Below are positions 1 through 64,000 of a stretch of DNA of 64,000 nt, in pieces. The stretch lies in NCBI GenBank assembly GCA_963924555.1, contig OZ004584.1, forward strand, positions 4,649,001-4,713,000. The letters are read 5' to 3'. Every line of letters starts with the position of its first letter. Position 1 is the stretch's first letter. The notes beneath the pieces are model-generated. The model did not search any database and was not told the DNA's origin. It worked only from the letters and a program-made list of their open reading frames with translations. The stretch is from Crambe crambe (taxonomy: Eukaryota > Porifera > Demospongiae > Poecilosclerida > Crambeidae). The position numbers were made by a program, and so were the translations under genes.

Positions 1-11
1 GTTTAAAAAAA

Positions 12-111
12 GTTAAACCATGCCTCACCCTCATGCTGTACAGGATATTATTGCCTTTGTCAGACATTCGGAATATATATGTACAGCCTTCGTAGGCATG
101 GTTTAACTATT
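12..111. repeat. Short inverted-repeat element (MITE-like)
   Basis: The two ends are a 15-bp inverted repeat (AGTTAAACCATGCCT and its complement). A second inner pair, GCTGTAC/GTACAGC, lies inside. The structure fits a miniature inverted-repeat element of about 100 bp. No family or target-site duplication could be assigned. Confidence 0.5.
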
Positions 112-425
112 ACATAGTTGTGTCAACATGCAAAAAGTCTGGTAGCTATGTGGAAGAGTGGTTATTATTATGGTCATTATGCTACAATCTAGTACTGCCC
201 ACAGACTAGACTAGCAGTAGTGCAGAGAAAAGTATAAATGCAAAATCAATAATCTAGCTAGTCCAGTTCAAAAACATGTTTTCTTCAATAACATAGCTAA
301 TAGTCTATCAGGGGGCTGTCCTTGACAAGCTGACCCATTACCATTTTTCATATGGGTTGGGAGAGAAAAGGATCTGTGTTACTGTACTCGCATGTTATTA
401 GGTGTATGTGCTTATATCTCCACAG

Positions 426-512
426 GAAAGAAACCACTGTTTAACAGCAAGTATGCACCTAATGGCGACAAATTTAGGTGGGCATTAATTAAAGTACCAT
501 GTGAAGCACCAG
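426..512 (+). CDS. Putative lone internal exon, product unknown
   Basis: A stretch of about 29 codons is preceded by a CACAG acceptor and followed by a consensus GTAAGT donor. One frame is open throughout and reads as ordinary protein (contains KYAPNGDKFRWALIKVP). I do not recognise the family. No partner exon was found nearby on the + strand; the next candidate exon, at 3740, belongs to a vinculin-like fragment and may be unrelated. It could be one exon of a gene with its other exons outside the window, or a relic. Confidence 0.35.
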
Positions 513-789
513 CAGTAAGTGAGAGTTCTGTGCAGAAATAAACAGTGATTACCTATGCACTTAGCTATAAGCATGATGTGCCTAATAATGTGTGAGTACA
601 GTATTCAATAGTGATTTAGAAATGGTCATCCTATAACCATGCCGAGGATTATGTAATTGTGTTTTCATATCTCATACGTGTCCACCTTGTGTTGAGTAGC
701 TATATAACTTAGCTTACCAGTGCGAGAGAGAGAGAGAATATTATGGATGGTACAATACGTATATTGGCTGTTTTATTGTGAGCAAAGTG

Positions 790-1310
790 GTCAAATGAGG
801 GGCTGAAAATTTCGACCAACAAAAATTTATGTATATGAGATTTTCATTGGTCGAAATTTTCATAGACTGACCTCCAAAGAAATCTTTAATTTCGAATCGC
901 TAGCTAGCTAGCAGTAGCTGGCATCCGGGCTAACCGGCTAGCAGTTTCCTGCCAGGGATTCTCCACTGAAGCCTTGGGATGTAGAGTTGTTCAAGTGTAT
1001 AAACTAGCTCATTTGCTTAGAAGAATTCCTACTTCTATTAGGCCTTGGCTGACGCGTCTGACGCCGGGCCCGCAAGTTACGGCTTTATTAGCAGCCCTTG
1101 TGCAGGGAGAGACAAAGCTGGCTTGAAGTAGAGCCGAAAATCCATACAGCAGCAATGTGTACGTGTGCATGCTTAATAAGGCGAGGGTGTGGTTAATAAT
1201 TTCGAATTTTAATTTTTGAATTTCTGTAAAGCATTTTAATTATACGAAAATTTGGACCATTTGAAAATTTCCAGCTAATGGTATATATAGCTATATCTCG
1301 TACATTCTTT
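790..1310 (+). repeat. Dispersed repeat, inverted partner at 19.5-19.9 kb
   Basis: This segment is homologous, in reverse orientation, to about 19540-19920. Shared parts include the GCTAGCTAGC run, a block with GACCTCCAAAG, and a GC-rich block containing CGGGCC. Both copies carry AAAATTTC-rich ends, so they are probably two members of one non-autonomous transposon family. No coding capacity was seen. Confidence 0.55.
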
Positions 1311-3739
1311 CAGTTCCATATCCTTTGCGATACAGTGACATCATGCTTCGCTCACCACAATGCTTTGCATGGAATTCCCTAGTAGATCATGAGGCGGGGT
1401 TTCCAACTAGTTCATGCTACGAAGTGCCAGCTAAAGCCTAGGGAAGAGCAACAGGGTACCAAAGGTACCGTAGCATAGATAGCTTAGAATAGCTTAGTTT
1501 ATATTTGCATGCGTACATATAAGTAACCTCGGCCCCAGGCATTCTTTTGTGACCTGTCTAAAAGAGAGCCTGGTAGCTATCACATTAGACTTTGAATTTT
1601 GAGGCTTCTGCATATTCCTCATACACTCTCCGTAAATGGATGTTTATTCAAATAATCTGAGCACGAAATAATAAAACCAGCCTAAAGACAGTCTTTTGGA
1701 GCAGAGGTACTGTGGTAGCAAATGGAGGATGACATTAAGAATACAGATTTCTGTGAAAAAGCTGAGCATGCGCAGTCAGTGTGCAGAGGCGGATCTAGGG
1801 AATACTCATTGTATTCCAACGAACTACTCCTATAGCTGGTTGTCTAGACTTTGTTATTGCAGCATTGGCCTTCAGGCACAATGCTAAACTACCGCCAACT
1901 TAGTGCATGTTTTTATATTTAACAGCATGCCACAATGGTTTGCCAATGTGGTTTATATTAGCGTGGCTGGGGTATGTTTTTATATCTTGCGTGGGTGGAT
2001 CAAAGGAGCGGTACTGTGCTATATCCTTCATACAGCACCGTTTTTGAATAGGCTGTGCTGTATGAAACTCATACAGTTCAGCCGTACAGCACAGTGCTGT
2101 ATGCATGCAATGCACAAATTGGAACACACTAGAACAGTTACAAAGCAAGCCAAAACACTCTTACTTTTATAGTATCTACAGTTTTACAGGATGTGTTGGG
2201 TTGTGTGGTTTCCAACCAATGTGATTATTGACCAAAATCTAATCAAGACTCAATGAAGCGGATCGTATATAGGCTTATCTAAGTGCTTTGAGGTAAGCAT
2301 TACAGCTTTCTATTGTATGCAGCTGCCTGCCACTTACATATAAACTCACAGCAAAATCTTCTAAGGAGTTGAAGCACAAATGAATATCAGCACAAAAACC
2401 TACATTGCCCTAGTTAAAAATTAATCATATTCATGATCACTAATTATATCCTATAGAAACCCAACAAGACAGCTGAATGCTTGACAGGACTCATTGAATC
2501 TACATTATGTTGTAAGCACTACTACAGCACACTATAATTTTATTCTAAGTCGATAAATGATTGCACAAACCATGTACCAGTGATGAAATAACATGTATGA
2601 CAGTTTTTTACACATGCACTTTAGGTTTAATGGCTCTTGTATAGTTGGAAAGATCGAGGCTTTATCCTGAGTGAACTATAGAGGCTAAATAGATGGGATG
2701 TGGACCTGGTCAAAGTAAAATTCATCGTGGCCCAAGCGCAGTCCCAATTTTTCTCCAGCTCATGCCATGAAGATGATTAGCTAAGAACATGAAGATGTGC
2801 TTTTATTGTTCTTCTGTGTTGAGTCGTTCAGCCTCCAAAATTCTCCTGTGTGATAGTAAGCAGTCATAGCAGCTACAAATTACTGTTTTCTGAGAAAATC
2901 CAACTTCATTAATTTCATAGGTTATAATTATAGGTGCTCTCCGATAATAAATCTACATGCATAGAGCTACCACTTTATGACCTCGAAACAAGATTAAATT
3001 TTATTCGGTTATGTACTGTATATACTTATACTGGCAGGATTCTTTGTTCTTGACTATACTAGCTACATGCAGGTAACTAGGGAGAAAGAGCTAGGCAGCA
3101 CATTCTGTAGGCCTGGATATACGTACAAGGCTAGATTATCCTCAGCTGTAGCTATACGTATAGTCTATAAGTAGTGCACATAATTATTTGGGAAGGCATC
3201 ACCTCTTTTACACACGCACACAATACTGTAGCTATTGGGAAACTTTCATGTAAGTTTACGATAATTTTTGTTATTAGTTATAGCCTACTTGTTTGTAGCA
3301 ACATTATGTGACAGCGAGCGAGCAAGCAAGTATTCTTCAACTCTTTATAAGATTTTGCTGTTAAGCTATAGCAATGTGCAGCATTTGACAGTGAAGAAAG
3401 TGAGCAATTAAAGTAGCTGATAGGCTCCAGTGCTTGATATTGATGTCAGAATGCTAGTGGCGGTTCCAACCAGGAAAGCTGTAAATGCTTACCACAAGCA
3501 CTTAGAAAAGCCAACCCACTTAGATAAGCCTAGGCCTCTATGACAAAAACTAATCTAGCTCAATTTATAATTGGAGCATGCGCATTATGCACCCGCAGTG
3601 CTACTAATTCGGGACACATATACGTAGGTCTGTATGCCTGGGGCATTTTGGAGTGTATAGACCTAGATATATTTTACAATTTCAATGAGTCATGACCTGA
3701 GAGTCAGCTCGCTTGCTACAATTATGTTTTCCTTTGTAG
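1311..3739. other. Intergenic stretch without recognisable gene
   Basis: Only short open frames occur and none has a recognisable domain or convincing splice context. Around 2010-2110 there are several copies of GCTGTATG/CATACAGC in both orientations, which produce chance overlapping frames. The blocks around 2290-2345 and 3300-3480 are related to the repeat complex at 9-11.7 kb. Confidence 0.6.
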
Positions 3740-4613
3740 GATACAAAGAATGAATGTAAGGATGCTATCATACCCAAGATTCTCAGCATTTCTCAGCAGC
3801 TGAAAGGTGTTGGTAAGTAACTATATATTATGCCATAGCTACAAAGTAATCAATAGTCTGCACTCATGTAACATGGTCATACATGCATTCAATTTGCATC
3901 TCGATATCACAATTTGGTGGATTGTTGTTCTGATTCAAAAGTGTGAATGTTATGGGTCTCCTTACACAGATGCAGCACGTAAATGCATTCTATTATAATG
4001 TACACAGTGGATATAACTAATGCTGCAGTACTTAGGCCATACCAATTTGATTTTATGTTTCTCAGATTCCCTGGAAGAAAAATGATACCCGGCAGGCAGG
4101 AGGAAAAAAAAAGAAAAAGAAAAAAAAGAAAAAGAATGCTACTGAAGCTACTGTGAATCGAGTAGTAGGAGGCTCAGCTTCCTTGTCTCTCTTCAAGCAG
4201 ATAGCTACACATGCTTACAGTTAAACTGTTCACACAGGGAGACTGGATCTGTCACAGGAATAAACATGAGAGATAGAGAGATAGATAGATGGTCATACTT
4301 GAGCAACAATAATCTAAAAGAGGCACACTGCACCACCTGTCTGGCTTTGATAATCTCATGATCACACTTTGTAAGCCAAACAGAAGAAGTAGCCATCATA
4401 AAAAATGAGCAGCTACGATCTCGCCACCTGATTTATTCTAATTAACAGTAATTTAATTTTTTTTTTTTAAATGAAAATTTTTGACCCAGAAAATCTGAGA
4501 AACATAAAATTAAATTGGTGTGGCCTTATGAGCTCCATTAAGGAACTACTAGAAGCAGCAGAAATTGATCAACTCAAAATGCAGACTCTCCAGTGTGGTA
4601 AGTACAGATAGAG
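3740..4613 (+). pseudogene. Vinculin/alpha-catenin-type tail fragment, decayed
   Basis: Two exon-like pieces resemble the minus-strand vinculin-tail exons at 39.35-38.92 kb. The first, 3740-3812, has a TTTGTAG acceptor and a GTAAGT donor and encodes IIPKILSISQQLKG. The second, about 4527-4611, encodes MSSIKELLEAAEIDQLKMQT and ends at a GTAAGT donor. In the vinculin family these are consecutive helices of the C-terminal five-helix tail, which binds F-actin and membranes. The first piece lacks about 12 codons kept in the other copy, and the region before the second has lost the acceptor, so it is probably a relic. An A-rich tract at about 4107-4137 lies between them. Confidence 0.55.
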
Positions 4614-4956
4614 TCGGATTAATAACCACATTTTACATTAGCCTGCAAACAATTACCTCACCTACATTCCATTGGCTATAATAATAGTAAGTACACAAAT
4701 TAAGGGGTGTGGGACTTAAATGTACACGAATATTATGACCCGAGGCCTTGAGTGGTGCTTTATAACCTCTGTAAACTTGAGCAGCTAGCTAGCTCTAGCT
4801 ACAGGTTTACTGTGCAGCTAAACATAAATTGTAGTCGTTATGAATCATCCAAGTCTCCATGAATGAATGAAAGTGGTTTTCTTTAGAACACAGCTCTGTA
4901 CATTCACAATAAAAAAGAAGATCTTCTAAACCTCATAACGCATCACAGGGATACTA

Positions 4957-5026
4957 AGTGCCTAACAGTAGGTTTACTAAGTGCCCTAAGTGCCCTGGGC
5001 ACTTAGTAAACCTACTGTTAGGCACT
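4957..5026. repeat. Perfect 30-bp palindromic hairpin
   Basis: The arms 4957-4986 and 4997-5026 are exact reverse complements of 30 bp with a 10-nt loop. The similarity continues outward with a small bulge (CACAGGG on one side, CCCTGTG on the other). It may be a very small foldback transposon or a source of hairpin RNA. No coding frame explains it. Confidence 0.75.
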
Positions 5027-5394
5027 ACCCTGTGGTGGGCAGCAATTAGAAATATTATTATGAATCCATAGTAACCAACCAACCCCGCCTGGTGGGCGTA
5101 TGTTAGAAGACTTGTCAAATAACCATTATGGTGAAAGCTAGTTTCTCGCCTCCTGACGCTAGTAAGTACCACTTAAAGCCTAGAAAAGCTAGAGTAACAA
5201 GGTACCAAAGGTAGCATAGAAAGCTTAGTTAGTTCATATTTTCAAGCATATAAGCTAGAAAGCCTATCTTAGTTCTGGTGATTTTCAGCTGCTGGATTTT
5301 CCGTGCACGGAGCTTTCATGGCTGACTAGCTAACTTTAGCGATTCATTTGAAGCCTTTCTACTTTAGTCTAAGTTCCAAAACTATGTTGCTATG

Positions 5395-5500
5395 TTCTAA
5401 ATAAGTTAGGCAACTTGACCAACAGGATCTAAGTTATTTAGAGACCCTTAGGCCCTTAGTAGCGCCCTTGCTGTGCTCGGGTCGCTACAGCCTATACATT
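5395..5500. repeat. Half copy of the 39.8-kb foldback family
   Basis: The sequence around GGATCTAAGTTATTTAGAGA followed by CCCTTAGTAGCGCCC matches one arm of the foldback repeat at about 39763-39911, with several differences. Only one arm is present, so it is probably a truncated copy of that MITE-like family. Confidence 0.5.
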
Positions 5501-5811
5501 CCCTAACAATAGACAATGAAGATGATGGTTCTTATTGTGATGTGGATATATAAAAGGATTGGAACTGAAACTAGGACTTAAAAAACAACAAAACAAACAA
5601 ACAAGCAAAATAACAACAACAATTTGAGAGGAATTGGGGCAACTGGTACTCTGATGATTGCTGGTAACCTATAGCTATATTCTATGTTATAGCTACTCAA
5701 ATTCTTGAACACCTACTGTCAAGAAATTTCTATAACCAAAGTATGGAACTGCCACCTGACAGCTTGACGCACAATGTATGTGTGACGTCATCATCTCAAG
5801 AATATACATAC

Positions 5812-7013
5812 TTGGAGGAGCTGTTATCTCAAATGTGCACTCTCCATCCACTCCTGTTACACTCAATATCAGAGGCTCTGGTCCGGCAAAAGTATGGGTG
5901 ATTACAATCCTAGGAGGGTAGTCTTCTATACGTGAGACTCTTTCACCATGAAGGTCAATTTCTGCCTTTAAGATCTAGATAATGCACGAGTGCATGGATA
6001 AAAAAGGAAATACTATGATTTGCTTTTATTTTCACATACATATTATTAAATAATTAATAACAAGGATCTAGGAAATGGACCTTGTACCCAGGTCACACAA
6101 AAGGACTTGGGTACGCCAATTAAGGTAATTGTCACATAATAATTATTAATGCTCACTCTTGATTTATCCATTGAGCATCTAGTTCCTTCTTCTTGAATAA
6201 GAGTTATTGTATTAGAAGAATTAATTGTCACTCTGTTGTATACAGTGCAGCCTTCCGCTTTTCGTGTCATTCCAGAATAATTTCGTGCGATATATTTGTT
6301 ACAATGCTGAGGTAAATAACAATAATACAAAGAATAAAAAGATTTTCTTCAAATTACATAGAATACCTTTATACAACATTTTAGATCAGGGCACATACAA
6401 AACACAGCTTTGATATAAGCAGTACTCGATGCTTTGTAGAGTCTTGCTGAATATAATGATGAACCTATAATATTGTATGAATATAATTTTAATAAACCAC
6501 AAGAGAACATGATTATCAAAATACCAGTGGATTTTCTCCCTATACCCAAGAAACTGAACTGTGTGAGCTCAATCTCTCCAACTTGGCTTTCACCTGCAGT
6601 GAACCTTCCTTCAACTCCGTCAACTTTCTTGAAAATATATACTGGCTTGGATCCAGGCCTGTGTACTGGATATGAATTGGCTTGTAGGAACACCATGTCT
6701 TTGCAGTCTTCTTCTGTCTGAAGATTAGCACAGTGCTGTATTCTCACTATAAGAGACTTTTTCAATTCCACTTTCTTTTTAGTTTCAATGAGGTAAGCTG
6801 GACTGGCTGGTTTTATATCTTCAGGCATTTCAAAAGGCCCACTAAGGCATGGCTGAATCACCAGGTCCACTGACTCATCTGGTGGAAGTGAGTCTTCAGG
6901 GACTACTATTGATATACCAATGTCATCTTCATGGTCGATTTCTTTTGCTGAACATGAGAGGTGCTCTATAACTTTTTGATTCTTGGTGATCATAATTCCA
7001 GGATATCTTTCAT
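5812..7013 (-). CDS. ZU5-domain family gene copy 1 (partial)
   Basis: Three minus-strand exons are visible: 7013-6525 (ZU5), 6306-6157 and 5974-5812. The first holds a ZU5-type segment with the motif DDIGISIVVPEDSLPPDE, as found in ankyrins, UNC5 and PIDD, followed by beta-rich sequence. The last two encode a beta-rich region ending in LSVTGVDGECTFEI. All have GT-AG borders; the last donor is CCAA|GTATGT. The copy is closely related to exons at 21.75-20.52 kb and to the exon at 44.53-44.36 kb. No ankyrin exon was found upstream and no Death exon downstream. The phase between the first and second exon does not match in my reading, so an exon may be missing or the copy may be damaged. Confidence 0.65.
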
Positions 7014-8297
7014 CTGTACAGAGGACTGTATGATACAAATGAACAAGTACCTCATTAGCATTGCTCCAATCACTACTTTTACTTTACAGTGAAATGACCA
7101 GCCATACTGCATGGCTCTGAACTACTTACCAGCCTGGGCTCCATTTAAAGCATCATTGTAATGGTTGTGATTTCTCAAGGGCTAGTGTCTAACTTTCAGC
7201 AGTGCCATTGGGTTTACTTGTGATTTTAAAAGAATGATTATGAATTCAGGGCTGTTATGAATCAGTGGACTGTTCCACTGGACTGTTTCACTGGAATGGA
7301 ATACTGGAATGCTATTTTTTTGTTTTATATGTGAGCAAATAATAGTAGTTGCATGATTAATAACACCAAATTCTGATCACTACAATAATGCTAATCATGA
7401 ATTTTAAGATTTTACATGGGTGGTGGTGCAACCGATATACTTGATAGCTGACTATGCTCTTACTGATCATTAATTTTATCAACCTTTGTTATCTTCACTA
7501 CTCTGGCAGCTATACACTCCAAATAATGCACACTAATGTTATGTGCATGCGTTATATTAGGCCTTGTAGCCCAATGCGTGGGCAGATCAAAAGCGCCAAT
7601 ATACCTAGTGAATATATATATTTACCAGGAAGTGGCCAAAGGAATATATATATATTCCCCAGGAAGTAGAAGCGCTATTTAGCTGTGGGCTTACAACTAT
7701 AGTAGTGCAAGAGTAATCTATCCATTATTTCTTCAGTCTTGTTGGGTTTCAACCGAAAACCTCAGGAATGTAATTAAGACTTGAGAATCAGTAACATCGC
7801 TAAGAATACCATCAAATTCTTTTTCTGTCTTGTCTTCCTTGCTGCATTGTTAATGTTCACAATGAAGTTTCGTGGAGATCAAGCTATATTCGTCCAAGCC
7901 CGAGGGCCGGGCAAATATATCCCATACAACACGAAGAGTGTGTGTTCTAACTGTCTTGTAGCCAAATCCCGCCCTCTGTAAGCTAGTAGTTGCTTAGTAA
8001 CAGTGATGTCATCAGGCTGCATTTGAAACCGTTGGTAAGAAGATTTAACACAGACAGCTATCCCATACACCACTCGTGGGCATGTTCTACCTACTAGGGT
8101 ATGCTCGTGTAACATTCAATCAGCGAGGGAAGCAGTTGATGAAAGTCATTTGTACTTTGACTTACTAAGATATTGCAGCTGCATACATAGGAGGCTGTAT
8201 AATGCTTACCACAAGCACTTAGAAAGCCAAGCGCCTACAATCCACTTAGTGCCTCTATGACAAAATGCTGTAGAAAGCTAGCTGTTTGTTCTAAGTG
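7014..8297. other. Intergenic stretch; terminal-repeat motif at 7263
   Basis: No gene recognised. Position 7263-7280 holds CAGTGGACTGTTCCACTG, an imperfect palindrome seen in five places in this window. Around 7610-7665 there are AT-rich repeats containing TATATATATTCCC. Confidence 0.55.
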
Positions 8298-8307
8298 CTA
8301 TGGGCAT

Positions 8308-8946
8308 AGCCTCGTCCCCAGGCCCTCCTTTTTAATTATGATTGTGAAGGGCCTGGTACACGAAAATATCAATATCGCAAAACCATAGAAACCCCATAGC
8401 GTGGGTGTGTCCAAGGAAACGCATTCCCATCGCATACGTCACCATGACGAATCGGTGCTATGACCACGCACTAGCACATGGCCTGGCCAGGCCTTAGAAA
8501 GAAGAGGCGTTGAGCCATTGAGCTGCCACTGAATTCGAGTTTTGCTATGCTTTGCTAGCCTAGCAGCAGATAGTATCGGAGCTGCCTATCATCTAGATAG
8601 TAAAGCTATCGAGTAGTCTAGATTTTAGGCTCAGCTGGATTATAAATAGATCGGCCTCAGAATTCTTCACGAGTTTTAGTAAGTCCTTGGTTGTATAGCC
8701 ATAGTGAATTGGTCTTTTTGTAGTAGAGAAACAGCAGAAGTTCTGGTGGCGTAAGGACTGTTTAGGTCGATCCTGTAGTCGCTCCAGTCCGTAGCCCAAA
8801 TGCGTGGGCATGATCATAATGCTCTCGTGCACTGCCCACACCCAATTAAGACGGTTCTACCCCAGTTCTATCCCCGGCCACTGTGACTTCGCATACCAGG
8901 CCCTCCACATTCATAACTAAAAAGAGGGCCTGGGGGGACGAGGCTA
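8308..8946. mobile_element. MULE-like TIR element with 10-bp target duplication
   Basis: The ends form long inverted repeats of roughly 60 bp beginning AGCCTCGTCCCC and containing AGGGCCTGGTA on the inner side. The element is flanked by CTATGGGCAT at 8298-8307 and again at 8947-8956. A 9-10 bp duplication with long TIRs is typical of Mutator-like elements. The interior of about 520 bp has one minus-strand frame of 82 codons (8841-8593) that I do not recognise. A deleted relative lies at 12386-12680. Confidence 0.75.
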
Positions 8947-8956
8947 CTATGGGCAT

Positions 8957-10021
8957 GTTTCATTTGTGAGGTCAAAGGTCAAACAAACGTGTGCACATGC
9001 GTATTATTAACTATGCCCGCTAGCTATTGATGTATGTATACATATATCTCGAGCTCCCGTTGACATGACAAGAGAGAGGCTCGCTTCACTCGCCAACTAG
9101 GGCAATGTACAATATTTGAGTCACAGCGAGCGAGCAAGTATTCTTCTAGAATAGCTATTCATTTGTGCTTAGAAGATTTTAATGTGAGTTTTACATGTAA
9201 ATGGCAGGCAGCTGCATACATAGAAAACTGTATGGCTTACCTCAAAGCACCTAGTATTTAGATAAGCCTTGAGCCTATTGCCCAAAAGGCTGTAGAAATG
9301 TTGAGCTGATAGCTCTGCTGTTTAGTTATGTAAGTGGCAGGCAGCTGCATGCATAGAAAGCTAAGTACTTACCACAAAGCACTTAGATATGTCTAGTGCC
9401 TACAATCCACTTAGAAGCCTAGCCTACCCTCCACCGTACTATAAACAAAGTGATGTAGAAATCAATCAAGCAATTACTATTGGAGCATAAATGCACATGC
9501 AGGGCACTACTATTGCAGGACACATACATATGCCTGAGGCATTTTGGAGTGTAGACTTAGATATATACTAGGGCAATGTGCAACATTAATTTTGACAGCA
9601 AGCGAGCAAGCAAGTTAGTGCTACAACTCTTTAGAAGATTTTGCTGTTGAGTTTATATGTAACAAAGTATTTAAATAAGCCTATAGCCTCTACAACTACT
9701 ACGTACTATAGCAATGTGTAGCATTTGAGCAAGTGAGCAGCTGATAGGCTCCAGTGCTTCATATTGCTGTCAGAGACAAGAGTCATGTAAGTTGTGGTTC
9801 CAAGGAAGCTCCATACATAGAAAGCTGTAAATACTTACCACAAGCACTTAGATAACAAGCGCCTACAATCCTCTTAGATAAGCCTAGCCCTCTATGACAT
9901 GTCAACAAAAGGCTGTAGAAAACCATCTAGCTTGATTACAATTGGAGCATGGCATTATGCACCCCAGGCTACTAATTCAGACACATACATATGCCTGGGG
10001 AATTTTGGAGTGTAGACCTAG

Positions 10022-10052
<31 letters not shown>

Positions 10053-11700
10053 AAATTTCAATGAGTCATGACCTGAGAGTCAGCTCGCTCGCTGCAACTA
10101 GGGCAATGTACAACATTTGAGTCACAGCGAACGAGCAAGTATTCCTATAGGCTTTTGTGCTGATAGCTATTCATTTGTGCTTTCAACTCTTTAGAAGATT
10201 TTGATGTGAGTTTTATATGTAAGTGGCAGGCAGCTGCATACATAGAAAACTGTAATGCTTACCTCAAAGCACTTAGAGATAAGCCTAGTGCCTACAAAGC
10301 TGCTTAGATAAGCCTTATCCCTGCTGCCCAAAAGGCTGTAGAAATGTTGAGCTGATAGTTCATTTGTGCTTTGCTGTTGAGTTATGTAAGTGGCAGCTGC
10401 ATGCATAGAAGCGAAGTACTTACCACAAAAGCACTTAGATATGTCTAGTGCCTACAATCCACTTAGATAAGCGGCCCTACTATCCACCATGCTATATACA
10501 AGGAAATGTAGAAATCAATTATAATTGGAGCATGGCATAATGCATGCCTAGGGCGCTACTATTGCACAACACCTACATACATAAGCCTGAGGCATTTTGG
10601 AGTGTAGACTTAGATATATATATATTTACAATTTCAATGAGTCATGACCTGAGAGTCAGCTCGCTCGCTGCAACTAGGGCAATGTTCAACATTCAGTTGA
10701 CACGAGCGAGCAAGCTTGCATTTTCATTTGCTGTTGAGTATCTGTATCAATGTGCAGCATTTGACAGTGAGCAAGTGAGCAACTGATAGGCTTCAGTACT
10801 TGATATTGCAAAGAGTCATGTAAGTGGTGGCAGGCAGCTGCATACATGCTTACCTCAAAGCACTTAGATAAGCCTAGTGCCTACAAGCCGCTTAGATAAG
10901 TCTCTTGTGCCTGCTTCCCAAAAGGCTGTAGAGATGTTGAGCTGATAGTTCATTTATGCTTTGCTGTTGAATTATGTAATATGTCTAGTGCCTACAATCT
11001 ACCTAGCCCTACTATCCACCACGCTATAAACAAAGCGATGTAGAAATTAATCAAGCAATTACGATTGGAGCGTGTGCATTTCACACGCAGGGCGCTACTA
11101 TTGCACAGACACACACGTAGGTACACCCCGAGGCATTTTGGAGTGTAGACCTAGATATACTAGGGCAATGTACAACATTTGAGTCACAGCGAGTGAGCAA
11201 GTATTCTTCTAGAATAGCTATTCATTTGTGCTTTCAACTCCTTAGAAGATTTTAATGTGAGTTTTACATGTAAGTGGCAGGCAGCTGCATACATAGAAAA
11301 CGGCTTACCTCAAAGCACCTAGTACTTAGATAAACCTTGAGCCTATTGCCCAAAAGGCTGTAGAAATGTTGAGCTGATAGCTCTGCTGTTGAGTTATGTA
11401 AGTGGCAGGCAGCTGCATGCATAGAAAGCTAAGTACTTACCACAAAGCACTTAGATATGTCTAGTGCCTGCAATCCACTTAGAAGCCTAGACTACCCTCC
11501 ACCGTGCTATAAACAAAGCGATGTAGAAATCAATCAAGCAATTACTATTGGAGCATGGCATAAATGTACATGCAGGGTGCTACTATTGCACCAACAGGTA
11601 CATACCTACGCCTGAGGCATTTTGGAGTGTAGACTTATATATATATATTTACAATTTCAATGAGTCATGACCTGAGAGTCAGCTCGCTTGCTGCAATTAC
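8957..11700. repeat. Complex tandem/dispersed repeat array
   Basis: The same blocks recur several times in one orientation: a block with GCAGCTGCATACATAG near 9210, 9350, 9800, 10230, 10395, 10840, 11287 and 11410; a block with GAGTCATGACCTGAGAGTCA near 10055, 10640 and 11660 (also 3685); and a block with CAATGTACAACATTTGAGTC near 9100, 10095 and 11165. The segment starting near 9100 repeats about 2.07 kb later. Open frames here are short and overlap the repeats, so no gene is called. A TA-dinucleotide run lies at about 10022-10050. Confidence 0.7.
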
Positions 11701-11759
11701 TCGTGTACATAATGTAGTATCCAAGTATAGGAGATTGTTGAGATAGATCCACTCCAATC

Positions 11760-12240
11760 ATGAGCATCGAACCTATCAGAGAATGCGGTATGCACTCTCT
11801 ATGTAGCCTAGGCTTGACACGCAAAACACCCACGCTCATTAATAATAATCTTCTTGACAGCCATAATTCCCGACTGCTTCATCCTATATCTACGATTTTG
11901 GTACCATCTTGAAGCTCTACACCTAAGCTAAGATATTGTGTAAAGCTCAAGTCCTAACTATCAATTGCCGTCCGAGTGCCTTCATGGGCACTTGACAGCC
12001 ATAACTCCCAACTGCTTCATCCTATATCTATGATCTTGAAGTTCTACACCTGAGGTAAGGAATAGTATTGTTCAAATTGAATAAAGCTCAAGTCCTAACT
12101 GTCAATTGCCGTTCGAGTGCCTTCGTGGTCCTGGACGACTCAAATTTTCGAACACTTCGTAGACAGCACAGTTAGTTTGTAGATGCTATGTAGGCAACGC
12201 TAGAATGCTAGAATGCTTCATAGACACAATTAGTTTATAC
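11760..12240 (+). repeat. Two tandem copies of a ~230-bp repeat
   Basis: The units at about 11760-11985 and 11990-12240 share blocks such as GACAGCCATAA, GCTTCATCCTATATCTA and CTCAAGTCCTAACT. A third copy occurs at 14009-14330 in the same orientation, so the repeats bracket the 192-codon frame at 13350. They could be the direct repeats of a retroelement or simple duplicates. Confidence 0.6.
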
Positions 12241-12385
12241 ACTGTATATCCAACTTAGTCTGGCATAGCCACCCCTCACGCAATACCGAAGGGTCTGGTG
12301 ACTCCAGCACACTGGATCAGTTCTTGTGGAATTCAATTATTACGTTGCACATGCGTATTCCAAGTTACTTGAAGCTTGCATGCAT

Positions 12386-12680
12386 AGCCTCATCCCCAGG
12401 CCCTCCTTTTTAATTATGATTGTGGAGGGCCTGGTACGTGAAAATGTCGCAAAACCATAGAAACCCCATAGCATGGGTGTGTGCAAGGAAACGCATTCCC
12501 ATCGGGTCAATCCTGTAGTCGCTCCAGTCCGTAGCCTAAATGCCAGAGTATGGTCATAATGCTCTTGTGCACTGACCACACCCAATTAAGACGGTTCTAA
12601 CCCAGTTCTATACCCCCCATGACTTCACGTACCAGGCCCTCCACATTCATAACTAAAAAGAGGGCCTGGGGGATGAGGCA
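12386..12680. mobile_element. Deleted copy of the 8.3-kb MULE-like element
   Basis: The left end (AGCCTCATCCCCAGGCCC) and right end match the TIRs at 8308-8946. The interior shares GCAAAACCATAGAAACCCC and GTCGCTCCAGTCCGTAGCC but is about 345 bp shorter. No clear target-site duplication is visible. Confidence 0.7.
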
Positions 12681-13349
12681 GGCTTTCAGTCTTGTATCCC
12701 TAACGCTTGGCTGCCTCCTTTGCAGTGGTTGAAATGGCCATCAATCATATTTCTATTCAGACGAGGTCAGATCTAAGTCACTATGCTGATTTTGAAGCTT
12801 GCAAGGCTTTTAGTCTGTCGTGTCCTAACGCTTAGGTTTTTAATCTGTTGCTTAGGCCTTAGTTGCCTCCTTTGTGCAGCATTTGAAGGCCATCATATCC
12901 AGACGTGGTCAGGTTTTTGTGGTTAACGTTGTGTGTGGTTAGTTAATTGGCCAGCACCAGATTCTGGCACTAGAACTGATCTGGTATGCTGGAGTTCCCC
13001 TTCTCAGTCATTGAGTTCTCAGTGTACTACAGGAAGCTAAAGAAAGTACCAAACTTGACTGCTCTCGCCAAATCTGGAAGAGGCCGGAAGAGATCTATGC
13101 CACCTCGTAAAAGGAAGAAACAAGAAACAGTTGACTCCAGGTGTTAGGCAGGCCACTGCCCCAGCTGACCGACGCCCAGGCCACACAAGGACCAGGAGGA
13201 AGAGTTGACAGTAACTGGATGTATCATTTGACCACAGATATTAATTAACCACACCCACTCATGATCAGTATAAAACAGAGTTCATTTTTGTGCGTGTCAG
13301 TTCTTGCCTTGATTGCTGTATAACTTTATAACTGTTCTTTGCGTGGCGT
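12681..13349 (+). other. Coding-like relic upstream of the 192-codon frame
   Basis: From about 13024 a frame reads basic sequence containing LKKVPNLTALAKSGRGRKRS and then stops near 13147. A nuclear-type basic tract such as this may have belonged to the same mobile element or gene as the frame at 13350. The rest shows only short repeats: two similar blocks around 12680-12760 and 12800-12900. Confidence 0.3.
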
Positions 13350-13928
13350 TTGGGCTATTGGGGCAGGGACTCAGTTGGGATTGGCTGCACGCCTGGCAGA
13401 CAACCTAACACCAGGGTACCTTTAACACCAATAGGTACTGCAACAGGAAGTGTTATTTCTACTGTTTCTCAATCTGGATCATCGTCTGTATTTTCAAATG
13501 TAGCTGTATCGTCTAACCAGGCTTACTACAGTGCCTATCCTTCACCTTCTCAGCCTATTCGCATGCCCTTCACTCCAGCTGCATCCATTTCATCATCTGT
13601 TTCATCATCCACTCCTGGGGGTAAGTTTTCTCCATGTCCTTCAATTTTCTTTCCTATGATACCTCAGGCCTTTAAATTATGCTTTATCACCGTTTGTACT
13701 GGATGTTTGTGTAAATATCCCAAACCGTCATGCCCACCATATGATATAGTCATCCAACATGAGGAATGGAGAAGTTTCCTGGCAGCAGGAGTGCCACAGT
13801 CTCGATTTGGAAACGCGTATTACCATGTTAGTATTTCCTGTGATCAGGCAAAGTGGCCTATGTTTTCGCCGCATAATTTGGAGATACCAGATTATATCAT
13901 TTCACAACTCAATAATGCACACAAATAA
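13350..13928 (+). CDS. Uncharacterised 192-residue protein with conserved C-terminal module
   Basis: Residues 1-95 are Ser/Thr/Pro-rich and probably disordered. Residues 110-192 look like a compact domain: a Cys-x2-Cys near residue 116, then PPYDIVIQHEEWR, RFGNAYYHVS, a further Cys and FSPHNLEIPDYI. From memory, similar PP-D-V-HEE ... YYH-C modules occur in many uncharacterised, repeat-associated proteins of sponges and cnidarians, often after DNA-binding or recombinase-like parts, but I cannot name the family. A GTAAGT donor-like site at 13621 would split the disordered half from the rest, so the true structure may be spliced. Direct repeats at 11.76-12.24 and 14.01-14.33 kb bracket the gene, suggesting a mobile element. 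The start at 13350 is only the first in-frame Met. Confidence 0.45.
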   Translation: MGYWGRDSVGIGCTPGRQPNTRVPLTPIGTATGSVISTVSQSGSSSVFSNVAVSSNQAYYSAYPSPSQPIRMPFTPAASISSSVSSSTPGGKFSPCPSIFFPMIPQAFKLCFITVCTGCLCKYPKPSCPPYDIVIQHEEWRSFLAAGVPQSRFGNAYYHVSISCDQAKWPMFSPHNLEIPDYIISQLNNAHK

Positions 13929-14008
13929 CTTCTTTCTCAATTTGATAAAATTTTGAATTTTTAAACTTCGTTGCATTTTTTGTCTGCACCTCCTTTGGTC
14001 CCTTCCCT

Positions 14009-14330
14009 CTATCAGAGAGTGCGATAGCACTCTCTATGTAGGCCTGACATGCAAAGCATCCAAGCTCATTAATAAATAATAATCTTCTTCTTGACAGCCA
14101 TAACTCCCGACTGCTTCATCCTATATCTACGATCTTGGTACCATATTGAAGCTCTACACCTGATCTAAGGAATAGTATTGTTCAAATTGAAGTAAAACTC
14201 AAGTCCTAACTGTCAATTGCCGTTCAGGTGCCTTTGTGGACGACTCTGATTCTCGAACGCTTCGTAGATAGCACAGTTAGTTTATACACTTTGTAGACAA
14301 CATTATGCTTCATAGACACAGTTAGTACTG
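14009..14330 (+). repeat. Third copy of the 11.8-12.2-kb repeat
   Basis: Starts with CTATCAGAGAGTGCGATAGC and continues with the GACAGCCATAA and TATCTACGATCTTGGTACCA blocks shared with the earlier copies. Same orientation as those copies. Confidence 0.65.
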
Positions 14331-14777
14331 AGAAAAAACTGTCATGCTGAGTTGCGGTGGGCGTAGTAAGATGTTTCCGTACTTTTTATAGTTATGTACT
14401 CAAGCCTACATCACTCTTTCATTTAGAAGAATTGCTCTCACTTATATTAAAAATACAAATTATGTATAAAATTAAATTGCATTCCAGTGGAACAGTCCAC
14501 TGATTCTTAACAGCCCATTGTCAGTGTTACAGTTGAACCTGGACACCTTTTCCAAACTTTTTCCCCAGGCTGCCAATTTTTCAATGTATATTTTTTGATA
14601 TCACTAGTACAGTACCAGAACCTCTGATTTTGAAATACATGTACTAATGGTAATAATTTCTACACTAGCCCTATTAAACTACAACACAGCATAACCACAG
14701 CACTATTATTTTAAGCACTTATCTGGACCAATTATTGAAACCCAACAATACTCTCTCTCTCTCTCATTATATTATGA
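14331..14777. other. Non-coding stretch with terminal-repeat motif
   Basis: No gene recognised. The palindromic motif CAGTGGAACAGTCCACTG occurs at 14485-14502, in reverse orientation to the copy at 7263. A short CT microsatellite lies at about 14751-14764. Confidence 0.5.
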
Positions 14778-15049
14778 GGGAAAAACATTTCCGTGAAATG
14801 AAAAAGATGTAGGGATAAGTAAGAGATGAAGGATGGAAATGGGATCGATCTTTGTTCAGTATATCCAGCCAACAATCACTACATATTATGTCAGGTAGTT
14901 ATAGTGCAGTAATGGATGTAGTTGGCTGGATATACAAACACACAAAGATTGATCCCAGTTCTATCCTTCATCCCTACCCCTTGTTTCTTTACTTTTTTGA
15001 GCAAGATCATCCCTACATTTTCTTTCATTTCACAGAAATATTTTTTCCC
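14778..15049. repeat. Foldback element with ~110-bp arms
   Basis: The left arm (14778-14880) and right arm (about 14920-15049) are long imperfect inverted repeats with a short loop. Matching segments include TATATCCAGCCAAC, GATGAAGGAT, ATGTAGGGAT and GTGAAATGAAA. The open frames across it are by-products of the palindrome. Confidence 0.75.
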
Positions 15050-15866
15050 GTATTTTTTTATGGTTTTATGCATGAGTCAAGGCTTGAAGTGTTGGAGGTC
15101 GAGGATGCAGATGAATCTGAAATAGAGTCTACCAGTAGATGATCGGTGAATCTAAAATCCCCAAGTTGATAGAGTAGTCTATGATCTAGCACACAGCTAA
15201 AGCTAGATAGCTGAGTAATATTATAATTTCGATATCAAATAATATATGTGCATGCATATTATCGAAAATATGGCTTCCAATAATTAAGTTAGTCGAATAT
15301 TGTGCTCCATAGTGTCTCCTTTTTCTTTGACTCTTTAGAGGATCGACGAGTAGAAAAGATTGTAGCTGGTAAAATTTGGAGTGGATTTGTCCTGAAATAC
15401 TTGCTGTAGCTCAAGTGGTTAGCAAGATATGAAGAAGAAGAAGAAGAATAAAGAAGAAGAAGGACAATCCAGCGACTTACCTAGTCTGGTGGTGCCGACT
15501 GTTTACCTCCTTCTTCTTGGGGGTGGGGGAGAGAAAGGCTCTGCGTAAACTAGTTGTGTCAATGCTGCCAGGACGGCAGCCCAATCAGATGGCTAGAAAT
15601 TGATGCGTGCACTCTTCTTAATCACCCGCGTTTCCTGGCATGGCTGCAGAGCTAAACAGCTAGTAGCCTACCTAGTGACCAGAGTTCCCGTGTATGATGG
15701 AGTGCATTTTCAAAGCTGGGATTTGACTCAATAAAGTCTGAATATCTACAGGCTGTAGCAGGGGTAATTATTCTGAGAACAGCCGGCTCTCTCTCATCTT
15801 CTCTATGTCCTTGACTGCTATGGTCTTCCACACACTTTTATATTGCCATCCTTTCTATCAGCCTCC
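15050..15866. other. Intergenic stretch, nothing recognised
   Basis: A GAA-rich run lies at about 15432-15463. No domain-bearing frame or convincing splice chain was seen. Confidence 0.5.
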
Positions 15867-16291
15867 TAGTCTTGCGAGCCAGCCCACTTAATTTTTTCGT
15901 GGTGCGGTTGAAAAATAAGGGTCAAACACGCATGGTCGAGTTGTTCTGCACAGTCGGCAGTACTGGCCGGCCGGATCCTTAATCTGATGTCAAGCACATA
16001 ATGACACCATTATGCATTAATGAGAAGATCATGGCTTTGAAAAGGACTATCTCTTGGAGAGTGGTGAGTTGTTGGGTTACAGCAGTATGCAAATAGAAGC
16101 TGTGACTACTTTTGTGGAGGGAATGATAATTACCCACAAGATATCTTAAAGCTACACCACATTACAATATGACGTATATATACGTCCAGAAAAAATCTGG
16201 ACACTCCAAATAACTCAACCATGCAAGTTTGACCAGACCCTATTTTTCAACCGCCCTGCAAAAAAAATAAGTTGGCTGGCTCTCGAGATTA
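15867..16291. mobile_element. hAT-like MITE, 425 bp
   Basis: The ends are imperfect inverted repeats of about 55-60 bp: TAGTCTTGCGAGCCAGCC on the left and the complement of TAATCTCGAGAGCCAGCC on the right. TCAGCCTCC flanks both sides (15858-15866 and 16292-16300), giving an 8-9 bp target duplication as made by hAT transposases. There is no coding capacity. A 55-bp relative is at 54410-54464. Confidence 0.75.
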
Positions 16292-16894
16292 TCAGCCTCC
16301 TGTCTCCACACACACTAACATGTTTAACATCAGCCATAGCGCATGAACGAGGACTAGCGGTAAGCCCCACCCATCAATTGCAAATACATGTGCGAAAATA
16401 TTTGTGGTGATGTGATCTGTGATGTACTTGCTTTATACCTAGCCTTGTCCCCAGGCTCTAAAAATTTGCAGAGGCAGGCATAATTTTAGGTTAGAGTTAT
16501 ACCAGACCCTTTCCCTCCCTGATCCCCAAAGGGTCGGACCGCCAGACTACCACTTACCTGCTTGCCATATGTCTGAAACGGTTCCTGAAACTTGATCTGC
16601 ACTTTGCAGTAGGCTCTAGTAGGCTGGATAATCATTCACAGCAGCTTAATTTCATTAAGTCTAAGTGGGGGAACTTAGAATTTCACTTTTATATTAGTGC
16701 CGCCGTCTGCATCATCCCTACATAGAGAGAGCTACAACTCTCTCTGATAAACTTTTCATTATGTGTACAAATGAGGGGTGAGTTGTTCCAGGGTCATATC
16801 GTACTGTCAATAAAGTTTGAGTCGTATAATTCTCATCAATTCTTAATTTCCTTTGTGCTTCTGCCAGTGAGGCCACACTGGCAGTTTATCAATA
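16292..16894. other. Intergenic stretch, nothing recognised
   Basis: No frame of note. It contains short fragments related to neighbouring repeats, such as CTTGTCCCCAGGCTC near 16445, which resembles the MULE-like ends. Confidence 0.45.
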
Positions 16895-17200
16895 ACTAGT
16901 CTCTCTCTCTCTCTCCCCCTATGAATCTTATTAGTTGTACTCACTGGCATTTGGAGATGATGAGCCTGGATCTGAAGATTAGTCGTCTGAGTCAGTATCA
17001 TAATCTGCCATCAATAATAATTATTAATTCTGTACTCTCTCTCTTTCTCTCTCTAGTCTCTCTCTCTCTCTCTCCCTCTCCCTTGAATCGTATTAGTTGT
17101 ACTCACTGGCATTTGGAGATGATGAGCCTGGATCTGAAGATAAGTAGCCTGAGTCAATATCATAATGTGCCATCAATAATAATTATTAATTCTGTACTCA
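16895..17200 (-). repeat. Tandem duplication of a CT-rich, exon-like unit
   Basis: Two units of about 170 bp begin with CT-rich microsatellites (near 16898-16918 and 17038-17083) and share GTACTCACTGGCATTTGGAG. Read on the minus strand, both can encode an acidic Ser-rich peptide, with SSDPGSSSPNASEY in each; the left unit has an in-frame stop and the right does not. This could be a duplicated exon or coincidence in a low-complexity repeat. Confidence 0.45.
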
Positions 17201-20200
17201 TTGATATTTTAGTATGTTGTCTACCACAACCTCCACTCCCCCTGAAGCTGTGCATGTACTAGGTTATATACTGTAGCTAGAATGTTCCACAAAGTAGCAA
17301 AATAATAAGAAAGTTCCAGCTTATGCGTATGCTTAGAAATAAAACTTAGCTAACTAGTACACTACTTATTGGGAGCAAGAATTAGCTTCTGACATAGCAG
17401 TAATTATCCCATTCCATTTCCCTATAGCCATTCTCCTCCTACTTCTGTCTATTAGCTATGCCCTGCTGTTTTTAAAAGGCTACAATAAAGAGTCAGTGGG
17501 GTTTAGCTCTAAGCCACTATTATGCCACTGTACCTAATTCAAGCTCATAACCTTGAATAAAAATAATAATAATTATTATTATCATGATTATTAAAGTGTA
17601 TCTATAATGGAGCCTCTGATAAAGGATCTTCCCAGGACTCCTACAGTGTTAATAGCTACAGAGCCAGCTTACACTTTATCTTACTAGTTCCACTTGAATC
17701 TGGTTTGTATTTATCACCAAGCTCCTTGCTAGGCTTTGGTAACAGATCTATAAGAATACAAGTAAATTTTATAGGTTATAATTATGTAATCTACTAAATT
17801 TGAAATATGAGTTAGCTAATAATTATAGATAGTTATGTACAATTGAGACCTGCCAACCAACTTGCATAAACATATGATTAGTGTCCATACACTGTTGTCA
17901 ATGTGGACTCCTTGAAATGTAACACATGACAATAACAAAAAAAGTCAAAACAACATACATGTACCCTGAAGAAGGCTAGAGACCTAGCCGAAACGTAGGT
18001 TTCAAAAAGAATTTTTTAAGCTGAATATAAAAGAGAAAAATAAAAGAAACATACTCCAGAAATGGGTTAGTGTACAGCTAATGGTCAGGTGTTGAAAAAA
18101 TAGGGCTGAACTAGCAACTCTACTCAAATAGGTATATACCTGGCTGTAGATTCTTATTAAATCATAGAAAACTATTTGCAGTGCAACAACTTGAATATTT
18201 GGGAAAGTAGCTAGCTACATGCAGACATGATTCAAGGGTAAAGAACTACAATACTAACTATAGCCACACAATTACTAACTGATTTTATAGCTACTACAGG
18301 TATAGAGCTCCAATACATATACTTCCACTTTAAAAGGGGGTGTATGAAAAGAGGAATGGATACATCCTACTATTTTGGGGGGGGGGGGGGGGGGGGTAAT
18401 TAGCTACTGTGACAGCTAGAACACCTTCATTGTGCTAGGACTCGAGTATGAAGAGCAGCTAGCTAGAAGACAAAGCAGTGTCTTTTTATAACGACTTCGA
18501 ATGACCATTTTCATCTGGTCCTTCATCATTATCATCATCATCATCATCATAACAACAATAATCTTCATGGTTTGTATAATTTTTATACTCCAAAATCCCC
18601 AGGTATATACAGTCTGAATTAATAGCGTCTGTGTGTGCAAATGCTCAAATGTAGGTTATGTAGTAAGCATTGTCTACAGCTGCCTGGTTGATTACTAATG
18701 ATCAATCAGCATATGCTATAATATTAACCCTTTGACCCATGGGATTCACTATGCCGGCCTGGGTAGTAGTCTGGCATAGACAACCCTTTACCATATTTCC
18801 CAGTGAAGATATGGTAAAGGGTTGACTACACCAGGTACAGGGTTACCTCCTGATGTTCGTTCCTCAGCTGGTTCATGTCCTCTTCTTATTGCCTCTGTAA
18901 AAGAATTAGAAACTTGTTCATCATCTTTATAGAACTATCCATTCTACACAAACTAACATTCGGACATTTGTTGTTGCTATGTTTTTTGAAACCTTTGTAA
19001 TAGCTGAAGCAAAGAATGTGATTACAGAAATGGAAATAAGCACTCACTTAGCTGAAAAACTTAGCTAAACTCTTAAGGCTATTGATTCCAGGCTAATCAC
19101 TATGGCATCTTCATCACCACCGCCTTATTGGACTTGCCCATCACACTATCAATGTAGAAAGATCAAGATTTTGACCTAGCTATCATGAATCTGAGAAGCT
19201 TGTACGTAGTTGTTATAAATCTTGGAAGCTAAGCTAGAAGAATTAGTAACTTGTTCAGCATCTGTATAGAACTGTCGATTTTTGAAATTTCTAGTGACCC
19301 GTATAGACAACTACTCGGGTTTTGAAACCTCGTAGAATGTTTATACTAGTAACCAGCTTACCCTGTCTCATTGACAGAGCTATGAAATTAATTGGACTGT
19401 TACGTATTATACAGAAAAAAATTATACATACGATATTATCTGAATCAGTATAGCACCCTGGACATCATGCTCCTGTTTTCTACAGCCTTTTATCTATATC
19501 AAAGTGGATTGTACGTACTTGCATATTGTATAGCAGGAAATTTTATAATTCGTATGCTGTACAGAAATGGTTAAAAATTTCACCACACCCTCATTAAGTA
19601 TGCATGTCGTACAGCTAGCTAGCTGCTTGATTGTCATTCGTTGATAGTAGCTGCAGTATGGATTTCTGGCTCCAAGCTTACTTCAAGCCAGCCCTGACTG
19701 GAGGGGGCACAAGGGCTGCTAATAAAACCGTAACTTACTGGCCTGGCACCGGCCGGCCGGGGCCCAACAGAAGTAGGAATTCTTCAGTTAGTTTATACAC
19801 CTGCCAGGCAACTGCTAGCCCAGGGTGCCAGCCAGCTAGCTAGCGATTCGAAATTAAATGTTTCCTTGGAGGTCAGTCTACGAAAATAGTGACCAATGAA
19901 ATATTTCTGGCTATACGGTAATAGCTTCCTATAACTGCCTGGTTGAAACCACTGGATAGTAAGTGGAGCCTATCAGCTACTTTACTTGCTCACTGGCTGT
20001 ATTAGCTAGCTACTTCAGAATGCATAATAGCTAGCTGGCTCAATTCAACTCAGCAGCCTCGGGGGGATTAGCTTATGGGTGTATAGTTTGTGGTGAGTGA
20101 AGTGGGGGCCACCTATGGTGTCAAATTTGAGATTTCAGATATTGTTTGTCACATTCAATACTATGTTCAGTTTGACCTTTGACCCCATGAATTACAACAT

Positions 20201-20520
20201 GCTCTCTACAGCATTTTTTGGTTTGTCATAGAGGCCTATGCTTGGCTAAATAGCATTATACACATTATGTATGCAGTTGCCTGGTTGGAACCACCACTTT
20301 GCATACTGACAGCAATAAATATCTTGGCCTAAGAAGTTGAAGCACGAATGAGTTTGTATACTTTCACTGCCTCACTTCCCAATTGAATATTCTACATGAA
20401 TATACCTTAGTTATTAAAATCAGGAGAAGTAAGGGGTCACTTAACTCTCTTGCTCATGAACTGTTAAAGTACGACCATCCCTACTTGTCCGTTTTAGCTA
20501 TTTCCTTTACCCATGATCGT
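17201..20520. other. Long stretch without a recognised gene
   Basis: Items seen: a 20-G homopolymer near 18375-18394; an ATC-type microsatellite near 18525-18549; a perfect 16-bp stem hairpin at about 18791-18834; the reverse copy of the 790-1310 repeat at about 19540-19920 including CCGGCCGGCC; and a block at 19920-20330 related to the 9-11.7 kb repeats. Open frames are short and lack domains. Confidence 0.5.
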
Positions 20521-21753
20521 GAATGGATCAACTGGTATCACAAATGTGCACTCTTCATCCAGTCCTGTTACACTCAGTGTTAGAGGCTCTGGTCCGATAC
20601 TTGGAGGGTAGTTTGTGATCCTTGCTGAAATTAATTCACCCTCTAGATCAATCTCTGCCTTTGAAATCTATGGACAATTTACAATGACTCAAGTTATATT
20701 ATGATAATAAAATTGGAGTTGCAATTAGCTGAATATTAGGATAGAAGGTTATATACTACCTAGAACATGACCACCATGAGGCTTTGGGCTATATAGAGGT
20801 ATGCTACTGGCTTTGATGACATAGCATGCTCACATTGATTGATTTATCCATCAAGCGTAGAGTAATTGTGTCAGATGAAATTGTGACTCTGTTGTGCACA
20901 GCAGCTCTTGGGAGTGGTATCCGTTTAAAGTAATTGACATGAATACAGTCATCACAATACTGAATAAAAAATAAAACACAGAATAATAATCATAGGAGAG
21001 CAAATACATGGGCAGGTATTTTATAGCTGTTGCATCATTACTACAGTTACATTATTATACCTTTGTACAATATATATGATAAGGACACATATAAAACACA
21101 GCTGAGACAATGAATGGTCCAATGAATGGTCCAATGAATGGTTCAATGAGTAGTCTTGCTGAATATAATAATGGAGGACCTATAAAAATAAAACTCACTG
21201 AGGCAAAAGCACAATAGAAATCATTAGATACCTGATGATAGTCTCTTTATCCTTCTTATTCCTATCCTCAACCAACCAAAGTGTGTGAGATTGATCTCTC
21301 CAATTTGACTTTCACTAACAGTGAACTTTCCTTTGTCTCCATCAACTTCCTTAAACATTGGCTTGGACCCTCCGTTTTCTGAATTGGCTTGCAAGAACAC
21401 CATACTATTGCAGTCTTCTTTTGTCTGAAGGTTAGCATAGTGCTGTATTTTCACTGAAAGAGATTTTTTCAATTCCACTTTCTTGTCAGTTTTAATAAGG
21501 TAAGCTGGACTAGCTGCTTTTATGTCTTCAGGCATTTCAAGAGACTCATTAAAGGATGGCTGAATCGTCAAGTCCACTGCCTCATCTGGTGGAAGCGAGT
21601 CTTGAGGGACAACTATTGATATACCAATATCATCATCAAAGTCGATCACTTTTGCTGCACATGAGAGGCCCACGTGTTTACAAAATTGTTCATTCTGCTG
21701 GGTTAGACACATGCTGCTTAATCGGTGGATCGTAATTCCAGGGCATCTTTTAT
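20521..21753 (-). CDS. ZU5-domain exons, family copy 2
   Basis: Three minus-strand exons with GT-AG borders: 21753-21232, 20959-20834 and 20667-20521. The first carries a ZU5-type domain with DDIGISIVVPQDSLPPDE, LTIQPSF and the stretch ending FTVSESQIGEINLTHFGW. ZU5 domains occur in ankyrins, UNC5 receptors and PIDD, where they hold a neighbouring Death domain or bind cytoskeletal proteins. The second and third exons encode a beta-rich region ending LTLSVTGLDEECTFVIPV; the phase between them fits. The ankyrin exon lies just upstream on the same strand (22761-21883), so they probably form one gene, but the exon A to ZU5 and ZU5 to next-exon phases do not match my choices, so small exons may be missed. 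No Death or vinculin-type exon was found below 20.5 kb. Confidence 0.7.
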
Positions 21754-21882
21754 CTGTATGTGACAATACAGTGAATTGCAAGTTGGTTATCCAAATTTAA
21801 AATGCAAATTGACTGCAATATATAAAAATTTGACACATCTATTAAAGAACAGCACACTTCTCTTTTAGATTTTGCATCTTAC

Positions 21883-22761
21883 ATTTGACAACCAACTTGT
21901 AACTGCACAGCTAGACTGATCACTACTTTTACCTTCAGAATCTTCTGTTTTCTCTTGTACTGTTTTATCATGTGATTGAGATTTCTCATCAGCATCTTGA
22001 AGCACTCTACATGTTTCAGTGTGTTCATTTCGCCTTGCAAGCATAAGAGAAGACTGCCCATCTTTATTTTTCACGTTAACTTGTGCACCATATTGAAGCA
22101 GTAGAGCAACTGTTTTAGTGTGTCCATTTTTACTTGCAAACATCAGAGAAGACCACCCGCTACTATTTAACATGTCAACTTGTGCATTATTTTGAAGAAG
22201 TAGATCAACTGTTCCAGCATGTCCATTTCGACTTGCAAGCATCAAAGGAGACAACCCGTTATATAGCTCGTTAACTTGTGCTTTTTTTTGAAGAAGTAGA
22301 GCAACTGTTCTAGTGTGTCCATTTTGACTTGCTAACATCAGAGAAGACCACTTCTTCTTATTAAATTTTGCACCATTTTGAACCAGTAGATCAACTATTT
22401 CAGTGTGTCCTCTTTCACTTGCAATCATCAGAGAAGTCCACCCATCGTTATCGTCCACGTTAACTACCGAGAGCTCTGGATTTTTGGTGCGATTTTTGAT
22501 AGCATCAAGTATCAGCTGTACTATTTCAGTGTGTCCTTGTCTACAGGCACACATGAGGGCATGATCACCTTCAAAATTCTGTTTAGCAATATCAATTTCT
22601 GGGACTTGAAGTAGCTCTTCAACATACTTCATATTTCCATGAAGACAAGCCACCATTAACTGAGAACACTTCTTTCCATTGATCTCCACTAAACTGTTAA
22701 TGTTAGTACTTTCCTTTTTAACTCGTGTCAGGAGAGACTCATCTGACCAACTGGAATCCAT
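21883..22761 (-). CDS. Ankyrin-repeat first exon of an ANK-ZU5 protein
   Basis: An ATG at 22761 opens about 293 codons up to a GTAAGA donor after 21883. Roughly seven ankyrin repeats lie at residues 31-60, 64-95, 106-133, 137-164, 170-198, 201-229 and 234-258, with repeated LMLASRNGHxxTVxLLLQ-type helices. The last repeat is irregular (ARRNEHTETCRVLQ) and is followed by a charged linker rich in K, E and S. There is no signal peptide, so the product is probably cytoplasmic. Ankyrin repeats bind partner proteins. The ZU5 exons follow 130 bp downstream on the same strand, giving an ANK-ZU5 arrangement like that of ankyrins. The start is supported by a similar ATG-led remnant at 57.55 kb. Confidence 0.8.
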
Positions 22762-23774
22762 CGTGGATAGATCAGAAACTATAGCTATTATCCAGCTGCA
22801 TTAGCCAACTTTATAGGCTAGGGTATGTAGTTACTATATATAGCATACGAACAGTAGCCTAAAAAAAGAGGATCCTTAGGTTTTGCGGGTTGCTACATTA
22901 ATTTTAAATTGTGTAGCTATAGTGTTACAAGTAACGACCCCGGTTACATTCTTCGGGTAGCTTGGCATGTGGGTTAATAATGGGTTTGCAACTAGTGCGC
23001 CACACGCATGTTCACAATTCTTCGGTTCATTCTACGTTGTTTTTTTTTGTTGTTGTTTTTTCGATCAGAACCAGCTAATGCAAAGGGAAAAAAACGAAAC
23101 AAAAAACAAACAAAAAAGCAACAACAACAAAAAAAGCACAAACAAACTAAAGGTTCAAAACAAAAATACAAAATTAATGCGTAATACGAATGAAAAAAAA
23201 AAAAATTAAAAAAAAAAAATGATGTCATTCATTCATAATGCAGTGTCTAGTGTTCCTAGTGCTAGTAGCAGTGCTAGTTTTGAAGACGACAGACTAGCCT
23301 AGGTTTTAGCGATATCTCCTTGAAGGATGAGCAGCATCTGTCGATCAGAGCCGTTTACGAAGGAAGCAGCTGGCTTTAGGAAGAGCCTATGTTTTGAAAT
23401 CCTCCTTTTTGTGATGGAACACCAGTATACGCTTCCAAGAGCTACGCTGCATTGGACGTGGTAGTTAAAAATAATCTATTTCTAATCTAATTGTAGCACA
23501 TCGAAGCATCATCGCGCGTCATAATGAGATAACGCGCCGGCCGGGCGGCAGGAGTCGCACGTGATGAAATTTACGGTCAGGCGCTCTTTCTTTCCCCTTC
23601 CATGCGCGCGCGAGAGCCTGCGACGAGACTAAGATCGTAGAAATGGCTAGAAATATTCGCGCGCAATTCATCAAGTGCAATTATCATTGCATCCGGTGGA
23701 GCATAATACTAAAGGATCCTTTGTTATAAGCAACTTCCTGTAGGATAAAAAGTGACATCAGGCTTCTGACAGTA
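22762..23774. other. Low-complexity and GC-island stretch
   Basis: Poly-T/GTT and AAC/A-rich tracts at 23040-23220 generate meaningless open frames. A CG-rich patch around 23500-23670 (GCGCGCGAGAG, CGCGCCGGCCGGGCGG) stands out from the AT-rich surroundings and could be a promoter-type CpG region, but no start of transcription can be shown. It lies 0.8 kb upstream of the minus-strand ankyrin exon. Confidence 0.4.
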
Positions 23775-24163
23775 CAGTGGATTTCAGCTGAGTTGTCCAT
23801 AGATTTCAGATATAGGAGTGTCTTAGCAGTTTACATACTTAACCACAACTGACTGTTTGAGGGTCATTCAGACACAAATACACCACTGCAACTGAGCATG
23901 CTTAGAATTCAAATTTCTGAGCTATTTTTTAGGAGTTAGAGATGCCCAGAGCCTACTCTGAAGACCTTAGATGGAGGTCTGTGTGGATGGCGATAGTGAG
24001 AGAAGTAGTTAAAGTTAACCATGGCTAAAAAGCTACTTGGAGCCAAAATTGTACTTTGACCTGTAACCAAAACCACAATGGTGGTTTATCACAATAACAT
24101 TATGTAAACAACTAAGACACTCCTATTTCTGAAGTCTATGGACAACTCAGCTGAAATCCACTG
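23775..24163. mobile_element. Tc1/mariner-like MITE, 389 bp
   Basis: The ends are about 55-60 bp near-perfect inverted repeats beginning CAGTGGATTTCAGCTGAG, flanked on both sides by TA (23773-23774 and 24164-24165). CAGTGG-type ends and TA targets are typical of Tc1/mariner elements. There is no coding capacity. Confidence 0.8.
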
Positions 24164-24905
24164 TACACACTTGCAATACAAGGTCTAAACCATAGTTTAC
24201 ATAACCAGGTATTAGCTTACAGCTCAGCAGTCTAGTGAGACTCATTATGTAGTATAGTTACTACTCCATTATAATGATTATAAATAATAAATAATGATTA
24301 TAACGTTTATTGACTGTTTCCAATTTCCATCCCATATAGAGTTGACTTGGTCACATTCAATTTATCTTCACTGTGTCCTCAACTGCCATTTGACTGTTTT
24401 AATCAGCTGATGTCATTCTAAATAATAAAATAAACTGATGATAACCAAACAAACAAAAAATAATTACAGTAGGAATTGTAGTTTGTAATAAATTTGGTGT
24501 GCTGAAGGGGGAGTGAAGTAGGGATTTAAGTTGGGTGATAGGTATTTTATTGAAATTAGGAGGGCTAGGAGTGATAGAAATAGTAATAGCTAATGCAACA
24601 AAATTGTATGGCTATTCCCACTTTACTTTTTTGTGCTCATAGAATACAGTTGTGAAATAACCAATTGTGATCTGTTTTTTTTAATTTTAACTGCCCTCCT
24701 CCAACACAATAAACAGTGTGATAGGTTTTGTCACCATGGATTCACATACCAGTAAGGGGCGTGGAACATATTACAGGATGCAAGCTAACCAAAATTATAT
24801 AGAGAAAAAATCCATGCAGACATGGTTTCAGTCATTAGTTTATACACCAAACTTGATCCGCCAGTTAATACACTCTTGGGTCCTACCATAACTACCACTA
24901 ATGGC
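24164..24905. other. Intergenic stretch; part duplicated at 32.6-32.7 kb
   Basis: The segment around 24690-24780 (CTCCAACA ... GGGGCGTGGAACATA) resembles 32635-32700. No gene recognised. Confidence 0.45.
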
Positions 24906-25642
24906 AGCCTCGCGCCAGGCTCTCAGGAAGGGGGAGGGGGAAGGAAAAGAGAGCCTGGTTGCCACTGTCTGCGCCTGCGCTGATTTTTCCGCGATTTTAT
25001 GGAATCTGGATACTTGCCTGTATATGTCCGCAACACTAGGTCAAAGTATACTTGTTGCTCTACTACTGCTAGTATTCTGCTCAGTTGCATGCTCAGTTGT
25101 CCTTTTTGCCCTTGAAAAGCTAGGAGTGTGTGTCAAGTGGATACAGTTAGGGCAATTTTTGACAGAAAGGATTCATTCGTGTGCCTTCCCATGGGCTATG
25201 GCAAGAGTCTATGTTATCAGACTATTCCTTTCTTCAAGGATTTCAAGCTTGGTTGTGCATGCTATTGTTTTGACAATACTATATGACTCTCTTCATTATA
25301 AAAATGTGCTGTGACTATCCGTTTCATGCAAATTACACACATGACTATGTAAGGAAAGATGCCAGGGTCAACAGATATGATATCTCCAGCAGCTGCATGC
25401 TCAAGGATTGTCACCCACTGCTTCTTCATTGCAGTAGTGTTACCCAAGATGAGGACACTGTTCACTACAAACAACAAACCCTCGTGGTTGAAATCATGTA
25501 TTAACCACTTGGAATGTTTTATGACATTAAATTTATGACTAACATAGCACATGCGTGGTGAGCAAATGCGCATGTGCAGACAGTGGCAACCAGGCTCTCT
25601 TTTCCTTCCCCCTCCCCCTTCCTGAGAGCCTGGCGCAAGGCT
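24906..25642 (+). mobile_element. TIR element carrying a RecQ-like helicase fragment
   Basis: The ends are about 70-bp, almost perfect inverted repeats beginning AGCCTCGCGCCAGGCTC (left) and AGCCTTGCGCCAGGCTC (right). Inside, on the + strand from about 25133 to 25260, one frame reads RKDSFVCLPMGYGKSLCYQT, the Walker A region of RecQ-type ATP-dependent DNA helicases. A preceding part (ALEKLG, about 25108-25125) fits the same family in a neighbouring frame, so at least one frameshift is present. This looks like a host gene fragment caught between transposon ends, as in Pack-MULEs. A minus-strand frame of 137 codons over 25262-25675 is unrecognised. No target duplication was found. Confidence 0.65.
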
Positions 25643-25871
25643 AAGTATTGTACTTACATATATATATACATACATGACTAAATGAAACAGACAAGTAGGG
25701 ATGGCTATGTGTAAAGCTCATGAACAAGAGAGCCATAACCATACCCATAATATTATTACCCAACTATGTATCTACTCCCTGCCACGAGTGCTTTTATTGC
25801 ATAATAGTTGGCAAACTATGTAGATTATGGGAATAAGCATAATTATTATACAACTGCTTGCAGGGTTGCAT

Positions 25872-26110
25872 TTATGGGAGGTGAGACTTTTTCCCACTCC
25901 TTGCAGTCCAGAAGGTCACGTCAAGAGAAAATCTCAAGAATATCATAATAAAAAAAATGCTGCAGTTTGAAAGAGTGAAATTATTCTGGGGGAGGATGCC
26001 AACTAGACATATCTCATCATGTTGGAACGTATCATATCCTGAAAGAAACCCTGATTGTGTATGAACCAATTCTGAGATGTGAATTGAGTGTCTCGAATCT
26101 ATACACAACT
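25872..26110 (-). pseudogene. SMARCAL1-like helicase exon remnant
   Basis: On the minus strand the phrase [13 protein letters not shown] matches an exon at 61.29-61.16 kb ([13 protein letters not shown]), part of the second RecA-like lobe of a SMARCAL1/ZRANB3-type annealing helicase. Sequence on both sides has decayed, with no splice sites kept. The flanking DNA resembles the repeats at 28.2 and 33.6 kb. Confidence 0.6.
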
Positions 26111-26649
26111 AGTCATTGTTCAGTTCCTGAAATGAGGAGTGACACTACAATATGAATCACTTTATACTGGCAGATTTCATGACTTCTTAGCTGCAATTCC
26201 TGAAAAACAGTGGACTGTTCCACTGGAATAGAATAGTAGAATGTTATTAACCTTCAGCATGCATGGGGTAAACACTGTCTAGACAGTACTATGCAGCTTT
26301 AAAGGCTTTATTCTGGAAAGAAGGGCAAGCTTTCCAGTAATCTATACAGCCTATACTCCTCCAGACTGCTGACCATTACCTACTCTATCTGAAATGTTTT
26401 AGGCTGTGTGAGGCTACAAAGGTGAACTGATGTGGCTCTGTTTAGTGGTGTAGGAGTGTCTTTAGTGATAAGTCTATGACGGTGTTGCTCATGACAAGCT
26501 TTATGTAGCCACAGGCATGTGGACTCGGTAGTAGAAACATGCTAGCTAGCTCAACTGCTTTATGAATGATAATACTTCCTGCTCATCAGTTATCTGCTCA
26601 ATGTCTGTAATAATATTGATAACTTGCTAAGCATTTTCAGTGTGTGCTG

Positions 26650-26674
26650 AGGGTTAAGCATTTCATTATTATTA

Positions 26675-26718
<44 letters not shown>

Positions 26719-26722
26719 TATT
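26650..26722. repeat. ATT microsatellite
   Basis: About 20 ATT units with few interruptions. Confidence 0.9.
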
Positions 26723-27177
26723 ATATGTTCATGTAAATTGCCGGAAGTGCTGGATTTTCACAATAAAAAGTTTTATTTTTTATAAATGAAAATTTGACCA
26801 AATAGAGAATGTGTGCTGGGAGGTAGCTATCTCCAAATTATACGGTAAATCAAGACTAAACTTCTAGCATGCTGAAGTGGAGATAACAAGGGCTTAGTAA
26901 GAGCATAATAGCTGCCAAAATTTCTTTTCTCATATACAAAAAAAAAAACAACAACAACAACAACAACAAAAAGTATTCCACCATTCCAGTGCACCCATTG
27001 TAAAGTGAATTTGTATAGTGTACAATAGAGAGTTTACATAGTGAGATCTGCCAATCAACCTGTTTTGGATTTCCTGTTGCAACAGCTGACACTGTGGGAT
27101 ATTATGTGCAATACCATGGTGTGTAGAGATAATGTCATGGAAACAAACCACATGATAACAGCAAAACCAAAGGACTT

Positions 27178-27380
27178 ACAGTGGATTGCAGTAATCTTGC
27201 AACATGAAATTCAGAACACCAAAGATAGCCTCCTTTCAAAGGATAGTTCTTGCAACACGAATTCAGAACACCAAACCAAAATTTACATAGCTTCCTTTAA
27301 GTAGCCCAACTCTAAAGCCTCCTTTCAATGAGGCTACGTAAATTTTGGTTTGGTGCAAGATTACTGCAATCCACTGATGT
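27178..27380. repeat. Inverted-repeat element with GTGGATTGCAGTAATCTTGC ends
   Basis: The left end near 27181 and the right end near 27375 are reverse complements, and inner blocks containing CCAAACCAAAATTTACATAG are also inverted. Related, shorter copies lie at about 28870-28960, 33495-33540 and 34285-34385 inside the larger duplications. Confidence 0.65.
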
Positions 27381-27660
27381 AGATTTTAGGATAATTAGAA
27401 ATAGGAAATAGGTACAAGGGCCTAAGAAACCCGATCCTTTCATGCCCTCTACATGTGGGACCTATGCAGAATAACAACTAATCCATGGACTTTTGTAAAC
27501 ATAATAATTATGGTAGTCACCAGCACCTATTCCCCAAATCTTTTGACAACCATGGACAGTGATGCACCTCTTGGTCTCACCCTTCCCTGGAATGTATAGC
27601 AAGTGATCTTTTGAGTGGGAGGCTAGGCCTGTGAGTAGATGATGTCACTCTCCCCCACAC
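27381..27660. repeat. Inverted partner of 33170-33490
   Basis: Blocks such as AACCATGGACAGTGATGCAC, AGTGGGAGGCTAGGC and GATGATGTCACTCT appear here and, reverse-complemented and in reverse order, at about 33170-33490. This indicates an inverted duplication about 5.8 kb apart. Confidence 0.75.
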
Positions 27661-28194
27661 TGCCTTCCTGACCTTCTGGACTGACCTGGGTTTCAGCCAC
27701 TAACTGCTCAGTAGGGCCAAGTTATAAGTAAAACTGACTTTTTCTGGATGAAAATAATAAGAGGCTTTGCCTCACTTGTTTCTCTCTTGCTTCAAGCTCA
27801 TGATGGATCGATCGATCGTTCATGCATGAACGTGCGTATGCACATAGCGCACACTTGCACTTTTATTCATTTTGAAAAGGTGGTTCAACCAAACCACGCC
27901 TGGCTACGCCCATGCAAACATGGAACAACTATGAGACCCTTGATCCATAGGATTTCTACACATCAGTATGAGGTCAGTCAAGTTTTTAATGCAGCGTGTC
28001 CACAGCTAAATTAACTAGCTAAAATGAAAACCTACAGCAAACCACACATATACAAGACCTGACCACTTGCTATGTTTAATCAACAAGAAACAAAGGCTGC
28101 CATTCCAATCACACTTCCTGGGTGATATCAAACCATAGAGGCATTTATGGACTATTGGATGGACCTTAGGTACTATGAACCAATCCAGAGGTGT

Positions 28195-28204
28195 GTGTGT
28201 TGTG

Positions 28205-28243
<39 letters not shown>

Positions 28244-29622
28244 GTGTCTCTCAAAATTAACATGTATGGGAAACTTTCAATGTTCACGCTCCTGAAATGC
28301 TAATCAGGAGAGTTTGATTATAATGAGGCTTGGTGTGAATCACCTTCTACAGTACTTTGGCAGATTTCTACTAAATTTGAGCCATCATGAAGCATGAAGC
28401 AGTGGACTGTTCCACTGGAATGGAATGGAATGGAATGGAATGGTGGAACACAATTTTGTTTGCTTTGTTTTATTATTATTATTTGCTGTTGTAGTTGTTT
28501 TCTGGACTTTTTTTAAGTTTAATTTAGAAAGAAATTGTTTGTGTGCTGGGAGGTAATCAGGTATCTCCAAACCATGCTGGAGATAACAAGGGCTGATAAA
28601 TAATCAGTAAGAGCACAATACATTAGCTGCTTGTAGATTCAGGATGGTTGTCCATAAGGAAATTTATGGGAAGAAATCTGATCCTATAGTTGTGTAAACC
28701 ACAGAACAAATTGTTCAACCTGCACATATATACTTGGGTAGCAAATGCAAAAGGTCAGATAAATTCCTGACACTGTCCACTGATTCACGTGAGTTGGTAA
28801 GTGCACAATAGAGATGAGTTTACATGGTTACATGGAGTTGGGCTGAGGTTATGGTATTCTGCAGATTGCAGTGATCTTGCAACAAAACCAAAATTTACAT
28901 AGCCACCTTTCAAGTAGCCCAACTCCAAAGCCATTTGAAAGGAGGCTATGTAAATATTCTGGTACTCTGAGTGGGATCTGTAATCATGAAGGGAAACCAA
29001 TATCCTGGTGTGGTAGATAAGTACTCTGAGTGGGAATATGGTCAGACTATAGGCTTGTGTATGGCCCTTTGAGAACTTTGAATGAGCAAGGAGACATAAT
29101 TGGAGTGACTGGGAACTCAAGTATTCCTAACCTTAGTGAGAGAGGGAAGGGAGAGTGCCTAAGTTCCTTGTGATGAAAGGAGGGTGCAAAGATCAAAAGA
29201 GGGGATGCCCCTAATCATCCACAGCAGTATAGTGAGGGCAAACAAATGTCTTGCACTTGTATTCAAAGACAACCATTGACTTTTTCTACTATCCTTGAAC
29301 AAGTAGCTACAGCTCCTAAAGGCTTAGCCCCATCATAATTATAGTGGTATTGTTATTCATGTAGAGAATATAGTTATGTATTATTGGTGAGCCCCACATG
29401 CTCACATGGATTGCATTTCACTCATGGGCTTGCTTCATTCACCCAGTCTACAGAAAAAAAGGGTGGCCATATGTGCATGCATGGATAGATTAAAAGAAAA
29501 GGAGTTTAAAAAACAACCACCATGACTATAATTCCAGAATGATATGGAAGTATCTTGAGCATTGTCTATCTATTGCACATGTATGGTTTTGTGGCATTTA
29601 AGCTCCCTAGCCAAGTATGATC

Positions 29623-29690
<68 letters not shown>

Positions 29691-31252
29691 GGAATCACTT
29701 AAATTTGGTTGGAGCTTCAGTGGAGCATCCAACATGTAGGAACTTAATGCACATGTCAAGGAAAAAAAATTAGAAATTTCTTTTCTATCACTCACTATGC
29801 TACAACAAAATAGTTCCCTGTGAAATGCAGAAGCTGACAAACATATCTTCAGCATGATGTACATGTACTAGCCTTTGGTTGTTTCCTCGTTTGTTTTCTC
29901 CTCCTTCGAAACTATGCATATGTTCCTTGTGATGCGTTCCCAACCCCAAATGGTACATTAGGCTTCTGAGCATGTGCAGTATCACTAATGGCCACGGGCA
30001 ACCACTTAAACACATACAGGTGTTGTTAGAACCTGGCGACTTGAAGGATATGAAACACAAAGCTGGAAAACTGAGTTTGTTTGATATTAGCTACCAGGCA
30101 AAAGAGAGAAAATCTGCTTTGTTTTTATATGTTGAGAAAATCACATGATTCTGGTCCTAGCAATTGAGCATGCTCAGTTAGTAAAGGAGCATGTGAAGAA
30201 TGGCTACCAGACCAATAATGTGATAGGTTACTCAAGGGTAATCAGGACCCATAGGATTGAACAATGAAGGGTTACATAATAACCAAGCAAAAACCACTAG
30301 CTAAAATTAATAGTCATGTATCACTTGCTTTCTGCTCTACAATCGAATCACCACAGCAAGGATATTTCTGCTCTGCACTCATTCTTCCCATCTCAGTACA
30401 TACTACTTTCATGAAAGAGCTGAAAATCATATGCCATCTTCTCTTTCTTAGCCATTGCTCAGCAAACACTAGCTGATAGTTTATAGTGAGGCCAATGCCA
30501 TTTTCCCTCTAGCTACATTATTAGACGTCCCATACCACCCTTCATTATAGTCCAATTAGGGGCCTCTACTGAAAGAGGATGGATAAAGGTCATATATCAA
30601 CCAACTTTAATTTTTCTTTTGACACACACACCATACACAATCAGAGTGTACTGTATGAGGTGAATATTACAGGGATTGATCAATAGTACATGGTTGCCAG
30701 GAAACCGACACTGCACATACCTATAGTGGGAAATTTTATTGGGCAAAAATTTATATCCCCTTGCACTCCCTAACCCATCCCTCTCCCATTGCTAAAACAG
30801 AGACAAGATATTTCTAAATGCACCACTTGGCTCCTGCTAACAATCCTTGATATAGCACCAGGAAATGAAATTCATGACTACTCGAAATACCATATCAATG
30901 AATGGTCAGCATTTGATTAATGACCAAAGACAGTTCTTATCTGCATTAAAAAATTAATTAGGTAGTTGTTGTCATGGATACTGATGAAGCACTTGTGGTT
31001 CATTAAGGTTCCTATGGATACATGCACCTATTCATGGATTGATACATTCTTTAAAAAACAACAATACTACCTTCATTGCATTCACTGCTTCTTCACACTG
31101 AGTATGGTAAACTTTAGGCTGAATTTCGTGTGAAGATAGCCCAATTCTTATAGCTAGAACGCATGATAGAAGTTTCATTGGAATAATTACATCCATCTGT
31201 CAGTGTGATACTATTATGTATGAAACAATGGTGTACTCCTTTTCCCCCTCAT
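28195..31252. repeat. Segmental duplication, copy A
   Basis: The region runs from a TG microsatellite (28194-28242) to 31252. It shares most of its sequence, in the same orientation, with 33558-36690. The second TG array (about 29623-29687) matches the one at 35089-35217. No intact gene is seen; an imperfect palindrome CAGTGGACTGTTCCACTG lies at 28400 and is followed by tandem GGAAT units. Confidence 0.8.
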
Positions 31253-31468
31253 TGTTCAAGCAATTCATAGACTTTGGGCAAAATTTTGGTGTGGAGGGGA
31301 TTGAAGCATTACTATAATGTCTTCAAGACAACTCACCACCTTAGGTAGCTATCCCTAAATGGTACTACATGGTTACATATGTAGTTGTCTTATGGTAGGT
31401 CTCAGCTGTCTGGCAACTGCCAGATTAGTCAGAACTCTTCTCCTGTTAATAGGCACATGAATATTTTA

Positions 31469-32571
31469 GAAAATCACATGATTCTGGTCCTAGCAATTGA
31501 GCATGCTCAGTTAGTAAGGAGCATGTGAAGAATGGCTACCAGACCAATAATGTGATAGGTTACTCAAGGGTAATCAGGAACCATAGGATTGAACAATGAA
31601 GGGTTACAAGCAAAAACCACTAGCTAAAATTAAGTCATGTATCACTTGCTTTCTGCTCTACAATCAAATCACCACAGCAAGGATATTTCTGCTCTGCACT
31701 CATTCTTCCCATCTCAGTACATACTACTTTCATGAAAGAACTGAAAATCATATGCCATCTTCTCTTTCTTAGCCATTCCTCAGCAAACACTAGCTGATAG
31801 TTTATAGTGAGGCCAGCGGATGGAATGCCATTTTCCCTCTAGCTACATTATTAGACGTCCCATACCACCCTTCATTATAGTCCAATTAGGGGCCTCTACT
31901 GAAAGAGGATGGATAAAGGTCATATATCAACCAACTTTAATTTTCTTTTGACACACACACCATACACAATAAGAGTGTACTGTATGAGGTGGGATTGATC
32001 AATAGTACATGGTTGCCAGGAAACCGACACTGTACATACCTATAGTGGGAAATTTTATTGGGCAAAAATTTATATCCCCTTGCACTCCCTAACCCATCCC
32101 TCTCCCATTGCTAAAACAGAGACAAGATATTTCTAAATGCACCACTTGGCTCCTGCTAACAATCCTTGATATAGCACCAGGAAATGAAATTCATGACTAC
32201 TCAAAATACCATATCAATGAATGGTCAGCATTTGATTAATGACCAAAGACAGTTCTTATCTGCATTAAAAAATTAATTAGGTAGTTGTTGTCATGGATAC
32301 TGATGAAGCACTTGTGGTTCATTAAGGTTCCTATGGATACATGCACCTATTCATGGATTGATACATTCTTTAAAAAACAACAATACTACGTTCACTGCAT
32401 TCACTGCTTCTTCACACTGAGTATGGTAAACTTTAGGCTGAATTTCGTGTGAAGATAGCCCAATTCTTATAGCTAGAACGCATGATAGAAGTTTCATTGG
32501 AATAATTACATCCATCTGTCAGTGTGATACTATTATGTATGAAACAATGGTGTACTCCTTTTCCCCCTCAT
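31469..32571. repeat. 1.1-kb direct duplicate of 30136-31252
   Basis: Nearly identical to 30136-31252, beginning GAAAATCACATGATTCTGG and ending GTACTCCTTTTCCCCCTCA, with only a few substitutions and small indels (one removes GAATATTACA-type sequence). The two copies are separated by 216 bp. High similarity indicates a recent event. Confidence 0.9.
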
Positions 32572-32734
32572 TTGGTCAGACTCCCTTGAGTGAGTGCTAA
32601 GTTACTCAGGAAACATTTAAATGCTTGGTGCCCTACTCCAACAATCAACAGGTCACATTAGCATAACACATGTAAGGGGTGTGGAACATAATATAGGATA
32701 GCTACAACCCCAATATCATTGCAAGCTGAAATAA

Positions 32735-32830
32735 ATGAAGTCTTTGTCTCGAGCAACCAATACTGAACATTTCGATCCGATAAGCTCTATCTTCTGCCTG
32801 AACCTAATTATTATCTATGTAATAGCGACT
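32735..32830 (-). pseudogene. SMARCAL1-like motif VI exon remnant
   Basis: The minus strand keeps QAEDRAYRI, identical to the start of the helicase exon at 60.54-60.44 kb, but the glycine-glutamine that should follow is lost and the frame then drifts. It is an exon relic inside the duplicated region. Confidence 0.65.
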
Positions 32831-33557
32831 GCAAAGCTTGATATGAGAGTAAAATCCTTATTACACTCTTGGGTCCAATTTCATTCCATCACAACTATCA
32901 CTGGCTATAACCATTTGTATTACATACATGTATTACTGTAGATTTCAGGATGGTTGTCAGTAAGGAATGAGAAATAGGTAGTGGCTTACAAGGACCTAAG
33001 AAACCTGATCCTTTCATGTCCTATACAATCCATGCAGTTTTGTAAACCATAGGACAAATCGTATCCACCTATTCCCCTAACCTTCCTGACAACCAACCTG
33101 CAATGGACAGTATAGGCAAACAAGAGTTGCATTTAGGGGAGGGGGGATTTGTCTCATCTCTTGAAACCCAAGTCAATCCAGAAGGTCAGGAAGTACATTG
33201 AAATGCAGGGCAGTGTGGGGTAGAGTGACATCATCTACTCACAGGCCTAGCCTCCCACTCAAAAGATCACATGCTACACATTCCAGGGAAGGGTGAGACC
33301 AAGAGGTGCATCACTGTCCATGGTTGTCAAAAGGTTTGGGGAATAGGTGGTGGTGGCTACAATTATGTTTACAAAAGTGCATGGATTAGTTATTCTGCAT
33401 AGGTCCAACATGTAGAGGTCAAACATGTAGAGGACATGAAGGGATCAGGTTTCTTAGGCCCTTGTACCTATTTCCTACTATTGTACTATCCTAAAATCTA
33501 CCAAACCAAAATTTACATAGCCTCATTGAAAGGAGGCTCACACACACACACACACAC

Positions 33558-36690
<3,133 letters not shown>

Positions 36691-37330
36691 TTTATGCTCA
36701 GCAATCATCAGTTATAACTGGATGCTCTGTATCTTCTCCTCCCCTGCTAGAAAAAACAAATTTAACTCTTAAAGCTCCTTACCTGTGCCCAAGCCAGTCG
36801 AAATAGATGATGGACAGATCACAAGCAGAGGCCAGTCCTCGTGGTAGTAGTTCATTTCAGCAATAGCTTGCAGGGTTTTCCCCAATCCCATGTCATCGGC
36901 TATCAGCACACGTCCTCCACATATTATGGAATATCTGTACATGCAACAGTGTGAGACATGAAAGCATAGCCCAAAAACATAATTCAGTTTACCAAAATTA
37001 ATGGTCTTCACAGAAATAAACTACACGTTAAATTTATTTACCCAATGGTCTTCACAAAAGTAAACTACAATGTTAGCAAACACATTGAGTTACAGTAATC
37101 ATAATGGTTTTCACAGTAATAAGCAAACATGCTTACAAAAATAAAAGTTATGGTCTTCACATAATGTGCAGTTATACAAAACGTGTTAGCATGAAATAAC
37201 ATACATAGGAATTCCCTGTATGATAATGTTACTCCACTCCTTCCCGCTGGGATTGTGGAGGAGAGCTTGGAACTGATCCTTGTCCAGTCTGGTGGGAAAG
37301 AGATTGATATCAGCCTGGTAACTCATGCTT

Positions 37331-38490
37331 AAGTGTGGATACAAGGATGCTATTCATATAGTAGGTGCCAAGCATAAAAGGTACTTCCAGCCAGTGTGTG
37401 CATCTATATAATGACAGAATGTCCATATAAGGTTAGGTGCAACCTTCTAATCTGGTGACATTGTACACATAAATACAGTGCACTCAAGGAGTTGGTTTAC
37501 CTGGATATTTCAATACTACAAGCATGAGACGGTACTGTAGGTGGTCTGCTGTCAGGGAATTGGAAATAGCTGGAGTTGAAGACGAGGTAGCCATTGCCTT
37601 AGTACTGTATAACGATGCGACTAAGAGCATAGATAGAAAAACGGGTCACGTCTTTCTTTTGGTAAGGGGTCCTCAGTGCCATAAGCTGGGGTACCGCATG
37701 CAATGCAGTACAGTCTCGCGAGCCGACCCTTTACCAACTATGAAGGACTGTCAGCCACTGGCTACCTGAGTGTTCAACCATTCATGAGACCTCTCAAGAT
37801 TCGTTGGTAAATCAAAGGTTGTATCACTCATTTCTGTAAGGCAAAGCAGGGCTATTTCGATTCCGTGGGGAAAACCTCCTTAAGTTTATTTGAAAGATTT
37901 ATGGTAGATTATATCCTCCAACATTGAGCTCAGAAGTCTCAGTAATATTTGAACAATATGGAATTACCCGCCGTTCGAAATAGCCCCGCTTTACTGGTCA
38001 TGCACGATGATCTCACACAGGTGTATAACTATATATATGAGGGATTAGATTGGATTGTGTGTTCCTTATAAAATTTGGGCATGTGGTATCAAGTTTAGAT
38101 TCAGTATAAAAAAAAAATTATGATTATGGCCAAGATAATAATTATTGGTGTTTCAGCTGAAATCTCTCTATCTTGACTTTGACTTTGTGGTGCATGAAAA
38201 TAAACTAACTTCCACCTTCTGCTGCATAACTAGTTATTCGTCTCACCGATGATCTCTTGCAATCACTTCAAAGACCTGTTGATCTAACTTCTGCACACTC
38301 TTAGCTAATCTCCTCCAGCTTGGCCTTCCATATCTTAGATAATCATACATAGTTACATCTCAGCCACTCCCCTACATGCGCTGCACATCGTATAATGCAG
38401 AAAAAATTTGGAGGCAGAATATAACAACAATAACAACAACAACAACAACAAGATTGTATACTACAATAAAAGGGGTAGCTACGTACGCAG
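37331..38490. other. Intergenic stretch with a small MITE
   Basis: At about 37842-37995 the ends AGCAGGGCTATTTCGA and its complement (TCGAAATAGCCCCGCT) form a small inverted-repeat element of about 150 bp. An AAC microsatellite lies near 38426-38451. No gene recognised; a GC-richer patch at 37600-37740 has an open frame of 81 codons without recognisable domain. Confidence 0.5.
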
Positions 38491-38830
38491 TTAGTTACAG
38501 TGCAGATTTTTGTTTTCAATATCTAATGCTACATCTTGACGATTGACCAAAGGGTCCCTCAGAGCCTTGCAGAGATTAATCCAAGATGGTGCTTCACCTC
38601 TCTTCAACCATTCATTAACCACCTCCTTTAACCACTGCTTCACTTCACATCTTTAGGATGATTAGCCTTTATTGCTTCAATGTCTGAATGTGGCAACCCA
38701 AGAACTTCCCCAAGGTCATCCCATTCTGTTGTTATACTCCGTAGTGCTAGTTTGACTTCACGATGGCCTATAGCATTAATTTTAGCTAGAATGACTATTA
38801 TACAGTATATAGATGTCAGTGTTCCTTCAG
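38491..38830 (-). pseudogene. Death-domain exon with 5-bp duplication
   Basis: After a TTACAG acceptor the frame encodes a hydrophobic lead and then a Death-domain first half, TEWDDLGEVLGLPHSDIEAI followed by KANHPKDV. It stops at 38640-38642. The second half (WLKEVVNEWLKRGEAPSW ... LCKAL) continues in another frame to 38491. The break falls at a direct GTGAA repeat (GATGTGAAGTGAAGCAG); one extra copy of five bases accounts for the shift. Death domains form signalling clusters in apoptosis and innate immunity. Confidence 0.7.
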
Positions 38831-39762
38831 CTGTAATAACATGAATGAGGCAAAGTGCAGTTAGCTAATTGTTTGGAGACTAATATTGAATGTGACTATC
38901 AGTCTGACTCTATCTTGTATTACCACCATCATCTGACCAGAGAGTCTGCATTTTGAGTTGATCAATTTCTACTGCTTCTAGTAGTTCCCTAATGGAGCTC
39001 ATAAGTTCTTTAGCATTAGTCACAAGCATATCCACTGCTTCAGACCAATCATCATTACTTCCTGTGTACATTTATGCATTTAGCTGTATCTGTGTAAGGA
39101 GACCCACAACATTCACACTTCTGAATCAGAACAATAATCCACCACATTGGATACTGAGATACTATACGTAGCTATACATGCCAAATAATGAATGCATGTA
39201 TGACCATGTTACATGAGTGATTATTATAGCTGTGGCTGCATAGTCACTTACGTACCAGCACAGTGTTTTAGCTTGACCAGAGCACCTATTTTCAGCTGTT
39301 GAGAAATGCTGAGAATCTTGGGTATGATAACATCCATACTTTCATTTGTAACCTACAAAGGAAAACATTATACATAATTTTAATCAGAATGGATTTGATA
39401 AGTCTACCATTGTTCTCTTGGTAGATTTGATTATTTCATCAGTTCGTTCCTGAATCAGTTGCACTTTGTTTATGAGTGAGTGAATGGAACTTAATTGGAT
39501 CACTAAAAAGACCATGCATCAATTACTTATTATTAGACTATAGCTAGTCACAATCAAGGAATCTGATCGGTCCATTTGGTGAATTCTATTCACTTAGAAT
39601 CATGCCTTATAGCACTTAGAATTCACTTGCCCTAGGTAAACCCGGTAAAGATGGTCATTCCAATTGGTCCAATTCATGTTTGTTGCATTTAAAAACCATG
39701 GTTATTATTTCCAAGTGCGTGTTGAGGTAAGTTAAACAACTCCAGTGATTGGCTATAGTCTA

Positions 39763-39911
39763 AATAAGTTAGACACCTCGACCAACGGGATCTACGGTCT
39801 GTTTAGAAACCTTCGGGCCCTTAGTAGCGCCCTCGCTGCGCTCGGAACGCTACAGCCCAGGGCTCTCAGGTTTCTAAATAGACCGTAGATCCCTTGGTCT
39901 CGTTGTCTAAC
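39763..39911. repeat. Foldback MITE within the vinculin-type gene
   Basis: The left arm (TTAGACACCTCGACCAACGG ... GATCTACGGTCT) and right arm are inverted repeats of about 55-60 bp, with a GC-rich centre (GCGCCCTCGCTGCGCTCGG). It lies in the intron where the host exon phases fail to match. A half copy lies at 5395-5500. Confidence 0.7.
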
Positions 39912-40306
39912 TATTATACAGAGATAGCTATCTTTAAAGACATACCGAGCAAGTGTTTCAATATCGTTCATGATATCAATCATCCTCTTGACACTGATCA
40001 GTACAGGAGTATCCTTCATTCCAATTAGCTAACTGATTATCCAATGAAGCTTTGGCCACCTAAAAACAGCACTATACGTATAATAACTATTTCATTATAT
40101 ATCGCTCTTTTAATTACCTTGAGGTGTTGAGTATCCACTTCTAGATACGTATGTTTGGTTGCATCCGTTGGTGAATCTATATTATATCAAAGAATCACAA
40201 TGTTCGCACTGGATTTTTAGATATCAGCCACAGTAGCTACAACCATAGAGTGAACATAATAGCTATGCAGGTCTTGCTGGTAACATTAGCTAGTAGCTAC
40301 AGGCCT

Positions 40307-40451
40307 TGTAGTGTCCAGAAATCAGTAACCTAAAAACATAAGGCTTTTATCGACTTAGAAATAGTGGTAAGAGATGATACAAAATCAATACACGTGCACA
40401 AGGTAAGGGTTGACACAAATACAAAATCAAAAGAAATAATGTTCTACATCA
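40307..40451 (-). repeat. 3' LTR of the gypsy element
   Basis: 145 bp and identical to 44116-44260. Begins TG and ends CA in element sense. Contains TAAGTCGATAAAA, complementary to the presumed primer site. Confidence 0.93.
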
Positions 40452-40480
40452 TTCACCCTCTGCTTTTAAATAGTTCATGG

Positions 40481-43400
40481 CTAGAGTCTATCAGGAGCAC
40501 GCCTTTGTCGATTTGAACGTCGGAGAGGCTGAGCTTCTACTGTAGGGGTAACAGAGTCCCTAGATACAGTAGGATTAGCATTGTCTTTGGGAACAATTGC
40601 ATCCTCTTCTGATGCAATAGTGGAGCCTTCTAGATGGTCGACTGCAGCTCCATCTCCACCATTGGTGTTAGTAGTTTCATCACTTGGCAAACTAGTACTG
40701 TCTGTCTGTGTGTGTCCTGGTAGCACATCCTTTTGTTGACTTGTGTCTCCACTAGGGGCTAGATGTCGTATTGACACGGTAGTCTCTCGGCCATCAGCAT
40801 ATCGGACATGTGCATACTGCGGATTAGCCTGCAGCAGTTCAACTTCATCCACCAAGGGGTCGCTCTTGCTGGTGCGAACATGACGTTTGAGGAGGACAGA
40901 GCCTGGAGTTAAGAGCCAGGTTGGCACTGATCCGCCAGTAGAAGAACGCCTCTCAAATTTGAAGAGCCTCTCATGTGGGGTGCAGTTAGTGGCCGTGCAC
41001 AGCAGAGAACGCAGGGAGTGCAATGCATCAGGGAGAACGTCTTGCCAGCGTGTAATTGGAAGGCAACGGGTTTTCAGGGCCATAGTTATAGCCTTCCAAA
41101 TTGTTCCATTGTATTTTTCCACTTGACCATTACATGCTGGGTTGTAAGGAGTAGTCCGACTAGTGGCAATGCCTTTATTCAGAAGGAACTGGCGGAGCTC
41201 TTCACTCATGAAGGATGAACCCCTGTCTGAGTGGATGTATGCTGGCATCCCAAAAATAGAGAAAAGCTGACATAAGCATTGTATGACACTCTGTGTGCTA
41301 ACATCCTTACATGGGAACACAAACGGGAACCGACTATACTCGTCAATTATATTGAGGAAGAAAGTGTTCTGGTTATTTGACTTCAGGGGGCCTTTGAAAT
41401 CGATATTCAATCTCTCAAAAGGTTGAGTAGCCTTTATCAGGTGTGCTTGGATAGGCGAATGGAACTGAGGCTTCAATTCCGCACATACCCTGCAAGCCTT
41501 GGTCATCTGTCTCACATCCTCCACAGAATATGGTAGATTCCGACTCTTCACAAAGTGGAACATGCGGGTAACTCCAGGGTGACAAAGTGAATTATGAAGT
41601 TCACTTAGGTTACTACATGGGAGGGCAGCACAGAAAGCACGAGATAATGTATCAGGAGGGATATTTTCAGCTCCTGGACGGTACACAATATCAAAGCTGT
41701 AGCAAGATAATTCTGTTCTCCATCGCATAATCTTATCATTTTTTATTTTCCCTCTCTGTTTGTTGTCAAACATGTAGGCAACAGAACGTTGATCAGTCCT
41801 TATAGTGAAGTGCCCTCTAGTAAGATAGTGTCTCCAGTGGCGAATTGCCTCAATAATGGCCTTGGCTTCTTTTTCAACCGATGCATGACTAATCTCTGGA
41901 CCCTGTAACGTGCGGGAAAAAAATGCTACTGGGCGCCCATTCTGATTAAGGGTAGCTGCGATGGCAAAGTCAGAAGCATCAGTTTCAACTTCAAAAGGAG
42001 TTTGCTCATCGATGGCACACACAACTGAGTTTTCAATGTCCCTTTTCAGGGCTTCAAATGCAGTCTTAGCCTCTATAGATATAGGGAAAGTGGATGTTGT
42101 TGTAAGAGGCCGTATTTTATCAGAGTAGCACTGAATCCATTGGGAGTAGTGAGAAAAGAATCCAAGAACCCGGCGAAGACTTTTGGCATCATTTGGAGCT
42201 GGGAGCTGCAAGAGGGGACGCAGGCGTTCTGGATCTGGCCTGATCTCTCCATCCTCAATGATGTAGCCAAGGATAGCCAATTTTCCGGTGGAAAATATAC
42301 TTTTGTCATCATTGTAGGTAATTTTGCGCCGAGAGGCTACTTCTTGAAAACACTTTAAATTTTTATCATGTTCTTCCTGATCTTTTCCACATATTGTCAC
42401 ATCGTCGAGGTATGCAAAGGTGCCCTGTAGTTTTTCTTCGGCTATAATATTGGTCATGATCCTTTGAAAACATGCCACCCCATTGGTCACCCCAAAAGGT
42501 ATGCGTGTGAATTGATACAGTGCATTACCTGCCTGGAAAGCAGTGTATGGTTTGTCACTTTCCTTGATGTTGACCTGGTGGTAAGCACTGCGGAGATCGA
42601 TGGTGCTGAAGATTCGGTATTGGGCAATGGTATTGACAGTGTCGTCAATGCGAGGCAATGGATAAGCATCCAGAAGAGTGAAGCGGTTTATGGTCTGTGA
42701 ATAATCAATAACCATCCTTTTCTTATGATTTTCGTTACGAGTTACAACCACTTGAGCTCGCCAAGGTGAGGTACTGGGTTCAATGACTCCTTCCCCAAGT
42801 AGGCGCTGTACCTCAGCGTCTATAAACTTTCTGTCCTCATAACTGTATCTGCGTGACTTGGTTGCTATGGGATGAATATCAGCAGTCAGGTTACTAAAGA
42901 GGTCGGGAGATTCAACTTTCAGTGTGCTGAGGCCACAGACGGTGAGAGGAGGCTCCGGTCCTCCATGATGGAAGCTAACACTCTGGTGTTGCTTTTGGAA
43001 ATCAAGTCCAAGGATCAAATCCGAGCACAAACTAGGAAGTATTGACAGGTGAAAATTGGAGTATGTCCGGCCATCTAGTTCTAGGCTGGTAATGCAATAT
43101 CCAAGAGTTTTGGCAGAAAGAGAAGACTGAGCCATGCAGATATCCCTGGGGTCAGAGTACTTTTGGAGGTCAAGAACATCCACAAGGTGAGGGTGGATAA
43201 AACTTTCCGTGCTACAGGAGTCTATCAGAGCCCTAGCACTTACGCCATTGATGGTGACCTCAGAGCTTGATTTGAGTAATGCTGGTGGAGTGCTAGAAGT
43301 GACTGCAGCTAATGTTGGGTACATAGCGGCTGCAGTGCCTCCCTGTTCACCAGTAGGATTGGACCTGCAGACCTTGGCAAAGTGCCCCTTCTTCTGACAC

Positions 43401-44098
43401 CTTCTGCAGGTTGCATCCTTAGCTGGGCATTTCTGACGTGGATGCTTACTGTTACCACAAAAGTAGCACTTGGCTCCAGAGACTGCTGCAACAAAGCTCT
43501 CAGGATCGCTGGCAGATGGTGGGGAAGTAGTAGTTGTAGCGGCAACAGGGAGGGGAGGAGGGCCCAATGAACCATAGGCTTCAGAGCTCTTTTGGGCGGT
43601 GTCCAGTGATCGGGCCTGTATGGACATAGTACTCAGATCAAGAGTTTTATTCTCTAGTAGACGCTGGCGTATGGCGTTGGATTGTAGACCAGTAATGAAT
43701 GCGTCACGCACTGCCTCGTCCCTGTAAACAGCAGCAGTGACATTCTGAAAGTTACAATCCTTGGATAAGGTCTTAAGAGCCAGGAGGAATTCATCGATAG
43801 TCTCACCACTCCGCTGTCGTCGGGTTGCCAATAAATGTCGGGCAAACACTTCATTGGTGGGCTTGATATAGAGAGCCTTCAGTGTAGCAATGGCATCGTC
43901 GTAGTTCTCGCAGTGTTCGATATACTCAAAGATTCGTGGGCTAACGTAGTTTGTTAGCACTTGCAATTTGTTAAGCCCATCAGTAGGCAGGACTGAGACG
44001 AAGTTCTCGAAGGTGCGAATCCAGTGTAGCCACTCCTTGTTCGCCATGCTCGAGTTGGGATCTGTGCCCAGTTTCTCTGGCCGCAGGAGTCGTTCCAT
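40481..44098 (-). CDS. Gag-Pol polyprotein of the gypsy element
   Basis: A single uninterrupted frame of 1205 residues makes Gag and Pol together. Gag comes first and ends with two CCHC knuckles (C211, C214, H219, C224 and C231, C234, H239, C244). The protease has ALIDSCST near residue 293 and ILGLD near 363. Reverse transcriptase contains FSTIDLRSAYHQ (D501) and YLDD (D565, D566). RNase H has TDAS (D707), E744, D769 and D816. Integrase has an H835/H840/C869/C872 zinc site and a D900-D958-E994 triad with 35 residues between the last two. The C-terminal tail ends in RRSNRQRRAPDRL; no chromodomain or envelope gene is seen. The first Met at 44098 is just inside the 5' LTR. The protease motif is DSC instead of the usual DSG/DTG. 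All other key residues are present, so it is likely functional or recently so. Confidence 0.95.
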   Translation of the reverse strand: MERLLRPEKLGTDPNSSMANKEWLHWIRTFENFVSVLPTDGLNKLQVLTNYVSPRIFEYIEHCENYDDAIATLKALYIKPTNEVFARHLLATRRQRSGETIDEFLLALKTLSKDCNFQNVTAAVYRDEAVRDAFITGLQSNAIRQRLLENKTLDLSTMSIQARSLDTAQKSSEAYGSLGPPPLPVAATTTTSPPSASDPESFVAAVSGAKCYFCGNSKHPRQKCPAKDATCRRCQKKGHFAKVCRSNPTGEQGGTAAAMYPTLAAVTSSTPPALLKSSSEVTINGVSARALIDSCSTESFIHPHLVDVLDLQKYSDPRDICMAQSSLSAKTLGYCITSLELDGRTYSNFHLSILPSLCSDLILGLDFQKQHQSVSFHHGGPEPPLTVCGLSTLKVESPDLFSNLTADIHPIATKSRRYSYEDRKFIDAEVQRLLGEGVIEPSTSPWRAQVVVTRNENHKKRMVIDYSQTINRFTLLDAYPLPRIDDTVNTIAQYRIFSTIDLRSAYHQVNIKESDKPYTAFQAGNALYQFTRIPFGVTNGVACFQRIMTNIIAEEKLQGTFAYLDDVTICGKDQEEHDKNLKCFQEVASRRKITYNDDKSIFSTGKLAILGYIIEDGEIRPDPERLRPLLQLPAPNDAKSLRRVLGFFSHYSQWIQCYSDKIRPLTTTSTFPISIEAKTAFEALKRDIENSVVCAIDEQTPFEVETDASDFAIAATLNQNGRPVAFFSRTLQGPEISHASVEKEAKAIIEAIRHWRHYLTRGHFTIRTDQRSVAYMFDNKQRGKIKNDKIMRWRTELSCYSFDIVYRPGAENIPPDTLSRAFCAALPCSNLSELHNSLCHPGVTRMFHFVKSRNLPYSVEDVRQMTKACRVCAELKPQFHSPIQAHLIKATQPFERLNIDFKGPLKSNNQNTFFLNIIDEYSRFPFVFPCKDVSTQSVIQCLCQLFSIFGMPAYIHSDRGSSFMSEELRQFLLNKGIATSRTTPYNPACNGQVEKYNGTIWKAITMALKTRCLPITRWQDVLPDALHSLRSLLCTATNCTPHERLFKFERRSSTGGSVPTWLLTPGSVLLKRHVRTSKSDPLVDEVELLQANPQYAHVRYADGRETTVSIRHLAPSGDTSQQKDVLPGHTQTDSTSLPSDETTNTNGGDGAAVDHLEGSTIASEEDAIVPKDNANPTVSRDSVTPTVEAQPLRRSNRQRRAPDRL

Positions 44099-44115
44099 AT
44101 TTAAGTCGATAAAAT

Positions 44116-44260
44116 TGTAGTGTCCAGAAATCAGTAACCTAAAAACATAAGGCTTTTATCGACTTAGAAATAGTGGTAAGAGATGATACAAAATCAATAC
44201 ACGTGCACAAGGTAAGGGTTGACACAAATACAAAATCAAAAGAAATAATGTTCTACATCA
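44116..44260 (-). repeat. 5' LTR of the gypsy element
   Basis: 145 bp and identical to the other LTR. The 13 bases at 44154-44166 are the exact reverse complement of 44102-44114, which begins one base inside the element from the LTR edge. The coding start (44098) lies 18 bp from the LTR, so the leader is very short. Confidence 0.93.
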
Positions 44261-44936
44261 GGCCTTAGTGTGAGTGTCATTATGAGAGCTATCTAACAGC
44301 TATAGCTTAATTGATGCACTATGCTAGTGATGTCATCATCTCATAGAGTGAACATACTTGGAAGAGCTGGTAGCACAAATGTGCACTCTTCATCCAGTCC
44401 TGTTACACTCAGTGTTAGAGGCTCTAGTCTGGCACGAGCATGGCTGATGGTGATCCTTGGAGGGTAGTCTGGTATCTCTGTTACTAATTCACCCTCTGTC
44501 TCTGGAAGATCAATCTCTGCCTTTGAAATCTATAGATAATACATACATTAGCTATAATAGCTAGTGGGTATCAAATTTTAATAGGCTGCATGAATTCATA
44601 ATGAATAGAGAAGTCCACACATTTATGTTGATGATGAATAATTAGAGATTGCATGCCCACTCATTGCTGAACTAGATTAGGAATCAAATTTCAGGATTAA
44701 AGGACAATGCATGTGTGGTAGACTATGTACTATGAATACTAATTAACATTACATAATCATGTCATTACGTCATTATTTGTTACCGGTATACATTACAGTG
44801 AATAACAGAGAATATCAGTCATGTGCTCAATGATTTAACTATCTTAGCACCAAAATTTAGCTACAAGGTTACTGGATTCAGTAGGGAGTGGCTGAAAACT
44901 ATTAGGTATATCTGTTAACTTTCTTCACACCTTTAG

Positions 44937-45208
44937 TAAAGCCACCCGTGACTGCAGAAGATTTATTTCATGATCTATATTCCATTGCTGGAAAGTGGAG
45001 TGAATTCGCACTAAAGATAGGAATTGATGAGGATCTTGAGGATGAAATTTACACTAACAATGAAACCAATGAGGCATGTTTGAAGGATACCTTGGAGTAC
45101 TTCTTCAAAAGAAGAGCTCCCTTCAAAGAAATCACTGCTGCTTTATATCATATAGAGGAGCATGAGTTGGCATGTACTTTATCAAAAAAATATTCAGAAT
45201 TGATGTAG
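44937..45208 (+). CDS. Orphan Death-domain exon
   Basis: An ACCTTTAG acceptor at 44936 opens a frame of about 90 codons: KPPVTAEDLFHDLYSIAGKW, then ALKIGIDEDLEDEI, LKDTLEYFFKRRAPFKEITA and a stop. The pattern of six helices fits a Death-superfamily domain, as used for homotypic contacts in apoptosis and innate signalling. It lies on the + strand, opposite to the ZU5-type exon 0.4 kb to the left, so it is not a continuation of that gene. No upstream + strand exon was found. It may be the last exon of a gene whose 5' part was lost or moved. Confidence 0.65.
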
Positions 45209-45552
45209 CTAGCTAGGACATTATGTCAGTTGTGTTTATTATTAGTTTAACAATTTTGTTTTGATGACAAGTCATGTATTTTATACAAACAGTTGTGGCA
45301 ACTCCAAATATAGCACACTATAGTTTTGCTATGATAAACACATTACTAGCTACCAGCTAAACAGTTTCATGATGTATACTAGCTATTAGCTAATGATATT
45401 ATTATTAATGGATGACTGTCCTACCACATCGGCAATCATTTTAATGTTGATTAATGTGGTTGACATCAGTAAAGGTAGCTATGGCTCATAGTTCAAGTAG
45501 CTACCTATATGAAATTAACTGCTAGCTATTAGCTAAAATTACTGGTCTTATT
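45209..45552. other. Spacer without a recognised gene
   Basis: AT-rich, with only short frames. It separates the orphan Death exon from the receptor cluster. Confidence 0.5.
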
Positions 45553-45836
45553 ATGGTGATAGCATCATTGGTAATTTGTGGTCTGCATCAACGAGTTGTA
45601 TTAAACTGTACCTTGGACTTCATCCCACTGGGTGCACATGCAATAGAATGGACGATCAACGATGTCTCAGCATCTCAAATTGAAGGAGTTGATACAACAA
45701 TTGGAAATCAAATGCTTATTCTGAACTGTACTCAGATATTTGAAGGCTCTACAATTCTGTGCAGGAAACGAAATATCTTCAATCGAAGTGACCCAGATGT
45801 TCTTGGAGATGTATACAACATCCAAATACAAGGTGT
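45553..45836 (+). CDS. Receptor cluster unit a: lone Ig-like exon
   Basis: An open stretch encodes an Ig-like domain containing VICGLHQRVVLNC, IEWTIND and LILNCTQIFEGSTILC, then a CAAG|GTGTAT donor. Cys spacing and the central Trp fit an Ig fold. It is homologous to the Ig exons of units b and c. A short hydrophobic lead (MVIASLVICG) may be chance. The next exons belong to unit b, so this is either a first Ig domain of the same gene or a leftover duplicate. Confidence 0.55.
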
Positions 45837-45916
45837 ATATTAAATAATAATTAATTTTTGGTTACATCATTCACATTTTATTTTCTAAACTACATCTATC
45901 TTTTCGATAGTTAGCT

Positions 45917-48119
45917 ATGGCAGGAAGATACTTCTTTGCTCTTATGCTAGTATTTATTAAGTTAGTGGAAGGAAAAGGTATTGGTGATGATACAGTAGCT
46001 CTTTGGATGAAATAATTATGCTATGCTTATGTAGAAGTGGTGTGTGGTTTATATCAAATAGCTGCATTTCATTGCAACTTGAATACGGCATCTCTAATTC
46101 AACCTTCTATTCTATGGACTGTCACCAATAATTATGAATACCTCAAATAAGAACTGATCATTTAAAGAATTTCAGATAAACTGTACAGAAGAGAATGAAA
46201 ATGTTACAGTTCAGTGTATGGTACTTGATATAGCAAATTTAAGCTCTGGTATCATTTATGGTGACTTAATTACACTCCACATTCAAGGAAATTAAGCTAA
46301 CTCATTTAGCTATCATATAATTATTAAACCGTTAATAGTAGATTTATTCCTCCAGGACTACTTGCTAAAGTGAGAGAAGTGAATGTTTCTATTAACTGTT
46401 CCTCCATCACCCTGACTTGGCAGCCTCCCTTCTCCCTGGACATCCCTAACACTGACCCAGACATGACCTTCTGTGTGGAGGTGTACAATGTATCTGAGGG
46501 AGAGAGGACTCCACTTCACCACCTTGGACGATTCTCTATTGTGACTCCTCACTACACAATACCTACCAGCAACTCTGGACTGATGGTTCACTATCAGTTC
46601 ATAGTCACAGCAGTGAATGTAGTAGGTCGAGGGGCTCCTAGTGATCCAAGGAATGTAGAATTTTATGATGGTAATGAAACTAATGGGTACTACATAATTA
46701 TGTAGGTGACTAGCTGTTATTGTGATGATTAATATTATTCAGGGATATTCCTTAGTGTGGGTCAAATACAACAACGATTTAAGTTGGAATTGGAGCTGAA
46801 TATAATAATCTTTGGTAAAAACTTATCAAAAGGGTAAAAATGCTAGCTATTCAGTCTCTTGCAGGTGACATCTGTATGCTTCCAAGAATTAACTGTTCAC
46901 ATTAACCATGACAATAGCACTCATTGCAACTGCTCAGTTAGTTTGAACCAGTTACAGTACCTCATTCTGAACAGTGAGAATAACTGTAGCAGATGTCTCA
47001 ATGCATCTGTGAACAACTATACTGTTTACGTGGAAACTGATGATGGAAGTTTATCTAATGTTATCCTTGTGATGTACTTCCAGAGTGAAAGCAACCCAAC
47101 TAATATGACAACACAAAGAAACAGTTCAACAATAATTAGTAAGCAGCTGTAGCTATAATTACCATGGACTCATGTACGTACGTATGTCATATACTATTCT
47201 ATTGTAGACTCCTTTGAACATTTGAATGTAATAATTGCTGTTGGTATTGGTAAATGTAGAATCATGTCACTGATATTGTTACCATTATCATATACTCCAT
47301 TTAGTGCATTCATTCTACTGCTATCAACATTTTGCTGTTGCTATTGGTTATATCATGAGAAAAAAGGTATTTATAATTTATAACTTGCACTGCAGCTTAG
47401 ACAGTTGATCAATATGACAGTTAAATTCATGATGATTCACTTATACTATGTTATATATAACAATCCCACAGGAAGGAACCATGGCCAAAAATCATCTGAT
47501 AAAATAATAAACCTTGAGATACAAACTCATGAAAACAGTGCATACACATTTATCAAGCTTAAGGATGTTCAAAGAGAAGAGGTATCTATGCAAGGAGCTA
47601 GCTAGCTATAATTGATGAACTCAGAGAGCAAGTTTTAATTTCTCTCCATTAAGCTCCAGATGGCTATCATACACAGCTAGTTACAGTTAATCTGAGTGTT
47701 TACAATGTATTGCATCCCAATGGCGGCCATTTTGGTGCACAATTTGTATTATGCTCTATGAAGATTGTGTACTAAAATGGCTGCCATTGGCATGGTGAAT
47801 GGATGTATGATTATACAAGTGTAGTCATGATTGATCTTTCATTATAGAGATCTTCTGAAGTGGTAGCCACTGCTCAAGATAGACAGAATCACCCAGAAAT
47901 ACACGCTCAGGAAAACAGTGCATATGCCATTACTAAAGATGTTGGTAAAGTAGAGGTGATGATAGACTAATACTACATAGCTACGATAATTGAATTAAGT
48001 TCTCTATATTTCGATAGCCAGTTTATGCTGAGATTCCTCCTTTAACTCCGAGAGTTGAAATAGTTGGGCCTGATGCAACATTTTACTCAAATGTGGGAGA
48101 AGAGAGGAGGAAGCATTGA
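45917..48119 (+). CDS. Ig/FN3 transmembrane receptor with tyrosine-motif tail (unit b)
   Basis: Predicted exons: 45917-45977 signal peptide (MAGRYFFALMLVFIKLVEG); about 46035-46290 Ig-like, with a stop or frame change inside; 46356-46670 FN3 domain (ITLTWQPPFSLD, VEVYNVSEGE, YQFIVTAVNVVGRG); about 46743-46817; about 46864-47140 Cys/Asn-rich; 47208-47249 and 47305-47366 transmembrane (AFILLLSTFCCCYWL); tail exons 47472-47581, 47848-47955 and 48018-48119. The tail carries SAYTFI, SAYAIT, VYAEI and FYSNV, close to YxxI/L/V immunoreceptor-type motifs that recruit SH2 proteins when phosphorylated. Many N-glycosylation sites lie outside. The Ig exon break and the lack of a GT donor after it (CAAGGAAAT) cast doubt on whether this unit makes full protein. 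Unit c is a tandem paralogue. Confidence 0.65.
47705..47812. repeat. Inverted-repeat hairpin in receptor intron
   Basis: CCAATGGCGGCCATTTTGGT and its near complement ACTAAAATGGCTGCCATTGG form about 25-bp arms. The same element is at about 50790-50862 in unit c, so it predates the duplication. Confidence 0.7.
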
Positions 48120-48540
48120 GGGGTCAATTATGGTGAGAATCTTTAACACAGGTTGGTGTAAAAGAAGGGGACAAGAAACTGATGGCAAGTTATAATGTAG
48201 CCTCTCACCATAGCTGCCAGTATAGGAATACTTTTGAGATCTCCTGAAGTGTCCTCTTTCAAGAATACAACAATGTCTCCCAATTGTACACCTTGTTCCC
48301 CACAAAAAAATAGGCCTGGGAACAGTGGAAAAGGACATACCTCTCAAAAAAAACAATCTTGTTATACGAACTAACCTCTAAAGAGGACAACCTCTCTACA
48401 AAGGATCAACAAAAGGCTGGGTCCCAAGTCCGTCCATTTATTAGAAGTTCCTCTATAGCTAATGGTTTTTACATTTCACTGAAGAGTTTCTTTATTGACT
48501 TATTGATATTACTTTATTGACACTCTCTTCCTTCTCACCC

Positions 48541-48571
<31 letters not shown>

Positions 48572-48968
48572 ACACACCACACAATATCCAGTACCTAAGA
48601 ACACTGGTGGTCACTCCCAATTCAGCTTCATAACCCAATACACATTGTAATTACTATAATCATTGCTTGTTTTTTTATCCTCATCATAACACATTGTGAT
48701 CATAAAGTTAATCAGTCACACTAAAGTTCTAATCATGTCATTAAATTTCAATATCAATAACTCTCACACTCATAATTATTAAATCAGACAATTAGCTGCT
48801 ACTCAGAGCCATCATCAGTGTATGATTATCAATTAGCTTTTCCCAAAATCTTCTCTGCTATAATTACATAACTATATAATTCATAGTGTGGTGCATGGGC
48901 TAATTTCACAATGAAAACAGTGCACATAATGTTGTCCAAACTATAGCTTAGCTAGATAGCTAATATAC
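48120..48968. other. Spacer between receptor units
   Basis: Contains a 17-C run followed by a CA microsatellite (about 48539-48577) and repeat DNA with AGAGGACAACCTC-type motifs. No gene recognised. Confidence 0.6.
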
Positions 48969-51952
48969 TTGCTGCTAGCTATGTCAAGAAGTAGAGTGGT
49001 TATCATTGCCTCTATTTCTCTACTGCAGTTTGTATTCATCTCAGGACAAGTTACCTCAGAGGTGGTATGTGGTCTAAATGAAACAGCTGAGTTCAGATGT
49101 ACCACTATGCAAGCATTTACTGATTGGCATCTCAACAATGCCACTATTAAAGATGGAGTGGATGGAGATGTGATAAATAGATCTACAGGAAGTGTTCTTC
49201 ATCTATACTGCAGTGCTGGACGAAACAATTCATTAGTCCAGTGTGTTTCTTTTGGTGTTATAATGCCAAACTCAACTCGTTTATATGGAAATCCTTTTAT
49301 TCTTCACATACAAGGAAAGCATACGTAGCTATATTTTTATTGTGAATTAGCTGCTTTATTCAGGATACTTAGAGAGAGTTAGTGATCTGAGAGTCTCCAC
49401 TAACTGTTCTTCCATCATCCTGATTTGGCAGCCTCCCTTCTCCCTGGACATCACTAACACTGACCCAGATATGACATTCTGTGTGGAGGTGTACAATGTA
49501 TCTGAAGGAGAGAGGACTCCACTTCATCACCTTGGACAATGCTCCATTGTGACTCCTCACTACACAATACCTACCAACAACTCTGGACTGATGCTTCACT
49601 ATCAGTTTATAGTCACAGCAGTGAATGTAGTGGGTCGAGGGACTCCTAGTGATCCAAGGAATGTAGAATTTTATGATGGTAATGAAACTAATGGGTACTA
49701 CTTTAGCTAGCTGGTATTATGATTGCTACAGGAATATTCATTTTTGAGGGAGAAATACAATTATTTAATTCTGAACTGGAGCTGAATATATCGTTGGTAC
49801 ATATGTGATTATAATTGATGTCTTTAATAATAATTTTAAATGGTATTCCTTCTATTTCAGGAAACATCTGTATGCTTTCAAGAATTTACTATTCACTTTG
49901 ACTACGATAATAGCAACACACACTGCAGCTGCCCAGCACAAGTTAGCTACCACTGACTTGAATCAGTTGCAGTACCTCATTCTGAACAGTGGTGAGAATA
50001 ACTGCAGCAGATGTTTCAATGCATCTGTAAACAACTATACTGTTTATGTGGAAACTGATGATGGAAGTTTATCTAATGTTATTCTTGTGATGTACTTCCC
50101 AAGAGAAAGCAACCTGACAACGCAAAAGATTATTTCGACTATAATCAGTAAGCAACTGTACCTCTGATAACTAGTCATCGAAATTAGCTTATCATGGACT
50201 TATGTATGTCATATACTATTCTATAGACTCCTCCTCCTCTGAGTATTTGAATGTGATAATTGCTGTGGGTATTGGTAAATGTTATGGTAGAATCGTGTCA
50301 CTGTTATTGTTACCATGAATATCATATTTCCATGCAGTGGTGACCATATTAGCATTCATTCTACTGCTATCAATATTTTCCTGTTGCTATTGGTTACATC
50401 ACATGAAAAATGGTAGCTATTTTATGACAATAATACTTGTCTGTATAGCACTGCAGCTTAGACAGTTGATCAATATGACAGCTATAGCATTTTCAAATTC
50501 ATGACGATTCACTTGTGCTATATGTTATAACACTCCCACAGGCAGGAATCATGGCCAGAAATCATCTGATGAAATAATAGACTTTGAGATACGAACTCAT
50601 GAAAACAGTGCATAGCTATACAGTTATCAAGCTTAAGGATGCTCAAAGAGAAGAGGTATCCATTAGCTACAAGAAGCTAGCTATCTATTATTGATGAACT
50701 CAAAGCAATTTTTACTTTCTTTCCATTTAGCTCCAAATGGCTATCATACATTAATTTGAATGTTTACAATGTATTCTTTTACTATGCATCCCAATGGCAG
50801 CCATTTTGGTGCACAATTTGCTCTATGGAGATTGTGTACCGAAATGGCTGCTGTTGGCATGGTAAAAGGATGTATGCAAATGCTAGCTATATACTTTCCC
50901 AACAAAAATAACATCATAGCTAATATGGGGTGCCGTTTGTCTCGAAATTCAGTCGAGAAGGAGGTGGTGGACATTTACTAAATCTCAACCATGCTCACAC
51001 ACAGGTGTACATTCTCAACCATGTTCTCACACAGGGTGGACATTTACTAAATCTTAACCATGTTCACTCACACACAGGTGCATGTTTAGTAAATCTCAAC
51101 CATTTCACACACTAAGGGTGGGAATTTACTAATTTAGCCATGCTTATAGCTACACAGGGAGTGGGAAATCTCAACCACTCACACACAGGTGGTGGATATT
51201 TAACCATGGTCACACACGCAGGTGCACGTTCAATCATTTCACACAGAGGGGGGAATTTACTAGCTAATTCATTGACAACCATGCTCATTTGGGAAATCTC
51301 AACCACTCACAGACGGGGTGGTGGACATTTACTAAATCTCGACCATGCTCACACACAGGGAGTGGAAAATTTCAACCATGCTCACACGTGCCCATACACA
51401 CAGATGGTGGATGCATTTACTAAATCTCAACCATGCTCACACATAGGGAGTGAACATGTATTAAATCTCATTCATACTCACACACAGGGGGGGGGGGGGG
51501 GGGGGGTGTGAGCATGGTTGGTAAATTCCCACCCGGTACCCTCCCATGTATGAGATTTAGCTAGTAGATTCTCACCCCCTGTGTGAGCATGGAGTGCCCA
51601 TGTAAATTCCTTCTTGATTGAATTTTGAGAAAAATGGCACCCCATAATATTAAGCCAAAGTGTAGTCATGATTCATTATAGAGATCTTCTGAAATGCTGG
51701 CCACTGCTCAAGATAGATAAAATCACCCAGAAATACATGTTCAGTGCATATGCCATTACTAAAGATGTTGGTAAAGTAGAGGTGATGATAGACTAATACC
51801 TACACAGCTACAATTTATTGTTCTCTTTCATGTTTTGATAGCCAGTTTATGCTGAGATTCCTCCTTTAACTCTGAGAGTTGAAGTAGTTGGACCTGATGC
51901 AACATTTTACTCAAATGTGGTTCCATTAGGGGAAGAGAGGAGGAAGCACTAA
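48969..51952 (+). pseudogene. Ig/FN3 receptor unit c, disabled paralogue
   Basis: The unit starts with a signal peptide (VVIIASISLLQFVFISG) and an Ig-like domain (48969-49327), followed by an FN3 exon at 49364-49678 that is nearly identical to unit b. The Cys/Asn-rich exon (about 49861-50150) needs a frame change near 49930-49950. The first tail exon ends at a stop (50613-50615) exactly where unit b reads the tyrosine of SAYTFI, and the next has a TAA at 51718-51720. The last exon still reads VYAEI and FYSNV to a stop at 51950. After the Ig exon the donor GT is GA (CAAGGAAAG). A 0.7-kb foldback element lies in a tail intron. The product could at best be a tail-less receptor; more likely it is a pseudogene. 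Confidence 0.7.
50933..51648. mobile_element. Foldback element with internal minisatellite
   Basis: The outer ends are inverted repeats of about 40-45 bp (ATGGGGTGCCGTTTGTCTC on the left, its near complement on the right). Between them is an array of about ten copies of a 40-50 bp unit with CATTTACTAAATCTCAACC and ATGCTCACACACAGG on the left arm (about 50965-51487), an 18-G run (51488-51506), and a shorter array of the same unit in reverse on the right arm. Arms built of subrepeats are typical of FB/Galileo-type foldback transposons. There is no coding capacity. Confidence 0.7.
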
Positions 51953-52042
51953 TGCCTTGACAAAAGATCATGGTGAGATTGTGCTAAATACTGAGAGGGA
52001 TTGGGATTGAGAACATTCCTTGTCCTCAGAGGTGGAACACAC

Positions 52043-52501
52043 TAGGCCTTGACAAAATTTGCTTAGCAAAATTTGAGCAAAATGGGCAGCCAGAAGAAAA
52101 AAGCAATTCTACAAGCAAAATAGGCTGCCAATTTTGTCAAAAAAAGCAAAATGGGCCAAGAATGAACTTTGACTTTCTGGATTGCTTCCTGCTAATTACT
52201 TCTACGATCTAGATCCAGATCTACTTCCTGTTAGTCCAGCCATCTTCTGCTGCAGCCGAGAGAATCTTTTCAATTCTACAGTGCTTTACAGCTCAGCAGC
52301 AGTCATCTTTGGAAGACTACCTGGAACTCTCTGTTATGTTGCTTGTTTGTGCCTGCATTTTAATTACAGTATGCAAAAAGAAAGCAAAATGGGTGAAAGA
52401 GGGAGCAAAATGGGTGAATAGGAAAGCAAAATAGGTAGATTAATCAAGCATAAAAGCAAAGCAAAATAGGCAGGAAAAAAAGCAAATTTTGTCAAGGCCT
52501 A
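52043..52501. mobile_element. hAT-like MITE with 8-bp target duplication
   Basis: The ends are 22-bp perfect inverted repeats beginning TAGGCCTTGACAAAATTTGC. GAACACAC flanks it at 52035-52042 and 52502-52509. The interior is rich in AGCAAAATGGG repeats, mostly near the right end. This is distinct from the TAGTCTCGC family. Confidence 0.85.
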
Positions 52502-52509
52502 GAACACAC

Positions 52510-54247
52510 ACACTTGTTAATTAAGTGTCTAAATCCATTGATGCAAAACATATAGCTGGCCATCAAGACCCCTATGATGTCCATTATTGATGAATGTCGT
52601 AATGATGCACTGTATATACATGCTATTATATTATATTATAATTATTACTTGATTTATGATTTTGTACTGCAGGAAATGGATAATGAGACTGTTCATGCTG
52701 TCACTCCCATTATATTCAGCTTCATCCTTTCTCTATATATCTCAGTGTCTGCAGTCATCTTATTATGGCATACATGTCATTGTAGTTTCTGTAACTAATT
52801 GTTCTCATCATAACACACCATAATCATAAAATTAATCAGTCACACTATCAATAATTATTGTTCTAATCACACACTAGTATTTAAAAATCCAACTATTATC
52901 ACTATTAAGTTAGGCATTCACACTGTTAAAGTTCATTAAAATCGTTCCACTGACATGCAACTTCATATGCAGATGTGCCAGTATACATCCCTGATATGTC
53001 ATAGCTGAAGTTTTCACCAGTAGCTGTCATGAGTGCACCATCATGCCTGTGTATCTGCTATCTTCACACTTTAAGACCAGGTCAAATCTCATAATATTAT
53101 ACATGTGGAGAATTCAATTAATATTAGCTATTTATGGTGAAAATTAAAATTAAAAAAAGCAAACTCAAAGAGCTATGGGGTTATATACAGTCACTGAAAA
53201 TATTTAAAACAAACAAATAAAAAACGAACAAACAACCAACAGCATGATTCCATGATTTCACTAAATGCATTATAAAATGATTCAAGAACCAGTCATGTAA
53301 CAGTCATGTGATTCATGTTTAGAGTGTTCATTCTATCCCAAACATGTGTGCGATCTGCAGGTGCAAAGAGGGAAGAGAAACCCTGAGATTATTTTCTATA
53401 CTTGGAAGGATTGTAAGATGATTGGTATATAAAGGACACACAGAAAGAGGATCAACCTCTCAAAACAAACACCTTATATGTACACTCTATACAAAATTTT
53501 AACTAGGGCAATGTTCAACATTCAGTTTATTTCCATGACACATACATCATGTAATTAGTGCCGAATGCACCCTGGGAGGCGTGTGCATGTTAGGTGCTAC
53601 ATTGGCTGATGTGACCCATTATATATTATAGAGGAGAGAGATTACAGCTATAGCTAGCTGTACCATACAATGCACAATGAAAAATAAAGTTTATAACTAC
53701 TTATTCCATTATGATACCTATTACGTTTACGTTCCTATTTTAGACATTAATGCATGATCAGCTGTCAATGCTATAGAACTTAGTTTAATCTAGACTCCAA
53801 CATGGTAAGATTCGACCGAAATTGTGTTCCTGCACAAGGACGAGGAAGAGGAACAAGATTTGCTCACTGTCACATGCTATAGAACTTTGTTTAATCTAGA
53901 CTCCAACATGGTAAGATTTGACTGAAATTGTGTTCCTGCATAAGGACGAGGAGGAGGAACAAGACCAAGATTTGCTCACTGTCATAGCACTCCTTTTACC
54001 AGTTCCTCAAAGCAGTAGCCATAAATATACTGAATACCCTCCTTAGAAACAGTATTAGCTGTTAAAGGGAAACGAAATGTCTTGAGACTGCAGAAAGAAC
54101 GCTTTTCCAGCTGGTACCTAGTCGAGCCATTTTTTGTAACCACGCCCACTTTAATCTACTTCCGGTTGCAAATAAATTCGCCTCAAAACGTACACGTACG
54201 GTTTGACTGGACCAGCGTTTCAAGATTCTCTAAAACCGCAGTACAAT
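52510..54247. other. Intergenic stretch with a ~110-bp tandem duplication
   Basis: At about 53770-53870 and 53878-53985 the same block recurs (TTTAATCTAGACTCCAACAT, AATTGTGTTCCTGCA). A 40-codon hydrophobic frame at 52677-52798 (IIFSFILSLYISVSAVILLW) follows a possible acceptor but has no partner exon, so no gene is called. Confidence 0.5.
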
Positions 54248-55060
54248 CTATATGTGTGTACGTACACCAGACACTACCAAAAATACAAAGAATTCAAGTG
54301 TTTCCATCAATCCAGGGAGAGGTGGTGGGCATAGGGTTGAGCCACAGGCTTGATTGCCTCTCCACAGGGTGATGGCAAGACGTTGAAAGAGGTGGCGGGT
54401 GGTTTCTCCTAGTCTCGCAAGCAAGCCGTAGTATATGGAATATTCAGGCTGGCTTGCGAGACTAGGTTTCTCCTGGGGATGAGCCGGTCCTCTGACCCAG
54501 GTGACGGCCAATTCTGCTGATGGTAAGCTCCATCCTCCCAGTGATTCGACAACCATGGGGATGAAGGATACACCTACTGCTCAGCAGGGTTCATTATGAG
54601 CAGTCATCTTCCTCTCCTCTCCTATGCATAAAGCATGGCCTTGGGTGTTGGCGGCAGCAGGCAGGATAGAGGATTGTAGGGTGAAAATGACAGTGGTCTA
54701 GGGCAGCAGGACGACCTCTGCACCAGTTAGGAAGGAAAATGTCAGCTGGACAGCTGTTGGTCCCGGGAATGAGGGAAGGGATTTCCTTCCTTGGGGCGAG
54801 GGCAGCTGACTGGGTGGCAGAGAAGAGAACATCCCGAAGGGAATTGTGACGATGGATCCTGTCTCCGTTACTACCGCATCCCACATAGTGATCTCCAAAG
54901 GAATCCACTATGCCTTCCTTGGCACACACTGAACACTTTGGGTTCTTGCCTGTGATCTTCAATCCCAGCCAATAATCAAGGCACAGGCGGAACTCCCGAT
55001 CATGTAGGTGGAGTCCCAAGGCTGTTGATGAAACAACATTTAGCGGCATGACAGACCCTA
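54248..55060 (-). pseudogene. C-terminal remnant of an RLE-type non-LTR retrotransposon
   Basis: The minus strand reads LGLHLHDREFRLCLDYWLGL, then a CCHC knuckle (CSVC ... GDHYVGC), RIHRHNSLRDVLF, and PADIFLPNWCRGRPAALD, the PD..D core of a restriction-like endonuclease. After a frameshift near 54690 it continues with GHALCIGEE, then VVESLGGWS and RHLFQRLAITLWRGN. This order is that of the end of Pol in R2/R4-like site-specific elements and of many sponge and cnidarian repeats. No reverse transcriptase part remains. A 55-bp MITE is inserted at 54410. Confidence 0.7.
54410..54464. mobile_element. Minimal 55-bp hAT-like MITE
   Basis: The ends TAGTCTCGCAAGC and GCTTGCGAGACTA are perfect inverted repeats; GGTTTCTCC flanks both sides (54401-54409, 54465-54473). 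It interrupts the retrotransposon remnant and adds about 64 bp to it. Its ends match the 425-bp element at 15867. Confidence 0.85.
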
Positions 55061-55157
55061 CCCGGCATGCGCGTATGGGCTACGCCGCGCAAGACTATAC
55101 TGAGCATGCGCGCTTTACATCGCATTAAATTAACAATTTTCTTAGCCCCGCCTAGTA

Positions 55158-55320
55158 CAGGGGTTTTCAGGTTGGTTGACCAGTAGAATTTGCACATGTG
55201 CAAGATAAATTTAAGCGAGCACAATATACTGTCATATAAATGCAATGATCTTAAATTTTGCGAGCACGAATTTAATTCTGCACAGTCGGCAAATTTTGTC
55301 AACCAACCTGAAAACCCCTG
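55158..55320. mobile_element. Tc1/mariner-like MITE, 163 bp
   Basis: 23-bp perfect inverted repeats (CAGGGGTTTTCAGGTTGG...) with TA on each side (55156-55157 and 55321-55322). It lies about 150 bp upstream of the tyrosinase start and could carry or disturb its promoter. Confidence 0.88.
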
Positions 55321-55471
55321 TACAATGTATCTACGGGCCCGCCCCATGGTACACTGAGCATGCGCGCTCGCCCAACAAATCACACTTAAAAGCTGCTGGT
55401 GGACACCGCAGAAAAATTTAATCAGTCTACTTGGGTTTTATAAATCTGATTAGAAGTTTCTCAAGACAACC

Positions 55472-57183
55472 ATGACTGCACAGTGGATGGTGGTAATTTG
55501 CATTGGAGTTTTTTCTCTATCACCTCAAAGTGTTATTTCGCAAATTCCTGCAAGCTGTAGCGATACACAAAGTCTTCGAAATATGGAATGCTGTCCTAAC
55601 AATTGTGGTGGACCAAGTCGTGGTACATGTGCAAACATAGATCTACCATCAAGTTTTAACATGTCTAGTACTGATGTACGTGCAAATTGGCCACACTACT
55701 TCAGGCGAGCATGCAGTTGCAATGGTAACTATGGAGGATACGACTGCAGTAGGTGCAAGTATGGATATTATGGATCAAACTGCATCAAGGATCAAAATTT
55801 TCCACGAAGATCCATTCATGACCTCGATTATTTTGAATGGCATGACTATATTGAAATACTGAACATGACAAGGACTTACCCCTCTGGTTATAAAGTAGTC
55901 TTGAATGAAAGTCGACCTGGTTCCACTAACATCATGACAGTTAACATAAGCCTATATGATTTATTTGTCTGGCGACATCATTATGCTGCTAAAAACAGTG
56001 AATGTAACGGTAAGGCTCTAATTATTACGCACACACATATACACATTTGTGCATGCATGCCTCTCACTGTTTTAAGCTACTGAATTTTGCAGGTATGGAT
56101 TGTCCTAAAATAGACTATGCGCATGAGGCTACTGGATTTCCAACATGGCACCGACAGTTTGTGTTGTGGTTTGAGTGGGAAATTCAATGGATGCTGAAAA
56201 GTATGAGGCATCAGAATTACTATGCCTTCAGGACCCACTACTGGGACTGGCGAAAAGAGACACAGGAGGCCATCAGTGATGATACTGAAATCTTCGTTCC
56301 TAATAGATTAGGAGAGAGGCGAAACAACATAAACAGTCAGCCTCAGGTGCATGGTGATTTGTTTGAAGGTGGTTGGGACACCATTTGCTGGTATAATGGC
56401 AGTGGTAATGTGATAATGCCAAAAGGCACCATATGTGATCCCAGAATAAAAACTGGACCTTTGCTTCGTTGTCCCTTGGCACAAGATGACAAAAAAGATC
56501 CTTGTGATAGATTCAATCCTGACTGGCCTTCTAGAGCTGATGTTGAAAAAGCACTCAGTAAGCAACAGTATGACACTCAACCTTACAATAAACGTGCAAG
56601 TGAAGAGAGCTTTCGTAATTTTATGGAAGGCTTTGACAGTAGTGTCAGCATTGATGACTGTAGAAGCGATCCACTATGCTTATGTGAAGGAGGAATGCCA
56701 CTAAAGCGAAATCTCCACAACTTAGTAAGTACATCATGTATAGCTTAGTGGTATAGCTATGACAGTATTGCTACACAAATGAAAAAATTATTATAATTTT
56801 TGTAGATCCATATCATTGTTGGCATGGTAAATTTGATACCTAATCTTCCCTATGACGTGAAAGGTGTGATGGCTGATGTTGCTGCCTCTCCAAATGATCC
56901 ACTTTTCATCAACCACCATACCACGGTTGACTGTATCCTCGAGGGGTGGCTGCAGCGTAATCCAAATGCTCGGTACCCTGATGATGTTGAGATAAAGGGA
57001 CATCAGAAGAATGGATACATAGTTCCATTCTTCCCGCTCTTCAAGCATAGTGATATGTTCAAAACTGCAGATAATTTTGGCTATTCCTGTGATTTATTTT
57101 CCGGTGGGAATGTAACATTTAACCCATCTGTGCTGATTCATGTTGCAGGGAGCTTAATTCTGAGCATTTTAATGTTTATGTAA
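55472..57183 (+). CDS. Tyrosinase (type-3 copper oxidase)
   Basis: Three exons (55472-56009, 56093-56724, 56806-57183) join in frame to 515 codons. The protein starts with a signal peptide (residues 1-24), followed by a Cys-rich EGF-like stretch (ACSCNGNYGGYDC ... GYYGSNC) near residues 80-110. Copper site A is WRHHYAAK, AHEATGFPTWHRQFVLW; site B is LHNLIHII and FINHHTTVD, so all six copper histidines are present. Tyrosinases oxidise monophenols and diphenols to quinones, for melanin or for cross-linking and defence. The C-terminus is a short hydrophobic segment (LIHVAGSLILSILMFM) with no cytoplasmic tail, suggesting a GPI-anchor signal or a short membrane anchor. Splice sites are canonical. 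This is the most clearly intact host gene in the window. Vertebrate-type tyrosinases have a comparable EGF-like region but a longer tail. Confidence 0.92.
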
Positions 57184-57432
57184 GCAGCAAACTGATATAT
57201 GTAGCTAAGAAATTATTATTGAGTTCTATTGAAAAAATTATTACACTTAATTAAACTTTCTTGTTATACCGGATTATAGTTAGGACGATTTTGTACGTAG
57301 CTGTATATAGCATCAAACCTAATCATTTTGTTGATAATATATTATGGGCGATATCAAAGGGCCACGGCGAGGTATAAATGTCAGAATGCCTGTCATCATG
57401 AATAATGGGCAATAATTATATCTGGACAGGCA
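57184..57432. other. Spacer downstream of tyrosinase
   Basis: AT-rich, no gene. A poly(A) signal is not certain. Confidence 0.4.
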
Positions 57433-57550
57433 AGCTACCATTAACTGAGAACACTGCTTTCCTTTGATCACCACTAAACTGTTAATGTTGGTACTCTTCT
57501 CCTTAACTAGTGTCAGGAGGACTCATCTGACCAACTGGAATCCATTGTAG
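57433..57550 (-). pseudogene. Remnant of an ankyrin-gene first exon
   Basis: The minus strand begins MDSSWSDESS, like the start of the ankyrin exon at 22761, and stays similar for about 115 bp (block GTTAATGTTGGTACT on the + strand) but shifts frame within the first 10-12 codons. It is a truncated copy. Confidence 0.65.
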
Positions 57551-59899
57551 CATAGTTCGGCTTTTAGGAACTATGCTATTTAGCTAGCTATATATACTCC
57601 CAATTTAAGGGGTGTGTGTGAACAAAGAATGGACACCCCAATTGAAGATCGCAATTACTATGCATAGCTAGTGAGTTTATGGCCAGGTCACCACATTCAC
57701 TCCCACTACCCACGAGGTTTTGGTGACAACATTGGAATCTGGAATCCTGCCTAAGCAGCTATAGATGAATATTATTAACTGATGTAGACACACCCCTTAT
57801 AATGGTACAGTGGTAGCTACCTTGAATAAATCTAAAAGAGGAAAATCTCTCAATAAAGACTCTTCCCTTCTATTCTCTACCATCAAAAGGGAGAGTTGTT
57901 GTCACTCCCAAAATGTCTACATTATCCATCAAGTCTTCTTCATTTAAATTATTGAACCAGTTAGACATGTTGAGTCATTATCACTGTCTGCTGGTTCTTT
58001 GGGCGAGTTATCTTCACTGGGTACTGCTACAGAGTCCTCAACTGCTTCTGACACAAGCTGATTAAATTCTTCTGGGTATAGCTAGCTAGCTAATATTATA
58101 AACCTCACAGCTAGGTCATTGTGTCAAGCAGGACTTGCCAAAGAAGACTTCTCAAAGGCAGACAGCACTACACCAAATACTAACAACATGAATAATTCAT
58201 AACCAATTCTAATGGTACAGTAGCCTTTTTGTTTTTTGTCCTACATACTTCTGTCAAATTGTTCATTGTCATTTTGGTTGTTCAAGATACAGCAGATGAT
58301 GTCATTTGGTAAGCTTGCAATATTTAGATATTGAGGTGTGTATCGTATACACATGCTCCACACCCCTAGAGATGTATCATGTATCAATAGATAATGCTAA
58401 GGTATAGTTTGTTTCCACTGCAACATAACCTATCACACTGTTGATTGTTGGAGCTATGTTGACTGCCTGAACCAAATATCTATATGAGTTGACTTGAATT
58501 AACTTGACTCATGAGTTATCTACATGAGTTTACTTGAATTAACTTGACTTGCATGAGTTTGGTTGGGATCCTTGCATATAATTATGATCTTATTTTTAGC
58601 TACCTGATTGAAGCACAGTTTATGCCGCGTTATTGCAGTTTGGGTCTCAATCCCATTATGACAAGCCTAGCTAACCTTGCGTCTTTAATAAGGCACACTC
58701 GGATGATGTGATAGTGCACTCGGCTACATAATGCACTTGTGCACACATAAAGACAAGATATCACTCATAAGCACAATATGCCCCGATGAACAAACTTCGC
58801 CTTGTCCCTTGGAAGTTTACTGACAACAAAGGTTTATTCTCTGTTCAGAGTGAGGTTCCGCCAGGTGTATGTATAGTCCAGCAGCCCCAGGCTCAAACTG
58901 ATGTGAGGGTTTTGGATTATCAACTGATGACACACCCTTGATTCATTTACCACTGTTTTGTCATTCATCAAGGTTGTATTCAAGTACCACCCTTCTTTTT
59001 TCTACCATCAAAAGGGAGAGTTGTCACTCCCAAAATGATCATAAAACAATATCTTCTTCATTTAAGTTGTTGAACCAGTTAGACATGATTACATTGTTAG
59101 AGTCCACTACAATGATGGAGAATAAACTCGATATGAGGTACTAGGGTATGAATAAATTGGTATGCATCTATTCTTGCAATCATTGTGAGCTTGAAAGGAT
59201 GTCCTACCCCCCAAATAATAATGTGGGCTCATTTTGCTTGCCCAATCATTATAGCCACAGAAAAATACATCCTTGCTTACCTGAGTATTTTGTTGCTGAG
59301 TTCTAAACTCATCCTGCATTGTTTTCTAAAGAGGATAGACTACACCCACGAGTCCTTGTTTACCTAAGTAGATGAATACCATGTAAATACTCCCCGACAC
59401 ACCCAAAAAAGTAGTACCCAAAAATGGTAACCACACCTGGTATTCAAGATTATATTTCATTGACCACTGAGCCCATAGTCATTCATCAACACTCAAAAGT
59501 AATGATCATGATTAGACAAAATTAATTCATCTATTGAACCAGTTGGATATGTTTATATTGTTAGAGTCCACCACAATGATGGGGAAAACACGAGTGCTTG
59601 TTCACCTATCATGTAAATACACCCCAAAAGTGGTAGACACACCCCAAAAATGGTAACCACACCAGACCACTGAGCCCATAGTCACAAAGGCATCACCCTT
59701 CTACCACTATAGTTCAACCCCAAAAGTAATGATCAATGTCCATGTAAATGCACCCCCAAAAGTGGTAGATACACCCCAAAAATGGCAACCACACCTGGTA
59801 TCCAAGATTAAAATTCATTGACCACTGAGACCAAAGGCCACTCAAACATCATCCTTCTATTTTTCTACCACCAAAACTCTCACCCGAAAATAATGATCA
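57551..59899 (-). repeat. Duplicated SMARCAL1 3' pieces and short repeats
   Basis: Pieces of the SMARCAL1-like terminal exon recur at about 57935-58075 (reading [11 protein letters not shown], then frameshifted), 59040-59110 and 59520-59590. A reversed segment at 58110-58310 (+) repeats parts of 60.15-60.5 kb and includes VQDTADDVIW with its GTAAGC donor. CCCCAAAA-GTGGTA-type short repeats are common at 59390-59860. No intact gene. Confidence 0.65.
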
Positions 59900-61286
59900 T
59901 TAAACAATGTCTAGATTATCTATCAAGTCCTCTTCATTCAAATTGTTGAACCAATTAGACATGTTTGCATTGGTAGAGTCATTTGTTGCTGGTTCTGTAA
60001 CTGATGCTTTGGGTGAGTTATCTTCACTGGGAAAAGAGTCCTCAACTGCTTCTGATACAAGCTGATTAAAACAGTCAAACAGATTCTTCTGGGTAGTATC
60101 CTGAACAAAAAATAATGACTTACACATAAATAATTAATAGGATCATGCAAGGTCACCTTCACTGTAGTGCTGTTTGCCTTTGAGAAATCTTCTTTGGCGA
60201 GTCCTGCTTGACATAATACTTCTAATTTCACCTGTATTAGTGGCCTGTGGAATGAATGAGGTTCATAGTTTATCAAGATCAAAGCAGTCATTGTTGTGAA
60301 ATAACAATACAGTAGCCTTTTTTGTTTGGTGTCCTCCAACAGAACTGTGTGATACTGCATTATCTATTGATACATCTCTAGGTGTGTGGACACCTCAATA
60401 TCTTTAAAAAGCACAATATAACATAGGATTGCAAGCTTACCAAATGAAGTCATCTGCTGTGTCTTGAGCAACCAAATAATGAACGTTTACAGAATTATGT
60501 TGACCAATCCGATAAGCTCTATCTTCTGCCTGAATCAAAATCTACATTTGTAATAATTTGACTGCATGAAATTAAAGTTCATTACCTCAGTCATAACTTA
60601 TGCTATAGGATCAAAGATGTACAGTTTAAATACTAAACTCATGTCAGTAATATTCTACCACCTGTAAAGTAATACAGCTTTGTGGACTCCCTCTAATCCA
60701 GCCACTTTTGGGCCAGCAGAAGTGTCCTGATTAAAGGGGTGACCTCATTTCAGGAGTGGATTTATATTATGAAGTATACATTGGGACTTTTTAAAGTGTT
60801 CTGAATACAGGGGTGGCCTTATTTCAGGGGTCATGATTAGAGGATTGTCACCATTATGCATACGTACTCCTGGATTCCAGAATAGTTCAGCAAACACAAC
60901 AGTAGAAGCAGCTGTCAGATTCAAACCTATATATAGATACAGTAGCCTACACAATTGAAATTGCTTGCAACAGCTACAACACTAAGATGTCAATTTCAGT
61001 CACTGCAATAATGAAGAAAGAAGAAGAAGGGGAAAAAACCTTAGTGTAATAGTGTTATGAACAGTCAGTTAATGTATATGCAAAGAAATCAATGTTCGAG
61101 AAATGGCTGATGAGATGAACAAATTTTTAAAAATGAGATGGACTGTCATACAATGTATATACCTGCATTAGCTGTGGTGATTGATAAGACAGCAACTAGA
61201 CATATTTCATCGTGCTGGAACCTATCACAGTAGGTCTGTCTCACTTCAGCTGCAGTCCTTCCATCTATCCTAATGTGTCCATAACT
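59900..61286 (-). CDS. SMARCAL1: SMARCAL1-like annealing helicase, C-terminal half
   Basis: Five minus-strand exons with matching phases: 61286-61163, about 60931-60880, 60541-60441, 60244-60157 and 60100-59900. They encode [14 protein letters not shown] and [20 protein letters not shown], then [17 protein letters not shown], then [11 protein letters not shown] (helicase motif VI) with [17 protein letters not shown], then [15 protein letters not shown], then an acidic tail ending [15 protein letters not shown] and a stop. SMARCAL1 and ZRANB3 rewind RPA-coated DNA at stalled forks; the PLIQ-KL-VL-AGL stretch points to SMARCAL1. The N-terminal SNF2 half does not precede it within this window up to 62.9 kb. 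It may lie beyond the right edge, or this may be a 5'-truncated copy. Symbol given by family resemblance only. Confidence 0.78.
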
Positions 61287-62948
61287 CTACACATAAGGGT
61301 GGGAGGTATACCATACAATGTATCATTGAAATGAAGGACAGTGTGGAGGAGGGTGAGCTAGCCTGAGTCATGAAGAAGGTGCATCATATTATATACCACA
61401 GGTCTCCCACATAAGAGACCATTTGGTACAGTGCTTTGCAAGTTGGTGGCAGAGTTCATGTTTTGTGCACTACTGCAAACACTTTACATAGCTAGGACTG
61501 CAGCTATAGGCAAACACATATGTTCACCACGTGGTCATAAAAGAATGTAATTACTAACCAGTGTGATACATAGAAATGCATTGTTTCTCTGGAATGAAGT
61601 ATAGCACTGGGCCTAAAAGTTGACAGAAACTGTTAAAGTACAGACTAACCCTACATGGCCTTTTTATTTAGCATAATTTTTTTCCTTTCACCTGTATATA
61701 GCGTAGGCATGCCTATTATCGCCACCTTGCGTGTTCGTCCTATTATCGCCATTCAGAGGTTGGTACCGGTTTTAGGGAATCTTGCAAAATGCTGAGTGTG
61801 CATTCTCGCGCATGCTCAACTTTTGAGCCTCGAAAATCTCACCAGAGAAGGTGAATGGCATGCTAATATACTAGAACAGTCACTAGCTAGCTCTTCATTC
61901 TCTAAAGCATAGATAGTATATTACCGCCCCTATATACTATTATTATATATACTATCTATGTCTAAAGTCCTTTCCAAATCTGAGCACAATTTCAAAAATC
62001 AAGCAGTGCGCATGCGTAGTAGTCGGACGCCTGATGACCAATTTTTGCAAGATTCCCTAAAACTTCTGTAAATGAGGTTTAGGGTACTAAACCAAAGTTA
62101 ACTTGGGAACGATTATATACGCATGCACATTGCTGTTCATACGCATGCGTAGTTGCTATTCAACCTTAGTAACCATTCTGCTGCTTGTGTCAAATACAAA
62201 ATTTCCCTACCCACCCTCCCTTGTCTGTTGGTCTGACTCCTTTTTCCAACATGACCGTGCTGTCTTCTGGTGTACGTACATGAGAGTAAGTTGAGACTGC
62301 TCCCAACTTCCCCCTCCATGATATGCAGGCCCTAGCTATACTCTAACACTTATTCCACCCCAAAGTGCATGCTGATGTCATTATAATATCGTAATAGGCT
62401 GATTGCCTAAGGCCATGGGTAAGGCAATTGTAGCCATGCTGTGTAACTTGTATTTGGGGAGGAATTACCAAGCTCTAATATCAGCAAGCTGCAGTCACCA
62501 GAATCCAGCACACCCTCCAAATATCCGGTGAGCTACATCACGCACATTGCTATTGAGGTAAGGTACTATACTACTATTGCTTAATTAGTCTTATATATAT
62601 GTATACAATAATTTAGCTTCCTTTTCTAGTGACTATAGTTAACTGCTCAGTAATTGCTGCTAATCAATTTTGCACATGCTCAGTAGTTAGAGAAGAGCAC
62701 GTGCTTCATTTTGGCGCCTGTTTGATGTTTTAAGCTGCAACTGGTGAGAAGCTATGGCGATCAAAGCTAACCGATGTTTGTTTTTGAACTGACTTCGAGG
62801 TTGGCGATAAGATATATCTTCTGAAAAAGCCTGTTAGTGAAGGTAGGTGTTTCAATAGGCAAAACTGATAGGCTCAAACTATCACAGATGTACAGGAGGC
62901 TATTTTGGTTGTAAAACTAGCCAGTTAACTGGCATATTTTTTCACAGA
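61287..62948. other. Intergenic stretch with a MITE
   Basis: At about 61769-62061 the ends TTTTAGGGAATCTTGCAAAA and its complement form a perfect 20-bp inverted repeat around about 290 bp: a MITE. No helicase exon was seen between here and 61.29 kb. The block at 62690-62940 may hold the 5' end of the transposase element. Confidence 0.6.
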
Positions 62949-64000
62949 ATGCCTGGAAAACGAAAGCGTTGTGTATGGAACGATGAAGACATGGTTTTGG
63001 CAATGGAGGATGTTAAAAGAGGGAAGATGAGTGTCAATTCTGCTTCCAAGCTCCATAATGTACCACGAAAGACTTTGGATGACAGGATAAGGGGACGGGT
63101 GAGGCATGGTACAAAGCCAGGACCCAGCACTATCCTCTCGCTAGATGAAGAAAAAGCTCTTACCTCCTACCTTGTATACATGGCACAACGTGGTTTTCCA
63201 CTCACTCGAACAATGGTAAAGGCTTTTGCTTGGGCGATTGCCAAGCGTTCAGGCAATGGGGATCGTTTTAGTACTGAAAATGGACCTGGAGAACACTGGT
63301 GGCAAAATTTCAAAAAGCAACATCCCAAGCTGTCACTAAGACAGACTGACTCACTTGATCGTAGTTGTGCTTAGGCCTTAAATCCTCAAATTGTCCAGGA
63401 ATATTTCAAATTCCTAGAGAAAACGCTTGATGACAACAATCTGAAGAACAAACCAAGACAAATTTATAACTGCGATGAGACTTCTCTTCCTTTGGATTAT
63501 ACACGAGAAAAGGCAGTCACCACAAAAGGAGTGAAGAATGTTTACCATCAGTCGTATGGAACATATCACAATGCTATGCTGTGCTTCAGCAGCTGGAGTA
63601 GCTCATCCACCAATGATCATTTTTTCTAAGGCATTCCCTGGTGGGCAGTATCGATTTTGCGGCCCTGATGATGCTCTTTATGCAAGAAGTGAGTCTGGAT
63701 GGATCGACAGTGAGCTTTTTCTCGTTTGGTTAAAAAAGGTTTTTTTAAAGCATGTTGTTAGCCAAAGACCATTGATCGATGGGCATAAGTCACACATCAC
63801 TCTTGAAGCTGTTGATATTTGCTGTGATAGTGACTCTTGTTCTGCTTGCCACCACACACTACCCATGCCTTACAACTGTTAGATGTTTCAGTCTTCAAAT
63901 CATTGAAGGACCAATATTCAAAAGCAATTCGGGCTGTTTCTTTCACAAAAAAATTTTTTATCGTGTCAAAGAGGGAATTTTCTCGTGTGGTTAAAGCTCC
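62949..64000 (+). pseudogene. Pogo/Tigger-type (CENP-B-like) transposase, decayed and cut by window end
   Basis: The start at 62949 follows a possible TTTCACAG acceptor. Residues 1-60 hold an HTH of the Psq/CENP-B type (VNSASKLHNVPRKTLDDRIRG), followed by a second DNA-binding part (NGPGEHWWQNFKKQHPKLSLR). A stop breaks the frame at 63372-63374. Beyond it, the same frame gives QIYNCDETSLPLD (first catalytic Asp), then shifts frame to give AAGVAHPPMIIF and LIDGHKSHIT (second Asp), and shifts again to give CLPPHTTHALQLLDVS (third Asp), as in the DDE-1 superfamily. At least two frameshifts and one stop make it non-functional. The 3' end runs past the window. Confidence 0.8.

Follow-up and report, generated by a model that had tools for sequence, protein, structure and literature searches.

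The closest described system is Tf1, in which the first 11 bases of the RNA are complementary to the primer site and the RNA is cut between bases 11 and 12, according to the available passages of PMC7175516. Among Ty3/Gypsy elements, the accessible parts of PMC10085805 and PMC6317226 tie self-priming to the Tf1/sushi chromoviruses and to Tcn1, and the latter source predicts it for most Tcn1 elements and for TAR elements of plants. Tcn1 is a chromovirus and TAR belongs to Ty1/copia, which sets both apart from the element described here. For spikemoss SM-Tcn1, the accessible text of PMC2864245 gives evidence of neither tRNA priming nor self-priming.

Fungal GalEa elements with a Conserved Hairpin Site resemble the present element in having a hairpin in place of a tRNA-type primer site. 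They differ in the position of the arms, neither of which reaches upstream of the LTR end, and the available excerpts of PMC5445492 report no complementary LTR stretch; in the present element one arm lies well inside the LTR. Most dictyostelid Skipper elements are likewise without TGG, but are described, in passages of PMC5006619, with a polypyrimidine tract and no complementary LTR stretch. We found no report of self-priming in a non-chromovirus animal Gypsy clade in a literature judged by titles, the starts of abstracts and passages, with subscription journals mostly outside it. In the available text of PMC9873768 and PMC4340606, the term self-priming denotes PCR or cDNA artefacts and not a retroelement mechanism.

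We analysed a stretch of 64,000 nucleotides from the sponge Crambe crambe (contig OZ004584.1; hereafter the window), in which a Gypsy element had been predicted from the letters of the DNA to self-prime in the manner of Tf1 (the original prediction). This element and its relatives resemble Tf1, Tf2, Tj1 and sushi-ichi in having an LTR-adjacent primer site complementary to the RNA start, over 11 bases in Tf1 as described in passages of PMC7175516 and over 13-14 bases from the presumed RNA start here, and there is no tRNA site in either.

Results

A compact Ty3/Gypsy element with identical LTRs

The element occupies 40307-44260 on the minus strand, to which its features given below also belong, and consists of an LTR pair and one Gag-Pol frame. 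Sequence reading and a repeat search place the 145-bp 5' LTR (TGATG...TACA) at 44116-44260 and the 3' LTR, identical to it in every letter, at 40307-40451, with the target site duplication AGGCC on the 5' side (44261-44265) and on the 3' side (40302-40306). The repeat finder returned 146 bases at 100% identity; the true LTR is 145 bp, since the 5-bp duplication and an LTR-only genome copy (C11) ending at TACA make base 44115 a one-base spacer between the LTR end and the primer site, and not a part of the LTR. The Gag-Pol frame (40481-44098, 1205 aa) encodes protease, RT, RNase H and integrase, and two CCHC knuckles can be seen by eye. A polypurine tract, AAAAGCAGAGGGTGAA, was assigned at 40452-40467 from its position and make-up. 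In element sense, the order at the 5' side is LTR ...CACTACA, A, TTTTATCGACTTA, AAT, ATG, which places the start of Gag-Pol 3 nt past the primer site. The element thus shows the PR-RT-RNase H-IN order, the TG...CA LTRs and the 5-bp target duplication of Ty3/Gypsy elements (Metaviridae).

In the home genome we found one copy with RT, the next RT match being 35% identical. The identical LTRs, the single RT copy and the presence of 77-85% identical proteins in other sources make a recent arrival or horizontal transfer of the element possible. Elsewhere, the window holds local repeats of ~80-300 bases, mostly 96-99% alike and spaced ~1.3 and 4.2 kb (30133-32290 and 35667-35864), a frame that looks ankyrin-repeat-like by eye (21865-22761), and a tyrosinase-like frame (56047-56748) whose database hits carry PF00264.

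The LTR pairs with the putative primer-binding site over 13 bases

Direct reading of the sequence bears out the predicted inverted match one base inside the 5' LTR. The putative primer-binding site (44102-44114, TTTTATCGACTTA in element sense, without TGG) is the exact reverse complement, over 13 bases, of the putative self-primer (44154-44166, TAAGTCGATAAAA in element sense, LTR positions 95-107, including GATAAA at 44155-44160), and the match is broken on either side. On the plus strand, 44102-44114 reads TAAGTCGATAAAA and 44154-44166 reads TTTTATCGACTTA. As the original prediction had also stated, the inner 13-mer is present in both LTRs, its 3' LTR copy lying at 40345-40357.

The same prediction held that a chance match was very unlikely, and an order-1 model of the LTR agrees, with 1.2e-6 expected matches over 4 offsets. 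Across the window, 110 of 127,682 positions (0.09%, both strands) are 13-mers with a reverse complement in the preceding 146 bases, a background that counts real inverted repeats too. The 143-Mb assembly contains 8 copies of the 13-mer: 5 within the element family (both window LTRs, the window primer site, and the LTRs of copies C16 and C11) and 3 elsewhere, and ARAGORN found no tRNA in the 3-kb loci around these three unrelated sites. The fold of the window-element leader contains the 13-bp stem and reaches -18.4 kcal/mol (z -4.66), with 0 of 200 shuffles as low; the fold of a longer leader (147 nt) stands out less, at z -2.53 and with 5 of 200 shuffles reaching an equally low energy.

The other home-genome copies offered no compensation test. 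C16 is an incomplete 5' piece, in which 12 of 13 bases pair with one mismatch, C11 is an LTR alone, and C1 (L013) and C5 (L014) are divergent LTRs whose primer sites could not be read.

The primer site does not resemble a tRNA-type site

Mature tRNAs end in CCA, and primer sites for their 3' ends start with TGG. The first TGG past the LTR end lies 18 bases away in the window element, at the Gag start, and 29 and 51 bases away in its relatives L049 and L050 (see below). Judged by its letters, the window primer site is not of the tRNA type, because there is no TGG there. A comparison with the tRNAs of the genome, proposed together with the original prediction, yielded no good fit among 40 tRNA genes (36 distinct) of an incomplete set, for which 40 of 62 matches were used and the underlying search scored 63 of 5401 candidates. 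The best 3'-end match was 9/18, at offset 4, and the longest internal match was 6 nt, inside the shuffle range.

As controls we took 8 other Gypsy elements of the same genome, picked from its 100 other RT matches. Six of them (L056, L057, L058, L099, L101 and L102) yielded an LTR pair, and L055 and L100 did not. All six have TGG at most 2 bases from the repeat end, the 5' repeat of L099 being cut by the edge of the stretch, and their longest self matches are 4-6 nt. Two of the controls fit the tRNA-Met end at 14/18, offset 0. L057 has a TGG site and yet fits none of the 40 tRNAs better than 9/18, which shows that the tRNA set is incomplete. In two of the controls (L099:189-4778 and L101:351-4919) the integrase lies upstream of RT in one frame, an order known from Gmr1-like elements, and in L099 there is a match to a SCAN domain as well.

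Two relatives keep the pairing with different letters

A protein search returned 1898 proteins; among the best 120, many compact relatives lie on ~4-kb contigs, and the named ones come from Trichuris, Trichinella, Actinostola, Hypanus and Scyliorhinus. A search of viral contigs found no relatives, and a plasmid scan gave 3 records with distant RTs. One of these, NZ_CP087956.1 (5.3 kb), is filed as a Wolbachia plasmid and encodes a Gypsy-type RT; it may be a moth retroelement.

L049 and L050, both from one genome-collection scan, were the only relatives readable as DNA. Their best tblastn segments are 63% and 58% identical, respectively, to the window polyprotein. Both contigs are binned in bacterial MAGs and look like eukaryotic retroelements with overlapping ends: each holds one LTR and overlaps itself at its ends, so that they look like one-LTR circles or the assembly of a collapsed LTR. 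Their LTR bounds were set from TG...CA, the polypurine tract and the primer site. Further searches of the two genomes yielded 2 distant elements, L053 and L054, in which a terminal-repeat search found no repeats.

The pairing is kept, with compensated letters, in both relatives, an outcome that supports self-priming as the original prediction had proposed it. In L049, TATTGTTGATTAAA in the LTR pairs with the primer site TTTAATCAACAATA at 14 of 14 positions, with letters that differ from those of the window element, and this is the sole inverted repeat of at least 9 in the first 520 bases. In L050, TAATGTAATAAAA in the LTR pairs with TTTTATTACATTA at 13 of 13 positions, the letters again being different; it is the longest of ten inverted repeats listed for a 700-base stretch, the others being 8-10 nt long and including some palindromes. 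The order-1 chance expectation is 1.3e-5 for L049 and 7.6e-4 for the A/T-rich L050, the latter far weaker evidence than the other two elements provide. Minimum-energy folding of the leaders of L049 and L050 also yields this stem.

The geometry of the pairing is shared as well. In all three elements the site begins one base past an LTR ending in CTACA, while LTR length (145 in the window element, 199 in L049, 121 in L050) and the distance from primer start to LTR end (51, 64 and 62, respectively) vary. With the three elements in register, 8 of 13 columns vary and every pair is Watson-Crick, whereas combining an arm of one element with the opposite arm of another leaves 6-9 of 13 positions paired (6-10 with G-U). 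Because a MAFFT alignment of four leaders misplaced the L050 primer, positions were numbered from the LTR end for this count. On this reading of the letters, the covariation is where the self-priming model demands it.

Leaders could also be sought in the protein records. A Gag start motif is present in 73 of the best 120 proteins, and a leader of at least 70 nt only in P0031 and P0070. Under free codon choice, the 114-nt translated leader of P0031 has no complementary run longer than 11, and the 78-nt translated leader of P0070 none longer than 8, lengths no greater than in shuffled leaders. These leaders may be too short to show pairing, and P0031, if its leader is complete, may be a relative without self-priming. 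The result counts against universality of self-priming in the clade.

The family falls in a clade of its own in the RT-RNase H tree

We collected RT-RNase H pieces from 50 sources, among them 28 of the loci L016-L044 (29 in all, of which L037 was left out as too short), and built a tree of 40 rows after dropping eight near-copies together with L053 and L054. A family of 19 forms one side of a branch with support 100/100. Within it, the window element shares a branch with three unnamed proteins (99/100), L049 is joined by two others besides the Actinostola protein (100/99), and L050 clusters with the proteins of Hypanus and Scyliorhinus (100/99). Ty3 was the only named reference, and it lies among other elements of the host genome. 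Forcing it to join the family costs 18.6 log units with a p-AU of 0.056, in a region of the tree where long branches meet, that of Ty3 among them, and a grouping of the family with Ty3 appears disfavoured on these sequences.

The label Tf1-like, used in the original prediction, fits the mechanism only. With an E cut-off of 0.01, a scan detected a chromodomain in none of 36 family members and in none of 7 control frames, and it had no positive control. Of the two further PBS-flank duplexes in the Tf1 pretzel, the window element and L049 showed neither (no run longer than 5 nt), and L050 has a 9-nt run on one side only. Membership in the Tf1/sushi group is not supported, in a tree that held Ty3 and no Tf1 or sushi sequence. 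The single Gag-Pol frame had been offered as a further link to Tf1. Such a frame is indeed present, and Tf1 reportedly has one frame as well, but this is weak evidence for a connection.

Discussion

We consider self-primed reverse transcription by the element's own RNA to be by far the best reading of this locus, and a very probable one. The three compensated pairings in the same place favour it over coincidence, and no fewer than three elements, each on a separate branch of a Ty3/Gypsy clade without chromodomain, appear to share the trait. In the proposed mechanism, transcription would start within the LTR, at position 95 or a little before it, and the first 13 bases of the RNA would fold onto the primer-binding site to form a 13-bp stem, for which the pairing is present in the sequence. 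By analogy with Tf1, the element RNase H would then cut after LTR position 107 and free a short RNA, whose 3' end would start minus-strand synthesis one base past the LTR, at its terminus. A tRNA would not be used. The exact start at LTR position 94-95 given in the original prediction is not strictly needed, as any start at or upstream of 95 would serve. A point against this reading is that, by eye, no clear TATA box lies ~30 bases ahead of the primer in any of the three elements. The stem stops 3 nt short of the Gag start codon, and translation and priming may compete.

Each primer holds a hexamer, GATAAA in the window element, ATTAAA in L049 and AATAAA in L050, which resembles a polyadenylation signal. 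The duplex could accordingly serve to mask the 5' poly(A) signal so that only the 3' copy is used, with priming achieved by other means. The occurrence of the hexamer in all three primers and of the partner site only beside the 5' LTR would fit this reading, which we nevertheless regard as very unlikely: masking needs no fixed place, yet in each of the three elements the partner sits a single base inside the LTR, at the spot expected of a primer site; no tRNA-type site is left for priming; and hexamers of this kind are frequent in A/T-rich DNA. Masking as a second function next to priming is compatible with self-priming, and the stem may hide the poly(A) signal at the RNA 5' end while the 3' LTR copy has no partner.

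We judge it very unlikely that ATAAAAG (LTR positions 102-108) is a TATA box, with the RNA starting at ~130 and having a 5' end without the primer, and that the 3' LTR copy pairs with the primer site for RNA circularisation or strand-transfer guidance. Such a start would leave an R-U5 of ~15 bases and no primer. Moreover, a TATA-like stretch is present as GATAAAAG in the window and as TATAAAAG in L013, a divergent LTR, but GATTAAAG in L049 and AATAAAAT in L050 are poor fits. This reading would put the RNA start too far downstream for self-priming and is the main rival.

Priming by a host tRNA or an internal tRNA piece, with the self match a coincidence, has in its favour that tRNA priming is widespread and agrees with all 6 readable controls, that the tRNA set is incomplete (40 of 62 matches) and that L057 is also without a good partner (9/18). 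It is nonetheless highly improbable for the window element, where the first TGG comes 18 bases past the LTR end, the best 3' match is 9/18 against 14/18 in two controls, and the longest internal match, of 6 nt, is in the shuffle range; nor does coincidence explain three compensated pairings. A functionless chance inverted repeat, for which the A/T-rich sequence and the 0.09% of window positions with a 13-nt match of such geometry might speak, is hardly conceivable given pairing in 3 of 3 separate elements, in the same place and with other letters.

Self-priming in these elements would differ in several respects from that of Tf1/sushi. The window family is without chromodomain and its RT falls in a clade of its own in the 40-row tree, two of the three elements showed no pretzel duplexes, and the primers hold a poly(A)-like hexamer. 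The named relatives here, among the best 120 of 1898 proteins, are from animals: whipworm, Trichinella, sea anemone, ray and catshark. Since two distant relatives keep the pairing with different letters, our data suggest that self-priming is used outside the family from which it is known.

A separate self-priming clade would imply either repeated origins of this mode of priming or an ancient one. A passage of PMC3601003 speculates that the precursor of LTR elements self-primed. We put forward only tentatively, as a rather doubtful extension, that self-priming is ancestral and general in an animal-dwelling non-chromovirus Ty3/Gypsy clade, that the primer also hides the 5' poly(A) signal, and that the elements are thereby free from host tRNAs and from defence by tRNA fragments. 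If true, self-priming would spare these elements any reliance on one given host tRNA; this may help them to move between distant hosts and to escape the small RNAs cut from tRNA 3' ends, which are described at the start of the abstract of PMC7472051.
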